DNA from: a virus
IMG/VR virus record: IMGVR_UViG_3300010391_000252
Location: 1 to 42,784 of that record
Direction: 5' to 3' (one strand)
Length of the DNA stretch: 42,784 nucleotides
Part shown: positions 1-42,784 of the stretch, piece by piece
How positions within the stretch are numbered: position 1 is the stretch's first letter
Layout of the letters: every line of letters starts with the position of its first letter
The notes under the pieces: model-generated
What the model saw: the letters and a program-made list of their open reading frames with translations, nothing else
What the model was told of the DNA's origin: nothing
The model's database searches: none
Made by a program: the position numbers and the translations under genes

Positions 1-2
1 AG

Positions 3-2024
3 CTCAAGAACGATCTCTTCCCTGACTCGGGTTTCTGGATGCAGATACGGGCTGAGTCGCAGGAGAGTGAAGAGGGGGTAGCGACCCTAGAAGCCCTCTT
101 CCGCCGCTTCCTCTGGGATTACATGCGAGTGAGGCGTAAGGCAGCCCCAATCCTTCGCCAGTTAGTGTGCTTGGGAAGCTCTCCCATCGACATTGGATGG
201 CGGTACACCGAGAAAGAAATCCCTACCCTGGAGAAGGTCTACAAGGAGACCAATGGAAACATGGGCCGGGCCAAGGAGGTCCTCAAGAAGATTGTCGAGT
301 ATGTAGGCCCGACCTGCCGCCCTATCGATCTCTTCAGGTTCTACGTCTATCCCACCTCGGTCAACGATGTGTGTGATCTCACTCTCTTGCTCGAGGACAT
401 GCTCCTGCCCTGGAACACCATCGAACGGATGGGAAACACCCCGATCGCAAAGGGCCAAGACAAGCTTGGTACCCAGTTCGAGAACATCGACAAGGCCAAG
501 GAGCTCATAGCGCGAAAGGGTGTAGACAAGGCCCAAGACAAGTTTGACGCCGAGCGTAGACGGCTCATGTACCGAGGGCTCCATTCCCAGGTAGACACGA
601 TTGACGATCCGAACCAGCTCCTTGTGTGCGCCAAGGGATTCTGGCGGGCATCCCTCCAAGAGGACGAAGAGGGTGACCCTGAAATTCCGCAGTGGTACCA
701 GATCGTCACGGCAGGGAACGATGACATCCCTCTCCAGGTCCGCAAGGTGGTTTTCTGGGATGGAGAGCCCTCTATTCTCGTTCCCAAGTTCATTGAGGTC
801 TTGGAAGAGTTCTATGGATATGGGCTCCCTCACACCTTCGATTCCCTGGCCTACCTCACCAACGACATCCTGAACCAGGGGGCCGATGCCCTCACCTTCT
901 CTCTGAACCCTATTGCCGGTATCGATCCCGGAGCTATCTCTGACATGACCACAATCAGGATGCGCCCGGGTGCTAAGTGGCTGGTGAGGCGCCCCCGTGA
1001 AAACATCCACTTCATGGAGCCCCCGAAGGACTCGGCAGCGGCGGCCATGACCTCGGTTCAGTCTCTCATCGCCCTCATCAACGATTCGGCCAACGTGGCT
1101 CCGTTCTCGGGTGGTGGCATGCTAGGCCCCCGTGCTCGTGGGCGTGCCATCCAGACCGCCGGTGGCATGGCCATGGTCAACTCCGAGAACATGATCCAGG
1201 TCCATGACGTTGTGCAGGGGATCGAGGACCTCTGGTTGGACCCGATGCTCAAGAAGATGCACTCACGGACCCTTCAGTGCCTCGATGTGCCGGTGCTCCT
1301 CAACATTACCGGGGCTCGTGGTGCAGCCATGATCCAGCGACTAGTGACCCGGGAAGACTTGATTGGTGAATACACTTTCCGCTGGCAAGCTTCGACCTCC
1401 AACTACAACGCTCAGGTCCGTGGCCAACAAATGATTGGGATGTTGCAGACCCTTGGCGACCCTAATCTCCAAGCCGCCATGCAGGCCGAGAACAAACGCG
1501 TGTCTATCGCATGGTTAGTTGAATCCATTTGGCGAGAGGGTCTCCAGCTCCCTTCTGTGGAACGCCTCATTCAGGATATCCAGCCTGTGCGAGCCCTCGA
1601 TGTGAACCTGGAAAACGAACTCTTCTTCAACGGGCGCCCGGACCAGGTCACTGTCTCCCCAGCCGACGACGACGTGAAGCACCTCATGGGCCACGATGCG
1701 CTGTTGGAGCCCGGAAAGCTGGAACCTGGGGTTTACCAATTAGCCCTCGAACACATGCAAGACCACGTCAGTGCTCTCATGGCTAAGCAGGCTCAGCAAC
1801 AGATGCAGGCCCAGATGCAGGCCCAAGGGGCAGGTATGGGAGGTATCCCTGGCCTCATGCCTCCGGGTGCTCCCGGAGCTCCAGGTGCTGGGGGTGCCTC
1901 CAACGGTGGGGGTGCCATGAACCCCGGTCGCACTCCCATGACCGCAACCCAGGGCGACTTGGGTAGGACCATGGACCGGATGCCCGGCATGGAAGGCATG
2001 GGCGGGGGTGGCCCCATTGGCTAA
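3..2024 (+). CDS. Portal protein, 5' end cut by the window
   Basis: Forms the dodecameric ring at the capsid vertex through which DNA enters and leaves. The frame is open from position 3 (codons before the first ATG at 39 read LKNDLFPDSGFW and flow into the protein), so the true start lies upstream. About 670 residues are visible, near the usual size of podovirus portals (600-750). The body is mixed alpha/beta with an IDPGAISDMTTIRMRPG segment and a long helical region after about residue 330; the tail is a Gln/Met/Gly/Pro-rich low-complexity extension (last ~80 residues, QQQMQAQMQAQ then PPGAPGAPGAGG). The call rests on overall pattern and on position directly before scaffold and capsid genes; no single catalytic motif defines portals. 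Confidence 0.75.
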   Translation, partial: LKNDLFPDSGFWMQIRAESQESEEGVATLEALFRRFLWDYMRVRRKAAPILRQLVCLGSSPIDIGWRYTEKEIPTLEKVYKETNGNMGRAKEVLKKIVEYVGPTCRPIDLFRFYVYPTSVNDVCDLTLLLEDMLLPWNTIERMGNTPIAKGQDKLGTQFENIDKAKELIARKGVDKAQDKFDAERRRLMYRGLHSQVDTIDDPNQLLVCAKGFWRASLQEDEEGDPEIPQWYQIVTAGNDDIPLQVRKVVFWDGEPSILVPKFIEVLEEFYGYGLPHTFDSLAYLTNDILNQGADALTFSLNPIAGIDPGAISDMTTIRMRPGAKWLVRRPRENIHFMEPPKDSAAAAMTSVQSLIALINDSANVAPFSGGGMLGPRARGRAIQTAGGMAMVNSENMIQVHDVVQGIEDLWLDPMLKKMHSRTLQCLDVPVLLNITGARGAAMIQRLVTREDLIGEYTFRWQASTSNYNAQVRGQQMIGMLQTLGDPNLQAAMQAENKRVSIAWLVESIWREGLQLPSVERLIQDIQPVRALDVNLENELFFNGRPDQVTVSPADDDVKHLMGHDALLEPGKLEPGVYQLALEHMQDHVSALMAKQAQQQMQAQMQAQGAGMGGIPGLMPPGAPGAPGAGGASNGGGAMNPGRTPMTATQGDLGRTMDRMPGMEGMGGGGPIG

Positions 2025-2025
2025 C

Positions 2026-2094
2026 ATGGCTACCCTCATCCTCATCGGTCTCGCCCTTGTAGCCCTTTGGGCCATTCATCAGGACATCATTTAG
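2026..2094 (+). CDS. 22-residue hydrophobic mini-protein
   Basis: A very short reading frame starting one base after the portal stop. The peptide MATLILIGLALVALWAIHQD (then II) is almost wholly one membrane segment. No good Shine-Dalgarno is visible, but translation could be coupled to the portal stop codon. No family is recognised; it may be a real membrane microprotein or chance. Confidence 0.35.
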   Translation: MATLILIGLALVALWAIHQDII

Positions 2095-2130
2095 TAAGGG
2101 TTTACCAGGTTTACCACCTAAGGAGATAAG

Positions 2131-2283
2131 ATGCGTGCCAGTGTACAGAAGGCTAAGGCTAACGAGGCCAAGAAGGCCCAGATGATCAACCGGGGGTCCC
2201 TCGCAAAGGGGGACTCGTCGCAAGCAAGGAAGAAGCGGGCCAAGGTCGTAGAGGACACATACGGCCATCTTCCAATCCGGTAA
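2131..2283 (+). CDS. Small basic protein, 50 aa
   Basis: Starts with ATG behind an excellent ribosome binding site (aaggagataag). The 50-residue product is rich in Lys, Arg, Ala and Gln (MRASVQKAKANEAKKAQ...) and probably helical with a basic face. It sits in the virion gene run between portal and scaffold, and ends two bases before the next start. Function unknown. Confidence 0.7.
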   Translation: MRASVQKAKANEAKKAQMINRGSLAKGDSSQARKKRAKVVEDTYGHLPIR

Positions 2284-2285
2284 CT

Positions 2286-2660
2286 ATGGCCCTCATCCCC
2301 GACACCGACGGTATCTTCAACACCGACGAGCTGGCCCTCCTCAACCGCATCAGCCGCTCCAAGCTCTGGCGCCTACTCCAGGATGCCATGGTAGGTGAGC
2401 GTGAGGCCCTCTTCTCCGGCCACTCCACCATCGCTGGTCTCCATGGTCAACCCTCTACCAATGAGGCTCTCTGGCAAAGTCGGGGGGCTATCCTGCTCAT
2501 CCAGTACCTATTGCAGAATGGGCCTCTCTTCGTGGTATTGTACCAGCGTCAAAGGGAAGCCGATGAGCAAGAGCGGTTGTCCCGTAAAGCTATACAGAAG
2601 ATGCCTGAACGCGAGTACAACCCAACCCCTCTCAACGAGACCCCCGACTTTGACCTCTAG
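2286..2660 (+). CDS. Hypothetical virion-region protein, 124 aa
   Basis: Starts at ATG two bases after the preceding stop. The product is mostly helical and acidic, with a hydrophobic patch (AILLIQYLLQNGPLFVVLY, residues ~69-87) and a charged C-terminus ending TPDFDL. Place between portal and scaffold genes suggests a head-assembly or minor virion role, but no family is recognised. Confidence 0.7.
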   Translation: MALIPDTDGIFNTDELALLNRISRSKLWRLLQDAMVGEREALFSGHSTIAGLHGQPSTNEALWQSRGAILLIQYLLQNGPLFVVLYQRQREADEQERLSRKAIQKMPEREYNPTPLNETPDFDL

Positions 2661-2668
2661 GAGCTATT

Positions 2669-3388
2669 GTGGCTGATGAAGTGACGACCGGGACCGAGGC
2701 AACAGCGACTGAGGCCAAGGAAGCCACTCAGGCTGTTGTCGAGACGGCAAGCAAGGCGGAACTGGCTGAGTTGAAGTCCATGGTGGCAGCCCTCAGTGAC
2801 ACGGTGAAGGGCGCCCTGACCCCTCGTGCTACCCAGGCACAGGCACACAATGCTGCCCCAGGGGAGCTCCCTTCCCACTTCCGCGAGCGTCTTCGGGCTA
2901 AGGGCCTCACCGATGCTGACATCGATCACAATGCCCCTCTGATCGTCCCATGGCTTACCACCATGCTAGAGACCGATGGTGCAATCATCACGGGTGCCAT
3001 CCAGCAGACCAACGATGAAGAGGAGATGGTACGGGCCGCGACCGACGATGAGGCCTATCCCTACTGGAAGGACCTCTCCAAGGACGTGCGGGTACTTCGT
3101 AGTGCAGCCAAGAAGGAAGGTCGCTATCTCTCTCCCGCTGATGCCTATCAGGCTGCCGTCGCCAACGATGTGGCTTCCAAGGAGTCCAAGGTTGCGGCCG
3201 CCCGTGACCGTGCCAAAGCCACCCGTGCCGAAGCCGCTTCTAACGTTGATGTGCAGGATGTTCCTGCCCAGCATGGTTCCACCCGCCGCGTAACCCGTAC
3301 CGCTCACACCGCCGATGATGTCGCGTCCATGTCCAAGGACGAACGTAAGGCCTTCTTCGAGAAGCTCGGAGACACCCCGATCAGGTAG
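2669..3388 (+). CDS. Probable capsid scaffolding protein
   Basis: Starts with GTG behind taggagctatt. The 239-residue product has an Ala/Thr/Glu-rich N-terminus with a predicted coiled coil (about 25-50, AELAELKSMVAALSDTV), a central globular part, then a Lys/Ala/Arg-rich helix (~165-190) and a basic C-terminus ending FFEKLGDTPIR. Strong charge, coiled coil, size and place directly before the major capsid gene fit a scaffold, which guides procapsid assembly and binds the shell through a basic C-terminal helix. Assignment is by pattern and synteny, not by a motif. Confidence 0.6.
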   Translation: MADEVTTGTEATATEAKEATQAVVETASKAELAELKSMVAALSDTVKGALTPRATQAQAHNAAPGELPSHFRERLRAKGLTDADIDHNAPLIVPWLTTMLETDGAIITGAIQQTNDEEEMVRAATDDEAYPYWKDLSKDVRVLRSAAKKEGRYLSPADAYQAAVANDVASKESKVAAARDRAKATRAEAASNVDVQDVPAQHGSTRRVTRTAHTADDVASMSKDERKAFFEKLGDTPIR

Positions 3389-3391
3389 TAG

Positions 3392-3411
3392 CACCCACCC
3401 CCGCGCGGGTG
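3392..3411 (+). other. GC-rich hairpin between scaffold and capsid genes
   Basis: The 51-base gap holds CACCC (3392-3396) paired with GGGTG (3407-3411) around a perfect 10-base palindrome CCCGCGCGGG (3400-3409). No U-run follows, so it is not a classical terminator. It could stabilise the capsid mRNA 5' end after processing. Confidence 0.35.
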
Positions 3412-3439
3412 TCTCCCACCCGCCACCAAGGAGCTAATC

Positions 3440-4753
3440 ATGCCGACAGAAGCCGCAATGCAGACCATGGGCACCCTGAGTGCAGACATCGTAGGAGTAT
3501 GGCTCCGCGACGAACTGCTGGAGCGTGCTGAGCGCGATCTCGTTTTCTGGGATTGCTGTGACAAGACGGAGCTACCCAAGGGTAACGGTTCCGTTGTCCA
3601 GTTCACCCGCTACGAGTACCTTGCCCTTCCCGAGGCTCCGATTGAGGAGGGGGTCACTCCAGCCCTGACAGCCATGACCATCTCTACGGTCCAGGCTATC
3701 GTGGACCAGTGGGGCGCGGTGGTTGGCATCACAGACCGGGCCGAAATGACGGTCAAGCATCCGACGATGCAGATTGCTCGGGACCTACTCTCTGACCAGA
3801 ACAAGCAGGTGTTGGATAGGGAAGTTCAGGTGGTGGCGATGGGTTCCACCGCGGTCTCCTTCGCCAACGGGAAGGCGTCGCGTGCAGCCCTCACGGCAGC
3901 CGATGTACTCCGTACTGACGACATCCGTCGCTCAGTGGCCACTCTTCGCTCCCAGGGGGCTCGCACCTACGAGCTCAATGCCTTCAAAGGTATCTTTGAT
4001 CCCTTTGTCGAAGGTGACATCTCCAAGGACCCGACTTTCATCAATGCGGGCGTGTACAGCAACCTCGTTACCCTCAAGGATTTCGAGGTTGGCAAATGGA
4101 TGGGTGTGCGTTGGATGAGGAGCAACCTCATCCCGATCCTCTCTGCTATGGCCGGTGCCGATGTAACCTACGCCGACCTGACGGGCGGTGGCATCCCAGC
4201 TGGTGCTGTTGCCTTCGACGCGGGCTCCACAGTCCGTACCAAGGTGACCCGCCTCGACCCAGCGACCAAGTTCGAGACGGTCATCGACAACGAAGAGGCC
4301 AACACGAACGTGGCAGCCTTCGCCACCGAGATCACCATCGCAGCGGTTGCGGCTACAGGCACCTACAAGATTTACTCGACGCTCCAGGATGGGGCCTCAG
4401 GTACGGCCACCTTCCAGCTTCGTGTGCGGCATACGAGCGGGGTGGCTAGCGTTATCATCCTCGTCAAGGGTGGTAGCGGCCTCCCGGCTGGGACCTTCGT
4501 GGTCGTTGGCACGGGTGGTGTAGCTCCGGCCGATACGGCCTCGGTCAACGTCCACATGACCTACATCATCGGGAAGGGAGCTCTAGGTGCCACGAAGCTT
4601 GGTGGCCTGGAGTCCTTCTTCATTCCGCGGAAGGCGACGGAGAGTGATCCGCTAGCTCAGCGTGCAAAGGCAAGCTGGAAACAGACGTGGAAGGCCCTCG
4701 TACTTAACCCCGACTTCATGCGACGCATCGAGTCAGCAAGCGACTTCAGCTAA
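3440..4753 (+). CDS. Major capsid protein, N4-gp56 family, with inserted beta-rich domain
   Basis: Forms the HK97-fold shell. The N-terminal half has the N4-gp56 pattern: a helix with WLRDELLERAERDLVFWD, a G-rich hairpin (PKGNGSVVQFTRYEYL), EAPIEEGVTP, then VQAIVDQWGAVVGITD and a long helix with LLSDQNKQVLDREVQ. The core resumes with the C-terminal segment SDPLAQRAKASWKQTWKAL. Between about residues 255 and 370 lies a Thr/Val/Gly-rich beta segment (for example TATFQLRVRHTSGVASVII) that looks like an Ig-like or decorating insertion. ATG start with the RBS caaggagc. At 437 residues it is longer than a bare N4-gp56 protein, as expected for an insertion. Confidence 0.85.
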   Translation: MPTEAAMQTMGTLSADIVGVWLRDELLERAERDLVFWDCCDKTELPKGNGSVVQFTRYEYLALPEAPIEEGVTPALTAMTISTVQAIVDQWGAVVGITDRAEMTVKHPTMQIARDLLSDQNKQVLDREVQVVAMGSTAVSFANGKASRAALTAADVLRTDDIRRSVATLRSQGARTYELNAFKGIFDPFVEGDISKDPTFINAGVYSNLVTLKDFEVGKWMGVRWMRSNLIPILSAMAGADVTYADLTGGGIPAGAVAFDAGSTVRTKVTRLDPATKFETVIDNEEANTNVAAFATEITIAAVAATGTYKIYSTLQDGASGTATFQLRVRHTSGVASVIILVKGGSGLPAGTFVVVGTGGVAPADTASVNVHMTYIIGKGALGATKLGGLESFFIPRKATESDPLAQRAKASWKQTWKALVLNPDFMRRIESASDFS

Positions 4754-4769
4754 CCTCTAGGAGGGTTTT

Positions 4770-5180
4770 GTGGAGAAGGTGGAAAAGAAGGTTACGCGTC
4801 GGGAGTTAATGACCAAACGTGACGAATTGAACGAGGAGTATCGGTACCTCGGGATGGAGTCACGGGAAGGCAACGTGTCTGCCCAGACCCGGCGCTCGGA
4901 GATTGCTCGGGAGTTGCGACAGATATCGGCCGAGATCACTAGCCGGGAGCCAACGGTGAGCATCCAGGTTCCCCGTAGTACCACGGGACACCCCTTCCGT
5001 ATCGGGGAGCGTGCCTTTTTCCCTGGCCGTCATGAGGTCAAGAAGTCGGTTGCTCAGCACCTCATGGAGATGATCGACAAGAACCGGGAGGCCGAGCTCA
5101 ACCGTCTTCGTGCCAACGGGTCCGAAGTGGACCTGGGTAACATCGGGGACAAGGCAACGCAGATCGAGCGGGAGCTCTAA
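4770..5180 (+). CDS. Coiled-coil virion-region protein, 136 aa
   Basis: GTG start behind ctaggagggtttt. The N-terminal 55 residues are highly charged and likely a helical hairpin (TRRELMTKRDELNEEYRYLG). The second half has HPFRIGERAFFPGRHEVKK followed by a helix, a pattern I have seen in small phage proteins next to capsid genes. The stop overlaps the next start by one base (TAATG). Probably a minor head or head-completion protein. Confidence 0.65.
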   Translation: MEKVEKKVTRRELMTKRDELNEEYRYLGMESREGNVSAQTRRSEIARELRQISAEITSREPTVSIQVPRSTTGHPFRIGERAFFPGRHEVKKSVAQHLMEMIDKNREAELNRLRANGSEVDLGNIGDKATQIEREL

Positions 5181-5551
5181 TGGCCATTCGCTTCCTAGAG
5201 TTCCTCCGCCCTTTCCGCATCATCGTGTCCCGGCGTGTGTCCGAGGAGGAGTCTGCCCAGGTTGAGGTCTTCTGTAAGAGTCCAGTCCAGGCTGAGGTCT
5301 ACCTCGCCAACGTCCTTGGGGTCTTCCGCGACCATCGCAAGCGGCACAATGCCGAGGTCATGGAGGCTACCCAGCGACAGGTTGCAGCCCTCGATACGGC
5401 TATCCAGAATCGTAGGGAAGCCATTGAGCAGGCTGATGCTCTTCTCTTGAAACGTCGTGAGGAGCTGCGTCGCGTTGATGAGTTGCTGACCCAGAAGCGT
5501 GGGAAGCTCTCGCCCCCAGTCCCTATCCGCCCCAACGGTCCCCTCCCCTAG
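5180..5551 (+). CDS. Coiled-coil protein, 123 aa
   Basis: Begins inside the preceding stop codon (TAATGG). A short beta-like N-terminus is followed by one long predicted coiled coil (about residues 50-112; VAALDTAIQNRREAIEQADA and LLLKRREELRRVDELL) and a Pro-rich tail (PPVPIRPNGPLP). It sits between capsid and adaptor genes. Function unknown; a virion or assembly role is inferred from location. Confidence 0.65.
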   Translation: MAIRFLEFLRPFRIIVSRRVSEEESAQVEVFCKSPVQAEVYLANVLGVFRDHRKRHNAEVMEATQRQVAALDTAIQNRREAIEQADALLLKRREELRRVDELLTQKRGKLSPPVPIRPNGPLP

Positions 5552-5560
5552 GTCCTTACC

Positions 5561-6334
5561 ATGCCGGCCGTCTTCACTGGACGCTGGACGCGCGGCACGA
5601 TCATCACCCAGGCGCTTGAGCGGGTCGGCAACATCAAGACGAAGCACCTGTTGCGGGATCGGCTGAATCGCATTCTGGAAGAGCTCTACACCCAGTGGGA
5701 GTGGCCGTTCCTCTACAAGGTGTCGAGTGTGGCTTTCCCAAGTGGGAACACCGGGGGCCAACTTACCCTCTACGCTTCCTTCACCCTTCCCTCTGACTTC
5801 CTGAAGACCGAGACCGAGACCACGGGATTACGGATCGCTACCGTGGATGGGTTGGTCCGGGACTTCCCGGTGATTGAAGTAGACCCGATCTCGTTCAGGC
5901 GCCAGGCTATCCCGCATGATGCTGTGGGAGATGTGCCCCGAATTTGGTATCCATCGTATGCCGAGCGGATTGGGTACTTCTACCCAACACCGATGCAGGC
6001 AGCGATAGGGAACCTCGTCTACAAGTTCCTCCCTGCTGACCAGCCTATTGGATCAGGGAGCGATGCGGTCACCACGACCTACGATGCTGACATCCCTCTC
6101 TTCCCGTGGGGTGGCTACCTGTCCATGGAATGCGAGTACTGGGCCCGCCAGTACGACCAAGACCCTATGGCTCAGATGACTCGTCAGGACTGTAACAATT
6201 CCCTTGACATGATTCGCCAGGTTGCTCTTCCTCGCCAGTCCCAGGAGACGGTGCTCCCCCTTGACCCTCTCGTCTTCGGCCCCGGCTTCCGTTCCGAGGA
6301 GGACGGGTTCAGGGGCAGTGATTGGTGGAAGTAG
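5561..6334 (+). CDS. Head-to-tail adaptor (P22 gp4 / T7 gp11-like)
   Basis: The first ring of the short tail, docking under the portal. The 257-residue product begins with a helical segment (IITQALERVGNIKTKHLLRDR then LNRILEELYTQWEWPFL), the usual start of podovirus adaptor proteins, followed by a beta-rich part (FTLPSDFLKTETETTG, RIGYFYPTPM) and a C-terminal helix. Gene order capsid - small proteins - adaptor - nozzle supports the call. ATG at 5561 is nine bases after the previous stop. Confidence 0.75.
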   Translation: MPAVFTGRWTRGTIITQALERVGNIKTKHLLRDRLNRILEELYTQWEWPFLYKVSSVAFPSGNTGGQLTLYASFTLPSDFLKTETETTGLRIATVDGLVRDFPVIEVDPISFRRQAIPHDAVGDVPRIWYPSYAERIGYFYPTPMQAAIGNLVYKFLPADQPIGSGSDAVTTTYDADIPLFPWGGYLSMECEYWARQYDQDPMAQMTRQDCNNSLDMIRQVALPRQSQETVLPLDPLVFGPGFRSEEDGFRGSDWWK

Positions 6335-6343
6335 GAGGGTGCG

Positions 6344-8365
6344 ATGCCCTCCCCGAATGAGAAGGAGATCGTTCTTCGGAAGTTTGACGGGGTGGTGCTC
6401 CTGGTCGATCTTGCCTTCTTGGGACCAAGTTACCTTCGTAGTTCCCAGAACTGGATACCAGGGGAGACATATCGATTGACGAAGGCCCCAGGAAACACAG
6501 CGTATCCTGGAGGCAACATCGCAGGGCAGGATCGAGTACTCAAGCTGATCCGGGCGTACTCGGGGGCCAATCGATACCTGTATGCGGTGACCGACCCTAC
6601 GGCTGTCGGTGGAGACCAGCTCTGGGTCTCCATCAATGATGCGGCATGGGTACGAGTAGCCCTCTCGGGCGGGGGTGATGCTGACTTCGCTGGCTCCAGT
6701 CAGGTCTACGATATGGAGGTCCTCAACGGGATTCTCTATGTCGGGAATGGAGTGGACCCGATCTTTAGCATCCCGGTTGGAGGAACGGCTACGGCTCTTA
6801 CCACGATTGCATCCTTCACAGATGGGAGTGCTGCCCCGACACCCCAGACCCAAACCCTCAACTTCGCCCCTGAAGATACCCACGAGGAGATCATCCCCGG
6901 GACCTACTCTTACACATGGGCTATCTTCAACCATACGACAGATCGGTGGATTGAACGGGGACAGACTAGGGAGTTTACCCTCAACGACAACACCAACAAT
7001 GCACTCCAGTTTCCCGCTCCTACAGGAATGGCTAACGCATTGAGTGCTACGATTCGAGCCCATCTGTTTGTTGCCCCAATCAACCTCCCCATCGAGTTCG
7101 GTCATGACCAGAATCCTGAAGGTGTTGGGACGACGGGGGCCATGGCTCCACTCAACCTGCGAACCATCACTACCGATGGCCACCCACTCCCATTACGTGG
7201 GGTAGCACGTACTGGCCGCATCATGCGGGGGCATCTAAGCCGCTTGTGGATCAGTGGAGATCAAGCCGCTACCACTGCAGTATGGGCTACATACACCCTG
7301 GTCCCAGGGCTGGAGCAGGACATCTTCAACGCGGGGGTGTTCTTTCCGGTAAATGCGAGACTTCCCCGCACATTCGCGGATGTGACAGCCATCGGGCTTG
7401 CTAGCACGGGGTCTGACACCGGCCCGGAAGTCCCCATGGTCGTGTGCTCCCTCTCTGACACCTACCTGTTCTATGGGGACATACTGGATGATCCTAACGC
7501 TACTTGGCGGCAAGTCTCCCAGACCATCGGGTGTGTGAGTGCCGATACCTTCGTCGAGACTCCCATGGGATCGATCTTCCTTGGACTGGAAAGTGTTTAC
7601 ATGATCCCACCTGGGGGTGGACCACCACAGGATATCGGCTGGCCCATTCGACCAGCTGTCACTGCTATCCCATCTAACCAACGTACCCGATGTACGGCCC
7701 TCTATCACAAGGGGTTCTACAAGCTCGCGATCGTGCCTGCAGGACAGGCTACGGCCGTTCAACAGTGGTGGTTGGACCTGCGTCAAGGGATTGGGAATGT
7801 GCCATCATGGTGGGGGCCACACGTGCGAACAGCGGTCTCAACATGGTGTACGGCTGACCAGGACTCTGCGGAATCGGATCGAGGGTTCATGGCTGTGGAG
7901 GGTACTGGGATCATCGAGATGATCCACCAGCCCAATACGTTCACAGAGAATGTGGGGACCTCCACACTCATCTCGATCCTAACGACAGGGGACTTGGACG
8001 ATGGGCGGCCCTTCGATCGGAAGATGTTTTGTCGGGTCAGGGTAACGGGGTTCCCTGGGGATGCCACGAGCTTGCAGGTGCAGCTTAGTGTGGATGGGCT
8101 GATCCCCACTCCCATGGATGCCATGACTCTTGTGGCTCCCGGGGGTGCCATCTGGAATGTAGACCAATGGAACGTAGGTCAATGGGCACAGGCAGGGGCT
8201 ACGGAAGGGGAAAGTGTGTGTCCGAGTAACCGACCGAGGGGTAGGGCAGCGTCGGTTCAGTTGATTCACAGCCAGTCTGTGGCTTTGGCTCTCCGTGATT
8301 TCGAACTGCGTTACCTGCCCGTCCCACGCCCCGTCCGTCTCCTCGCCAACGACTCCCGGAGCTAG
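6344..8365 (+). CDS. Tail nozzle / DNA-stabilisation protein (P22 gp10-like)
   Basis: A 673-residue beta-rich protein, the right size and place for the podovirus nozzle that closes the tail channel below the adaptor. It shows repeated propeller-like strands (VYDMEVLNGILYVGNGVDPI, GIIEMIHQPNTF), an embedded immunoglobulin-like stretch (GTYSYTWAIFNHTTDRWIERG) and a C-terminal barrel region (FCRVRVTGFPGDATSLQVQL). Early residues WIPGETYRLTKAPGNTAYPG resemble the start of gp10-type proteins. Start ATG at 6344 behind gtaggagggtgcg. Confidence 0.75.
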   Translation: MPSPNEKEIVLRKFDGVVLLVDLAFLGPSYLRSSQNWIPGETYRLTKAPGNTAYPGGNIAGQDRVLKLIRAYSGANRYLYAVTDPTAVGGDQLWVSINDAAWVRVALSGGGDADFAGSSQVYDMEVLNGILYVGNGVDPIFSIPVGGTATALTTIASFTDGSAAPTPQTQTLNFAPEDTHEEIIPGTYSYTWAIFNHTTDRWIERGQTREFTLNDNTNNALQFPAPTGMANALSATIRAHLFVAPINLPIEFGHDQNPEGVGTTGAMAPLNLRTITTDGHPLPLRGVARTGRIMRGHLSRLWISGDQAATTAVWATYTLVPGLEQDIFNAGVFFPVNARLPRTFADVTAIGLASTGSDTGPEVPMVVCSLSDTYLFYGDILDDPNATWRQVSQTIGCVSADTFVETPMGSIFLGLESVYMIPPGGGPPQDIGWPIRPAVTAIPSNQRTRCTALYHKGFYKLAIVPAGQATAVQQWWLDLRQGIGNVPSWWGPHVRTAVSTWCTADQDSAESDRGFMAVEGTGIIEMIHQPNTFTENVGTSTLISILTTGDLDDGRPFDRKMFCRVRVTGFPGDATSLQVQLSVDGLIPTPMDAMTLVAPGGAIWNVDQWNVGQWAQAGATEGESVCPSNRPRGRAASVQLIHSQSVALALRDFELRYLPVPRPVRLLANDSRS

Positions 8366-8388
8366 GTTGCCGGGGGATGGGCAAGAAC

Positions 8389-8396
8389 GGTAGACT
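8389..8396 (+). promoter_or_regulatory. Recurring motif GGTAGACT before the fibre gene
   Basis: One of several GGTAGTCT-like words that lie in the few true intergenic gaps of the plus-strand genes (others at 13073, 34859, 38088). It could be the -10 part of a phage late promoter, which would give an almost leaderless transcript here. No clear -35 is seen. Confidence 0.25.
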
Positions 8397-8403
8397 GAGG
8401 ACT

Positions 8404-9246
8404 ATGCGGCGTCACGTTACTTTGGTGCTTGTGCTCGTGTTGGCCTTCGCGGCTTGGCTGGAGGCAGGTCTGGTCTCCCGCCCTACGAAGACCTGTGGCA
8501 CGACTTCCTACGATGCCGAGGTTGCAGCGGGGTGCACCACGATCAAGAGCACCGAGGTAGATGCCGACATCAACGCCATCATCACAGGTGGGGTCAACAA
8601 CATCGAGACGGCCAACTGTAATGCGGCTGGGCTTGGGACAGCCTGTTTTGCCAATGGGAGTGTGACCGGAGCCAAGATCGCAACGGGCACCATCACCTCG
8701 GGGAACATCCTCGATGGGACCATCGTTGATGCAGACGTGTCGGTAGGGGCTGCGATCAAGGGAAGCAAGTTGGCCAATGCGCCGGATGGCATCACCACGA
8801 CCAAGATCAATGACTTGCAGGTGACAGTCGGCAAATTGCAAGTGACTGCATCCATCTTCACTGGAGCAACTACAGCTGTTGCAACGGGGATTAGTATCAG
8901 TCCAGGAACGGAAAGCACTATCGCTACGTTACCTATCACACCTCGTGGTGGTGTATTAACTATCGAAGGACAGGCAGCCTTTACATACAATACTCTTGGG
9001 TCTGGGTCTGGAACAATACGTATGCGCGTCAAACAAGATGCCGTGACTATACATACCCTTGAATGGGCTGTGGAAAACGCAGGGACAGCAGCCACAGCCA
9101 TTCCCTCCTTTTCTCGATTCGATTTTGCTCCCACAGCTGGTGCTCATACATATACTGTTACGGTAGAGTTAGCTTTAGGAAGTGCGGGAACCTTGGAGTT
9201 TGGCGGGGCCAATACCGGCCGTTATTACGCAACGAACTGGGCCTAA
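8404..9246 (+). CDS. Fibre-like protein with N-terminal signal peptide
   Basis: ATG at 8404 follows a good tgaggact site; an upstream in-frame ATG (8377) has none. The 280-residue product opens with a typical Sec signal (MRRHVTLVLVLVLAFAAWLE, then AG). Residues ~50-150 contain short repeats of the type TGAKIATGTITSGNILDGTI, as in trimeric beta-helical fibre shafts. The C-terminal ~130 residues form a separate beta-sandwich-like head (GTIRMRVKQDAVTIHTLEWA, HTYTVTVELALGSAG) encoded by DNA that is visibly richer in A/T from about 8840. A tail fibre or adhesin is likely. A signal peptide is odd for a virion protein. Confidence 0.6.
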   Translation: MRRHVTLVLVLVLAFAAWLEAGLVSRPTKTCGTTSYDAEVAAGCTTIKSTEVDADINAIITGGVNNIETANCNAAGLGTACFANGSVTGAKIATGTITSGNILDGTIVDADVSVGAAIKGSKLANAPDGITTTKINDLQVTVGKLQVTASIFTGATTAVATGISISPGTESTIATLPITPRGGVLTIEGQAAFTYNTLGSGSGTIRMRVKQDAVTIHTLEWAVENAGTAATAIPSFSRFDFAPTAGAHTYTVTVELALGSAGTLEFGGANTGRYYATNWA

Positions 9247-9248
9247 CC

Positions 9249-9758
9249 ATGGAAGCCCGCATCCGCCCTGCCACCATCGCTGACCTCTTCTGGTTGCGGT
9301 TACTCCTCGGCCAGTTGATGGAATCGATGCCCGAGGCTTACCCAAGCCCCTCTCACAAGGACCTTGAGACCCAGACAGCGGTCTTGGCCCAGCGCCTAGG
9401 TGCCGGTGATCCTTCCCTCCTCTGCTATGTGGCTGAGGCTGATGAGGTGTGTGTGGGCTTTGTGCTAGGTGACCTCCTCACGCGTATCGGGGCCCCTCGC
9501 TCCTATCTCTTCGTGAGCTTCTTCTATGTGATCCCAAGTTGGAGAGGGGCTGGTGTTGGTCGAGCTCTCTCCACAGCCATTATCAAGGAAGCCAAGGAGT
9601 GTGGTGTAGAAGCCCTAGAGTTTATCGAGCAGGTTGGGGACACGCAGTGGGGAGCACGAGGCTGGCCAGTGGTTGGGATCGTACATTCTCTCCCCCTTGA
9701 TGCTGCCCACGCCACAGTAGTCCCTGTCCATGGAGATCGCCCCAATGGCCATGCATAG
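9249..9758 (+). CDS. GNAT-family N-acetyltransferase
   Basis: Transfers an acetyl group from acetyl-CoA to an amine. The 169-residue product has the GNAT order: N-terminal IRPATIADLFWLRLLL, a central strand pair (CYVAEADEVCVGFVLGDLL), motif A with the acetyl-CoA loop (YVIPSWRGAGVGRALSTAII; R-G-A-G-V-G matches the Q/RxxGxG/A signature) and the following helix (KEAKECGVEALEFI). ATG two bases after the fibre stop. It lies inside the tail gene run, so the substrate might be a virion protein or the host surface, but this is inference. Confidence 0.85.
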   Translation: MEARIRPATIADLFWLRLLLGQLMESMPEAYPSPSHKDLETQTAVLAQRLGAGDPSLLCYVAEADEVCVGFVLGDLLTRIGAPRSYLFVSFFYVIPSWRGAGVGRALSTAIIKEAKECGVEALEFIEQVGDTQWGARGWPVVGIVHSLPLDAAHATVVPVHGDRPNGHA

Positions 9759-10683
9759 ACACAGGCGAGAGTTTGCTGGTCGCCGGCACCAGGGGGAGTT
9801 TGGCCGGGTTGAGATTCGTGGATATGGTTCTAGTTCCACAGCTGGCACACCCCAGATCATGTCCCCTTTCGGGAGGCTTCCCGCAGGAATCGCCAACCAG
9901 CAATGGCAACAGTTTGGCGGTCCCCTGGGAGCCTTCTTCGGGGCTGAACCCACCTTTGGTGCGGGTCGTAGGGGGCAGCGTCGCCAAGCTCGCTGGGAGC
10001 GCCAGCGTGCCGGGCTTACAGAGGGACAGGGACCTCTCGCCCAATATGCACGCCAGGCTGCAGGATTCCTTCCTCAGGTCTTTGGCCAGGCTCAGGGTGC
10101 TGGCCAGCAGATTGCCTCCCTCGCCCCAGGCATCTTCGACATGTTGAAGGGACAAGTGAATACGGCACTTGGTCAGCTTCCTGGAATGCAGAATCAGGCG
10201 GCTGGTCAGACGGCTGCAGCCCAACAGATGCTTCGGGAGCAACAGTCCCCGATTGCCAGCCAGGCCCTTTACCAGAATGCTCTCCGTCAGGGGCTAGAGG
10301 GCTCACGGGGTGGTGCCGCGGCACGAGGGCTCCTTGATGCTGGGTCCCAACAGGCCACCGAAGAGACCATGGGCCGTGACCTCGCTGCCCAGTTCGCCCA
10401 GCAACAGTTTGCCAATCAGCAGTCGGCATTGCAGGGGGTACAAGGGGCACTCGGGGCCCAAGCTGGGTTACTTCCTCTCGGTGCTCAGCTTGCCGGTATG
10501 ACCGGGAGCGCTCTCCCAGGACTCCAGGCCGCTCTCCAAGCTGGCTACGCTATGCCGCAGGATGCTCTCCAGGCTATCTTCCAGCAGCTCTCAGCCTTCC
10601 AGAATCCTCAAATGGCCCTCTTGGGTCTCACTCAGCCCACCGTGGCCACACGGACACGGGGTACCGGGCAGAACATCCTTTAG
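9745..10683 (+). CDS. Internal virion / ejection protein, Gln-Ala-rich
   Basis: About 312 residues, very rich in Gln, Ala, Gly and Leu, with an N-terminal basic part (HRHRREFAGRRHQGEFGR), GRRGQRRQARWERQRAG, then long amphipathic helices (QLPGMQNQAAGQTAAAQQML). Such low-complexity helical proteins, in a run of three before a transglycosylase, are typical of podovirus ejected internal proteins. Start is uncertain: ATG at 9730, 9745 or 9751, all overlapping the GNAT gene; 9745 is preferred because ggagat lies nine bases before it. Confidence 0.6.
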   Translation: MAMHRHRREFAGRRHQGEFGRVEIRGYGSSSTAGTPQIMSPFGRLPAGIANQQWQQFGGPLGAFFGAEPTFGAGRRGQRRQARWERQRAGLTEGQGPLAQYARQAAGFLPQVFGQAQGAGQQIASLAPGIFDMLKGQVNTALGQLPGMQNQAAGQTAAAQQMLREQQSPIASQALYQNALRQGLEGSRGGAAARGLLDAGSQQATEETMGRDLAAQFAQQQFANQQSALQGVQGALGAQAGLLPLGAQLAGMTGSALPGLQAALQAGYAMPQDALQAIFQQLSAFQNPQMALLGLTQPTVATRTRGTGQNIL

Positions 10684-10722
10684 GAATGAGAGGGTAGCGA
10701 TACGCCCTGGTTTCTTGCCGCA

Positions 10723-11370
10723 TTGGGTAGCATCGGTTCAGCAGCCGGCACCGCCGCAGGTGCCCTGGGAAGTGCTGCCGGTGCTGCTGGAAGTGCCCTT
10801 GGGTCCGCAGCGAGTGGCATTGGAAGTGCCCTTGGTGGTGGTGGAGCAGGAGCCGGTGGGGGTGCTGGGTCGGCCGCGAGTGCAATTGGTGGAACAGGTG
10901 CAGGACTTGGTGGAACAGCCGCAGCCCCCGGAGCTCTGGGGACCGCTGGTGCTACAGGAGGTCTCGGTGGTGGTCTCCAGAGTGCCCTCTTCGGTACTGG
11001 TGGAGGTTCGCTTCCTGGTGGCCTCATGGGCCCCGCTGCGCCAACTCAGGGGCTTCTAGGTTCAGGCGGGATGTTTGGTGGTGGAGGGATGATCCCTAGT
11101 GCCCTTAACAGCCCTGTGGGCCAATTTGTCCAGAATCCTCGAGGTGCACTGAGTAACTTTGGAGGCCAAGGCTTCTCTTCTGGGCTGCAACAGCTTGGGG
11201 TAGGTGCAGGCAAGGCAGACATCTTCGGAGACATGGTGGCACAGATGCTCCAGGGCCGTGGTGGTAGGGGGATGGCCATGAAGGTATTGGGAGGAGATGT
11301 ACCTCAGATGGAACCCAGTACTGGCCTACTCAGCGGAATACTAAGCGGGTCCAGTGGGCTCCTCAGCTAA
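10723..11370 (+). CDS. Gly/Ala-rich internal virion protein
   Basis: The frame encodes about 215 residues of extremely Gly/Ala/Ser-rich sequence (LGSAAGAAGSALGSAASGIG and similar), then a more normal C-terminal half (GMIPSALNSPVGQFVQNPRG). Such repeats fit glycine-zipper membrane helices of ejection proteins. The start is unusual: only TTG at 10723 is available, with no Shine-Dalgarno, although the frame is open from 10690 and reads sensibly upstream (DTPWFLAAL). The stop overlaps the next start by one base (TAATGG). Confidence 0.55.
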   Translation: MGSIGSAAGTAAGALGSAAGAAGSALGSAASGIGSALGGGGAGAGGGAGSAASAIGGTGAGLGGTAAAPGALGTAGATGGLGGGLQSALFGTGGGSLPGGLMGPAAPTQGLLGSGGMFGGGGMIPSALNSPVGQFVQNPRGALSNFGGQGFSSGLQQLGVGAGKADIFGDMVAQMLQGRGGRGMAMKVLGGDVPQMEPSTGLLSGILSGSSGLLS

Positions 11371-12977
11371 TGGCTGAAGAGAAGAAAGAACGTAGCACCC
11401 TCTCCCAGATCGGGTCTGGGCTGGGGACTGCCATCGGAGTGCCGTTGACAGGGCTGGCCATGGTCCAGGCGGCACGGTCGGGGCGGGACCCTCTTGCTGT
11501 ACTACGGTCGGCTATGGGAACCCCCGAGGCTATGGAGCCCTATCAACAGGAACAGCTAAAGCGTCAGGGGCTCATGGCACAGATAGAGGCTGGCTCCGAT
11601 CCCCGTAAAGCAGCCCTCCTACGCCAGAGTCCTCAACTAGCAGCTGCCCTTGGCTTCCCTATCGAGACCGTGAGTTCAGCAAGTGCAGACTTCCCTACGG
11701 CTGGGGAGGGAGTCTCGGTAGCACCACAAGGTGCTCTCTCTGCAACACAACGATTCCCTGTCATTCCTGAAGTGCCCTTGACACCACAGGACCAAGCTGC
11801 TCAAGCCCGTACTGACTACTTCAAGATGCTAACAGGAATGCTTGGCCCGCAGGCTGGACAGGGACAGATGCCTTCCCCCGGTGTTGGTGGTACTTCTGGA
11901 GGTCCCAGTGGATCACAGTGGACCATCACCGGTATGGGCCCCAGTGGCCCAACCTTCGGTCCTGTACCTACTCAGACCTTACCCCAAGGGACCATGGGCC
12001 CAGAGGGTGAGATTCAGCCTGGTCAGATGATGGGAGGGAAACAGGCCCTTATCCTCCCTCCTAAGACCACTGCCCAACAGAAAGCCAAAGTCAACCTCTA
12101 TCAGGGATTCGTCGATCGTATTGACAACTTCACCAAGGAGTTCCCACCCGAAGAACGCGCCCAGCTAGCGGGAGCCATGAACTACGCAACGAACCGGGCA
12201 CAGGGTATCGGTGCCATGATAGCGCCCGGATTCATCGAGCCTGACAAGACCCGCTTTAACCGTTTCAAGGCCGAGGTCGCTTCCATTCGCCGGTTTCTCT
12301 TTGAGGAGGGTGGCAAGCAGTTGACGGGGAACGAGATCAAAGTGCTCAATGACTTGCTGCCGAGTGGTAAGGAGCTTGCTGGAGTCCCCGAGTTTGAGGA
12401 CAAGCTCATTTCCTTGCGGAATGTACTGGCAGAGCGGCTGAATGTAGAGAGGGGTGGAATGGGGGCTACCTCTGCTGGAACCCCAGCTGGTGTCCCTCCC
12501 GGTACCGCTGCTGGTATTTCTCCCTCTGTTCTCTCCGCCCGTGACCGTGTGAAAGCCATGGGTCAGCCTCCCGTAGCCCGTGCTAAAGGGGGCGAGGTTA
12601 AGCCAGGACAGATGGCTCTCGTTGGGGAGCGTGGCCCTGAGCTCTCCATCTCTGGCTCCCCTCGCACCATCGTTCCCCTTCAGCAGATGGCAGCCAGTGA
12701 CGCCGAGATACGGGCTATCCAGCGTGCCCAACAGGCGAACTCTGCTCGCATGATCGAGCGTGCCCAACAGGCCCCGATGCAGGGGAGTGCAGGAGGTGGC
12801 TTCCAGGGCTCTGGGGCCCCCGCTGCGCCCCGTACCGTGGTCCCACTACCCCAAGTCCCTGGGGGTCTTTCCCGGGGAGGTGTAGGGCTCTCCCCTGAAG
12901 ATGCTGCCCGTGCCACAGGTGATGGTTTCACGGTTACCACAGACCAAAATGGCAACCCTATTCTTGTCCCCCGCTAG
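11370..12977 (+). CDS. Large internal virion protein
   Basis: 535 residues. It has a Gly/Ala-rich helical N-terminus (GLGTAIGVPLTGLAMVQAAR), a Pro/Gly/Gln-rich middle (about 100-230), a helical domain (~235-365: FVDRIDNFTKEFPPEERAQL ... LRNVLAERLN) and a C-terminal segment GGEVKPGQMALVGERGPELS, a motif also common in tape-measure and internal virion proteins. It lies between another internal protein and the virion transglycosylase, consistent with an ejected protein. The exact role is not evident. Confidence 0.6.
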   Translation: MAEEKKERSTLSQIGSGLGTAIGVPLTGLAMVQAARSGRDPLAVLRSAMGTPEAMEPYQQEQLKRQGLMAQIEAGSDPRKAALLRQSPQLAAALGFPIETVSSASADFPTAGEGVSVAPQGALSATQRFPVIPEVPLTPQDQAAQARTDYFKMLTGMLGPQAGQGQMPSPGVGGTSGGPSGSQWTITGMGPSGPTFGPVPTQTLPQGTMGPEGEIQPGQMMGGKQALILPPKTTAQQKAKVNLYQGFVDRIDNFTKEFPPEERAQLAGAMNYATNRAQGIGAMIAPGFIEPDKTRFNRFKAEVASIRRFLFEEGGKQLTGNEIKVLNDLLPSGKELAGVPEFEDKLISLRNVLAERLNVERGGMGATSAGTPAGVPPGTAAGISPSVLSARDRVKAMGQPPVARAKGGEVKPGQMALVGERGPELSISGSPRTIVPLQQMAASDAEIRAIQRAQQANSARMIERAQQAPMQGSAGGGFQGSGAPAAPRTVVPLPQVPGGLSRGGVGLSPEDAARATGDGFTVTTDQNGNPILVPR

Positions 12978-12986
12978 CTCCCCCCC

Positions 12987-13055
12987 GGTCGCAGGCCGCC
13001 ATCCCACCCCTCTGCGACCTCTACCCGGCCCCGGATGGTGAAGAGCCACCGGGGC
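12987..13055 (+). terminator. Two tandem hairpins in the gap before the transglycosylase gene
   Basis: In the 108-base gap, GGTCGCAG (12987-12994) pairs with CTGCGACC (13012-13019), and GCCCCGG (13028-13034) pairs with CCGGGGC (13049-13055). There is no clear U-run. The pair may terminate or attenuate the internal-protein transcript or act as a processing site. Confidence 0.35.
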
Positions 13056-13072
13056 TGCGGCCTCCTCTCCAT

Positions 13073-13080
13073 GGTAGTCT
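13073..13080 (+). promoter_or_regulatory. Recurring motif GGTAGTCT before the transglycosylase gene
   Basis: Same word as at 38088-38095, five bases before the ATG region. It follows the hairpin pair, so this gap could hold a terminator followed by a new promoter. No clear -35 box. Confidence 0.28.
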
Positions 13081-13085
13081 AAGGT

Positions 13086-14678
13086 ATGCCTACGGGCCCG
13101 ACAGAGATCGAGGTACAGGTCAGGGCGAAGGCCAGCGAGTTAGGGGTAGACCCTGACCTTGCATCCTTCGTGGCCTTCCAAGAGAGCACATTTAACCCCA
13201 AGGCTGTGTCCAAGAAGGGTGCCCAAGGTGTCATGCAAGTGATGCCGGAGACCGCCAAGGAACTTGCCCCCCGCTATGGCAACGACAATATCGCCCAAGG
13301 GATCGGCTACCTCAAGGACCAACTGGATTCCTTTGCGGACCTCCCCCATGACCAGCAACACTACTTCGCCCTAGCCTCGTACAACTGGGGGCCAGCACGG
13401 GTGCTGTCTGCCATGGAAAAGGCCAAGGGAGCCGGGAGGGACCCTTTCAACATCGCATCCATCGCAGACTACATGCCCGAGGAGACTGCCAACTACGTGG
13501 CCAACATCGGGGATCGGGTCCGCCAGAACTGGCAACGGTTGGAGGGAGAGAAGGCCAATGCGCCACGGGGAATGGAGCTTCAGCCGCAGCCAGAGGTCCG
13601 TACGATGGGGCCTCGGTCTGACCCTAACGCCATGGACATCATTGAGCAGCCAGGGGCTACAGTAGCCTCTACGGCCCCAGGACAGACCATGGGACGGCGG
13701 GCGGCCAATGCAGGGATGAGGTTGGTCAACCGTGGCCTAGACATTCTCACCCCCCCAGCCGAAGCCAACGTCTCCCCTATGGGTACCTTTGCCCGTACAG
13801 GGGAAGCCCAGCAGCAATCCATCAAGGCTGTGGGTCGACGACTTACCTCAGCCATCAAGGGATTGGGGGAGTATGGTTCTGAGGTGTTGAGCCAGGGGAT
13901 TCTAGACACCCCAGTAGCCCGCCACCTGGAAGCTATTGGTAATGTTGCTGTGGCCGCAGGTCTTCCCCTTGAAGCTACCACCGGAGCCTCCATTGAAGCC
14001 CTCTACCGCCAGACGGCCGAGAAGCCTACAGAGCGTGGAGCTCAATTGGCTAACATGGCCGGGCAGCTCTTGGGGACTACCAGCCTAACCAAGGCCGCTC
14101 CAGCCATTGGACGTCGTATCGGCAAGGTTACCCCCGCTGCTGAAGCCACCACCGAGGCTGGTATCCCTATCTACAAGTACTCCAAGCCCACCGTCTCCCA
14201 GGATATCGGAGCTATCCCAGAAGAGATGGCAGGGGGAGCCGCTTCAGCCTTCAGTCCCCGATTTGGCCCCACAGCGACAGGAACCACCATTGGTAGTACA
14301 GCTCCTGTGGCGGCAGAGGCTGCTACCACACTTACGCCTGCCGCTGTCCCCATGACAGGGAAGAGCCTCAAGATTTTCAGTACCGCCATGGAAACCACCC
14401 TTGGTGCCTACCTCGGACACAAGGCTACTGGGAGTACCGAGGGGGGACTAGTCGGCGCAATGCTTGGCCACCCAGTACGCCGGGCTGCTACAGGAGCTAT
14501 CAGCTTAGGAGGCAACACAGCCAAACAGCTTTTCAATATCTTCCGGTACAACCCCATCACACTCCCTATCCTCGCCCAGCTCCTCGCAACATCCCCAGAA
14601 GACCCGCAGTACCAAGCCCTCTCCCAGCAACTAGTAGAGCACATTCCTCAAGAAGAGGCAGCCAGGAAGCTCCGGTAA
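13086..14678 (+). CDS. Virion-associated lytic transglycosylase
   Basis: Cleaves peptidoglycan glycan strands so that DNA can cross the wall. The N-terminal ~155 residues are an SLT domain: catalytic Glu at about residue 33 in FVAFQESTFNPKAVSKKGAQ, then GVMQVMPETAKEL and a C-lobe ALASYNWGPARVL. The remaining ~370 residues are Ala/Pro/Thr-rich with hydrophobic helical stretches (NVAVAAGLPLEATTGASIEA), as in ejected podovirus proteins (T7 gp16-like architecture, though much shorter). ATG at 13086. The gene ends one base before the convergent minus-strand gene. Confidence 0.85.
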   Translation: MPTGPTEIEVQVRAKASELGVDPDLASFVAFQESTFNPKAVSKKGAQGVMQVMPETAKELAPRYGNDNIAQGIGYLKDQLDSFADLPHDQQHYFALASYNWGPARVLSAMEKAKGAGRDPFNIASIADYMPEETANYVANIGDRVRQNWQRLEGEKANAPRGMELQPQPEVRTMGPRSDPNAMDIIEQPGATVASTAPGQTMGRRAANAGMRLVNRGLDILTPPAEANVSPMGTFARTGEAQQQSIKAVGRRLTSAIKGLGEYGSEVLSQGILDTPVARHLEAIGNVAVAAGLPLEATTGASIEALYRQTAEKPTERGAQLANMAGQLLGTTSLTKAAPAIGRRIGKVTPAAEATTEAGIPIYKYSKPTVSQDIGAIPEEMAGGAASAFSPRFGPTATGTTIGSTAPVAAEAATTLTPAAVPMTGKSLKIFSTAMETTLGAYLGHKATGSTEGGLVGAMLGHPVRRAATGAISLGGNTAKQLFNIFRYNPITLPILAQLLATSPEDPQYQALSQQLVEHIPQEEAARKLR

Positions 14679-14679
14679 G

Positions 14680-15282
14680 TTAAGGCTGCCACCGTCGAGG
14701 AGCCCGCAGTGCCCCAGCCTCAATCAGCCGCTTCCGTAGGGCCTTGTGTTGGATCACGTCTGACACCACCCTCTTGCGGGTGAGCGCTATTCCCTCGGGT
14801 GTCAACCGATTCGCCTCTCGCCACTCAGGCTGACTCATGTGGTGCTTGGGTTCGGGAAGACCGTACATGCCCGCTAGGGATTCCTGGCTAGCACTTAGGT
14901 CCTTCCGTCGCATGAGGTTCCCATGGGTATCATGGACCAGGAGCTCAGGGAGCGGCAGCAACCCACGTTCGAGCAGTGCTCCGTTAATCATGGGTAGGTC
15001 ATGCTTGCGACAGTAATGTCCCGTGACGATGTCAGCAATAGAGAGTACCATCCGAATGTGATTCATAGATTCCTTGGCAGTGTAAGCGACTCCACTGCCA
15101 GTCTCATATCGATCTAGGGATACTAACACTAGATAGTGTACCGGCTTTCTGCCAACCCAACTCCAAGCGAACGCTGTGATCTCAGCGGAGGTGCGGTCAT
15201 CCCCCAAGTAGCTAAGAGGGCGGCACTCTGTATCAAAGTCTAGGACCGATAGCCGGCGTTCACGGATTCTTACGCGTAGCAC
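14680..15282 (-). CDS. DnaQ/RNase H-like 3'-5' exonuclease
   Basis: 200 residues with a DEDD-type layout: LSVLDFDTECRPLSYLG (Exo I; D-x-E) at ~12-28, SAEITAFAWSWVG, then ADIVTGHYCRKHDLPMINGA (Exo II, H/D-rich) at ~83-102 and a late helix region with LAGMYGLPEPKHHMS. Such proteins are frequent next to phage DNA polymerases. Here it is the last gene of the early operon. It overlaps its upstream neighbour by 23 bases. A proofreading, primer-trimming or host-DNA-degrading role is possible. Confidence 0.65.
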   Translation of the reverse strand: MLRVRIRERRLSVLDFDTECRPLSYLGDDRTSAEITAFAWSWVGRKPVHYLVLVSLDRYETGSGVAYTAKESMNHIRMVLSIADIVTGHYCRKHDLPMINGALLERGLLPLPELLVHDTHGNLMRRKDLSASQESLAGMYGLPEPKHHMSQPEWREANRLTPEGIALTRKRVVSDVIQHKALRKRLIEAGALRAPRRWQP

Positions 15283-15517
15283 GTTTCTTCCCCTTCTTGG
15301 GCTGGAGCCGGGTACTCTTCAGGTCCTCGGCAAAGTCCACCTCGATGATCTTCTCGGTAGGCAGTTCGGGTAACTGAGCCTTTGCCTTGAAATCGCTGAT
15401 CTCGGGGAGTAGCACATCCTCTTCCCAGTCAATTCGTTCCAAGGTCTGACGCAGACGAAACTCTGCTCGGCGGATAGACTTTAGCTTCTTTTCGTTCCGG
15501 GTGTCACGAGACAGCAT
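15260..15517 (-). CDS. Small charged protein, 85 aa
   Basis: Highly charged helical product (NEKKLKSIRRAEFRLRQTL) with an acidic middle and a basic C-terminus (LQPKKGKKRATRKNP). It overlaps both neighbours. The mixed charge and basic tail suggest nucleic-acid or protein binding near the polymerase. No family recognised. Confidence 0.6.
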   Translation of the reverse strand: MLSRDTRNEKKLKSIRRAEFRLRQTLERIDWEEDVLLPEISDFKAKAQLPELPTEKIIEVDFAEDLKSTRLQPKKGKKRATRKNP

Positions 15518-15774
15518 GGGGACTCCTTAGTTAGAGCAGCTAGTCGTTTAACGATGGAAGCACGCAGACAGGATAGGTCTCGTTTCCGTATCATGTGCCA
15601 ACCACCTCGGCGATAATAGGCCTGTTGGATTCGTCGACGTATCCGCTTTCCATTGGTTGATTGTCGATATCGCTGCCCTCGTTGGCGGCATTTGACACAA
15701 AGTTTAGCTGGTGGAACAGTATCATGTGGGCATTGTCGCCCCTCTCCGTCCTTCCTAGAGCACCTCACTCCCAC
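15481..15774 (-). CDS. Basic cysteine-containing protein, 97 aa
   Basis: An Arg-rich product with a Cys cluster (CSRKDGEGRQCPHDTVPP then KLCVKCRQRGQRYRQ), which may hold one zinc ion, and a basic helical C-terminal half. Probably nucleic-acid binding. It overlaps the flanking genes by 37 and 10 bases. Function unknown. Confidence 0.6.
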   Translation of the reverse strand: MGVRCSRKDGEGRQCPHDTVPPAKLCVKCRQRGQRYRQSTNGKRIRRRIQQAYYRRGGWHMIRKRDLSCLRASIVKRLAALTKESPCCLVTPGTKRS

Positions 15775-16163
15775 CTCTCCCTTACCTTCCTCCTCACATA
15801 ATCAGGCTCTAACCCCAATCCCTCGCATACCGACACGAACGACCCGGCCCACGCTGGGTCATCAGATTCGATCCATGCCCTAGCCTCTATACGTCTCCGG
15901 GACTTGATGCCGGGTTCAGGTCTGCCCCCATTATTACCAGTACCACCAGGGAACCGCTTGACAGCCCCTTCTCGCCCCACCAACCGAATGTCCACAGTAC
16001 CGGGTAAGGCATCCATCAGAGCACACGTCAAGATGGCATAGAAGAGTCGTTTCTCCCCGGACCATGATGTTGAAGTGTCAAGTTGACCAGGGAGTAGCCC
16101 TTCTGGCTGTAAGAGGGCATCGGTGACGCCATAATCTACGCCTGTGAATGCCTTAACATTCAT
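15765..16163 (-). CDS. Conserved small replication-region protein, 132 aa
   Basis: Start ATG 16163 has GGAG about eight bases upstream, inside the end of the polymerase gene. The product includes SGEKRLFYAILTCALMDAL, then RRRIEARAWIESDDPAWAGSF and VCEGLGLEPDYVRRKVRERW. The EA-x-WI-x-SDD ... F-x-x-VCE-x-LGL-x-P-x-x-VR pattern recurs in small phage and prophage proteins of unknown function; the C-terminal part looks like a small helix-turn-helix. Lies between polymerase and exonuclease genes. Confidence 0.65.
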   Translation of the reverse strand: MNVKAFTGVDYGVTDALLQPEGLLPGQLDTSTSWSGEKRLFYAILTCALMDALPGTVDIRLVGREGAVKRFPGGTGNNGGRPEPGIKSRRRIEARAWIESDDPAWAGSFVSVCEGLGLEPDYVRRKVRERWE

Positions 16164-18717
16164 TCTCAAACTCCTCTCTGGAAGGTAAGAGCTTCCATTC
16201 CTTCATGTCTAGCCAGTTACGGCCTACCTTGATCCCTATCGGCATAGCCATGGACCAGGGACCACCAGCGCCGGGGTAGGTTCGTTCGACACCCATTCCC
16301 TCACTGAGATACCTGGCGATGTCGTAGGCATGCTTAGGGAGGCTTGTGACGTTCAGGGAGTCGTGGCCCTGTTGCACGATGTTGGCACCAGGGAACATCC
16401 CCTTGGTGATGTCCTCGCTGAGAGGTACGAAGCCTAGACGGTTGGTGATGACCCCCACCTCATGCTGGGGTAGCTCCGCATACCCTTCCTTGTAGTCTTC
16501 CTTGGACAGGCGTAACCCCTTGAAGTAGTACCGTCTCCCCCAGCTAGACTCTAGGTACCCTAGTTCTATCATCTGCTGGCGCACCCACGCATGGTAGCGG
16601 CCGAGCCCTGGGGTACTCGCATGCAGCCGTGCTAGCCATTCTGTACATTCATCAGGGTCCAACACCACAGCACCCTCCGTCTCGACAAGGGTGATCTCGG
16701 CCATCCGCGGGCCCTCCATGCCGTAGTTGGCGGCATGACGAACCCGCTTGCCGAGCTGGCGTTGCTCCATGGCCTCGGAGTCACCAGCTTGGTAGGCCGC
16801 AATGAGCTCATCATACTCCCGCTCGAATATCTTGGAGGCATTGAGGATGTGCTGGTCCATCTCGGTCGGCAACATCCGAGCTAACCTCTGGAGTTCGGGG
16901 TCTCCTGTCATGCCATCGACGATGCGGGATTCCCCTTGTGACTGGTCTACCTCTACCAGCACATGACCAGGGTTCGCTATGAACATCTTGCGGAGGTCAG
17001 AGTGGCGGTCTCGGTTCTGGGCGTTGATACCCTCTACCTTGGAGATTGCTGACGATCGCAGGCGCCCCGTCTTGGCGGTAGGAGTATACCGTGATCGCAT
17101 ACGACCATCCTTGCTTACGATGGTTTCTCTGAGCTCTTGAAGAATCTTCGCATGGCCCCGGTAGCCCAAGACCAACTGGCCCATGGGCTTCGCCTTCTTG
17201 TACTTCCGCATGAGGCGACGGATGGCGAGCTCGTCAGCGGTACGGTTGCTAGTCCCCCGGCGATAGAAGGGCTTACACTTGAGGGTGTCATAGAAGTAGG
17301 AGGTGACCCGGGGTCCCGACAACCCCTTCTCCGCCACCAAGTCTATCCCTGCCATGGTCATCATGTCGGATCGATGTTGGGCTACCAGAGCCTTCTCCCG
17401 TAGCTCCATGGCATGGCGAGCTTGGTTATCCACGGCGAACCCCACCTGTGTCAGGTGCAGGCATGCGGTAGAGAGTCTTCGGTAATGGTCTCGGTAGACA
17501 GGCATAAGCCCCTGCGCCCGAAGCTGACCCCAGTATTGCTCGTCGGGGTTACCGATCAATGCACGGGTCCTGCTCACATCCTTCCCGTTGTACGTAAGAA
17601 ACTGGGGCCGGTCCTTGGTTCGCTTGCCAGGCTTGCCATCCTCCTTGGCCTCCGTCTTCCAGAACTTCACACGGAGGTCTCGGGATGCACAGTAGGCAAG
17701 GGTGTGCTGATCCCTAGGGTCCAAACAGTGATGCATTTGATGGGAGTCCCAGCGAGAGTTGTTAACTGTCTTCCCTTTCGCCCACAATACGTAGAGATCA
17801 TACAGTCCAAAATGCCAGCCCTTGGCGATGGGATGGGCTAGCAACCTCCCAACTGTTTTCCACCAGCCCTTGTCGGCGTGTAGGTCGAAGGTCATGGAGA
17901 AGTCAGGGGTAAGGGAGAACCCGATACAGTCAACTACCTTTCCATGCGCCACCGTCTCGATGTCACACGCCAACACCGCTGCACGGGAATCCTTCTGGTA
18001 GGTCTGATGCACTAGCATCTCGAAATGGTGTGCATCCTTCTGTGTCGGGTCGATCATGTGGTGGCAGCGAGGATCGAGCCTCAACTCGGGGAAGTTCTTG
18101 TCCCCGAGGATACGAAGCCAGTCGCTTTGCCACACATCGAAAGCATCTCCAGCTCGCAAGACGAATGCAGGATGGAAGGTCGGTATCACCTTGACCCGTG
18201 TACCAGAATTGGTACGTGCCCAGAAGATACTCCCTCGCCAGTTGTGAATCTTGTCCCGCCAGTCGATGATCTTGCCTTGGGGAGTGGCCTTCAACTTCCA
18301 GGTCCCCTTCTTGGTCACAGGTAAAGGGGTGCGTCGAAGGGTATTGAGAGCTAGGTTGCCCATCGGGATGACCACGGTGGGTGATAGATTCTCTAGCCGC
18401 CTCCAGAAGTCCTCCTGCCACTTGGCCACAGTAGCCGGAGTTAGCCTATGCACCGTGTTCTCGGGAGGTCTGACCTCCCCCACGTTCTCGATCCTCACAT
18501 GCTCCCGACGTAAGCCCATCATGGTGAGGCCGGCGAACTTGGTGGGGCCTGTGTAGTCCCGCCCCTCGAAAAGGAACCGGCCCGAGGTCCCTACGAAGGG
18601 CTCCCCGGCTGCGTCCTCTTCCTTCCCGGGCATCTCTCCCACTAACAGCACCGGGGCGCCGGTCGGGCCCACACCCGATACGCGGCGTCCTGTGATACCA
18701 GAGAAGGGGGTTTTCAT
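16153..18717 (-). CDS. UDG-like domain / 3'-5' exonuclease / family A DNA polymerase
   Basis: The replicative polymerase, 854 residues. N-terminal ~205: uracil-DNA glycosylase family 4-like fold (LLVGEMPGKEEDAAGEPFVG, VGEVRPPENTV, FHPAFVL) without visible Fe-S cysteines. About 245-400: proofreading exonuclease with Exo I CDIET, Exo II GWHFGLYDLYVL and Exo III YNGKDVSRTR. The rest is a PolA palm/fingers: motif A EVDQSQGESRIVDG, O-helix motif B GKRVRHAANYG, motif C QGHDSLNV. Motif C reads HDS instead of the usual HDE. A UDG-like domain in front of a family A polymerase is known from phage SPO1. Start: ATG at 18717 sits in the HNH stop (TGATG), so translation is coupled to that gene. Confidence 0.93.
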   Translation of the reverse strand: MKTPFSGITGRRVSGVGPTGAPVLLVGEMPGKEEDAAGEPFVGTSGRFLFEGRDYTGPTKFAGLTMMGLRREHVRIENVGEVRPPENTVHRLTPATVAKWQEDFWRRLENLSPTVVIPMGNLALNTLRRTPLPVTKKGTWKLKATPQGKIIDWRDKIHNWRGSIFWARTNSGTRVKVIPTFHPAFVLRAGDAFDVWQSDWLRILGDKNFPELRLDPRCHHMIDPTQKDAHHFEMLVHQTYQKDSRAAVLACDIETVAHGKVVDCIGFSLTPDFSMTFDLHADKGWWKTVGRLLAHPIAKGWHFGLYDLYVLWAKGKTVNNSRWDSHQMHHCLDPRDQHTLAYCASRDLRVKFWKTEAKEDGKPGKRTKDRPQFLTYNGKDVSRTRALIGNPDEQYWGQLRAQGLMPVYRDHYRRLSTACLHLTQVGFAVDNQARHAMELREKALVAQHRSDMMTMAGIDLVAEKGLSGPRVTSYFYDTLKCKPFYRRGTSNRTADELAIRRLMRKYKKAKPMGQLVLGYRGHAKILQELRETIVSKDGRMRSRYTPTAKTGRLRSSAISKVEGINAQNRDRHSDLRKMFIANPGHVLVEVDQSQGESRIVDGMTGDPELQRLARMLPTEMDQHILNASKIFEREYDELIAAYQAGDSEAMEQRQLGKRVRHAANYGMEGPRMAEITLVETEGAVVLDPDECTEWLARLHASTPGLGRYHAWVRQQMIELGYLESSWGRRYYFKGLRLSKEDYKEGYAELPQHEVGVITNRLGFVPLSEDITKGMFPGANIVQQGHDSLNVTSLPKHAYDIARYLSEGMGVERTYPGAGGPWSMAMPIGIKVGRNWLDMKEWKLLPSREEFENEC

Positions 18718-19169
18718 CAACGAGACCGCCGCGCTGCCCGTCGATACTCACACAACTTACAACTTCTATTCTTTTTCAGGTTTTCTATGGTGCGTCTGTG
18801 TCCTCGCAAGCAATATAATTGACGAGGCCGCTTCGCCAACGCTCGACGGTTATTCTCTGCCGTACTAGTCGCGTCTAGGTGTTGGGGATTGACACAGCTA
18901 CGATTGCTGCACAGATGGTCCACAACCTCTTGCGGCTTCAGTTCCCGGTTGAAGAACTGAAAGGCCCACCTATGGGCTGAGACCATGCCATTCAACCAAA
19001 ATCTACCATATCCGGCCCGGTTCTTCCCGATCCACGCCCAACATCCACGGGTTACGCGAACATGAGACATGAACCGGGCAAGAACCGGATTCCGGTATTG
19101 CCGACAGTGGGAACATCGGTATTGCACCAACCGACGCCCCGTTATTCCGCTGAAAGGTGTGAGAGCCAT
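18717..19169 (-). CDS. HNH endonuclease whose N-terminus copies that of the polymerase
   Basis: A 150-residue homing-type nuclease: CSHCRQYRNP, a beta-beta segment GCWAWIGKNRAGYGRFWLNG, the HNH core AHRWAFQFFNRELKPQEVVD-HLCSNRSCVNPQHLDATS and a C-terminal zinc motif (CLRGHRRTIENLKKNRSCKLC). Residues 4-13, TPFSGITGRR, are identical to residues 3-12 of the polymerase that follows, but the codons differ at nine of ten positions. Stop overlaps the polymerase start by one base. This suggests that the gene arrived carrying the 5' end of a diverged polymerase gene. Confidence 0.88.
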   Translation of the reverse strand: MALTPFSGITGRRLVQYRCSHCRQYRNPVLARFMSHVRVTRGCWAWIGKNRAGYGRFWLNGMVSAHRWAFQFFNRELKPQEVVDHLCSNRSCVNPQHLDATSTAENNRRALAKRPRQLYCLRGHRRTIENLKKNRSCKLCEYRRAARRSR

Positions 19170-19183
19170 CAGCGGGCAGCTGT

Positions 19184-19336
19184 CTACTTACTCGCCTTCT
19201 TCAACTTCTCCACGATGGCATCCTTGATGAATGACATCTGGGTGACATCCACCTTGACACAGTGGAGCTTGAGAGCTCGACAGACCTCTCGTGGTAGACG
19301 GGTTGCTAGGACTGTGTAGTTGATTTCCGTTGCCAT
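19184..19336 (-). CDS. Ribbon-helix-helix (Arc/CopG-like) protein, 50 aa
   Basis: Reads MATEINYTVLATRLPREVCR then ALKLHCVKVDVTQMSFIKDA and a Lys-rich helix. A single strand (INYTVLATRLP), helix A (REVCRALKLHCVKV), turn and helix B (QMSFIKDAIVEKL) match RHH DNA-binding dimers. Located between the ssDNA-binding-like and HNH genes; probably a local transcription regulator. Confidence 0.7.
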   Translation of the reverse strand: MATEINYTVLATRLPREVCRALKLHCVKVDVTQMSFIKDAIVEKLKKASK

Positions 19337-19339
19337 GGC

Positions 19340-19924
19340 CTATTCCTCGTCCTCGTCATCGGTGCCGGTGCGCTTGGCAGGAGTAGGTGTCTCCTCCTCA
19401 TCCGTCACCGCGGCCTTCTTCTTGAGGGATGTCACCTTCCCCTTGGGCTTTCGTGCTCCCTTCTCCTCGGCCTCCCCGATCTCTGGGGCATCCTCGTCGC
19501 TGGGCCGGTAGGCCTTGCCCGGCCGATTTCGGATGTTGTCCTCATCGTCGAGTTTGGCACTGACAGATGCGATGAACTGGTTACCAGCCGCAGCCTCCAT
19601 CCACTCCTCATCGTCCTCGGACAACGGGGTACCTGAGCGAAGTAGGACACGCTTGAGTTTACCCGGGCCCTTCTCGCTCCCCTCGGTCCAGGTCCCCTTC
19701 TCTTTGGCGAGCGGGTCTGTCTCGGTCCCCACCACGATCCAGTCACGGAGCATGAAGCCCGCGTACTTCTTCGGCTCCACGATCTTGTAGTCCATGACAT
19801 ACATCCGCAGACCTTTCTCCTTGGTCTTCGAACGCTCGATACTGGTGATCTCCAGTAAGGCGCCTGTCAGGGCCTTGATAGACCCCGACTGCTCCTCGGT
19901 CTCCTCGAAAAACGATTTGCCCAC
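19340..19924 (-). CDS. Probable single-stranded DNA-binding protein
   Basis: 194 residues with a beta-rich front (GALLEITSIERSKTKEKG, RMYVMDYKIVEPKKYAGFML, RDWIVVGTETDP) followed by a low-complexity charged tail ending in an acidic stretch (DEEETPTPAKRTGTDDEDEE). An OB-like beta domain with a flexible acidic C-terminus, beside a RecA-like ATPase and a polymerase, is the usual picture of a phage SSB (DUF669/DUF2815-like in position). Identity rests on architecture and synteny. Confidence 0.6.
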   Translation of the reverse strand: MGKSFFEETEEQSGSIKALTGALLEITSIERSKTKEKGLRMYVMDYKIVEPKKYAGFMLRDWIVVGTETDPLAKEKGTWTEGSEKGPGKLKRVLLRSGTPLSEDDEEWMEAAAGNQFIASVSAKLDDEDNIRNRPGKAYRPSDEDAPEIGEAEEKGARKPKGKVTSLKKKAAVTDEEETPTPAKRTGTDDEDEE

Positions 19925-19950
19925 AGGTTGTCTCCTTTCGGTGGGGTTGG

Positions 19951-20799
19951 CTAGGCAGCAACAGTGCCTAGGCGTCGATAGGCTGCATCCTTGCCACGGG
20001 CATCGAATAGCGCCACGTAGAAAGGTAAGGGGCTACACAACTGCTGGAACAACTGAGCCAGGAAGGCGGTCTTCCCCACGTGTGGGTCAGCCATCACGGC
20101 CACATGCATCTCAGCCGGCTTGATCCCCTTAGCCCAGAGAAAGTCCTTGGGGAGCTTCTTCGGAACCATCATGCCCGATGGCACATCGAGACACGATCCA
20201 CACTGATACTTCCCTTCGCTATCGGTCTGGAGCACCCGCACCCACTCGTCACCTTCCTGCCGTGAATAGAGCCGGTACAACTCGGGCCATGCTGACGCAA
20301 ACCGCTTGGTCTCTTCCATCCGCTTTCCCGGCACATAGGGCTGACGTACAGTGTGAATCTTCTCCCCATCCGCCTCTACCTTGTGCCGGTGAATGAGTGT
20401 AGCCACCCCAGTATGACAAGCGAACCCGGGCAGGGCCTTAGTAACGATGTCCCCAGTGATCTTGCTTTCCCCCCCATACCACTGAATCTTCGTCCCACCC
20501 TTGTTCTTGTTATCAGTATCGGGATTGAGAGTATGCTCGTGAAAGAGGAAGGCCGAGTCAGCTAGGCTAGGGATGCTATCGAGGATGAACCCTCCCCACT
20601 TTCCCTTGGCAAGCTCAGCCGTAAACACCGGGATGTAGTCGAGGAGCCGAGAGGCCCCGTCAGTATCCTCCAACACGGCATCGTTGTAGTTCCCCACCCG
20701 ACAGATCAGGGCGCCATCGGGGCCTACCACGTCGTAATACGGGGTACCCCGCTTGTCCTGCTTCGGGGCATTGACTTCCTTGGATGCACTCTCAGCCAC
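19951..20799 (-). CDS. RecA/Sak4-like ATPase, apparently circularly permuted
   Basis: GTG start with a strong aggagggaatt site. The 282-residue product has all parts of a phage Sak4-type RecA-like ATPase but in permuted order. It starts with TPYYDVVGPDGALICRVGNY, reaches Walker B (FILDS, 71-75), continues through QWYGGESKITGD, VATLIHRH and a segment RFASAWPELYRLY, and only then, at residues 231-263, shows the normal N-terminal strand and P-loop: MHVAVMADPHVGKTAFLAQL and LPFYVALFDARGKDAAYRR. Walker A is ADPHVGKT (237-244). In ordinary P-loop ATPases Walker A precedes Walker B. The gene is intact. Likely role: annealing or recombination ATPase in replication. Confidence 0.8.
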   Translation of the reverse strand: MAESASKEVNAPKQDKRGTPYYDVVGPDGALICRVGNYNDAVLEDTDGASRLLDYIPVFTAELAKGKWGGFILDSIPSLADSAFLFHEHTLNPDTDNKNKGGTKIQWYGGESKITGDIVTKALPGFACHTGVATLIHRHKVEADGEKIHTVRQPYVPGKRMEETKRFASAWPELYRLYSRQEGDEWVRVLQTDSEGKYQCGSCLDVPSGMMVPKKLPKDFLWAKGIKPAEMHVAVMADPHVGKTAFLAQLFQQLCSPLPFYVALFDARGKDAAYRRLGTVAA

Positions 20800-20808
20800 A
20801 ATTCCCTC

Positions 20809-20943
20809 CTAGTACAAGGCGCGGAAGGGCAAGGTTGCCAGCCACGCCCCTAGCCATGCTGCTTGCATAACAATCCCAATCGCAAATCCCAGTCCCATGA
20901 TGAGCACCAAGCCCATTGCGATCCCTGTTACGGTGTCACGCAT
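20809..20943 (-). CDS. Small membrane protein, 44 aa
   Basis: MRDTVTGIAMGLVLIMGLGF then AIGIVMQAAWLGAWLATL: one long or two short membrane helices with small residues (Gly/Ala). It lies just ahead of the permuted ATPase gene, whose Shine-Dalgarno follows this stop. Function unknown. Confidence 0.55.
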   Translation of the reverse strand: MRDTVTGIAMGLVLIMGLGFAIGIVMQAAWLGAWLATLPFRALY

Positions 20944-20952
20944 CGCAGTCAG

Positions 20953-20982
20953 TTAATACGACAATCAAGCCAACAACGTCAA
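20953..20982 (-). promoter_or_regulatory. Sigma-70-like promoter on the minus strand
   Basis: On the minus strand TTGACG (20982-20977) is followed, 18 bases on, by TATTAA (20958-20953), ten bases before the start of the 44-residue membrane protein gene. It lies in the only real gap in this part of the operon, directly after the nuclease stop, and would drive the ATPase, SSB and polymerase genes. Confidence 0.5.
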
Positions 20983-20993
20983 TAGCGAAGATG

Positions 20994-21983
20994 CTAGGCA
21001 GTCTGCGCCCGGGCATCGGCTATGGCATCTACATGGCGCTGGGCATGGGCAAGCGGGTCCCACTTCTCCCGCACCATCGACCGTACAGCCCCCTTCGGTC
21101 TCCCCATCTCACACCACTCTCTCAAGCTACAGAACCCACACCCGCCATTGAAGCGTCCTTGCATCGGGATACTTGGGATATCCTCCACCGACTGCACCCG
21201 CTCCTGCAACCTGATGAACTGTGCGGCCAGCTTCCGGGCCGTACCTGCCCACGCATCTAACTCGGCCGGGGCCCGGGTGACAGGGAAGAGGACATGGTTG
21301 GCATGGGTGACACCACACTCTGAGTAGGGCACCCCATGCCGGGCACACTTGCGATCGCTCCCAGGAAGGTTCGGGAGCTCTACCCCATTGATATAGACCC
21401 CCGACAAGGGAATGTCCCGCTCCCTCGCTAGCCATAACTGTCCCGAGAACTGACTACTGTCATCCTGCCGCCGCTTGAAGTAGTCCCCGGTACGAGAGGT
21501 GCTCTTGTGATCAAGAGAGTAACGGCCCCCGGTGCGCGACTTGGCCAATGCATCCAAGAGGGCGACCATGACTACCCGATGACCCCTGATATCCTCCGCC
21601 AGCACAGCCCCGATAGGCACCTCGACCTCCTCGGGCTTCACCACCAGCGGCCACTTGTCAAGAGGATGGGTCTGGAACCAGTGGGTGAGGATACGTCGAA
21701 CGGTCCGCCAGGCTAGCCGATCATCCCCGGGCACGTGCTCCTGAGCCCACCCCTTGTAAGCGAGGTCGAATCGCTCTAGGGCTTTGGGGACAGGCTGCTT
21801 ACACAACCACCACGCCAGGGCCTCGTGGACTGCCGATCCACACCGTAACTCCTTGGCTTCCTCGGAGGTCTTGAGACCGAGGACATGCTCCATGGCAGCC
21901 TTCGTATGACAGGTGGCCACGGCACTAAGGATCGTGTTGTCTACGACGAGGTCACTCTTTTGTAACTTGGGCATGTACGTCAT
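20994..21983 (-). CDS. Cas4/RecB-like PD-(D/E)XK nuclease with probable Fe-S cluster
   Basis: 329 residues. Nuclease motifs: SAVHEAL (His ~53), acidic EEVEVP (~118-123), ALLDALAK (Asp ~144), YSLDHKSTSRT (D158-x-K160) and QFSGQLWLARE (Gln ~178), the order of PDDEXK_1 enzymes. Cys 25 plus a C-terminal trio (CGFCSLREWC) matches the four-cysteine Fe-S arrangement of Cas4/AddB. Such nucleases often accompany Sak4-type ATPases and act as recombination exonucleases. Start ATG 21983 is chosen because it overlaps the upstream lipoprotein stop (ATGA). An earlier in-frame start would lie within the lipoprotein gene. Confidence 0.82.
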   Translation of the reverse strand: MTYMPKLQKSDLVVDNTILSAVATCHTKAAMEHVLGLKTSEEAKELRCGSAVHEALAWWLCKQPVPKALERFDLAYKGWAQEHVPGDDRLAWRTVRRILTHWFQTHPLDKWPLVVKPEEVEVPIGAVLAEDIRGHRVVMVALLDALAKSRTGGRYSLDHKSTSRTGDYFKRRQDDSSQFSGQLWLARERDIPLSGVYINGVELPNLPGSDRKCARHGVPYSECGVTHANHVLFPVTRAPAELDAWAGTARKLAAQFIRLQERVQSVEDIPSIPMQGRFNGGCGFCSLREWCEMGRPKGAVRSMVREKWDPLAHAQRHVDAIADARAQTA

Positions 21984-22168
21984 AGAGCTACCACAGCGGT
22001 AGGGAACTTCCCCCGTAAACACTCCACCATGCAATCGTGACACTTCGGGACCATTCTACCATCCCCACAATCTCCCCGGCAGAAGTCTACGCACAAATTG
22101 GTAGGTTCGTTGGGTTCAGGAGTGCACCCGAGAAGGACGAGTAGGATGAGGGGGGCTAGCTTAAGCAC
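21980..22168 (-). CDS. Small cysteine-rich lipoprotein, 62 aa
   Basis: GTG start overlapping the upstream stop by eight bases. A short signal with lipobox LVLLGC places a lipidated Cys at about residue 15. The mature part has six further cysteines (CVDFCRGDCGDGRMVPKCHD and more), suggesting disulfides outside the cytoplasm. It could act in superinfection exclusion or envelope modification. Position amid recombination genes is odd. No family recognised. Confidence 0.6.
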   Translation of the reverse strand: MLKLAPLILLVLLGCTPEPNEPTNLCVDFCRGDCGDGRMVPKCHDCMVECLRGKFPTAVVAL

Positions 22169-22337
22169 CGGCTGACTCGGTTACCGGGGCAGTCTGCACT
22201 CTAGGTGGTGTACAGGGGATACAGGTACAGGCCCCCCTTTCAGGGTCCCGTGCCCATGCATAGCCCGTTCGTGAATACCCACACAGAATCTTGTACCAGC
22301 CAGTGACCAACGAACGACGCTTAGTTTTAGGTGTCAT
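22161..22337 (-). CDS. Small protein with CxCxxC motif, 58 aa
   Basis: Starts with ATG in the stop of the XRE-like gene (TCATGA) and ends inside the lipoprotein start. Reads MTPKTKRRSLVTGWYKILCG, then ERGACTCIPCTPPRVQ. The tight frame overlaps on both sides make it a likely real gene. Function unknown; the Cys cluster may bind metal. Confidence 0.55.
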   Translation of the reverse strand: MTPKTKRRSLVTGWYKILCGYSRTGYAWARDPERGACTCIPCTPPRVQTAPVTESAGA

Positions 22338-22522
22338 GATGGCAGTGCTTCTACCCGTGCCCTAAACATCCGATGAGGGATAGCGCGCCCTTGCTCCCAC
22401 TTGCAGACAGTCGATACATGCACGTCTAGCTTCGTAGCCATCTCCACCTGAGTCAACTTGAGGGCCTTGCGTATGGCCTTCATGTGCGCGGCAGACTCTC
22501 GTTTCTGTTTGGCGGTTCCCAC
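22334..22522 (-). CDS. XRE-family helix-turn-helix protein, 62 aa
   Basis: A minimal Cro/CI-type DNA-binding domain: AIRKALKLTQVEMATKLDVH then VSTVCKWEQGRAIP, the standard five-helix XRE core with the Q-x-x-x-A ... S-x-x-S/T-W-E signature. GTG start directly after the upstream stop. Probably represses or tunes early transcription. Confidence 0.8.
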   Translation of the reverse strand: MGTAKQKRESAAHMKAIRKALKLTQVEMATKLDVHVSTVCKWEQGRAIPHRMFRARVEALPS

Positions 22523-22744
22523 CTACGACCTCCATGCCTCATGGGCACGGCAACATTCCCCTAGCCCTTCCCTTACCGCATCCAGCTCCCCTATCACCGT
22601 GTCATGGAGAGCCAGAGAGGGGAACCGTAAACCAGCATGGATGAGGTCTTGTAAACGGAACATGGGTGCGGCAATCTCCCCTCGGCCAAAGGTGTAGGCG
22701 AGAAGGGCGAGGGTTCCAGCACGCTCGGCGATGCGGTGGATCAT
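22523..22744 (-). CDS. Hypothetical protein, 73 aa
   Basis: Helical product with an Ala/Leu-rich N-terminus (MIHRIAERAGTLALLAYTFG) and a His/Cys-containing C-terminus. Start overlaps the upstream stop (ATGA). No family recognised. Confidence 0.5.
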   Translation of the reverse strand: MIHRIAERAGTLALLAYTFGRGEIAAPMFRLQDLIHAGLRFPSLALHDTVIGELDAVREGLGECCRAHEAWRS

Positions 22745-22923
22745 CGGTGGGTCTCAGCAAAGAGGGCAGACTCGATCTGCTTGGTGAGATCAAGAAGGCA
22801 GTCATTGCACAGCTCGTGCTCACCCACGTGGCTCATGGCCTCATGCCAACCCTCACGCCATGTGTTCCAATCCTCCACAACCATCGCGGCTTTCTCCCAC
22901 TGCGGTGAACGCTTGTCTGTCAT
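22741..22923 (-). CDS. Hypothetical protein, 60 aa
   Basis: Start ATG 22923 overlaps the upstream stop (ATGA), which decides it over an earlier in-frame TTG. Reads MTDKRSPQWEKAAMVVEDWN, with Trp-rich helix EDWNTWREGWHEAM and a C-x-x-C (HELCNDCLLD). Function unknown. Confidence 0.5.
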   Translation of the reverse strand: MTDKRSPQWEKAAMVVEDWNTWREGWHEAMSHVGEHELCNDCLLDLTKQIESALFAETHR

Positions 22924-23075
22924 CTTGCTGGAGTTCCCATAAGCCACCGTCGTGTAAAGCAATCCTCACACAGCGTAGGAGTCCTCGGAAGATTGAGCCT
23001 GCGTAATACCCGTGGCCTCTTCCGGCAGCATGCCTGGCACTTGTTAAGGTGCTCCCCTTCGATGCGCTTCGCCAT
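22920..23075 (-). CDS. Zinc-ribbon-like microprotein, 51 aa
   Basis: MAKRIEGEHLNKCQACCRKR, then TLCEDCFTRRW. Two C-x-x-C knuckles separated by a basic linker indicate one bound zinc. Starts within the upstream endonuclease stop (TGATG) and ends within the next start (ATGA). Confidence 0.6.
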   Translation of the reverse strand: MAKRIEGEHLNKCQACCRKRPRVLRRLNLPRTPTLCEDCFTRRWLMGTPAR

Positions 23076-23539
23076 CAACTTCCTTTCCCTTCCGGATCCA
23101 CCTGGCCATAGGCGGCGTAGTTCAGCGCTAGCTCCACCCCTTCATCGTGAAAATGGGTGTACCCCCAGTACGTCAGCACCTCAGACCATGTTAGCTCATC
23201 AAACACACTCACCGCATTGTTACAGCGGGCACACAGCAAAGAACGGTTCCTCTTCGTGCGATGGTCATGGTCGACATACAGCCCATATGGCACCACTTGG
23301 CGGCACAGCGCACAAGACCCCCGCTGAGCTGCTAAGCGTATAGCATATTCGTCAGGCTCCATGCCGTAACGACGGCGACGGCGGCTCGCCACAGGCCCTC
23401 CCCGAAATGTTAGCTTACCTGCACACTCTCGACTGCAACACTTTGTCCAGTGACGTGACTTCCCGTTATCCTTATTACGGGAAACAAAGGATACACCACA
23501 TGTAATGCAGAAGGCTTCTTTAGAGTGTTCTATTTGCAT
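23075..23539 (-). CDS. Endonuclease VII-like HNH nuclease
   Basis: 154 residues. An N-terminal zinc knuckle pair (CITCGVSFVSRN, CCSRECAGKLTF) precedes the core: SCALCRQVVPYGLYVDHDHR followed by SLLCARCNNAVSVF. The C-x-x-C ... DHDH ... LLC-x-x-CN layout is that of recombination endonuclease VII (T4 gp49 type), which resolves branched DNA before packaging; some members are homing enzymes. Overlaps its upstream neighbour by ten bases. Confidence 0.8.
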   Translation of the reverse strand: MQIEHSKEAFCITCGVSFVSRNKDNGKSRHWTKCCSRECAGKLTFRGGPVASRRRRRYGMEPDEYAIRLAAQRGSCALCRQVVPYGLYVDHDHRTKRNRSLLCARCNNAVSVFDELTWSEVLTYWGYTHFHDEGVELALNYAAYGQVDPEGKGS

Positions 23540-23814
23540 GGGTCTACAGAGCCATAGGTTTCTCTATACGCAATGGCCAATGCACGCCACGCTGCACCTA
23601 TCAGAGGGTGAGCACCGCTATCAGGGTCGTGTTTCTCCCCACTCTCCCACGCCTCTATGTGACGATACAGGGCCGCAGTATGGCCATCATCCTGCCACCA
23701 TGGGGGCTTATCATCCCGAGCTCGCTTCGCCCCGCCGTCCTTGGTTACGGCCTGGAGCATGGCGGCAAACGCGGTCATCAACGCGTCCTGTTCCGAGGGA
23801 TCGTAGGAAGTCAT
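23530..23814 (-). CDS. dATP/dGTP diphosphohydrolase-like protein (DUF5664 type), short
   Basis: 94 residues with the family pattern: GGAKRARDDKPPWWQDDGHT, AALYRHIEAWESGEKHDPDS, GAHPLIGAAWRALAIAYRET. The R-H-x-x-A-W-x-x-G-E-x-x-D-x-x-S-G ... H-x-x-x-A-A/x-W pattern is a MazG-like metal-binding helical bundle. It lacks an N-terminal extension seen in longer members. It may clean or shape the dNTP pool. Confidence 0.6.
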   Translation of the reverse strand: MTSYDPSEQDALMTAFAAMLQAVTKDGGAKRARDDKPPWWQDDGHTAALYRHIEAWESGEKHDPDSGAHPLIGAAWRALAIAYRETYGSVDPCK

Positions 23815-23990
23815 TGGGGGTTCTCCCCTCTTGCTTGCTTGGGGTGCATCTCTACCACATGCGCTATCATCATGTCCTGACTGACACTACGAAAGTCACA
23901 CTCTGGACACTGGTACTCCTCCCCATCGTAACTCACCCCATGCACAACTACAGGCATGCCACTAGCACGGCCCGTTACCGTTACCTTCAT
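23811..23990 (-). CDS. C2H2 zinc-finger protein, 59 aa
   Basis: Start ATG 23990 is in the upstream stop (ATGA). The product has a short beta N-terminus (MKVTVTGRASGMPVVVHGVS) and one finger, YQCPECDFRSVSQDMMIAHV then VEMH: C-x2-C-x12-H-x4-H, a textbook C2H2 spacing. Such fingers are uncommon in phages. DNA binding or protein contact is possible. Confidence 0.6.
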   Translation of the reverse strand: MKVTVTGRASGMPVVVHGVSYDGEEYQCPECDFRSVSQDMMIAHVVEMHPKQARGENPQ

Positions 23991-24322
23991 GACTGCTTCA
24001 CCGGCACCCCCGCCACCAACGCGTCCAGACACCAGTAGACCGGAATCCCCTTCCGCAGGGCATAGCTGATCTCCCGGTCCGCCCCCTTACTCAACCCCGG
24101 GATCCTGAGTACCACGTCACACGCATCTACCCACTCAAGATCGAAGGTCATCCATGTCTCATAGTTCTGGGGCTCTAGGAAGTGCCAGAAGTGGGTGAGG
24201 TGGGGGACATAGGGAGCATAGCCACGTTCCAAGAGGACGGTTCCGGCTTGAAGGGCTTTGCGGGTATTGGCAGCCTCGGCCCCCGTGTACGGTCCTGCCA
24301 CGTACACCCTTGTTCGCCTCAC
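23987..24322 (-). CDS. Nucleoside 2-deoxyribosyltransferase-like (DUF4406-type) protein
   Basis: 111 residues: VYVAGPYTGAEAANTRKALQ, ERGYAPYVPHLTHFWHFLEP, WMTFDLEWVDACDVVLRIPG, then SKGADREISYALRKGIPVYW. These match the nucleoside deoxyribosyltransferase fold: GPY/F-x-x nucleotide loop, D-x-x-x-x-x-CD and S-x-G-x-x-x-E-x-x-x-A with the probable catalytic Glu. Likely acts on nucleotides or nucleosides during phage DNA synthesis; substrate unknown. Confidence 0.75.
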   Translation of the reverse strand: MRRTRVYVAGPYTGAEAANTRKALQAGTVLLERGYAPYVPHLTHFWHFLEPQNYETWMTFDLEWVDACDVVLRIPGLSKGADREISYALRKGIPVYWCLDALVAGVPVKQS

Positions 24323-24337
24323 AGGAGCTATCCTAGT

Positions 24338-24559
24338 CTAAGGGGTAGGATCGAGGCAAGCTGGGATAGGGAGCCTGAAGCGCAGTCGAGCGAGGCGCCG
24401 GTCGACCTTCGCCTGCCGGCGCTTCTGGATGGTCACGGTACGGTAGTACACCGCATGGTAGTGTGCCTTGGAGCAATAGGCAGGCTGGAATCCTCGCTTG
24501 GCCCCCCCTGCCAACTCTTTGCACCCATGCTTCCGGCACTGCTTCCATTCTCGAGACAC
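24338..24559 (-). CDS. Basic zinc-binding-like protein, 73 aa
   Basis: GTG start 24559 is preceded by ggaggagg. The product begins MSREWKQCRKHGCKELAGGA and contains PAYCSKAHYHAVYYRTV then an Arg-rich helix (KRRQAKVDRRLARLRFR). Cys/His spacing resembles a small zinc knuckle; the basic helix suggests nucleic-acid binding. Confidence 0.5.
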   Translation of the reverse strand: MSREWKQCRKHGCKELAGGAKRGFQPAYCSKAHYHAVYYRTVTIQKRRQAKVDRRLARLRFRLPIPACLDPTP

Positions 24560-24563
24560 ACGT

Positions 24564-24731
24564 CTACGCCTCCTCCACCACAGTCTCGGGACACCCCTCG
24601 TACTCCCCTTGCCCCTGGCCAATCACCTCACAAGCTTGTGGTGATCCTTGCCCAATCATCTCAACTACCGAGACCACGGGGCGCACCACCGCCATACACT
24701 TGGGGCAGTGTGTCTCAATGTAGTACAACAT
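24564..24731 (-). CDS. Small protein with zinc-knuckle start, 55 aa
   Basis: MLYYIETHCPKCMAVVRPVV, then a Val/Gly/Gln/Glu-rich part ending CPETVVEEA. One C-x-x-C at the start. Overlaps the upstream gene by 17 bases. Function unknown. Confidence 0.5.
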   Translation of the reverse strand: MLYYIETHCPKCMAVVRPVVSVVEMIGQGSPQACEVIGQGQGEYEGCPETVVEEA

Positions 24732-24894
24732 CTTGCTCTCCTTCTCTCTTATAGATCACGAACCAACACCACGAGCAGTAACGGGACCAGCTGTGGGGGA
24801 AAGGGGCTGTGAGCTCCCCACATCCCTCGCATGCACGGATGTCTTCTGCCTGTACGTGATACCGAAAACGAGTAGGACGGATATGGTAGATCAT
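24715..24894 (-). CDS. Zinc-ribbon microprotein, 59 aa
   Basis: Start ATG 24894 overlaps the upstream stop (ATGA). Reads MIYHIRPTRFRYHVQAEDIR, with ACEGCGELTAPF and RYCSWCWFVIY: two C-x-x-C knuckles about 18 residues apart. Function unknown. Confidence 0.6.
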   Translation of the reverse strand: MIYHIRPTRFRYHVQAEDIRACEGCGELTAPFPHSWSRYCSWCWFVIYKREGEQDVVLH

Positions 24895-25295
24895 GCTTCT
24901 CCCTTGCACGGCACCGGGATGCATTTCACGAACCCAAAGGCTAGCTCCCAGCAGGAGGCCCGCTCAGCCTCCTCAACCGGGGTAACCACCGTCTCGGGCT
25001 TGCGGAGCTCGCAGGTATGGGTGATGGCAGCCACCCCCATCCGGATACAATCCCCCTTCCGCTCGTAGGTGAACCCCGGGTCCTTCCCTCCTACCCTCGC
25101 CCCCCAGCATCCCGGGAGCTCAGCCCCAAACACCCCGCTAGCATTGAAGAGGAGGGTTGCCCACACGAGGAGGCACCCCGCGAGCACCACGAACACCCAT
25201 GGGCGTGGGAGGGTCTCTGGGGCCTTCGACTGCTTGGTTCGTAGCACATGGGCAATCTCGTAGTGAGGGATGGTTCCCTTGATCTTCGTGCTCAT
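24891..25295 (-). CDS. Single-pass membrane protein with cysteine-rich outer part, 134 aa
   Basis: Start ATG 25295 overlaps the upstream stop. A ~35-residue charged head (MSTKIKGTIPHYEIAHVLRT) is followed by one membrane helix (WVFVVLAGCLLVWATLLFNA) and about 75 residues with six cysteines, likely disulfide-bonded outside. Could act in host envelope take-over or exclusion. No family recognised. Confidence 0.55.
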   Translation of the reverse strand: MSTKIKGTIPHYEIAHVLRTKQSKAPETLPRPWVFVVLAGCLLVWATLLFNASGVFGAELPGCWGARVGGKDPGFTYERKGDCIRMGVAAITHTCELRKPETVVTPVEEAERASCWELAFGFVKCIPVPCKGEA

Positions 25296-25519
25296 GGCTT
25301 CCTCTCGTAAGGGTTGGGCGCATCCCCGTAGATGTACGGGAGTGCCGCGAGGTAGTGCTTGAGGCAATAGGGGCCCTTCTCCGTCCGATACCGTGATGCC
25401 CACCCACATACCTGACACAGGAACGGGGCAGGCTCCGGCTCACACTCCACTTCACAGTCACAGTGATGTAGGGGTTCCTGTTCCATTGGATCGTCCTTCC
25501 CGAAAATGGTGGTTGCCAT
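25292..25519 (-). CDS. Cys/His-rich small protein, 75 aa
   Basis: Contains LHHCDCEVECEPEPAPFLC then QVCGWASRYRTEKGPYCLKH: several cysteines and histidines able to hold zinc. ATG at 25519 lies just after the upstream stop; an internal ATG twelve codons later is possible. Confidence 0.5.
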   Translation of the reverse strand: MATTIFGKDDPMEQEPLHHCDCEVECEPEPAPFLCQVCGWASRYRTEKGPYCLKHYLAALPYIYGDAPNPYERKP

Positions 25520-25521
25520 GG

Positions 25522-25728
25522 CTACTTCCGCCCCCCGGCCTTCACGATGGCCTTGCGCGCGTGAGGGATACTAGCCCCGATCAGCGACGGGTTATTGTTG
25601 TAGGCGTTCACTATCTCGCGCAACGCCGCCAAAAGCTCCGGCGCGGCAAGGTGAAGCGCGCATAACTCAACGTCTCCCCGCTGTAGAGCGCTCTCGGCAC
25701 ACAGGCACGGTTCCATCGTTGGTTTCAT
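25522..25728 (-). CDS. Small protein with APELL motif, 68 aa
   Basis: Reads MKPTMEPCLCAESALQRGDV then HLAAPELLAALREIVNAYNN and ARKAIVKAGG. Its second half resembles the C-terminus of the neighbouring upstream gene product (AAPELLYELQHLV ... ARAAIAKAGG), so the two may be partial duplicates. Confidence 0.55.
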   Translation of the reverse strand: MKPTMEPCLCAESALQRGDVELCALHLAAPELLAALREIVNAYNNNPSLIGASIPHARKAIVKAGGRK

Positions 25729-26159
25729 GACTCATGTCCTCCCGCCTTCGCAATAGCTGCGCGGGCAGCGTTGAGGGTCGCAAGTCCCGGCACGCCGAGT
25801 CCAACAGTCCGCTCAAGCGGCTCCATCAAACGCACGAGGTGTTGTAGCTCGTAAAGAAGTTCCGGCGCGGCGGCGATCAGCCAGGCGTTGGCCTGTGTCT
25901 CCGCGGTAGGGGTAGTGTCAAAAGGCCCATCTACCAAAGCTATGGTAGCATAATCTAGCTGGGGATCAGCCAACCGAATGGCGAAGTACTCCTCTTGCTC
26001 GCTCCACTCGATTCGCCACGGCCCTGGTGTCGCCTTCGTTATCTCCACGGGTACATAGTCCGCCGGCAACATCGTAATCGTCTCCCCTCGCGCACCGCAC
26101 TTCAGCGCTTCACGCTGGGCCGAAGTTAGCTTTTGTGGGATATGCTTAGTTGTTGTCAT
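25725..26159 (-). CDS. TPGPW/APELL-type phage protein, 144 aa
   Basis: Start ATG 26159 overlaps the upstream microprotein stop. Contains TPGPWRIEWSEQEEYFAIRL, ETQANAWLIAAAPELLYELQ and LATLNAARAAIAKAGG. The TPGPW ... ANA-x-LIAAAPELL pattern is widespread in phage accessory proteins of unknown function. Confidence 0.65.
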   Translation of the reverse strand: MTTTKHIPQKLTSAQREALKCGARGETITMLPADYVPVEITKATPGPWRIEWSEQEEYFAIRLADPQLDYATIALVDGPFDTTPTAETQANAWLIAAAPELLYELQHLVRLMEPLERTVGLGVPGLATLNAARAAIAKAGGHES

Positions 26160-26272
26160 GGGGGGCACATCCCCGTTGTAATCGCGTGGTACACCACTCG
26201 CACACCCCATAGTCCTGCTAGGACCAGAATCCAATTGCGTCCGATGTAGAAGTTCCATGGTCCCGTATCCAT
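26156..26272 (-). CDS. Membrane microprotein, 38 aa
   Basis: ATG 26272 has a strong GGAGGGG site. Reads MDTGPWNFYIGRNWILVLAG then LWGVRVVYHAITTG: one membrane helix. Stop overlaps the next start (ATGA). Confidence 0.5.
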   Translation of the reverse strand: MDTGPWNFYIGRNWILVLAGLWGVRVVYHAITTGMCPP

Positions 26273-26281
26273 CACCCCTCC

Positions 26282-26455
26282 TCAGTCTCCCGCCGCGCCC
26301 TTGAGACGGTCACGCGCCCAATTCGGACGCCACGCTGCGGGCTGGTACTCCGCGACATGCGGTAGCCGGTATGCATCCTCCTGCTCAAACTCGCGGATAG
26401 CCCGCTGGCCATCGTGATATGCTTGCTCTAGGTTCACTCCGCGTTCGGTTGTCAT
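26282..26455 (-). CDS. Hypothetical protein, 57 aa
   Basis: Start ATG 26455 is set by the gagggagat site at the end of a repeated leader element. Reads MTTERGVNLEQAYHDGQRAI then REFEQEDAYRLPHVAEYQPA: charged and helical. Function unknown. Confidence 0.5.
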   Translation of the reverse strand: MTTERGVNLEQAYHDGQRAIREFEQEDAYRLPHVAEYQPAAWRPNWARDRLKGAAGD

Positions 26456-26550
26456 ATCTCCCTCTCGTTGCAATCCGCGTTCCACTCGGCGGCCCAAGTA
26501 TTCCCTAGGTCGCCTCGGTCGGACACCGCCGTGATGTTGACGAAGTGTTA
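26456..26550 (-). repeat. Leader element copy A (about 95 bp)
   Basis: Read on the minus strand, this gap begins with the TAA stop of the upstream gene and ends in GAGGGAGAT before an ATG. It shares ordered blocks with copy B at 27292-27384: TCGTCAAC, CACG-CGG, GACCG, CCTAGG, GTGG-ACGC and TGCAA. Both copies occupy the gap in front of a tiny early gene, so a promoter, operator or RNA leader is likely. Confidence 0.65.
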
Positions 26551-26763
26551 CTCTTTTGGCGCAATCTCGTTAACCGCTGGTTCGCTGCGTTCCGTGTTAT
26601 TGTCGACGATACTGTCAATATGATCACATGCAGTAGCGAAGCTATTGACATGAAACGCACCAGCCGCTTCTTGCGCGTGCCATCCTGCGTCGCGCCAGAT
26701 ATACCAACCCCTGTACAAGCGAACGCCGCCTTTTGCTTCCCATGTGTGTTTTCGCGTTGTCAT
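26548..26763 (-). CDS. Hypothetical protein, 71 aa
   Basis: Reads MTTRKHTWEAKGGVRLYRGW then YIWRDAGWHAQEAAGAFHVN. The start looks like a compact Trp/Tyr-rich beta unit, the end is acidic. ATG overlaps the upstream stop (ATGA). Function unknown. Confidence 0.5.
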   Translation of the reverse strand: MTTRKHTWEAKGGVRLYRGWYIWRDAGWHAQEAAGAFHVNSFATACDHIDSIVDNNTERSEPAVNEIAPKE

Positions 26764-27011
26764 GGTAATCTCTTCAATTCCTCGCAGCTGAGCGGCACCG
26801 CATCAACGATCTTTGTCCGTACTCCGAATGCGAACTGTTCTGCACCGCGTTGGCAGTCCTGCTCAGTAATTGGCCGTCCGCCATTGTCATCTCCGATGCG
26901 TATTCGTAGCCTTGTGAGCGCGTCCTCGTAGACATCCCCGCGACTAACCGGGAGCCCGCCGTACAGGATCACCTCGGCCATTAACTCATCCATGAACCTG
27001 CGGCGTGCCAT
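26760..27011 (-). CDS. Hypothetical protein, 83 aa
   Basis: ATG 27011 has GGAGGGG just ahead and sits in the upstream stop (TGATG). Reads MARRRFMDELMAEVILYGGL, with TRLRIRIGDDNGGRPITEQD. No family recognised. Confidence 0.5.
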   Translation of the reverse strand: MARRRFMDELMAEVILYGGLPVSRGDVYEDALTRLRIRIGDDNGGRPITEQDCQRGAEQFAFGVRTKIVDAVPLSCEELKRLP

Positions 27012-27178
27012 CACCCCTCCTCGTTGTCAAGTAAGACCAGGTCCGCGACTCTCTGAAGCGCCTCCACCTTGGTGGTAAACCGCGCTCGTTCGTAGGTGCT
27101 CGTTGGTGCCTTCGGGTACGCAGTATCAACGACCACGAACCAGCTGGCGATCTCTTCAATGCGGTAGCGACTGTTCAT
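27011..27178 (-). CDS. Hypothetical protein, 55 aa
   Basis: MNSRYRIEEIASWFVVVDTA then YERARFTTKVEALQRVADLV: a small alpha/beta protein. Ends NEEG, whose codons double as the Shine-Dalgarno (GAGGAGGGG) of the next gene; the same arrangement recurs in the neighbouring genes. Confidence 0.5.
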   Translation of the reverse strand: MNSRYRIEEIASWFVVVDTAYPKAPTSTYERARFTTKVEALQRVADLVLLDNEEG

Positions 27179-27291
27179 CACCCCTCCTCATTCTCTCGCC
27201 GTGCGCGGCGGTAGGCGGCGAGTCGGCAGTAGTAGCAGTCCGGGGCGTAGTGCAGGTCCTCAGACTCATGCTCCTGGTTGACGTGCTTCAT
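27178..27291 (-). CDS. Zinc-knuckle-like microprotein, 37 aa
   Basis: MKHVNQEHESEDLHYAPDCY then YCRLAAYRRARRENEEG. H-rich start, one C-x-x-C and a basic helix. Strong GGGAGGGAGAT site at the end of leader copy B. Confidence 0.45.
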   Translation of the reverse strand: MKHVNQEHESEDLHYAPDCYYCRLAAYRRARRENEEG

Positions 27292-27384
27292 ATCTCCCTC
27301 CCTTGCACCCAGCGTGCCACGAGTAGGCTCAGGTTCTACCTAGGCCCTTCCGGTCGCGCGCCGACGTGGCGTTGACGATCGTTA
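27292..27384 (-). repeat. Leader element copy B (93 bp)
   Basis: Second copy of the element at 26456-26550, starting TAAC right after the upstream gene's TAG stop and ending in AGGGAGGGAGAT before an ATG. Conserved blocks keep the same order with small length changes, while the genes that follow differ, so the element itself was duplicated or is under selection. Confidence 0.65.
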
Positions 27385-27699
27385 CTATTCTACCGCCTTC
27401 AAGTACTTCCTCGAGCACTTCTCCAGCCCCCGCACCACGCGACACTGACGGAACAGCGTCGGCGCTGGAACTACCAAGGGACACTCGGTCGTTGGGCAGC
27501 GCCACGATCCGTCCTCAAAGCGCTGACACGGCGACGGCGGCTCGTTGGCCTCGTACTGGTCGATCTTGTCATTCAGTGCACTGATCTGCGCCGTCAGGTT
27601 GGCGACCGCTGCGTCGAGGTGCTCTCGATCCGCTACGTCGGCCTGTGCCACGCTCGCCAGCATCACCAGTCCTGCCACCACCAGAAAACGCTTCATCAT
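27385..27699 (-). CDS. Exported coiled-coil protein, 104 aa
   Basis: Start ATG 27699 behind aaaggacgg. A signal peptide (MMKRFLVVAGLVMLASVAQA) precedes a coiled coil (HLDAAVANLTAQISALNDKI) and a Cys-containing C-terminal part (PSPCQRFEDGSWRCPTTECP). Exported or periplasmic. Function unknown. Confidence 0.6.
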   Translation of the reverse strand: MMKRFLVVAGLVMLASVAQADVADREHLDAAVANLTAQISALNDKIDQYEANEPPSPCQRFEDGSWRCPTTECPLVVPAPTLFRQCRVVRGLEKCSRKYLKAVE

Positions 27700-27730
27700 C
27701 CGTCCTTTGTCGTTGGGAGCGTAATTGCTC

Positions 27731-27807
27731 CGTGAAGGTAGTCGAGGGCTGTTATCCTCGCCTTTGTGAGCGCCCGCGGTCTCTCTCCGCCTGCATCTAC
27801 CTTCACG
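27731..27807. repeat. 11-bp inverted repeat around a small hairpin
   Basis: CGTGAAGGTAG (27731-27741) and its exact reverse complement CTACCTTCACG (27797-27807) are separated by 55 bases that include CGAGG ... CCTCG. It fills the gap between two small early genes and could be a pair of operator half-sites or a structured leader. Confidence 0.5.
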
Positions 27808-27813
27808 CAACAA

Positions 27814-27999
27814 TCAATCCTTGCTAGGCGCCTTGCGCCTGTGAATCAGCCGTTTGGTCTTTCGCTCTAAAATCTCTAGCATTCGATGTGAGAAACTCTG
27901 AGGGTTGATCTCCTGGTCCGTTATAGCTCGCACCATATTGAGGGCCGATGCGAGCCCATACGTTGCAACAAGCCGTTTCGCGTTGAATGCTGGTGTCAT
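27814..27999 (-). CDS. Hypothetical basic protein, 61 aa
   Basis: MTPAFNAKRLVATYGLASAL then NMVRAITDQEINPQSFSHRM and a Lys/Arg-rich tail. Helical; possibly nucleic-acid binding. No clear Shine-Dalgarno. Confidence 0.45.
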   Translation of the reverse strand: MTPAFNAKRLVATYGLASALNMVRAITDQEINPQSFSHRMLEILERKTKRLIHRRKAPSKD

Positions 28000-28056
28000 A
28001 CTTGATTACCTCGTGCTACACCCTCAGGGGAGGCCGAAGGTGCAGCCCGTCACGAT

Positions 28057-28239
28057 CTAGCTGGCCTTGCGCGCCTTCACGTTGGCACCGGGGACCACCG
28101 GCACCCACACACCGCGCTCATAGTACCCACCGATTGCCGGATGCTTGATGATCTTGCCAGTCGGGATAGGCCGCATCGGTAGACCAAACAACGCGGTAAG
28201 GGTTGCGTCTAGCTCCTGCATTGCCTCTTGAGTCGTCAT
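28057..28239 (-). CDS. Hypothetical protein, 60 aa
   Basis: MTTQEAMQELDATLTALFGL then PMRPIPTGKIIKHPAIGGYY and ERGVWVPVVPGANVK. Start overlaps the upstream stop (ATGA). No family recognised. Confidence 0.5.
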   Translation of the reverse strand: MTTQEAMQELDATLTALFGLPMRPIPTGKIIKHPAIGGYYERGVWVPVVPGANVKARKAS

Positions 28240-28409
28240 GGAGGACTTTTACTGCATTCCTCGTGCCACCCAAACCTCAACACCGGTGTGCTGTCATATC
28301 CTGCAAACTGGCAACCTTTTGCTACTTCGTCGTGGCAATGCCACTCGGTGCTGACCCGCCATCCGTAGTTGTTGAGCTTTGCCCGGGCAGCATGTAGTGT
28401 TGTCACCAT
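28236..28409 (-). CDS. Hypothetical protein at the divergent junction, 57 aa
   Basis: MVTTLHAARAKLNNYGWRVS then TEWHCHDEVAKGCQFAGYDS. Its ATG (28409-28407) overlaps the ATG of the divergent plus-strand gene (28408), so the two have no space between them. A start at the following GTG is also possible. First gene of the minus-strand operon. Confidence 0.45.
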   Translation of the reverse strand: MVTTLHAARAKLNNYGWRVSTEWHCHDEVAKGCQFAGYDSTPVLRFGWHEECSKSPP

Positions 28410-28584
28410 GATGAAACAACCAGACACGCCCAATTCCCCTCTTGTGCTCAGGGCCTACTGCAAACGCTGTGGCTATACCTGGTACCCTCGCCACCCTAGC
28501 CCCCGCTTCTGCCCCCAGTGCCATAGCCCTCGCTGGCGTACCCCTAGCCTGCCTCGGCAAGAACGCACTACCCCTATCCGATGA
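28408..28584 (+). CDS. Zinc-ribbon protein, 58 aa
   Basis: MMKQPDTPNSPLVLRAYCKR then CGYTWYPRHPSPRFCPQCHS. C-x-x-C-x16-C-x-x-C is a classic zinc ribbon of the kind C-x-x-C-x-x-x-W-x-PR ... P-x-x-CP-x-C, common in small phage proteins placed before RepA-like ATPases. Stop overlaps the next start (ATGA). Confidence 0.7.
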   Translation: MMKQPDTPNSPLVLRAYCKRCGYTWYPRHPSPRFCPQCHSPRWRTPSLPRQERTTPIR

Positions 28585-29726
28585 GGATTCGCCACAACAA
28601 TGGCGACCGCCCTGGTGCTCTCTGGCTCTCTGAGCTTGACCCCAAAGCCATCCGCTGGCTTGACCCAGGCCGTATCCCTCTAGGCACTCTCACCATTCTC
28701 CAAGGTGACCCAGGCACCGGCAAGTCTACCATCAGTCTGGACTATGCTGCCCGAGTCTCCCGTGGTGATTGTATGCCCTCGGGAGAGAAAGGTGACCTCT
28801 ATGGCAAACCCTCAGGCGTGGTGATCCTCTCTGCCGAGGATGATGCCGAGTCTGTGATCCTCCCGAAGCTTCAAGCTATGGAGGCAGACCTTAACCGCAT
28901 CGTACTCCTCAACCACATTGCCGATGAAGAGGACGAGGAGCGGCCCCCTACCTTGTCCGACCTCGGCCCCCTCGAAACCCTCGCCATCGAGGCTAAGGCC
29001 CGTCTCATCATCGTAGACCCCTTCATGGCCTTTCTCCCTGGTAACAGAAATGCCCACCGAGACCAGGACATGCGCGCGGTTCTCGCTCCCCTTATCAAGC
29101 TCGCTGGTCTCCATGATCTGGCTGTGCAGGTCATTCATCACCTCAACAAGGGCAGTGGAGACAATCCCCAGAACAGCGCTCTATACCGGGGGGGCGGGTC
29201 TATCGGTATCGCCGGAGCTGCACGCTCTGTGCTCATGGTAGGGGTAGATCGAAGCGATCCCACAGGGGAGCGGAGGGTGATGGTGCGGGTCAAAGGTAAC
29301 CTCTCCAGGCTCCCTGCTGGACTTCTCTTCCGCCTTGAGGGCGATGGAGCCCCGGCCACTGTGAAATGGGAAGGTGAGACTGATGCTCGTGCGGATGAGC
29401 TCGTGCAACCGACCACAGAAGATGAGGCTCCAGCCATGGTGAAGGAAGCATGCGAGTGGCTTGAGGCTTTCCTGGCCGATGGCCCGAAGCCCTCGGAGAC
29501 TGTCTACCAACAGGGCCGCAAGGACGGGCAGTCTAGACGCACCCTTCAACGAGCGAAGAAGTACCTCGGAATCGAACCCAGGAAGGTGGGCAACAAGTGG
29601 CAATGGGCATGGCCTGTGCTAAGGCAAGATACAACCAAGGTAGCCAAGGTTGCCACCAAAGGCACGCAATTTCCGTGCCAACTTCAAAAACCACTCCGCG
29701 GAATGCCTACCTACTGGCAACCTTGA
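28581..29726 (+). CDS. RepA/AAA_25-type replicative ATPase (helicase-like)
   Basis: 381 residues. RecA-fold motor: Walker A GDPGTGKST (42-50), SAEDD (84-88), Walker B RLIIVDPFMAFLPG (from ~141), HHLNK (186-190) and a G-rich loop YRGGGSIGIAGAARSV. This is the pattern of plasmid RepA (RSF1010-like) helicases and phage AAA_25 proteins, which unwind at origins. The C-terminal ~100 residues hold a winged-helix-like segment (SETVYQQGRKDGQSRRTLQR), probably DNA binding. Its 3' end runs into an array of iteron-like sequences, consistent with action on the adjacent origin. Confidence 0.85.
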   Translation: MRIRHNNGDRPGALWLSELDPKAIRWLDPGRIPLGTLTILQGDPGTGKSTISLDYAARVSRGDCMPSGEKGDLYGKPSGVVILSAEDDAESVILPKLQAMEADLNRIVLLNHIADEEDEERPPTLSDLGPLETLAIEAKARLIIVDPFMAFLPGNRNAHRDQDMRAVLAPLIKLAGLHDLAVQVIHHLNKGSGDNPQNSALYRGGGSIGIAGAARSVLMVGVDRSDPTGERRVMVRVKGNLSRLPAGLLFRLEGDGAPATVKWEGETDARADELVQPTTEDEAPAMVKEACEWLEAFLADGPKPSETVYQQGRKDGQSRRTLQRAKKYLGIEPRKVGNKWQWAWPVLRQDTTKVAKVATKGTQFPCQLQKPLRGMPTYWQP

Positions 29727-29997
29727 TTCTTGGCGTCCTTCCAGTGTTTCTAGGGGGTTAGGGCCTGGCAACGTTGCCAAGGGGGCCTAAGATCGCCTGC
29801 TACTTTGGTAGTTGGTGCTCGTTGGCGCTCTTGCCCCCTGGCGACCTTGGCGACCTTGGCGTCCTTGAATTTCGCACCCTCGGGTCGCCGGGGGAAGGTC
29901 GCCAATCAAGGACGCCACTGGGGCAACGTTGCCAATCCCTTATATATATATATTCTCTATATATATTAAGTGGTTAAGGAAGAGAGCCAAGGTTGCC
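29642..29997. other. Candidate replication origin: iterons and TA-rich element
   Basis: A gene-poor region (29727-30338, over 600 bases). Copies of GGCAACSTTGCC: perfect palindromes at 29767-29778 and 29922-29933, and GCCAAGGTTGCC at 29643-29654 and 29986-29997. Between them are three 9-bp tandem repeats GCGACCTTG, GCGACCTTG, GCGTCCTTG (29841-29867) and inverse copies (AAGGTCGCC, AAGGACGCC near 29896-29915). A TA-rich tract (29941-29967) is a likely unwinding element. It directly follows the RepA-like ATPase gene. Confidence 0.6.
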
Positions 29998-30170
29998 TAC
30001 GTGGGGCCTCAGGGGGTGGTGGGTGTTTCACCCCTCGCGCATAGTGGTCACCCTCGCATATGCTATAGACATCGTATGGATGCCAGGGCTAGGCCAGGGA
30101 GCCCGCCTAGCGAGCTAGAAAGGTATACAGTGACGTAAATAGGTACCCCGGGATTGCACTGGGGGCGACT

Positions 30171-30190
30171 GGGGACGAAGATTCGTCCCC
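30171..30190. promoter_or_regulatory. 20-bp palindrome
   Basis: GGGGACGAA, two bases (GA), TTCGTCCCC: nine-base arms around a two-base centre. The loop is too short for a terminator, so a dimeric protein-binding site (operator or origin-binding) is more likely. It lies between the candidate origin and the next gene. The surrounding gap (30191-30338) shows nothing else clear. Confidence 0.45.
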
Positions 30191-30338
30191 ATGGACAGCC
30201 AGCCCCTACACGTACATACACACAATCTCTCTCCCCTTTTGTCTAAGGCCTTTGCGCTATAGGACTACGCAAATGGCATAGGGGGATTCGGGGGTAGGAC
30301 GGTTGACAGGCGAGGGGGCTTGGAGTAGGGTAGCGGCG

Positions 30339-30542
30339 ATGGTGAAGAAGGGTGTTGGTCGAAAGACTTGTACCCCCCAGCGTTGCTCCCGGTGTGGCCA
30401 CGAACGGCAACAGGGCGCAGGGGGGTATCGGTATTGGCGTCGAGGGGTAGCCTACTGTGATGGGTGTGCTAGCCAGCCTGGCCCATGGATGCTGGGACCC
30501 GGGTGGGCGAGGTACTCCCCGGCTGTGATGGAGGACTTCTAG
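30339..30542 (+). CDS. Zinc-ribbon protein, 67 aa
   Basis: MVKKGVGRKTCTPQRCSRCG then HERQQGAGGYRYWRRGVAYC DGC (C-x-x-C ... C-x-x-C). ATG 30339 is preferred; an upstream in-frame TTG at 30303 is weaker. Its stop overlaps the next GTG start. Basic and likely DNA- or RNA-binding. Confidence 0.55.
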   Translation: MVKKGVGRKTCTPQRCSRCGHERQQGAGGYRYWRRGVAYCDGCASQPGPWMLGPGWARYSPAVMEDF

Positions 30543-31051
30543 TGGAAGACTACGGCATAAAGGCCATACTCTGTGGACATTGTGGGGCCTATGTCAGGGA
30601 AGGTACCCAAGATGTTTACGCTGACTGTCATCCCTGTCCCTCTCCCATGCGACCCGATGGAGGGACGGACCCCTTTCTTGCGCTGGAGGATGCGTGGTGG
30701 AACCCCGTGCTCAAGAAAATGGTTGATGCAATGCCGGAGACCCTGGCGGACATGTGTGTGCCGGGAAGGCGAGTTTTGGGGACTGACATCTGTCCCGTCA
30801 CTGTCGAGGCCCGAAGCTCTGTCGTCAAGCTGGGAGGGCTAGCCACCATGGGTCCTCCTCCAGACCCCACGACCAAAGCAGCCTCGCCCTCGGATGTCCT
30901 ACGGGAGCGGGAGGACCGCGCCCAAGAGCTCCTCGACTCTACCCCCGAGTCTACCCTGCTCATCATGTACAAGCTCCTCTATGCGAGGGGTGTGCGTATC
31001 ACGACCATCGACCATGACATCAAGCAGGCCATAGGGCGCGAGGAAACCTAG
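30542..31051 (+). CDS. Hypothetical zinc-binding protein, 169 aa
   Basis: GTG at 30542 overlaps the upstream stop (TAGTG) and has GGAGG seven bases ahead. N-terminus holds ILCGHCGAYVREG and CHPC, suggesting a zinc site; the middle is helical, and the C-terminal part (SDVLREREDRAQELLDSTPE, TTIDHDIKQAIGREET) is a charged helical region. Function unknown. Confidence 0.55.
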   Translation: MEDYGIKAILCGHCGAYVREGTQDVYADCHPCPSPMRPDGGTDPFLALEDAWWNPVLKKMVDAMPETLADMCVPGRRVLGTDICPVTVEARSSVVKLGGLATMGPPPDPTTKAASPSDVLREREDRAQELLDSTPESTLLIMYKLLYARGVRITTIDHDIKQAIGREET

Positions 31052-31121
31052 TGGGTTGCTGGTGGCCCTGGGTCTATCGGACTCTGGTAGTTAGCCTGGT
31101 CATTGCAGCGTGGAGGTGTGC

Positions 31122-31448
31122 GTGACGAAGGGTGAGGAGATCGTGGCGGCGTGGCGGAATGCGCACGTGCCATCTGTAGGTGGGAGTCTGAAACACCGCG
31201 AGTATAGCGCGACCGACCTCGCCTGTCGGATCGACGAGGCGTTGGTGGAGGCTAGTCCACCACCGTTGACGGCCACGGGCCTGATGATGACCTTGGATCA
31301 GACACAAGTGTGGTTACAGGACCACAACAACGCCCTGATCGAGCGGTGTGCAAGTACAGCTGAGGAGTACTCCTACGAAGACACGTCAGCGGTAGAACAG
31401 CAATATGGGATCGCCGCTGCTATCCGGGCGTTGAAGGGAAAGGCTTGA
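31122..31448 (+). CDS. Hypothetical helical protein, 108 aa
   Basis: GTG at 31122 has GGAGG five bases ahead; a GTG twelve bases earlier is possible. Starts MTKGEEIVAAWRNAHVPSVG and has TLDQTQVWLQDHNNALIERC. Helical, acidic. No family recognised. A GGTAGTT word at 31086-31092 in the gap resembles the motif before other genes. Confidence 0.5.
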   Translation: MTKGEEIVAAWRNAHVPSVGGSLKHREYSATDLACRIDEALVEASPPPLTATGLMMTLDQTQVWLQDHNNALIERCASTAEEYSYEDTSAVEQQYGIAAAIRALKGKA

Positions 31449-31452
31449 CACT

Positions 31453-32076
31453 ATGGCTACGAACAAGGAAGAAAACCCCCCGGTGTCGCGCGCAACGTCA
31501 AGTGCGGCTGAGGAGTGTCGAAGGGATATCGACGCGTGGTTCGAGTCGTATTCAGAAATGACAGCTATTCCTGACCTCGTCTCCCGCCTCCTTCCCGTCT
31601 ATGAGCGAGCACAGCGCCCCAACGATGCTGAATTGCTCGATGCGTATCATGCAGTGACCGAACGAGCCGACCGTGCCGAGGCCGCTTTGGAAGCCGAAGC
31701 CGGTCGCATCGAGGAGCTGGGCACCAAGCTCGAAGAGGCCGAAGCTGCACGAGACAAGCTCCGCAACACCTGGAAGCTTGCTCTTGTCAACGAGGAGCTT
31801 TCTGCCCGACGGCTCGAAGAGGCCGATCGGCGACTTTCCGAAATGTCGGCGGGCGGCGACAGCAACTTTAACGCGTACATCAGCGATCTGCACTTCCGTC
31901 TGCACGAAGCTGAGGCCGCATGCGTGGTGAAGGATGAGGCGTTGCGGGCCTGTGTGATTGTTACCTCACAGGGACAGCCATGCTACCGCACAGCCGACGA
32001 TGTTCCACAGGGGATGCCGAGGAAGGTTGAGCGCATCGTTCGTGCAGCTCTCGCCGTCGGGAAGAAGGAAGAGTGA
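31453..32076 (+). CDS. Coiled-coil protein, 207 aa
   Basis: The central ~80 residues form a coiled coil (ERADRAEAALEAEAGRIEEL, GTKLEEAEAARDKLRNTWKL) with heptads of Ala/Leu. A C-terminal segment has CYRTADDVPQGMPRKVERIV. Typical of phage accessory proteins; function unknown. Confidence 0.6.
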   Translation: MATNKEENPPVSRATSSAAEECRRDIDAWFESYSEMTAIPDLVSRLLPVYERAQRPNDAELLDAYHAVTERADRAEAALEAEAGRIEELGTKLEEAEAARDKLRNTWKLALVNEELSARRLEEADRRLSEMSAGGDSNFNAYISDLHFRLHEAEAACVVKDEALRACVIVTSQGQPCYRTADDVPQGMPRKVERIVRAALAVGKKEE

Positions 32077-32216
32077 TGGAATTAAACAATCTCTACGAAC
32101 GGGTGAAGATTCTTGAGGCTGTGATGCTCTATTTGTTACAGCAATTGCCATTGACGGTGAGACATAGTGATGAATGGCAACAGCTGCATAGGGGAAGAGA
32201 CGAGGGGACGACATGA
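32076..32216 (+). CDS. Hypothetical protein, 46 aa
   Basis: MELNNLYERVKILEAVMLYL then LQQLPLTVRHSDEWQQ: one amphipathic helix. Start overlaps the upstream stop (TGATG) and stop overlaps the next start (ATGA). Function unknown. Confidence 0.5.
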   Translation: MELNNLYERVKILEAVMLYLLQQLPLTVRHSDEWQQLHRGRDEGTT

Positions 32217-32962
32217 TCTGCCTTCACTGTGACAAGATCATCAATCAGCCCTGTCTGAATTGCGCGGCGCTGGAGGCTAAACTAGCTGACTCTACCGCCT
32301 ATTGTTCTGGTGAGTGGCCGTGTGAGGCTTCGACGGCTGCGGCATCGTTGGAGCGTGAGAGAAACGGCCTTGAAGCCCACCTCGCCACGATGCGAGCGGC
32401 ACTGGAGCAAGCTCAACGACTACTCGACATTTCATCACTACCGCACGAAAGTTGGCGCGAAGGGATGGAAGCTATCCACGCCGCTCTCGCCTCCGACGCC
32501 GGGTCGAGTACGGCATTTCGCTCAGATTGCCTCCCAGCCAATCAACAAGAAATGCCGTGTACCAATTGTGGTACGTTGTTGGAGGAGCGCGACGGGTTGC
32601 GAGAAGATGTAGACGGCCTTACGCATACCCTCGATGGGTTGCGGCGGGAGCGGGATGAGTTGTGGAATGCCGGCTTCTCCGTATCTGCCGATGCCGAGCG
32701 TGAACGCCAGCGCGCCGACGCTCTCCAAGCCCGCCTCGCACTTGCAATCCCTGGCACGAAGATCACGCTCGACGATTACACGACTCTCCAAGCCCGCGTG
32801 GCGACGCTCTCGGCGGCGCTTGAGGTCTATGCTGCTCCTGCGTTCTGGGGGTATCGCGACCAAGAACGGGGCGGGCAGTCGTTCTACACTAGCGACGCTG
32901 TGATGGATGGCGGGGCAAAGGCTGGCGCCGCCCTCGACGCGGAACCGAAGGGGACGCCATGA
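32213..32962 (+). CDS. Coiled-coil protein with zinc knuckles, 249 aa
   Basis: Starts MICLHCDKIINQPCLNCAAL with paired C-x-x-C, then coiled coil (SLERERNGLEAHLATMRAAL), a second knuckle (PCTNCGTLLEERDGL) and another coiled coil (LDGLRRERDELWN). Similar in plan to the gene two upstream. Function unknown; perhaps a scaffold for other early proteins. Confidence 0.55.
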   Translation: MICLHCDKIINQPCLNCAALEAKLADSTAYCSGEWPCEASTAAASLERERNGLEAHLATMRAALEQAQRLLDISSLPHESWREGMEAIHAALASDAGSSTAFRSDCLPANQQEMPCTNCGTLLEERDGLREDVDGLTHTLDGLRRERDELWNAGFSVSADAERERQRADALQARLALAIPGTKITLDDYTTLQARVATLSAALEVYAAPAFWGYRDQERGGQSFYTSDAVMDGGAKAGAALDAEPKGTP

Positions 32963-33063
32963 CAGATTTTGAGATTGTCTGTGTTGCCTTTGGATTCGTG
33001 TTGGGGTTCATCGTAGGCGGCGGGTACGTTCAATGGCTTTGGTATCCAAAGGCAAAATCATGA
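32959..33063 (+). CDS. Membrane microprotein, 34 aa
   Basis: MTDFEIVCVAFGFVLGFIVG then GGYVQWLWYPKAKS: a single membrane helix with a basic C-terminus. Overlaps both neighbours by four bases (ATGA). Confidence 0.5.
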   Translation: MTDFEIVCVAFGFVLGFIVGGGYVQWLWYPKAKS

Positions 33064-33269
33064 CCCACGTATGCTACCCCCGGCGAGCCTGGGCCCTGCT
33101 TGAGGCCATCGTTGCCCTGTCCGACGGCGTCACCCCCAAGCAGTGCGCGTGGTGCGGGAGCAAGGGAAAGGACGTGGACCACCACAGTGGATGCTTCTAT
33201 GCGGCCCTCTGCGCGGCGGCGGCGGCGGAGGATGTGAAATCGAAACCTAACCCCAAGAAAGGCAAATGA
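33060..33269 (+). CDS. Small Cys/His protein, 69 aa
   Basis: MTHVCYPRRAWALLEAIVAL, with CAWCGSKGKDVDHHSGCFYA: C-x-x-C ... DHH ... C, a possible zinc site. Lys-rich end. Overlaps neighbours (ATGA). Confidence 0.55.
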   Translation: MTHVCYPRRAWALLEAIVALSDGVTPKQCAWCGSKGKDVDHHSGCFYAALCAAAAAEDVKSKPNPKKGK

Positions 33270-33670
33270 TGAACCCCACCATCAAGCAACTGATCGCCCT
33301 CTTCCTCTGTACCGCTGCCATGGGACTTCTGCTCCTCTGGCCCGTTCTCGCCCGTGCTTCGGGCCCCCGGCGTCTCGTCTTTAACCAAACCGCGGACTGT
33401 CCTTTCGTGGCTCGATGGGAGGTTGCCTATGCCCCTGTTGCCACAGCCACCAGCGAACCCACCTCAGCTGCAGCTCGGGTATTCGTGGAGAACGCTGCCC
33501 CGGTCGTCTGTGGGAATGGCTCTACAACCATTCAGGGCTTCGTGGGGATCGGTGCCACCCGGTTCTGGCTCCGAGCCGTGGCCACAGACGGACAGGTCTC
33601 TCTCTGGTCTAACTCAGTGGATGCCCCTCTCCCTTTCGCGGCGCCTGCCCTCGTTTCTGTCGGCGGATGA
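33266..33670 (+). CDS. Exported fibronectin-III-like protein, about 134 aa
   Basis: Signal peptide or anchor (KQLIALFLCTAAMGLLLLWP, cleaved near ARA) followed by one beta-sandwich (RRLVFNQTADCPFVARWEVA ... RFWLRAVATDGQVSLWSNSV). The final W-x-N-S pattern is typical of FnIII domains. Likely displayed outside the cytoplasmic membrane; role unknown. Confidence 0.6.
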   Translation: MMNPTIKQLIALFLCTAAMGLLLLWPVLARASGPRRLVFNQTADCPFVARWEVAYAPVATATSEPTSAAARVFVENAAPVVCGNGSTTIQGFVGIGATRFWLRAVATDGQVSLWSNSVDAPLPFAAPALVSVGG

Positions 33671-33683
33671 GGGTAGAGAAGCT

Positions 33684-33926
33684 ATGCCGAGTGATGAGAT
33701 TGTGTCGGAAGTGAGTGCAGCGCCCCAACCCAAGGCAGCCCGAATGGCTGACAGGCTGAGAGCGTTACAGGGGATTGCCTGCCTACCGCTGCATTCCACC
33801 CTTCATCGGGTGCTAGGGTACCTCTGTGCAATATGTGCACATGATGCCTGCACGGATACCCTGTGCGACTGCGAGTGCCACGTGATCACGGACCCTGATC
33901 CCTTCCCTGTAGCCCTGGCTGCTTAA
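33684..33926 (+). CDS. Cysteine-rich small protein, 80 aa
   Basis: MPSDEIVSEVSAAPQPKAAR, then YLCAICAHDACTDTLCDCEC H. Six cysteines in 20 residues suggest a metal cluster. Start is the first ATG after the previous stop; the next ATG overlaps this stop (TAATG). Confidence 0.5.
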   Translation: MPSDEIVSEVSAAPQPKAARMADRLRALQGIACLPLHSTLHRVLGYLCAICAHDACTDTLCDCECHVITDPDPFPVALAA

Positions 33927-34105
33927 TGGACCTCTTTATCCTTCCCCCCGAGATTGACGGGTCCCCGTGCATACGAGGCCACCAGAAAACCTGGTACCCC
34001 AGAGGGCATCGGTGGATGTGCAAGCTCTGTATGTTGGTGATGCAGAACGCGCGGAGGAGACGGAAGCGGATGGTGGTGTTGAGGGAAGAGCGAAAGAGAG
34101 CCTAG
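33926..34105 (+). CDS. Basic protein, 59 aa
   Basis: MDLFILPPEIDGSPCIRGHQ, with CKLCMLVMQNARRRRKRMVV. One C-x-x-C and a strongly basic tail, just before the small terminase. Possibly DNA binding. Confidence 0.5.
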   Translation: MDLFILPPEIDGSPCIRGHQKTWYPRGHRWMCKLCMLVMQNARRRRKRMVVLREERKRA

Positions 34106-34107
34106 CC

Positions 34108-34701
34108 ATGGAAACCCACTTCGACGCTATCCTCGAGGATGAGACCCTCCTCGCTCCCGACGATATCACTGCACTACGACCTATCGAGTCTGCAGTGTTG
34201 GGCAAAGCCTTCGAAGGCAAGCAGGTTGAGATCATCGCCAAGGAACTCGACCGTAGTATTGGGGCGATTCGCACCATCATGCGGAAGCCCGCTTTCCACG
34301 CGGCCGTACGCGCCGTTCAGGAGAACCAAGCCCGGGAAATCGCCCGAGGAGAGTTCGGTGTCATGGCCTTCTTCAAGTCGAAGTCGATGGGGGCCGCGAA
34401 ACGACTCTATCGGCTCTCCAAGGATTGCGAAGATGACCGGGTCAGCCTCACAGCCAACCTAGAGCTCTTGAAGTTCGCCGGGATACGCCAGCCAGCCCCC
34501 CAGGTCACTGAGAACATCGACCGGCTGATAGACCAGTTTACGGCTGCCGAGTCGATAGCCTTTGCGGAACGTCGGGAATGGCCCACCCGCTTCACAGACC
34601 AGTTGGCCAGACTCTCTGTCAATGTGATTCGGGAGCATGAGCAGAGGGGTATGCTCCCCACTGTAGAAGACGCAAAAACGGGCGAATTCGACCCTACTTG
34701 A
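34108..34701 (+). CDS. Small terminase subunit
   Basis: 197 residues from ATG 34108. N-terminal HTH: AVLGKAFEGKQVEIIAKELD then RSIGAIRTIMRKPAFHAAV. The middle (REIARGEFGVMAFFKSKSMG, AAKRLYRLSKDCEDDRVSLT, ANLELLKFAGIRQPAP) is the oligomerisation region pattern of TerS proteins. It recognises the packaging site and passes DNA to the large subunit. Gene order TerS - two genes - TerL supports the call. Confidence 0.75.
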   Translation: METHFDAILEDETLLAPDDITALRPIESAVLGKAFEGKQVEIIAKELDRSIGAIRTIMRKPAFHAAVRAVQENQAREIARGEFGVMAFFKSKSMGAAKRLYRLSKDCEDDRVSLTANLELLKFAGIRQPAPQVTENIDRLIDQFTAAESIAFAERREWPTRFTDQLARLSVNVIREHEQRGMLPTVEDAKTGEFDPT

Positions 34702-34733
34702 CGGGGCCTTGGGGCCTTGGGACCCTGTCTCCC

Positions 34734-34835
34734 ATGCGCCCTCCCCTTCGTCGTCCAAAGCCTCGTCCCCTTGGTGAGGAGCCCGACTTCGATGCAGATG
34801 GGTTTGACCCATTTCCCCCGGCCCCTGCCCGCTAG
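34734..34835 (+). CDS. Possible Pro/Arg-rich microprotein, 33 aa
   Basis: MRPPLRRPKPRPLGEEPDFD then ADGFDPFPPAPAR. Lies in the 168-base gap after TerS. No Shine-Dalgarno, so this is weak. Confidence 0.25.
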   Translation: MRPPLRRPKPRPLGEEPDFDADGFDPFPPAPAR

Positions 34836-34858
34836 CCCCTCCTAGCCTTCCTCTGGCA

Positions 34859-34866
34859 TAGTAGTC
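34859..34866 (+). promoter_or_regulatory. Recurring motif TAGTAGTC before the 112-aa gene
   Basis: The gap 34836-34869 reads like that at 38052-38122 (ctagccc ... cttcc ... gg-at-gtagtc). Possible late promoter element close to the start codon. Confidence 0.25.
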
Positions 34867-34869
34867 ACC

Positions 34870-35208
34870 ATGGATAGGCAAGATGATCGATTCCTTTGGT
34901 TCACTCTTCAGAATGGGGTTACGGCCCCCAACGACGGGGCATGGACCCGATTGAAGGGCCGCCACCCTGTCCATGTGACCATCGAAGGGACCTTTGCGGC
35001 CTCAGCCCGCATCCTTGGTTCCAACAATCCGAACCAGCCTCTGGATTCCTTCAACGATGCCCCGGTAGTCGATGGGGTGACCCACGGTGGCCCGACGACG
35101 GTCAAGGTCGACACCCCCTACGAATGGATCAAGGTCCAGGTGACAGCCTACACCTCAGGCGCGCTCTCGGCCTTTGTCCGGAGTGGCCAGGGACCCGACT
35201 CGTGCTAA
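34870..35208 (+). CDS. Beta-rich small protein, 112 aa
   Basis: MDRQDDRFLWFTLQNGVTAP, HPVHVTIEGTFAASARILGS, PTTVKVDTPYEWIKVQVTAY. A single beta-sandwich pattern of the type seen in small virion or decoration proteins. Its stop overlaps the start of the next gene. Confidence 0.6.
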   Translation: MDRQDDRFLWFTLQNGVTAPNDGAWTRLKGRHPVHVTIEGTFAASARILGSNNPNQPLDSFNDAPVVDGVTHGGPTTVKVDTPYEWIKVQVTAYTSGALSAFVRSGQGPDSC

Positions 35209-36473
35209 GGCTCGCCCTCGTACTCTTGCTAGCGTTGGTCGGGGGTGTCCATGCCGACACCATCCACGAGGCAGGTCTTCACGTGTGGCCCTTTGGCCAG
35301 ATGCGGATTGGTCCCCTTCAGTTTGCGGACCTCCTTTCTCCCTGCAAAAGTGGGACAGAGACCTACTGCTCCGATTGCAATCAGACTGATCCATGTACAG
35401 GTGGCGGAACCGGAGCGTGGTCCCAGTGCATCAACGGGACATGGTCCTGTGTATCTGGCGTGGGAGGTGGAAGTGGCAATGTCACCGGGAATGGCCCCGT
35501 GATGATTGGGGAGATTGCGGTCTTCTGTAACCCCTTCGGTACATGTATCGAGGGTATTGGGGTTCCTGGTCTCTGTAGTACCAACACCGAAGCAGCGCGA
35601 GGCGTGGATACCTTTGGAGCGGCGGATGGGTGCCATGAGGTTGCGGATGGAGATGGTGCGGGTGCGGCTACCTCCCTCAACCTCACCGTTGACCCTGCCA
35701 ACTGCACACCACCAGACCTCGCGGTGGGGATCGACGTAACGGGAGCAGCTCAGTGCGTCTCGTCAACTACGACGACATCAACCACTACGACCACCACTAC
35801 AACCACCACTACAACCACCACACTTACCCCCAGCGGTGATGGCTTAGGCTTCCATTCCAACCGCTGGTACGTCAACAAAGAGTCTTCTGGCGCTGGAAGT
35901 TCTTCGCGCACCTTTCCCGCAGGCTTAGGATTCATGTGCTTGTTTCAGCTAGATGGTCGCGTCCATACTTTTAACAAGATTGGGGTACGCTCAGGGGCAA
36001 CTGTAGGGAATGATACAATCCTAGGCATATACCTGATAGACCCTGACGATATGTCAGTAGATGCCATTCTTGTTGATTCTGGCGTGTTGGCTGCAGGGAA
36101 CGCCGCCTCGTCTACCTTTACTGAAGCTACGATAAGCTTTACGACCACCGCGGCACAGACGTTAATCGGCTTAGCAGTCGTAAATGTAGAAGCAGCCGCA
36201 ACTACAATCTTTTCTATTGGAACGGGAGGGGGACAACACTCTCCTGGTATGCTAGGAGCTAACCACCCCTCACAACTTGCAGCGGCAGGGGGCGAAGGTG
36301 CAACAGGTGCTGGAACAGCGATTCCTAATAATTGCTACGGTGTTACCGGGCAACAGGGAGCAACAGCATTACCGTCGGTAGGAAGTTGGATTCTACTCAA
36401 CACTTCAACGCATTCCCCTTTGACATTCTCCGACACCGGCGCTGTCTGGATTCGTGCTTTATCGACACCGTAG
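35202..36473 (+). CDS. Exported fibre-like protein with poly-threonine linker
   Basis: GTG at 35202 overlaps the preceding stop region; the frame is open further up but that part is out-of-frame shadow of the previous gene. The 423-residue product starts with a clear signal peptide (MLRLALVLLLALVGGVHA), then a Cys/Gly-rich domain, a linker of 18 Thr with one Ser (about 187-205; TTTTSTTTTT...), then a ~215-residue beta-rich head (FNKIGVRSGATVGNDTILGI, TLIGLAVVNVEAAATTIFSI). DNA after the linker is markedly more A/T-rich. A receptor-binding or surface adhesin role is likely. Confidence 0.6.
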   Translation: MLRLALVLLLALVGGVHADTIHEAGLHVWPFGQMRIGPLQFADLLSPCKSGTETYCSDCNQTDPCTGGGTGAWSQCINGTWSCVSGVGGGSGNVTGNGPVMIGEIAVFCNPFGTCIEGIGVPGLCSTNTEAARGVDTFGAADGCHEVADGDGAGAATSLNLTVDPANCTPPDLAVGIDVTGAAQCVSSTTTTSTTTTTTTTTTTTTTLTPSGDGLGFHSNRWYVNKESSGAGSSSRTFPAGLGFMCLFQLDGRVHTFNKIGVRSGATVGNDTILGIYLIDPDDMSVDAILVDSGVLAAGNAASSTFTEATISFTTTAAQTLIGLAVVNVEAAATTIFSIGTGGGQHSPGMLGANHPSQLAAAGGEGATGAGTAIPNNCYGVTGQQGATALPSVGSWILLNTSTHSPLTFSDTGAVWIRALSTP

Positions 36474-36477
36474 CCCT

Positions 36478-37236
36478 ATGACCCAAGGCCTCCGCCTAGA
36501 CCTTCCCCCTGGCGAGGAACACCGCTTGAGGGCCGTATCGCGCCTCCGAGCTATCCGTGCCGCCAACGAGGAGAAATACGCTGCCCACCCCTGGCCCTTT
36601 CTCTGTGAAGCCGTCTACACTTTCGATCCCTTCGCAAACGAGCAAGGGGGCGGGATTCACAAGTACCCTGGGGACTCCATCAAGGACCCCTCACCCTCGT
36701 GTGACTGTCGAGAGGGCGGCTGTATCAACTACCTTGAGCATGTCGTCAACGTCTGGTTCGCTAACACCCGTACTGCCTGGCCCAAGTCCCGACGGTTAAT
36801 TACGTCGTGGACCATGATCGCTCTCCACGTGTGGCTCGCCCGCTACCGACCCGGCCAGGTGATAGCGTTCGTCTCTCGCAAGCAAGGCCAAAACGAGGAT
36901 GAAGGGGCCGCCGAGCTCGTCAAGCGTGCTCGGTTCATCGAGGATCACCTCCCTGCGGAGGTCCAGCCTCGTGAGACCAAGCGTACGTGGTGCCGGACGT
37001 GGTACTCTCACAACAACTCGACGATCTTGGGGGTAGCTCAGGGAGCGGACCAGCTAAGACAGTTAGCAATCTCAGCTTGGTTCGGGGACGAGTTTGCGTT
37101 CTGGGAGGCCGCTGCGACAACATACGCAGCTAGCATACCAGCGTTAGAGGGCGGCGGGAGAGTTACTTTGGTATCTACTGCTAATCCTAGCTTTTTTAAG
37201 CAACTGGTGATGGATGAGTGGCATACAGGTACATAA
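36478..37236 (+). CDS. Large terminase subunit, N-terminal ATPase half
   Basis: Powers DNA packaging. 252 residues: adenine-binding region, deviant Walker A (TRTAWPKSRRLITSW, ~98-112), a helix with DEGAAELVKRARFIEDHLP, Walker B AWFGDEFAFWE (D204-E205) and coupling motif VTLVSTANPSFF (~229-240). It stops at MDEWHTGT, exactly where family members continue into the linker and nuclease domain, found 2.6 kb downstream at 39804. Start ATG 36478; an upstream GTG at 36454 would overlap the previous gene. Confidence 0.85.
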   Translation: MTQGLRLDLPPGEEHRLRAVSRLRAIRAANEEKYAAHPWPFLCEAVYTFDPFANEQGGGIHKYPGDSIKDPSPSCDCREGGCINYLEHVVNVWFANTRTAWPKSRRLITSWTMIALHVWLARYRPGQVIAFVSRKQGQNEDEGAAELVKRARFIEDHLPAEVQPRETKRTWCRTWYSHNNSTILGVAQGADQLRQLAISAWFGDEFAFWEAAATTYAASIPALEGGGRVTLVSTANPSFFKQLVMDEWHTGT

Positions 37237-37685
37237 TGGGACGACCTAAGGGTAGTTGGAAGGGAAAAGCGAACCCACGGTGGGCTGATGGGATTAGGTA
37301 CACCAACGGCTACCGAATACGGTATTGCCCCGACCATCCTTATGAAGTTGAGGGGTACGTTCCCGAGCATCGTTTGATTGCTGAGTGGGCATTAGGTCGG
37401 GTATTGGCCCCCATCAACCAAATCCACCATGTCAACGAGGTCAAGGATGATAACAGCCCTGGGAACCTTGTAGTATGTGAAGACCAGGCTTACCACTACC
37501 TCCTACACACGCGAGCGAGGGCAGTCCGAGCAGGCTTCCCTGCCCCCTACCGTCGTTGTCCTTACTGCAAGAGGTACGATGACCCGGTTGGAATGCGACC
37601 TAGATGCGGTGGGCGCGTCTATGCCCACCAGAAATGTCATGCCGCCTACGAGTTGGCCCGGTACCACCGATGTCAGGCAGCCTAA
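37236..37685 (+). CDS. HNH homing endonuclease at the left end of the cassette
   Basis: Starts inside the terminase stop (TAATGG). 149 residues: GRPKGSWKGKANPRWADGIR, YVPEHRLIAEWALGR, then NQIHHVNEVKDDNSPGNLVV (HH...N...NL, HNH_3 pattern) and a C-terminal zinc finger (CPYCKRYDDPVGMRPRCGGR, HQKCH). Typical of intron- or intergenic homing enzymes. Confidence 0.88.
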   Translation: MGRPKGSWKGKANPRWADGIRYTNGYRIRYCPDHPYEVEGYVPEHRLIAEWALGRVLAPINQIHHVNEVKDDNSPGNLVVCEDQAYHYLLHTRARAVRAGFPAPYRRCPYCKRYDDPVGMRPRCGGRVYAHQKCHAAYELARYHRCQAA

Positions 37686-37687
37686 CC

Positions 37688-37882
37688 ATGCGTGCGAAGG
37701 AATACGAAGTGTTCCACCGTGCTGTAGAGGAGGGGGCTGCTTACCGAGCCCATCGCTTTTGGAAGTACAGGGATGATAGCCCCCCTGACTACCTCAACGA
37801 GTTGGTAGAAGCCATCGTGCAGGGAGTCGTGGACAATGTCTGTGAATGGTTTACATTTCCCGAGGACGTGAAGGATGAGTGA
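37688..37882 (+). CDS. Hypothetical helical protein, 64 aa
   Basis: MRAKEYEVFHRAVEEGAAYR then AHRFWKYRDDSPPDYLNELV. Acidic C-terminus. Overlaps the next gene by eight bases. First passenger gene after the HNH gene in the terminase-splitting cassette. Confidence 0.55.
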   Translation: MRAKEYEVFHRAVEEGAAYRAHRFWKYRDDSPPDYLNELVEAIVQGVVDNVCEWFTFPEDVKDE

Positions 37883-38051
37883 GGGAGAGGGGGAGGGGGT
37901 TCCTAAGTATGGTTGGCGAGGCTCCGATCCCCAGTGCATCAGCTGTGGGCGGGAAGTCGTCGCCATGACCAACGGTGTCCAACCCCTCTTCTGTGACGAG
38001 TGTACCGAGCGCTGGGAGAAGGCCTACACTGACGGCAAGTTCTTGGGCTGA
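37875..38051 (+). CDS. Zinc-ribbon protein, 58 aa
   Basis: MSEGEGEGVPKYGWRGSDPQ then CISCGREVVAMTNGVQPLFC DECTERWEKAY: C-x-x-C-x15-C-x-x-C zinc ribbon. Inside the cassette. Function unknown. Confidence 0.6.
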   Translation: MSEGEGEGVPKYGWRGSDPQCISCGREVVAMTNGVQPLFCDECTERWEKAYTDGKFLG

Positions 38052-38087
38052 TCCCCCTAGCCCTCTTGCTGCCTTCCATGGGGGAAT

Positions 38088-38095
38088 GGTAGTCT
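38088..38095 (+). promoter_or_regulatory. Recurring motif GGTAGTCT
   Basis: In the 71-base gap before the 109-aa gene. The flanking sequence (cttgctg ... 18 bases ... TAGTCT) could be a weak promoter, giving the cassette genes their own transcript. Confidence 0.28.
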
Positions 38096-38122
38096 CCCTT
38101 TACCAACTAGGAGGCCTCCTCT

Positions 38123-38452
38123 ATGGCTGCAACGCTTAGCGCTACCGGAACCTGGACCAACCTCTCGACCGTCCTTGACGCAACCCGCTCCAACCTGATT
38201 GGGAATGAGCCCCGTCTTGAGGGTGCCAAGGGTGCCGCTCCCGGTGGCCTCGGTGTCAACTTCGACGTGCTGAAGACGATGGAGGGAGTAGAATTCCCCG
38301 AGCTCAAGCAGTTCATCCAGCTCGTGGCTACCCAGTATGGCCTCTTCTACTGGCCCGCCGCAGCCCTGGTAGACTTCTTCCTCCGGGCCCTCAAGTCAAC
38401 AAAGTCTGACACGGTCCTGGGCGACGAGAACGGCGCCCGGGTCTTCCCGTAA
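38123..38452 (+). CDS. Structural-like protein, 109 aa
   Basis: Strong site aggaggcctcctct before ATG. MAATLSATGTWTNLSTVLDA, then FPELKQFIQLVATQYGLFYW. Its first residues (M-x-A-x-x-SA-x-GTW-x-x-L) match the next gene, so the two may be paralogues. Likely a small virion protein. Confidence 0.6.
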   Translation: MAATLSATGTWTNLSTVLDATRSNLIGNEPRLEGAKGAAPGGLGVNFDVLKTMEGVEFPELKQFIQLVATQYGLFYWPAAALVDFFLRALKSTKSDTVLGDENGARVFP

Positions 38453-38461
38453 GGAGCCATC

Positions 38462-38782
38462 ATGCCAGCCGCCATTTCAGCATCAGGTACGTGGTCCGCC
38501 CTCGACGATCAGAACCCCCCCTCGCAGGCCCCTGGCGCCAATGTCAACGAAGTCCTGCGAGTCCATCGGGATACCGTGGAGCAGCACTTCCAGCCCCGCT
38601 CCCTCGATTACATGCAGTATCCCAACGACGTGGACGGTCACCAGGAAGTGATGCAATTCGTGGGGCTCTTCGCCGCAGGTTACGCTATCGACTCGGCCGC
38701 TGCCTTGACCCGCATCCGAGACATCCTCGAGAGCTTCCAGAATACCGAACAGCTCCCTGAGCGTCGGGTTTACGAACCGTAG
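38462..38782 (+). CDS. Structural-like protein, 106 aa, possible paralogue
   Basis: MPAAISASGTWSALDDQNPP, then VDGHQEVMQFVGLFAAGYAI and DSAAALTRIRDILES. Shares the N-terminal M-x-A-x-x-SA-x-GTW pattern and a helix-hairpin C-terminal half with the preceding gene. Confidence 0.6.
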   Translation: MPAAISASGTWSALDDQNPPSQAPGANVNEVLRVHRDTVEQHFQPRSLDYMQYPNDVDGHQEVMQFVGLFAAGYAIDSAAALTRIRDILESFQNTEQLPERRVYEP

Positions 38783-38791
38783 AGCCCTCCC

Positions 38792-39022
38792 GTGGCCGAT
38801 CTTTTGGCCGATCCTACGCAGGGGAATGGGGGCAAGGCCCGGCGTGATCTTGCCCTGGTAGGAACGTTAGCGGTGTGTGTGGTGTCGACATCCACCCTTG
38901 CGGGCCTTTCCATGTTCTGGCAGCCGGCCCAGTGGGATCTCGTCGACAAGGTTGTAGAGGGCCTTCAGACTCTCAACCTTCTTCTCGCGGGAGGCCTCCT
39001 TGGTGTCCAGAGAGCCAAGTAG
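38792..39022 (+). CDS. Holin-like membrane protein, 76 aa
   Basis: GTG start. Two predicted membrane helices (LALVGTLAVCVVSTSTLAGL and LQTLNLLLAGGLLGVQ) with charged N-terminal (KARRD) and C-terminal ends. Size and topology fit a class II holin; it lies in a run of membrane proteins in the cassette. Confidence 0.5.
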   Translation: MADLLADPTQGNGGKARRDLALVGTLAVCVVSTSTLAGLSMFWQPAQWDLVDKVVEGLQTLNLLLAGGLLGVQRAK

Positions 39023-39109
39023 ATGGTCGCCCTCGTAATCATGCTTGTGTTAGATGCCCTCCTCGTATTGGTCTCTAGCTTCCTACGCTCTGTCCTTTAC
39101 GGTTGCTAG
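39023..39109 (+). CDS. Membrane microprotein, 28 aa
   Basis: MVALVIMLVLDALLVLVSSF then LRSVLYGC: one hydrophobic helix. Starts right after the holin-like stop. Confidence 0.4.
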   Translation: MVALVIMLVLDALLVLVSSFLRSVLYGC

Positions 39110-39110
39110 C

Positions 39111-39308
39111 ATGAACCTTCCCACCCTCACGCGTGGGCTTGTGATCGGCACCGTAGCCCTTTGGGTCGCCTGGGACATCGTTGCTATCGTGCGTGGGGGC
39201 TACGAGGCTAGCGAGACAGCGCAGATTAGACGGTGGAGTAGGTACCCGATGGTTCCTTTTGGGATTGGATTGGTTGTTGGCCATCTTCTATGGCAAAGTT
39301 GCCCATGA
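39111..39308 (+). CDS. Small membrane protein, 65 aa
   Basis: MNLPTLTRGLVIGTVALWVA then WDIVAIVRGGYEAS and a second helix MVPFGIGLVVGHLLW. Two membrane helices around a charged loop, resembling holin-like or antiholin proteins of phages. Stop overlaps the HNH-AP2 start (ATGA). Confidence 0.55.
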   Translation: MNLPTLTRGLVIGTVALWVAWDIVAIVRGGYEASETAQIRRWSRYPMVPFGIGLVVGHLLWQSCP

Positions 39309-39802
39309 GCCCCAAGAATACATACACCATGCTGCCTGGTAAATTGGTTCAGATTGCTCTGACACAGGGGTTCTCAGCGTTGATAAACTTGGTGGACCTG
39401 CCTCTGGTTGCGCCGTATCGCTGGTGTGTCTCATCCGTAAAGGGCAGACACTATGCACGGTGTTATGGGAAAAAGCGGCAATATATGCACCGTCTTATCT
39501 TGGTGACTAGCGAAGTGGATCACCGCAATGGTGATGGGCTAGACAATCGACGGTGTAACTTGCGGAAAGCAACTCACCGGCAGAACATGCAGAATAGTAG
39601 CTGTCGTTCTCATAACAAGAGTGGTTATAAGGGTGTGGTATTTGATGAGAGTCGGAGCCTTTTCCGTGCCACGATTAGGGTGGATGGAAAGCAGCGGCAT
39701 CTAGGTCGTTTCCCGACCGCCGACGAAGCAGCACGAACTTACGACAAGGTGGCGAAGGCTGTATTTGGTGTTTACGCTCGTCCGAACTTCTTGGATTCCT
39801 AA
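39305..39802 (+). CDS. HNH-AP2 homing endonuclease at the right end of the cassette
   Basis: 165 residues: beta N-terminus (GKLVQIALTQGFSALINLVD), HNH core (MHRLILVTSEVDHRNGDGLD then NRRCNLRKATHRQNMQN) and a C-terminal AP2-type DNA-binding domain (SGYKGVVFDESRSLFRATIR, VDGKQRHLGRFPTADEAART). This class is typical of group I introns and free homing genes. It ends one base (G) before the ATG of the terminase nuclease half. Confidence 0.9.
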   Translation: MSPKNTYTMLPGKLVQIALTQGFSALINLVDLPLVAPYRWCVSSVKGRHYARCYGKKRQYMHRLILVTSEVDHRNGDGLDNRRCNLRKATHRQNMQNSSCRSHNKSGYKGVVFDESRSLFRATIRVDGKQRHLGRFPTADEAARTYDKVAKAVFGVYARPNFLDS

Positions 39803-39803
39803 G

Positions 39804-40772
39804 ATGGTTAGGCACCCGAGACCAGGTGTGGAGCAGTGGGTCAATGCCCGGAATGGGTTGACCGTGGTCAAGCTCCACTACACTTGTGATCCTCGCAAGC
39901 GTACAGTCGTATGGAAGGCCCAAGCCTCAGCAAACATGCACCCGCGGGCATGGAGACGCGAGTACGAAATCGACTGGGCCTCCCCCGCTGGTGAACCTGT
40001 CACCCCCGAGTATGCCGAGGAGACCCATTGTCGAGCCTTCGACTGGGACCTCAAGTTGCGACTCCTTCGTTTCTGGGACTTCGGCTTCGTCTCACCGGTA
40101 TGTCTGTTTGCGCAGCTTACACTGTTCGGTCAACTGCGGGTGCGTCGGGAGTTGTGCCCTTTTAACACCCCCCTCGACCAACTCATCCAAGGTATGGAAG
40201 CCATCACCCTAGACCTTGGTGGCTACGACGCTATCCTCGCCCGTATGGATGCATGGGACGTGGGTGGAGCTGATCCTGTCACCCCTGCAGCCTTCGACGC
40301 AGGGGACCCCTCAGGGAAAAACCATACAGACCTGGGGTGTAGTGCTGAGGTCCTAGGGGAGAAGGGGATCACTCTCCACACGACCCGTCCCGGTACCGAG
40401 GTCTCCTACGCCAACCTCCGTGGACGCCTCCTTCGCCATGTTATGGAGCCTGCGGTGGGTCCCGTCCCTGCCCTCATCATTCACCCTGACTGCCACAACC
40501 TCCGTAGCGCTCTTGCTGGTGCCTTTCACTTAGGGCCTCTCCCTCCACACAAGCCCGTCAAGACCCATCCTGAGGGGGACTTGGTTGACGCGTTACGTTA
40601 TGGCGAAGACAACATCCGCCAACTGGTTGGTGGCCAAGCCAGCATACAGATGCGGCAAATGGCCATGGGGGACGTGCGGGAGCTTCGGGCCATTGACGGG
40701 CCAGCCTCCCAGGGAGACACTTGGGCAGATCGTCAACGAGAGAAGTGGGTTACACTCATCGAAGGAATGTAG
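39804..40772 (+). CDS. Large terminase subunit, C-terminal nuclease half
   Basis: 322 residues from ATG 39804 (no Shine-Dalgarno; TTG at 39765 is an alternative). Begins MVRHPRPGVEQWVNARNGLT and VVKLHYTCDPRKR, the linker that normally follows the ATPase domain, then REYEIDW, the nuclease motifs LLRFWDFGFVSPVC (D~92), FDAGDPSGKN (D~166/169) and PEGDLVDALRYG. Together with 36478-37236 it makes a full-length TerL of about 574 residues with no obvious missing segment. Whether the halves work as separate chains or are joined by splicing is not decided by sequence. Confidence 0.85.
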   Translation: MVRHPRPGVEQWVNARNGLTVVKLHYTCDPRKRTVVWKAQASANMHPRAWRREYEIDWASPAGEPVTPEYAEETHCRAFDWDLKLRLLRFWDFGFVSPVCLFAQLTLFGQLRVRRELCPFNTPLDQLIQGMEAITLDLGGYDAILARMDAWDVGGADPVTPAAFDAGDPSGKNHTDLGCSAEVLGEKGITLHTTRPGTEVSYANLRGRLLRHVMEPAVGPVPALIIHPDCHNLRSALAGAFHLGPLPPHKPVKTHPEGDLVDALRYGEDNIRQLVGGQASIQMRQMAMGDVRELRAIDGPASQGDTWADRQREKWVTLIEGM

Positions 40773-41132
40773 ATGGCAGACCTGACACTCAGCGAGGCTC
40801 AACGTGCCTTTGCCAAGTGTGTCGCCAACCTCATCTTGTGGACTTGTGAAAAAGAAGGACACGAAGTTACGCTTGGTGAAGCATGGAGGTCCACGGCGAC
40901 CGCGAGAATCATGGCCGAGCAAGGGAAAGGCATTGTCAGAAGTCTCCACATTGAGCGGCTCGCCATCGATCTCAATCTCTGGCGCGACAACCAGTGGCTC
41001 CAAGACACCGAAGCCCATGAGCCTCTGGGCGCGTATTGGAAGACTTTGCATCCCTTGGCGTGTTGGGGAGGAGACTTTAGGCCGCGACCCGACGGGAATC
41101 ACTACTCCTTCCAGTGGCACGGCCGGAAGTGA
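40773..41132 (+). CDS. Endolysin, M15-family peptidase (VanY/L-Ala-D-Glu peptidase-like)
   Basis: 119 residues. Zinc ligands: His ~59 in GIVRSLHIERLAIDLNLW with Asp ~66, and His ~110 in RPDGNHYSFQWHGRK; WGGDF sits between. This S-x-H-x6-D ... DGNHF/Y pattern is that of phage D-Ala-D-Ala or L-Ala-D-Glu carboxypeptidase endolysins. It cuts peptidoglycan cross-links at lysis. Starts directly after TerL. Confidence 0.9.
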   Translation: MADLTLSEAQRAFAKCVANLILWTCEKEGHEVTLGEAWRSTATARIMAEQGKGIVRSLHIERLAIDLNLWRDNQWLQDTEAHEPLGAYWKTLHPLACWGGDFRPRPDGNHYSFQWHGRK

Positions 41133-41176
41133 TAAGCGTAAGAAGCCTCGCTAACCTCCCACCAAAGGAGCCTCTC

Positions 41177-41425
41177 ATGCCTGCCGCCCTCATCCCTGTC
41201 CTTGTGGCCCTGATCCCTGTCCTCGCCCCCTTCGTTGTCGCTGGAGCCAAAAGAGTTGGGTCCTTCCTCGGAACCAAGATTCCCAACTCCATGAAACCCG
41301 TCCTCAATGCTCTCTTCGGGGCTATCATGGCCTACGCGACTGGCAATGACCCAATACAGGGAGTCGTCCTGGCTCATGTCGCTAAGTCAGTGCGGGATCA
41401 GCTCGACAAGCCCTCCCTGTCGTAA
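41177..41425 (+). CDS. Holin-like membrane protein, 82 aa
   Basis: Good site caaaggagcctctc. N-terminal hydrophobic helix (LIPVLVALIPVLAPFVVAGA), a basic loop, a second helix (MKPVLNALFGAIMAYATG) and an amphipathic tail. Directly after the endolysin, so a holin or holin partner is plausible. Confidence 0.55.
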   Translation: MPAALIPVLVALIPVLAPFVVAGAKRVGSFLGTKIPNSMKPVLNALFGAIMAYATGNDPIQGVVLAHVAKSVRDQLDKPSLS

Positions 41426-41525
41426 CGACCGCGAAGACTTCCACACCCCCCATGCCCGCCTAGACGTACAGTCCAGCCGCGTGGTACAAACATTCCTAGA
41501 CTAGTCCTACCAAAGGAGCCCATCC

Positions 41526-41786
41526 ATGCGCATCCTCGCCACTCTTGTGCTTGCCGTTGCCCTTGTTGCCCCGAGCGCGGCCTTCGCGAACTCACCCCTC
41601 TGTAACCTGCCCTATACGGACAAAGAGGGGCTCAACAAGGTCATTGACAAGCTGGATGCGGCTCTGTCGGCCATCTTCGTCAACTGCAACACGACCACGC
41701 CCCGGTTCGTAGTGACTACCACGACCACGACGACTACGACCACGACAACCACCACGACGACGACCTCAACCACGACCACCACATAA
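41526..41786 (+). CDS. Exported protein ending in poly-threonine, 86 aa
   Basis: Strong site ccaaaggagccc. Signal peptide (MRILATLVLAVALVAPSAAF, cleaved after about FA), then a short helical part (KEGLNKVIDKLDAALSAIFV), and the last 23 residues are 22 Thr with one Ser. It looks like a stalk without a head. The codons for Thr vary (ACC, ACG, ACA, ACT), so selection on the peptide is likely. May be glycosylated or a truncated fibre. Confidence 0.65.
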   Translation: MRILATLVLAVALVAPSAAFANSPLCNLPYTDKEGLNKVIDKLDAALSAIFVNCNTTTPRFVVTTTTTTTTTTTTTTTTTSTTTTT

Positions 41787-41796
41787 GGGAGGCAGC

Positions 41797-42207
41797 ATGT
41801 TGACGCGAATCGTAGGACTTTGCCTCCTGATGGTGGGCACCGCGGGAGCCCAATGCTTCCCAGAAGCTTCGTGTCGGGTTACCCACTCTCCCGCTGTCCA
41901 GACCATCGCTACTGGAGACACGATCAAGGCGGATGCGTGTGGATCTACCAAGCCGGTCTCCGCTGCGGGGGCCGTCACAACCTCTACCACCAACACTTTT
42001 GAGGTCCCTAACGGCGGTAACAGTGGGTGCATCATGGCTGTGTGTAACGTGAGTGCCAACACGATTACCCTTGATTCCAACACCTTTGTTGGCTCGGGTG
42101 CGGCCAACGTCAGCCTTACCCAGGATGATTGCGTGATGGTAGGTCGAGTGGATGACCCCAGCGGGCCCCTTTGGCTTCAGCTTTCAGCAGTGCTCTCCAA
42201 CAACTAG
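41797..42207 (+). CDS. Exported small beta protein, 136 aa
   Basis: Site agggaggcagc before ATG. Signal peptide (MLTRIVGLCLLMVGTAGA), then a Cys-containing beta domain (TTSTTNTFEVPNGGNSGCIM, CNVSANTITLDSNTFVGSGA, WLQLSAVLSNN) of the type found in small capsid or fibre head proteins. Probably a surface or virion accessory protein. Confidence 0.6.
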   Translation: MLTRIVGLCLLMVGTAGAQCFPEASCRVTHSPAVQTIATGDTIKADACGSTKPVSAAGAVTTSTTNTFEVPNGGNSGCIMAVCNVSANTITLDSNTFVGSGAANVSLTQDDCVMVGRVDDPSGPLWLQLSAVLSNN

Positions 42208-42209
42208 CC

Positions 42210-42401
42210 ATGCCTGGGATAGAAGGGACCATGCACGAGTTCAAGGAGGGCAAGCTCCACTCGGGTAGTAAGAAGGGTAAGAAGGTCAAGTCCCGCAAGC
42301 AGGCCATCGCGATCGGGCTGTCACAGGAACGGAAGATGGGGCACAAGGTTGCTCCCATGAAGAAGTCGTCCAAGGCTATGGAGATGGCCAAACGGTACTA
42401 G
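42210..42401 (+). CDS. Small basic DUF6496-like protein, 63 aa
   Basis: MPGIEGTMHEFKEGKLHSGS then KKGKKVKSRKQAIAIGLSQE. The HEFK-x-GKL-x-SGS ... KQAIAI-x-LSE pattern matches small basic phage and plasmid proteins often found near portal genes. Probably DNA- or head-associated. Confidence 0.7.
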   Translation: MPGIEGTMHEFKEGKLHSGSKKGKKVKSRKQAIAIGLSQERKMGHKVAPMKKSSKAMEMAKRY

Positions 42402-42656
42402 ATGGCCAACGACCTCACCCAAGACCCCCTCTTCTTCGATGGTAACGCTACAGGTGTCCGTGTCGCTCGTATCCGTGCCGTTAAGTATGTAGGAGCAGGA
42501 ACCCCAACCATCGTGGATGGTGTCACAGCCCATCCTGTCTGGTCTACCGATGAGACCTGCTTCGACGATATCAACGTGACGATCCCTAGCGAGGACATCG
42601 ACGTGACTGTTCCCTCTGGCTCCCTTTACATCTACCTCGGTTCTGGCCCCCGTTAG
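42402..42656 (+). CDS. Beta-rich small protein, 84 aa
   Basis: MANDLTQDPLFFDGNATGVR, VRVARIRAVKYVGAGTPTIV, FDDINVTIPSEDIDVTVPSG. Beta-rich, no cysteines beyond one. Located between the DUF6496-like gene and the last, cut gene; probably a minor virion protein. Confidence 0.6.
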   Translation: MANDLTQDPLFFDGNATGVRVARIRAVKYVGAGTPTIVDGVTAHPVWSTDETCFDDINVTIPSEDIDVTVPSGSLYIYLGSGPR

Positions 42657-42659
42657 CCA

Positions 42660-42784
42660 TGGCCCTTTCCGAAAAGGACCTCAAGGGCTTCGTTGAGGAA
42701 GTCACCAAGGCTCGGGAGCTCCTGGCCAAGAAGGGGGAGGTAGAGCGGGAGATTGCGACCCAGGAGAGGCGCCTCGGCAAGCTC
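42660..42784 (+). CDS. Coiled-coil protein, 3' end cut by the window
   Basis: ATG at 42660, three bases after the previous stop. The visible 41 residues (MALSEKDLKGFVEEVTKARE then LLAKKGEVEREIATQE) form a charged coiled coil that runs off the window. It lies upstream of the portal gene in genome order. Confidence 0.5.

Follow-up and report, generated by a model that had tools for sequence, protein, structure and literature searches.

An HNH endonuclease gene whose product begins with the N-terminus of the DNA polymerase encoded next to it raises the question of how one gene came to carry the start of another, and which of the two starts is the original. We examined this arrangement in an IMG/VR record of one virus, a stretch of 42,784 bases referred to here as the window, and in related polymerase loci.

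The polymerase locus and its HNH gene

The features of the locus are listed in Table 1. In Pfam searches, the polymerase displayed an N-terminal UDG domain (PF03167, E=2.4e-17) and a family A polymerase domain (PF00476, E=1.4e-22). The HNH protein matched HNH_3 (PF13392) with E=3.8e-9 and 36.5 bits, above the curated cut-off of 24.8, and the only Pfam families above cut-off in this protein were HNH_3 and zf-His_Me_endon. Its match to phrog_826 (E=3.4e-32) runs from residue 17 on. GC3 is 0.55 in the HNH body versus 0.70 in the polymerase. In a structural model of the HNH protein based on a four-sequence alignment (mean pLDDT 69.8), residues 1-14 had pLDDT values below 50, in keeping with a passenger leader at the predicted N-terminus.

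Table 1 Features of the polymerase locus, with positions in the window
Feature	Position	Strand	Remarks
HNH gene	18717-19169	-	ORF 19169->18717, begins MALTPFSGITGRRLVQY
UDG-PolA fusion polymerase (target gene)	16153-18717	-	ATG 18717, begins MKTPFSGITGRRVSGVGP
HNH codons 1-13, MALTPFSGITGRR	19131..19169	-	polymerase-derived leader
HNH endonuclease body (HNH_3, zinc-binding region)	18717..19130	-	PF13392, phrog_826
TGATG, overlap of HNH stop and polymerase start	18715..18719	-	TGA 18719-18717, ATG 18717-18715, one base common
Polymerase codons 1-12, MKTPFSGITGRR	18682..18717	-	second copy, other codons
Small upstream gene (50 aa)	19184..19336	-	E=4e-5 to L010 3802-3990
Conserved upstream neighbour	19340..19924	-	60% identical in L010; anchors the gene order of the empty locus

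The HNH gene is a separate ORF outside any intron or intein, as are free-standing phage homing endonuclease genes of the mob-like kind. An intein was rejected because the HNH frame stops ahead of the polymerase start. A group I intron was also rejected, as there was no Rfam match in the window; a search for intron RNA at a relaxed threshold across 18300-19500 gave nothing meaningful.

Two diverged copies of the polymerase start

The decapeptide TPFSGITGRR is present near the N-termini of both proteins, and is followed by LVQY.. in the HNH protein and by VSGV.. in the polymerase. The HNH copy (19160-19131, codons 4-13) reads ACA CCT TTC AGC GGA ATA ACG GGG CGT CGG, and the polymerase copy (18711-18682, codons 3-12) reads ACC CCC TTC TCT GGT ATC ACA GGA CGC CGC. 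A codon alignment agreed with an earlier, sequence-only reading of the window in that nine of the ten codons differ and that every change is synonymous; at the nucleotide level, 11 of 30 positions differ and 19 are identical. Allowing up to three mismatches, PFSGITGRR is encoded at just these two sites in the window. It was encoded in none of 2.9 million viral contigs, a set that may lack the records nearest the window. Chance cannot account for an exact ten-residue match between neighbouring N-termini, and we therefore regard the two as copies of common descent.

The sequence-only reading had also suggested that recoding might protect the resident site from the nuclease. Under the codon usage of the phage itself, the probability that at least nine of ten codons differ is 0.11. 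The difference is thus at the level of saturation and an extra recoding force is not needed; recoding beyond saturation is unsupported. The pattern is nevertheless compatible with a polymerase site that would be shielded from cleavage by its altered codons. Reading positions 18719-18715 directly confirmed the overlap of the HNH stop with the polymerase start. The overlap likely reflects translational coupling, and translation of the polymerase may, as had been proposed, depend on the HNH gene.

An HNH-free relative of the window

An HNH-free relative, with which the sequence-only reading had called for comparison, does exist. This relative, L010 (IMGVR_UViG_3300037479_000127), was detected by an alignment-based scan, the sole kind of search that recovered relatives, and its polymerase is 64% identical to that of the window at the amino acid level. 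Scanning viral and bacterial contigs with either protein alone, polymerase or HNH, found no relatives, a DNA similarity search of the region against GenBank phages gave no match, and no close relative of the window besides L010 was found in sets that may lack its nearest records. The genes neighbouring the L010 polymerase are those of the window but without the HNH gene, and a search of the L010 record for a relative of the HNH protein found none. Taking into account that synteny is otherwise the same, the HNH gene of the window is an insertion between the small upstream gene and the polymerase.

The L010 polymerase starts MKTPWGSARGRRVGGIGP from a GTG codon located 10 nt past the small upstream gene. 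An HNH-free polymerase starting MALTPFSGITGRR, which had been anticipated, was thus not found in L010, the sole HNH-free relative of the window. The DNA at the L010 start, which is strongly diverged, matches the HNH copy at 16 of 30 positions and the polymerase copy at 13 of 30, a weak lean towards the HNH copy. In its first residues, the native MKTP start of L010 resembles the polymerase copy of the window and not the MALTP start of the HNH copy.

An insertion read against an empty site

A second case allowed comparison of an insertion with an empty site. The names of two contigs, L069 and L071, bear one metagenome number, 3300020045. L071 has no insert, and its intact polymerase, starting MRVRGVGPIPSRI, is 93% identical to that of L069 at the protein level. 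The flanks of the two are collinear, with 85-86% identical DNA on both sides. L069 harbours an HNH gene (PF13392, E=3.8e-10) that begins ATG CGT GTA AGG GGA GTA GGG CCG ATA CCA TCA CGT ATT. This front copy, the HNH N-terminus, is identical to the native polymerase start of L071 at 37 of 39 nucleotides, and identity over 51 nt is 94%. The TGA of the HNH gene overlaps the TTG of the polymerase, which restarts as TTG AGA GTA CGC GGA GAG GGG CCA GTT CCG GCT AGA GTG. Only 22 of these 39 nucleotides match the native start, versus 28-36 of 39 in each of the next ten 39-nt blocks, indicating a sharp break within the L069 polymerase gene. These matches revealed that the HNH gene was inserted past polymerase codon 11-13 and holds the native start, and that the polymerase start is new and foreign. 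L069 and L071 together thus display an empty site, a native front copy and a foreign rear copy. The substitute start of L069 is closest to the native start of a diverged relative, L126 (29 of 39 nucleotides), a resemblance suggesting that it was brought in from a diverged polymerase and not recoded on the spot.

By analogy with this pair, we infer that the direction of the swap in the window is the same as in L069. The HNH leader is then probably the displaced native polymerase start, and polymerase codons 1-12 are probably the substitute. Concerning the earlier proposal that the HNH gene was imported along with the 5' end of a diverged polymerase gene, the polymerase origin of the leader stands, as does the view that the copies are diverged polymerase alleles and not a recent duplication. 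The direction of the swap is probably the reverse of the one proposed.

Apart from this, L071 contains an additional 86-aa ORF (3735-3995) that separates the methyltransferase gene upstream from the polymerase and is not found in L069, and the DNA 5' of the polymerase is thus variable in further ways.

A survey of related polymerase loci

For each of 166 related polymerase loci, a set that includes a few contigs twice, the DNA upstream was scanned for a copy of the N-terminus of that locus's own polymerase. Three matches were obtained, L042, the window and L069, all of them metagenome contigs, with scores of 68, 52 and 50, respectively; all other loci scored 33 or lower. L042, an independent third case, has as its insert a gene of 220 aa resembling DNA methyltransferases (phrog_757, E=8e-23) that begins MTRGVYTHVPSEGPKNAKIIL, and the polymerase after it starts MKGVYTHVPSEGPKDAKIVLLGE with an ATGA overlap. 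HNH_3 was sought in the L042 record without a match, and searches of L069 and L042 with Rfam found no intron RNA. With its methyltransferase cargo, L042 extends the architecture beyond nucleases and makes a non-homing origin possible. The peptides of L069 and L042 differ from each other, each matching its own polymerase.

As controls, 10 other HNH genes were compared with the start of the gene that follows; nine belong to cultured phages, and the tenth precedes another UDG-polymerase gene, in L029. Scores were 11-24 and no similarity was observed. With these genes lacking a match and the decapeptide absent from the 2.9 million contigs, the peptide does not appear to be a general HNH motif; its occurrence in many unrelated HNH proteins is what the sequence-only reading had named as evidence against a polymerase origin. 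In a mismatched-locus control, in which every pair scoring at least 44 was listed, few pairs reached 50 or more. The high-scoring pairs outside the three cases corresponded to shared upstream DNA (in a non-coding frame) or to stop-bearing fragments, and none of the pairs scoring at least 44 outside the three cases was a copied polymerase start. In L026, nearly identical DNA at 7521-7570 and 8055-8110 encodes GKRNMKTNEVVNT near the starts of two neighbouring ORFs. With DNA this similar, the repeat is simply a recent duplication and differs from the diverged copies of the three cases.

Other elements in the window and its relatives

The two other HNH genes of the window (37236-37685 and 39290-39802) had no copy of their neighbours' ends at their starts. 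They lie at the two edges of a split in the large terminase gene, which is divided into ORFs 36454-37236 and 39804-40772 with about 2.5 kb of other genes between them; the gene at 39290-39802 also encodes an AP2 domain. The same split is present in the L010 phage (L191 4519-5370 and 6902-7870), where neither of these two HNH proteins matched, and the split therefore predates their genes. Within the split, the window harbours a tandem paralog pair (38123-38452 and 38462-38782; MAATLSATGTW.. and MPAAISASGTW..) that is kept in the relative (L191 6227-6562 and 6572-6895).

Among the related polymerases, L129 (2501-5875) contains an apparent intein (CITGDHEVLTPEGW..VTGNT). The polymerase ORFs of L042, L047 and L064 end (at 5715, 5845 and 5872, respectively) at one conserved point, ..NLQN(L/I)KR or NMQNLKR. 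Some element probably intervenes at this point, where a search with Rfam found no intron. At around 926 in L060, some 1.9 kb before the polymerase, ECRPEGPTPPNFR followed by a stop may be what remains of a polymerase N-terminus, or may be due to chance.

A proposed 5'-end-swapping homing element

The window itself shows the duplication, the divergence of the copies, the overlap and the HNH family of the inserted protein. Our best reading, which we consider rather probable, is that a mobile HNH gene inserts in the 5' coding end of the polymerase gene as a 5'-end-swapping homing element. The nuclease would recognize and cut the native 5' region of the polymerase gene, and repair using an element-bearing genome as the template would install the element. 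At one end, the nuclease frame would be fused in frame to the first ~13 native polymerase codons, taking over the start codon and the translation signals of the native gene. The other end would bring a substitute for the first ~12 polymerase codons, derived from a diverged polymerase, whose start codon overlaps the nuclease stop so that the polymerase could be produced by coupled re-initiation. As the substitute spells an almost unchanged peptide with different DNA, the target site would not be rebuilt and the element's own genome would be spared. Such an element would require neither an intron nor an intein. We infer that the nuclease cuts the native site, that the substitute resists cutting, that translation is coupled and that the element is mobile.

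We considered four other explanations for the arrangement. In the direction originally proposed, the HNH gene came already fused to a foreign, diverged polymerase 5' end and landed upstream of an intact resident polymerase gene. The MKTP start of L010 agrees with this, as does the position of the insertion upstream of a complete gene, but in L069, read against L071, it is the front copy that is native and the rear copy that is foreign, and each of the three front copies holds the native-start position behind the upstream gene. We thus consider a pre-fused gene unlikely. A somewhat better, still doubtful candidate is illegitimate recombination that placed the gene preceding a donor polymerase, together with the donor start, into the recipient, with the swap as a by-product and no homing. 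The methyltransferase-like insert of L042, whose contig yielded no HNH_3, can be explained in this manner, and since this insert is not a nuclease, insertion there may not need homing. A short overlap of polymerase and HNH coding sequence at the L069 junction (..CGTATTTGG) also favours such an event. On the other hand, HNH nucleases account for two of the three inserts, other mobile elements also strike the polymerases of relatives (the intein of L129), and the reading frames are open at both ends.

If the 5' end had simply been duplicated in tandem and had then drifted at synonymous sites, with constraint at the protein level, codons at saturation with the amino acids kept would be accounted for. 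However, this would demand changes in nine of ten codons without a single amino acid change, AGC/TCT serine among them. The front copy of L069 is still identical to the native start at 37 of 39 nucleotides, indicating that divergence did not accumulate after insertion, and the two copies of the genuine duplication in L026 hardly differ in their DNA. We consider this explanation highly improbable. Finally, identical amino acids encoded by different codons could have arisen by convergence, if the peptide were a functional motif needed by both proteins, such as a partner-binding tag. The peptides of L069 and L042 are different and each fits its own polymerase, the L069 front copy is native polymerase DNA, residues 1-14 of the window HNH protein lack a confident model, and the motif is absent from other viral contigs. 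Convergence is contradicted by L069 and L071, and we give it almost no credence.

Relation to known systems

The proposed 5'-end-swapping homing element recalls the WHO elements of Torulaspora and Lachancea yeasts, for which FBA1 is the homing target and which exchange its 3' end for one that confers resistance (PMC7282813). In both, an endonuclease gene lies beside an essential target gene with a diverged duplicate end, and no splicing is involved. A nuclease gene adjoining a target with a duplicated, diverged end occurs in the window and L069, and displacement of the native end relative to an empty allele is observed for L069 against L071. Whereas WHO elements act at the 3' end and have their own transcription, here the 5' end is swapped, with in-frame use of the native start and a stop/start restart. 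The WHO nuclease is intein-related with a zinc finger and found in yeast, in contrast to the HNH_3 protein of a phage (PMC7282813). The phage elements would thus operate in the manner of WHO elements, yet they fall outside the WHO family.

Fungal mitochondrial mobile ORFs (Glomus atp6, atp9, cox2 and nad3, and Allomyces atp6) bring a foreign 3' end with mostly synonymous differences, and the native end is likewise displaced by an endonuclease ORF (PMC3630166). They differ in acting mostly at the 3' end, in mitochondria, and in using LAGLIDADG or GIY-YIG nucleases (PMC3630166). Mitochondrial introns of Tremella fuciformis carry a diverged N-terminal duplicate of the host gene, for which partial gene exchange was proposed (PMC7315562). 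Those cases are annotated as introns, whereas the insert in the window is ~450 bp, nearly all of it ORF, with no intron RNA detected. Free-standing phage endonucleases, such as T4 mob/seg and Aeh1 mobE in nrdA, split genes into two polypeptides or reside intergenically (PMC2988022). The window resembles these in having an HNH gene at or in an essential replication gene with overlapping start and stop codons, but the review of the T4-type endonucleases describes no substitute start that rescues the invaded gene (PMC2988022). Synthetic home-and-rescue gene drives combine a nuclease with a re-coded rescue of the end of an essential target gene; these are engineered, CRISPR-based, applied in insects and directed at the 3' end (PMC7968924). 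In the literature covered, which was partial, we found no phage 5'-end-swapping element, and the intron-less, 5'-end form in phages looks like a new variant of end-swapping elements.

Implications for phage genes

We see an even chance that phages bear a class of splicing-free invaders of the 5' coding end of essential genes, in which a nuclease, or another cargo such as a methyltransferase, is placed on the native start and a diverged, cleavage-resistant substitute rescues the gene, the whole amounting to a natural home-and-rescue drive and a mirror image of the yeast WHO elements. If true, end replacement would be a third route, besides introns and inteins, by which a homing gene can reside inside an essential phage gene and leave it functional, and a selfish gene would obtain expression, from the native start, and safety, from the altered target, in a single step. 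Engineered home-and-rescue drives would then have a natural counterpart, and the first codons of phage genes may differ in ancestry from the remainder.

Follow-up and report, generated by a model that had tools for sequence, protein, structure and literature searches.

Can the core of a phage recombination ATPase run in permuted order, with Walker B first and the P-loop at the C-terminal end of the chain? This question is raised by an open reading frame on the minus strand at 19951..20799 of the window, as we call the whole 42,784-nucleotide stretch of viral DNA analysed here (IMG/VR record IMGVR_UViG_3300010391_000252). The frame comprises 282 codons and begins with a GTG start, 4 nt downstream of a Shine-Dalgarno sequence read as AGGAGGG (20804..20810, minus strand). 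It closes with a TAG stop, directly after which the next gene's own ribosome site follows. A sequence-only reading had proposed a circularly permuted RecA/Sak4-like ATPase at 19951-20799. These coordinates were correct, with the gene on the minus strand, and the proposal itself is supported in our study by swapped profile and blastp matches, a confident AlphaFold2 fold and permuted relatives. We therefore conclude with high confidence that the gene encodes a Sak4-type single-strand-annealing ATPase, consisting of the RecA core only, which is naturally circularly permuted. Segment order, homology, a confident fold prediction, synteny and recurrence were established computationally; the activity and the genetic route are inferred.

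The position of the gene alone suggested Sak4. It lies in a recombination cassette with a PD-(D/E)XK exonuclease (20994..22043, minus strand; Pfam PDDEXK_1, 2.2e-12), a DUF669/SSB-like protein (19340..19924, minus strand; weak DUF669 match, homologue in L018) and a fusion of UDG and DNA polymerase A (16153..18720, minus strand; Pfam and homology). The order exonuclease - Sak4 - SSB-like - UDG/PolA was found in the window and in most relatives. An SSB role of the 19340..19924 product is inferred from its position and the weak DUF669 match. In annotated phages whose polymerases are similar, the exonuclease has a Sak4, AAA or ATPase gene beside it in a looser arrangement, and the P-loop of these cassette ATPases lies near the N-terminus. 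In the window, an HNH homing-endonuclease-like ORF (18717-19169, minus strand) is inserted between the SSB-like gene and UDG-PolA, and it opens with residues (TPFSGITGRR) that also begin the UDG-PolA protein. Elsewhere in the window the large terminase looks split (36454-40772, plus strand), with an ATPase-like part at 36454-37236 and a possible nuclease part at 39765-40772; HNH endonuclease ORFs lie at both break points (37218-37685 and 39290-39802) with other genes between them. This assignment was read from the sequence, as Pfam gave no match for either part.

Segment order and predicted fold of the window protein

In known Sak4s Walker A is located near the N-terminus, for example K30 in the Sak4 of PA73 (PMC5928155). 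The window protein does not follow this usual order of Walker A before Walker B. Its Walker B strand FILD (residues 71-74 within FILDS at 71-75; 20578..20589, minus strand; predicted strand 70-74) lies ahead of the P-loop strand with ADPHVGKT (residues 231-244), which is followed by VALFDARGKDAAYRR. The order reported for the 282-residue ORF was thereby confirmed. The Walker A motif itself (residues 237-244; 20068..20091, minus strand), located by motif scan, has its first glycine replaced by alanine and a further conserved glycine by histidine. A second P-loop upstream of Walker B would have refuted the permutation, but no second Walker A pattern was present in the six frames of 18701-22500.

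We built a test profile from 16 full-length normal-order Sak4s only. The native window protein matched it in two pieces in swapped order, which meet at one model position (52/53): model positions 53-237 at residues 10-207 with 90.3 bits and positions 5-52 at residues 227-280 with 26.8 bits. By profile and blastp, residues 9-207 (20179..20775, minus strand) represent the old C-terminal part, now first, and contain the beta-hairpin, Walker B, the sensor strand and the C-terminal hairpins, and residues 227-280 (19960..20121, minus strand) represent the old N-terminal part, now last, with the P-loop strand, Walker A, a helix and FDxxGKD. Any circular cut of the protein at 204-231 resulted in a single match of about 124-127 bits, the best of which reached 127.1 bits over model positions 6-237. 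When the moved segment was shuffled 200 times the score never exceeded 97.2 bits, so that the swapped match is not due to chance. Similar results were obtained with blastp against the normal-order L031 (record G012), where residues 9-204 aligned with 63-247 (E=4e-31, 32% identity) and residues 230-281 with 19-64 (E=3e-5, 42% identity).

Reordering had been predicted to score far better than the native order. This was the case for the 16-relative profile, in which two swapped matches became one, but the gain with PHROG_124 (Sak4) was small, from E=0.23 for residues 67-219 of the native protein to E=0.034 for residues 8-253 of the reordered one, a match that now spans the P-loop. Pairwise comparison with distant annotated Sak4s did not distinguish native from reordered, a Pfam scan of the native protein returned no family at E<=1, and a PDB sequence profile search gave chance-level matches only. 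The Sak4 homology of the window protein is indirect, via its strong match to the 16-relative profile. The normal-order members of this profile that were scanned match PHROG_124 (L031 2e-7, L026 2.5e-20, L030 4.2e-11), as do the permuted relatives described below (L018 1.9e-13, L025 1e-8, L034 3.9e-7). Judged by its sequence, the window protein is a permuted derivative of the Sak4 family and not a standard member, because the homology is colinear once the protein is recut and the sister genes are in the usual order.

Structure prediction, suggested together with the original claim as a check, returned a confident fold. AlphaFold2, supplied with an alignment of the permuted proteins and fragments of normal-order ones, gave a model of the window protein with a pLDDT of 86.4 and a pTM of 0.87 (P-loop region about 90-95), and the normal-order L031 reached 88.6/0.87. 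The model forms one alpha/beta core of 282 aa without a large extra domain, and the prediction has the permuted chain complete the same RecA-like core. The two Walker motifs would then share a single nucleotide site, like those of a normal Sak4, which is inferred from the model without a superposition. In Foldseek, which depends on chain order, the window model had no PDB match at E<=0.001 and only partial matches in BFVD, to phage RecA-like/AAA proteins, whereas L031 matched Sak4 (8rc5), RAD51 paralogues and RecA at probability 1.00. This difference is what a permutation predicts for an order-following search.

Permuted relatives, residue conservation and number of origins

Relatives were found with a degenerate DNA pattern for FDxxGK[DE]xxYxR, which yielded a permuted gene in L018 and normal-order genes in L010, L017 and L020, and then with the longer FxxTxPxPxxxxxFDxxGK, which yielded permuted genes in L025 and L034 besides many normal-order ones. 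A profile scan added five normal-order Sak4s. The same kind of permutation was thus present in three of the 20 other cassette-bearing phages (L018, L025, L034), where the order had been proposed to be sought. The permutation reading holds, and what it had missed is this recurrence and a permuted exonuclease in another phage. Since the relatives were collected with conserved-motif patterns, 4/21 is not an estimate for the population. Other searches contributed little. Searched by tblastn, neither the native and reordered window protein in phage and plasmid collections nor the proteins of L034 and L025 in phages gave a useful match, and the L018 protein found only the central part of Sak4 genes in a few Pseudomonas/Xanthomonas phages. 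Searching viral and genome contigs by the native protein or by a single polymerase or exonuclease revealed no relatives, an alignment of six distant polymerases contained no stretch conserved enough, and the longer motif pattern gave two unrelated matches in genome contigs.

Recutting raised the score against the 16-member profile from 214 to 289 bits for the L018 protein and from 221 to 292 bits for that of L034. The L025 protein clearly matched as two domains in swapped order, with 195 and 77 bits, and no single cut fused them. The four cassette genes of L018 share 28-38% identity with those of the window, and the two permuted Sak4s are colinear end to end. Each record has one Sak4 gene (the G014 copy is cut by the ends of its record). 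The permuted copies of L018, L025 and L034 have an in-frame start and stop, and the ribosome sites of the permuted genes are clear in the window, L018 and L034 and weak in L025. According to the alignment, the cut in the window protein falls after YRRLG-TVAA, and the sequence continues at QDKRGTPYYDVVGPDG. The cut in L034 lies slightly earlier, after PFWHHWEG, and those in L018 and L025 lie about 20 residues later, before LLCRIEHYSD and LIRIEHYCD. There are therefore three different cut positions, all within one variable region of ~35 residues between FDxxGKD and the beta-hairpin, and just a few residues connect the old ends.

The permuted copies differ in how far they keep the positions that are near-invariant in normal-order relatives, with 16/32 kept in the window and 28-29/32 in L018, L025 and L034. 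The window protein retains K243/T244 of Walker A and Walker B, and it has changed a conserved His (L135), two Glu (G36, G116) and two Arg (N99, Y55). Therefore, ATP binding is likelier than hydrolysis in the window copy. Because half of these positions are lost and the window has a long branch (2.3) in the Sak4 tree, it remains possible, though unlikely, that its protein has decayed or been repurposed as a non-hydrolysing one for structural nucleotide or DNA binding and is no longer an annealase, which would be compatible with the permutation. The intact ORF, the strong ribosome site, the retained Walker residues and the confident fold argue against such decay. Moreover, the permutation as such does not imply it, because the other permuted copies keep nearly all of these positions. 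We expect the window protein to bind ATP and ssDNA, and its hydrolysis and annealing may be altered, which is uncertain; there are no biochemical data for any of these activities. Sak4 of HK620 binds ssDNA and performs ATP-dependent annealing, which is stimulated by the neighbouring SSB (PMC5928155). By inference, the permuted Sak4 would act with the SSB-like protein, loading onto ssDNA exposed by the cassette exonuclease and annealing complementary strands for recombination-dependent replication.

To count origins we used one tree of concatenated exonuclease and UDG-PolA sequences from 20 phages and one Sak4 tree of 20 taxa. In the former the window grouped with L020/L031 (100/100), L034 with L030 (100/99) and L018 with L025 (100/100), so that the phages with a permuted Sak4 form three separate lineages beside normal-order relatives. 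The Sak4 tree agreed (window+L020+L031 99/98; L034+L030 97/96). A single clade of all four was rejected by the AU test on exonuclease and polymerase (p=5e-8) and on the 20-taxon Sak4 tree (p=0.0068). We conclude that Sak4 was permuted in at least two, probably three independent events in this phage group. A single ancient permutation, followed by reversal or replacement by normal-order genes in several lineages, draws some support from the Sak4-only AU test with 18 taxa, in which one clade was not rejected (p=0.07), from the grouping L018+L025+L034, which was not rejected on the 20-taxon Sak4 tree (p=0.15), and from the location of all cuts in one short region. Nevertheless, we consider it improbable in view of the well-supported normal-order sisters beside the window and L034, the rejection of one clade in both trees, the three different cut positions and the permutation of a different gene, the exonuclease, in a further phage.

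Still less credible is domain shuffling, in which the C-terminal P-loop would be an unrelated acquired domain or would serve in trans through a swap between subunits. A monomer prediction cannot exclude a domain-swapped dimer, but the C-terminal segment matches just the missing 48 N-terminal profile positions, up to the start of the other part, and shows homology to the corresponding segment of L031. Finally, a chimeric contig, in which a fragment with the P-loop ended up behind the remainder of the gene, has the least in its favour. All records are metagenome-derived virus contigs without reads, but four of them from different datasets contain a permuted ORF that is intact and well formed from start to stop, with the flanking cassette genes in place. 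No detached N-terminal fragment occurs in the vicinity, and the permuted genes stand beside their expected relatives in both trees. Together this leaves an assembly error at 19951-20800, named at the outset as a possible refutation, very unlikely.

Other rearranged genes and possible routes

Natural permutation of the cassette is not confined to Sak4. In G019 (IMGVR_UViG_3300025941_000030), whose Sak4 is in normal order, the cassette exonuclease (L122:758-1807 = G019:40557-41606, plus strand) is permuted. The native protein gave two matches of 236 and 70 bits in swapped order, and a recut at 268-281 gave one match of 322 bits. It begins at MNGTTPDRLAHDNVRL and ends with the old N-terminus VLYVDNSTLKAVASCSTQALMRYGLGW...AFVEDE. 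A scan for swapped-order homology among 2826 ORFs of the 21 phage records revealed nothing beyond Sak4 and this exonuclease except a large structural-looking protein of 791 aa without a Pfam match (L126:13834-16209 = G001:33834-36209, minus strand). The last 44 residues of the latter (748-791) match residues 11-54 of its G008 homologue, and two further stretches within residues 4-723 match 55-540. Profiles of 35 shared families recovered the same three permuted genes and one artefact; this swapped match, at G003:24021-24830 (minus strand), was discarded as an antisense ORF over the Sak4 gene.

Besides, gene breakage is common in this phage group, as judged by five split polymerases and an exonuclease with a LAGLIDADG insert. 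UDG-PolA is split into two ORFs in L112, L118, L121, L122 and L124; the split lies at about the same polymerase position in four of them and elsewhere in the fifth, and other DNA separates the pieces. The exonuclease of G017 contains an intein-like insert with a LAGLIDADG_3 match (L120:5508-7289, minus strand), and the polymerase of G020 an insert of ~240 aa (L123:8550-11810, plus strand). Three putative events in Sak4, one in its exonuclease partner and one in the structural-looking protein would add up to probably five independent events in 21 phages. We only tentatively suggest that the group has an unusual, ongoing tendency toward circularly permuted genes, and the case for it is the weaker one. 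Tandem duplication driven by recombination, perhaps that of the annealase-exonuclease system itself, could underlie such a tendency. If true, natural circular permutation would be a rapid evolutionary process, open to observation as it happens.

The two textbook routes to permutation are duplication with trimming, and fission with fusion in the other order (PMC3320104). In the permuted Sak4, the piece from the old N-terminus, comprising the P-loop strand, Walker A, the first helix and FDxxGKD, now lies after the old C-terminus across a very short linker, and the new ends are in the loop that separates FDxxGKDxxYRRLG from the beta-hairpin. The likeliest routes would be a tandem gene duplication whose outer halves were subsequently lost, or fission and swapping followed by fusion. 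The former is plausible because the cassette has a recombination function, the latter because gene splitting is common in the group. The gaps around the permuted genes contained no leftovers of a tandem duplication, and no split-Sak4 intermediate came to light, so that neither route is demonstrated.

Comparison with known systems

The window protein shares with the Sak4 family (HK620 Sak4; PHROG_124; Pfam AAA_24; PDB 8rc5) a fold restricted to the RecA core, Walker A and Walker B, and a gene beside an SSB-like gene and an exonuclease in a recombination cassette. It differs in its permuted segment order and strongly diverged sequence. The sequence-only reading knew of no permuted phage RecA-like ATPase. 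In the literature searched, which excluded subscription literature, we found permuted GTPases, permuted methyltransferases and general reviews only, with no permuted RecA-like recombinase and no paper containing both 'Sak4' and 'circular permutation'. This may therefore be the first natural permutation of the RecA core. It suggests that a RecA-like ATP site tolerates its P-loop element at the C-terminus, and that permutation occurred more than once in closely comparable phages. As normal-order sisters are available, the origin of the permutation and its cost or change in activity are directly testable. Moreover, order-dependent profile and structure searches miss permuted proteins, so that phage genomes may contain more permuted P-loop proteins than are counted; the window gene, with neither a Pfam match nor a significant PDB fold match, is one such example.

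The precedent named for a permuted P-loop NTPase, the YjeQ-type GTPases, is borne out by the literature. YjeQ/RsgA and YlqF/RbgA share with the window protein a P-loop NTPase fold and a permuted motif order (PMC6912228). However, they are TRAFAC GTPases with other motifs and a role in ribosome assembly, and no sequence relation was found. The window protein is not recognisable as a TRAFAC GTPase, with no Pfam family at E<=1 (family level only), and is homologous to Sak4-like phage proteins. In addition, the YjeQ/YlqF permutation defines whole families, whereas that of Sak4 occurs sporadically in a single family of phage genes. The duplication route, one of the two proposed here, is exemplified by swaposin and other natural circular permutants (PMC3320104), but these concern another protein, and the duplicated intermediate was not found in the phage case. 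DNA methyltransferases (Jeltsch 1999; Bujnicki 2002, as cited in PMC3320104) likewise include several permuted arrangements in one family, and truncated duplication intermediates are documented for them (PMC3320104). They differ in fold and function from the phage recombination ATPase, for which no intermediate was found. In contrast to the methyltransferases, the exonuclease that neighbours Sak4 in these phages is itself permuted in another member of the group.

Follow-up and report, generated by a model that had tools for sequence, protein, structure and literature searches.

A large terminase encoded by two separate genes in a virus and its relatives, probably an old and heritable arrangement

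The large terminase (TerL) of the virus IMGVR_UViG_3300010391_000252 is encoded by two genes in the window, i.e., the whole 42,784-nucleotide stretch analyzed here: as read directly from the sequence, the ATPase half lies at 36478-37236 and the nuclease half at 39804-40772. The 2,567-base gap between them holds nine ORFs, two of which code for HNH endonucleases, an arrangement described in the initial annotation and borne out by the coordinates. The features of the locus are as follows.

36478..37236, plus strand: TerL chain 1, ATPase core (subdomain I), from motifs, profile, and structure model
37236..37685, plus strand: HNH endonuclease 1 (Pfam HNH_3, E 3.6e-6)
37688..37882, plus strand: small ORF of 64 aa, without a family at usable significance
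37875..38051, plus strand: small zinc-ribbon-like ORF of 58 aa (CxxC...CxxC), from sequence
38123..38452, plus strand: gap gene A, 109 aa, kept in relatives
38462..38782, plus strand: gap gene B, 106 aa, kept in relatives
38792..39022, plus strand: hydrophobic ORF of 76 aa, from sequence; not in the gap of the relative L006
39023..39109, plus strand: very small hydrophobic ORF of 28 aa, from sequence; coding status doubtful
39111..39308, plus strand: hydrophobic ORF of 65 aa, from sequence; not in the L006 gap
39290..39802, plus strand: HNH-AP2 endonuclease 2, from Pfam/PHROG; not in the L006 gap
39804..40772, plus strand: TerL chain 2, lid (by position) and RNase H-fold nuclease, from motifs and structure model

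The ATPase half runs from an ATG at 36478 to a TAA at 37234-37236, which shares a base with the ATG of the first HNH gene at 37236 (TAATG). At the other end, the TAA of the second HNH gene (39800-39802) is followed by a single G (39803) and then by the ATG of the nuclease half at 39804, whose stop lies at 40770-40772. No second terL, such as the initial annotation had thought worth seeking elsewhere in the genome, was found in the window: the ATPase and nuclease profiles match one ORF each among the window ORFs of at least 60 aa, and PHROGs and/or Pfam scans of 17 other window ORFs recovered no terminase.

Neither half has a match in Pfam, and the ATPase half matches a PHROG TerL profile weakly (3.9e-5); the TerL assignment was made by family profiles and structure models. 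Chain 1 displays a P-loop with a deviant Walker A (PKSRR, without the usual GK[ST]), a Walker B DE, and a motif III STAN at 233-236, and it ends 15 residues past STANP. K103, R105, R106, D204, and E205 are invariant in all 27 ATPases used (of 28 candidates, L069 being omitted as it is cut by a contig end). A profile of these 27 matches T4 gp17 in the PDB (E 1.2e-12), and the ATPase model (pLDDT 87.5) superposes on gp17 residues 99-305 (3cpe) with a Z score of 21.8. Going by the model, chain 1 contains an ASCE ATPase core of the TerL type.

Residues 64-276 of chain 2 constitute an RNase H-fold nuclease, with Asp92, Asp168, and Asp262 invariant in 33 of 33 nucleases (from 41 candidates, leaving out L002, L020, L023, L027, L029, L039, L056, and L070); at the third catalytic position the L083 nuclease has an Asn, and that of L039 cannot be aligned there. 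The model of this region (pLDDT 82.5) matches D6E 235-417 (Z 20.2) and gp17 361-560 (Z 13.9). Residues 1-63 occupy the position of the lid, or subdomain II; the reported structural matches begin only at about residue 59-64, and chain 2 can be aligned to its relatives from its first few residues. On the models, then, the break in TerL falls inside the ATPase, between core and lid, and chain 2 is predicted to hold both lid and nuclease. With the two chains placed on gp17 99-305 and 361-560, nothing essential seems to be missing from the halves together, which agrees with the earlier impression of no obvious missing segment. Between the window and L006, dN is 0.20 for the ATPase and 0.27 for the nuclease, and synonymous sites are saturated or nearly so; judged from these sequences, both halves are under purifying selection. 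A split intein was considered and rejected on account of the early stop of chain 1 after STANP and the alignment of chain 2 from near its very start.

The same split recurs in relatives. In L006, whose ATPase and nuclease halves are 75% and 68% identical to those of the window, TerL is divided at the same place. Profiles built from 5 ATPase and 6 nuclease halves were searched against 71 sequences, of which 70 are loci and one is the window. Counting also G015 and G018, which were added after this search, there are 17 split loci, that of the window among them, in 16 records, besides 10 distinct fused single ORFs. One record, the MAG G002, carries two split loci. The single-ORF members (L031, L033, L034, L044, L055, and others) are strong matches to both profiles. 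The gap, 2,567 bases in the window, measures about 4.1 kb in G015, about 2.1 kb in G018, 1,885 bases in L038, 1,848 in L067, 1,543 in L006, 1,466 in L019, and 1,330 in L030, and it is shorter in L051 (554), L039 (439), and L008 (179). In L009, L048, L037, L042, L050, and L056, the halves overlap or lie no more than 26 bases apart, the stop of one half overlapping the start of the other in L009, L048, and L042. When the 15 other records were scanned in full, each split locus gave a single ATPase match and a single nuclease match, and no extra fused terL copy turned up; most of the records may be fragments, so a fused copy may conceivably lie outside them. The nuclease of G011, which appears as two matches, is a single ORF containing an insertion, and the L040 and L056 nucleases of this TerL family carry LAGLIDADG insertions.

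Scanning with the halves as proteins or profiles found few relatives, motif patterns being more productive. Of 300 Bacillota-class genomes searched, 10 gave a match, and five besides the known MAG encode the ATPase core in a separate ORF. An intact adjacent nuclease is present in two of these five (L089 and L091); L086, L087, and L088, all of them Bacillota prophages, have only a fragment of the nuclease ORF, L087 lying near a contig end. The cultured phages (the “phages” collection) yielded only distant TerL matches, and no split member was recognized among the matches listed, which in one search were 15 of 85.

The contents of the gap are in part shared. Gene A lies between the TerL halves also in L006 (69% identity), L019, L030, and L082 (on G015), and in L084 (on G016) it is located after the ATPase. 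Gene B, which has weak similarity to gene A, is 64% identical to the L006 gene at the same place, and the A/B pair sits between the halves in L006, L019, L030, and L082. Pfam/PHROG scans gave no useful family match for either gene, and the L006 copy of gene A, when used to search viral_contigs, returned solely its own contig. The “structural-like” and “lysis-type” labels initially attached to gap genes find no backing in any family match in the window. One ORF in the L006 gap has a Cys pattern resembling that of the zinc-ribbon-like ORF, without blastp support. The second HNH protein matches HNH_3 (1.1e-5), AP2 (6.7e-6, below the AP2 cutoff), and PHROG 99 HNH (6.8e-41); no counterpart of the first was found in the L006 gap. 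A direct duplication of the terL ends was not detected within the gap, where only chance matches of 11 to 14 bases occur.

Could a homing endonuclease insertion itself have broken terL in this phage? The HNH genes adjoin both halves exactly, and PMC10448857 mentions a homing endonuclease gene (HEG) dividing a ribonucleotide reductase gene into two working chains. However, the split occurs where no HNH gene was detected, namely, in the gaps of L006 (Pfam, five ORFs), L082 (Pfam, six ORFs), and, mainly by blastp against the window HNH genes, L019 and L030 (one L019 ORF also by Pfam), and it occurs in members without any gap. L006 could have lost former HNH genes. Constraining the 17 split members and the 10 fused ones to opposite sides of a tree gives a topology that is not rejected (p-AU 0.39); one transition thus fits all 27 members, which counts against the homing insertion. 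This tree left out the distant L029, L047, L060, L062, and L064; the near-identical L065; and loci from the same contig or the same or a near-identical virus (L007, L026, L054, L058, L032, L045, L046, L057, L061, L063, L066, L001, L005, and L022). When rooted on distant TerLs, a single tree with supports of 24 to 100 nests the fused clade among split members, with the split L042 falling, on weak support, inside the fused clade. We regard an origin by homing insertion as very unlikely and largely refuted for this phage, though an endonuclease may have had a part in the first fission.

A self-splicing group I or II intron, carrying HNH and passenger genes and restoring a single TerL upon splicing, is similarly hard to credit. 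Other phages do splice terL (ICP1, the Jug phages, and a Staphylococcus phage whose terL holds a group I intron), and the junction arithmetic of the initial annotation, which keeps the frame and ends in a G, is correct. No Rfam model matched at an E value of ≤5 in 36400-40800 or at the gathering threshold in the window or six relatives' loci; this absence carries little weight because the T4 control missed known introns (neither of two at the gathering threshold, one of two at an E value of ≤5), and the case hence rests on comparison. The split falls at the same place in relatives whose gap sequence is unrelated or absent, and the halves abut or overlap in several split members, leaving no space for an intron; moreover, the gap is packed with ORFs, two of them conserved. 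Nor do the interrupted sites have one inserted element in common, the gap content differing or being absent. The headline of the initial annotation, a terminase split by a cassette with two HNH genes as an intron or homing insertion, does not hold up against these relatives without a detected HNH gene or without a gap, whereas its fallback of TerL as two chains with other genes between gains from the same-place split, the kept motifs, and the purifying selection on both halves.

That the halves derive from different terminase families seemed likely after the first blast, in which the ATPase half resembled the 9NA/Pam3 TerL and the nuclease half the TerL of MW202637, whose ATPase did not match. 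This idea was dropped once fused relatives matched both profiles: because 10 distinct single ORFs do so, the two halves belong to a single terminase family, contrary to a concern raised at the outset, and we now give a chimera scant credence. Further, the distances of the two halves correlate across the 17 split members (r 0.72; none of 2,000 permutations as high), which points to joint descent rather than contact. An unrooted nuclease tree (35 of 47 sequences used in the topology test) groups the window clade with MW202637-type nucleases (alternatives p-AU 0.012); this grouping is compatible with MW202637-type TerLs being simply an outgroup, in which case it would also be expected. A decaying or artifactual terL (pseudogene, frameshift, or assembly error), as the broken nuclease ORFs of some Bacillota prophages might suggest, has next to no probability given the intact motifs, the low dN against near-saturated synonymous change, and the identical architecture across independent records.

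Starting from what is observed, namely, the split, its conservation in relatives, halves that look complete, purifying selection, and no HNH gene detected in those relatives' gaps that were searched, we propose that this large terminase is very probably fixed in its two-gene form, as a heritable two-chain motor of long standing whose gap has been collecting genes. An old fission would have separated TerL between ATPase core and lid; alternatively, the split form could be ancestral and the single-ORF relatives later fusions. Chain 1 would serve as the engine, comprising subdomain I with the P-loop, Walker B, and motif III, and chain 2 as the lid, or transmission, with the RNase H nuclease/translocase. 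Both would be produced from their codirectional genes and assemble noncovalently on the portal as a packaging-competent motor, chain 2 providing the subdomain II wall of the ATP cleft in trans. The junction, being tolerant of insertions, could have taken in a lineage-specific block (A and B here, other genes in other members), with the two HNH genes probably joining it late, in this phage. T4 gp17 split at the linker is reported in PMC9958956 and PMC3012670 to keep its ATPase and nuclease activities and lose translocation, and a two-chain motor is therefore not expected to work without special contacts. With our confidence evenly divided, we suggest that engine and lid/nuclease act as separate noncovalent chains with a cleft completed in trans, that their amounts can be set separately, that the small proteins A and B of the window clade are perhaps extra subunits coupling the two rings, and that covalent linkage is dispensable.

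T4 carries engine, transmission, and wheel on a single polypeptide, and cutting its linker reportedly abolishes translocation; this is why a natural two-chain lineage matters. Such a lineage offers a direct test of whether force passes via a covalent linker or a protein interface, and it lets one ask whether ring stoichiometries must match. If the two-chain motor is real, a linkage reported as essential in T4 would be dispensable. For annotation, the warning is that terL, a gene relied on as a single-copy marker, can take the form of two widely separated genes.

Several parallels come from other viruses. Two labels in the SEA-PHAGES vocabulary, “terminase, large subunit, ATPase domain” and “nuclease domain,” suggest that annotators of actinobacteriophages have met terminases in two genes; no papers turned up when the literature was searched for these phrases. 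The UL15 gene of herpesviruses, a terminase ATPase/nuclease gene of a eukaryotic virus, has unrelated genes inside its intron and is spliced. With the TerLs of T4 (gp17), D6E, Sf6, and P74-26, the window shares the ATPase core fold, the RNase H nuclease, and, with a lid placed by position, the core-lid-nuclease order. However, the T4 gp17-type TerL is one polypeptide, whereas the window and 16 other loci have two ORFs, and the break in the window precedes the putative lid, while the experimental cut in T4 is at the lid-nuclease linker. The terL genes of ICP1 (RNA data in PMC10448857), the Jug phages (RNA data in PMC12363816), and a Staphylococcus phage (PMC11934314), all interrupted by group I introns, likewise show a broken frame with endonuclease genes nearby. 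There, the ICP1 and Jug genes are rejoined by splicing; in contrast, the overlapping or abutting halves of the window's relatives leave an intron no space, and our partly sensitive search found no core. The intein in Mic1 terL is a mobile insertion in TerL comparable to the LAGLIDADG insertions noted above; inteins of this type rejoin the protein, whereas the window halves have no space for intein ends. The phage ribonucleotide reductase split by a free-standing HEG (PMC10448857) is likewise two chains with the HEG between them, and the terL split differs in occurring also in relatives without a detected HEG.

Direct reading of the window sequence places the two halves of the large terminase (TerL) where the initial annotation had them, the ATPase half at 36478-37236 and the nuclease half at 39804-40772, and bears out its account of nine intervening ORFs, bounded by an HNH endonuclease gene overlapping the ATPase stop (HNH1, 37236-37685) and another lying a single base before the nuclease half (HNH2, 39290-39802). 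The nuclease half has one match in the entire 42,784-base record, all of it covered by the window, and no terminase was found among 17 other window ORFs scanned, which include portal, major head protein, DNA polymerase and endolysin-like genes. Searching IMG/VR with the ATPase half yielded a single contig, L006, whose ATPase half is 75% identical and ends 17 residues past the motif III proline (15 in the window) and whose nuclease half, 68% identical, starts within a few residues of the window start. Its 1.5-kb gap holds five ORFs, none with a Pfam match to HNH; two are homologues of window genes A (38123-38452; 69%) and B (38462-38782; 64%). Hence, relative to L006, HNH1, three hydrophobic ORFs and HNH2 are confined to the window. 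Between the two, dN is 0.20 for the ATPase and 0.27 for the nuclease, with synonymous distance saturated or 3.3.

Pattern scans recovered 18 stretches for the RNase H motif (FWDFG and residues downstream of it) and 45 for the Walker B motif DE[FM]AFWExA, and a scan of genome contigs recovered two loci in one Bacillota metagenome-assembled genome (MAG). Family profiles built from five ATPase and six nuclease halves were searched against all collected sequences and show a single TerL family with two architectures, split and fused. The split form comprises 17 loci in 16 records, including the window and with the MAG contributing two, each with the ATPase gene followed by the nuclease gene on one strand; this count follows removal of duplicates and near-identical viruses, adds whole-record results for G015 and G018, and leaves out a distant two-ORF locus (L029) and ATPase-only or nuclease-only contigs (L015, L052, L059/G016 and L069). 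The final tree set has 10 distinct fused, single-ORF members (11 with L065, near-identical to L040). For each split locus, whole-record scans of the 15 records besides the window gave a single ATPase match and a single nuclease match; thus, these records, most of them possibly fragments, hold no extra fused copy. Among split ATPases, 17/17 have the Walker B DE and 16/17 have K[ST]RR, the exception, L050, being cut at that point. The first catalytic Asp is conserved in 17/17 split nucleases, the second in all 16 with letters there, and the third in 14/16 (Asn in L083; L039 unaligned), L056 falling outside this last count because an insertion leaves no letters there. Large insertions bearing a LAGLIDADG_3 domain occupy an identical site in the nuclease portions of two TerLs, one fused (L040:10035-12566) and one split (L056:8870-10732), and are candidate inteins.

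Structure models suggest that, as the initial annotation had claimed, no obvious TerL segment is missing. The window ATPase model (pLDDT 87.5, pTM 0.87) aligns with T4 gp17 99-305 over 203 residues (Z 21.8, rmsd 3.1). In the nuclease model (pLDDT 82.5, pTM 0.74), residues 64-276 align with D6E TerL 235-417 (Z 20.2, rmsd 2.2, 172 residues) and gp17 361-560 (Z 13.9, rmsd 3.1, 166 residues), so that residues 1-63 of this chain would occupy the place of gp17 306-360. As gp17 subdomain II is about 314-360, the cut would fall between subdomains I and II, away from the domain linker. According to PMC9958956 and PMC3012670, the ATP cleft is formed by both subdomains; the linker is described there as well. 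Most likely, one operon yields two TerL proteins that assemble on the portal, with the second chain supplying both a lid to close the ATP cleft and the translocating and cleaving domain.

The gap between the halves varies widely in length.

Gap between ATPase and nuclease genes at split loci
L009, L048, L037, L042, L050, L056: overlapping or tiny, -17 to 26 bases
L008: 179 bases
L039: 439 bases
L051: 554 bases
L030: 1330 bases
L019: 1466 bases
L006: 1543 bases
L067: 1848 bases
L038: 1885 bases
G018: about 2.1 kb
window: 2567 bases
G015: about 4.1 kb

The halves join as TAATG in L009 and L048 and as ATGA in L042, overlaps of the kind found in translationally coupled genes, which may be the case here. 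Genes A and B lie inside the gap throughout the window clade (window, L006, L019, L030 and G015), with weak gene B similarity in L030 and G015; the G015 gap also contains a GH19-like hydrolase (Pfam 2.1e-5, just under the cut-off) and a collagen-like ORF. Gap content differs in other clades: judged by eye, L067 has an ORF resembling a glycosyltransferase and L038 secreted or tail-like ORFs. One hydrophobic gene sits inside the gap in L019 (reverse complement 1213-1653), but its window counterpart (41114-41425; 27% identity, E about 1e-7) comes after the nuclease half, indicating that genes moved into or out of the gap. The HNH genes are probably free-standing mobile genes that exploited a tolerated site; homing endonucleases are frequently found near phage terminase genes, according to PMC10448857.

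The window has at least four endonuclease-like genes: the two within terL, one at 23075-23539 (-) (Pfam Endonuclease_7, 3.1e-12), and an HNH gene at 18717-19169 (-) upstream of the DNA polymerase gene (16153-18720, -). The products of this HNH gene and of the polymerase gene both start ...TPFSGITGRR, ten identical residues encoded by DNA differing at synonymous sites, as if an HNH gene had been inserted with the polymerase gene 5' end duplicated around it. Window ORFs 34896-36473 and 41526-41786 both contain long stretches of threonine codons.

A tree in which the 17 split members were kept separate from the 10 fused ones could not be rejected (p-AU 0.39, against 0.61 for the best tree); a single transition between architectures therefore suffices. 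A search of 300 genomes of the class to which the Bacillota MAG belongs gave ATPase matches at E<=1e-8 in 10, one of them the MAG itself. Of the others, two are fused (L090, L092) and five have the ATPase core as its own ORF, with the nuclease intact and adjoining in L089 and L091 and only a fragment in L086 and L088, L087 being close to a contig end. L093/L096 has the ATPase spread over two ORFs plus a separate nuclease, and L094 a weak ATPase match within a 447-residue ORF. The Bacillota prophage ATPases L086, L087, L089 and L091 have Thr in place of the Walker B aspartate (TE[LMV]AFW). In the nuclease tree, window-clade nucleases cluster with fused TerLs of the MW202637 (L002) type (alternatives p-AU 0.012), whose ATPase lies outside the window's TerL family. 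Outgroup placement explains this grouping, though an exchange of TerL halves might conceivably lie behind it.

We found no description of a permanently split terL in the open-access literature searched, including passages of PMC7156551, PMC12363816, PMC11946847, PMC10448857, PMC9958956, PMC3118219, PMC3012670, PMC10580990, PMC11934314, PMC13270871 and PMC10343443. Spliced and intein-bearing terL genes are reported in that literature. With no published permanently split terL in our search, but with SEA-PHAGES annotation labelling the ATPase and nuclease genes of terminases separately, we class the two-gene form as a variant of TerL.
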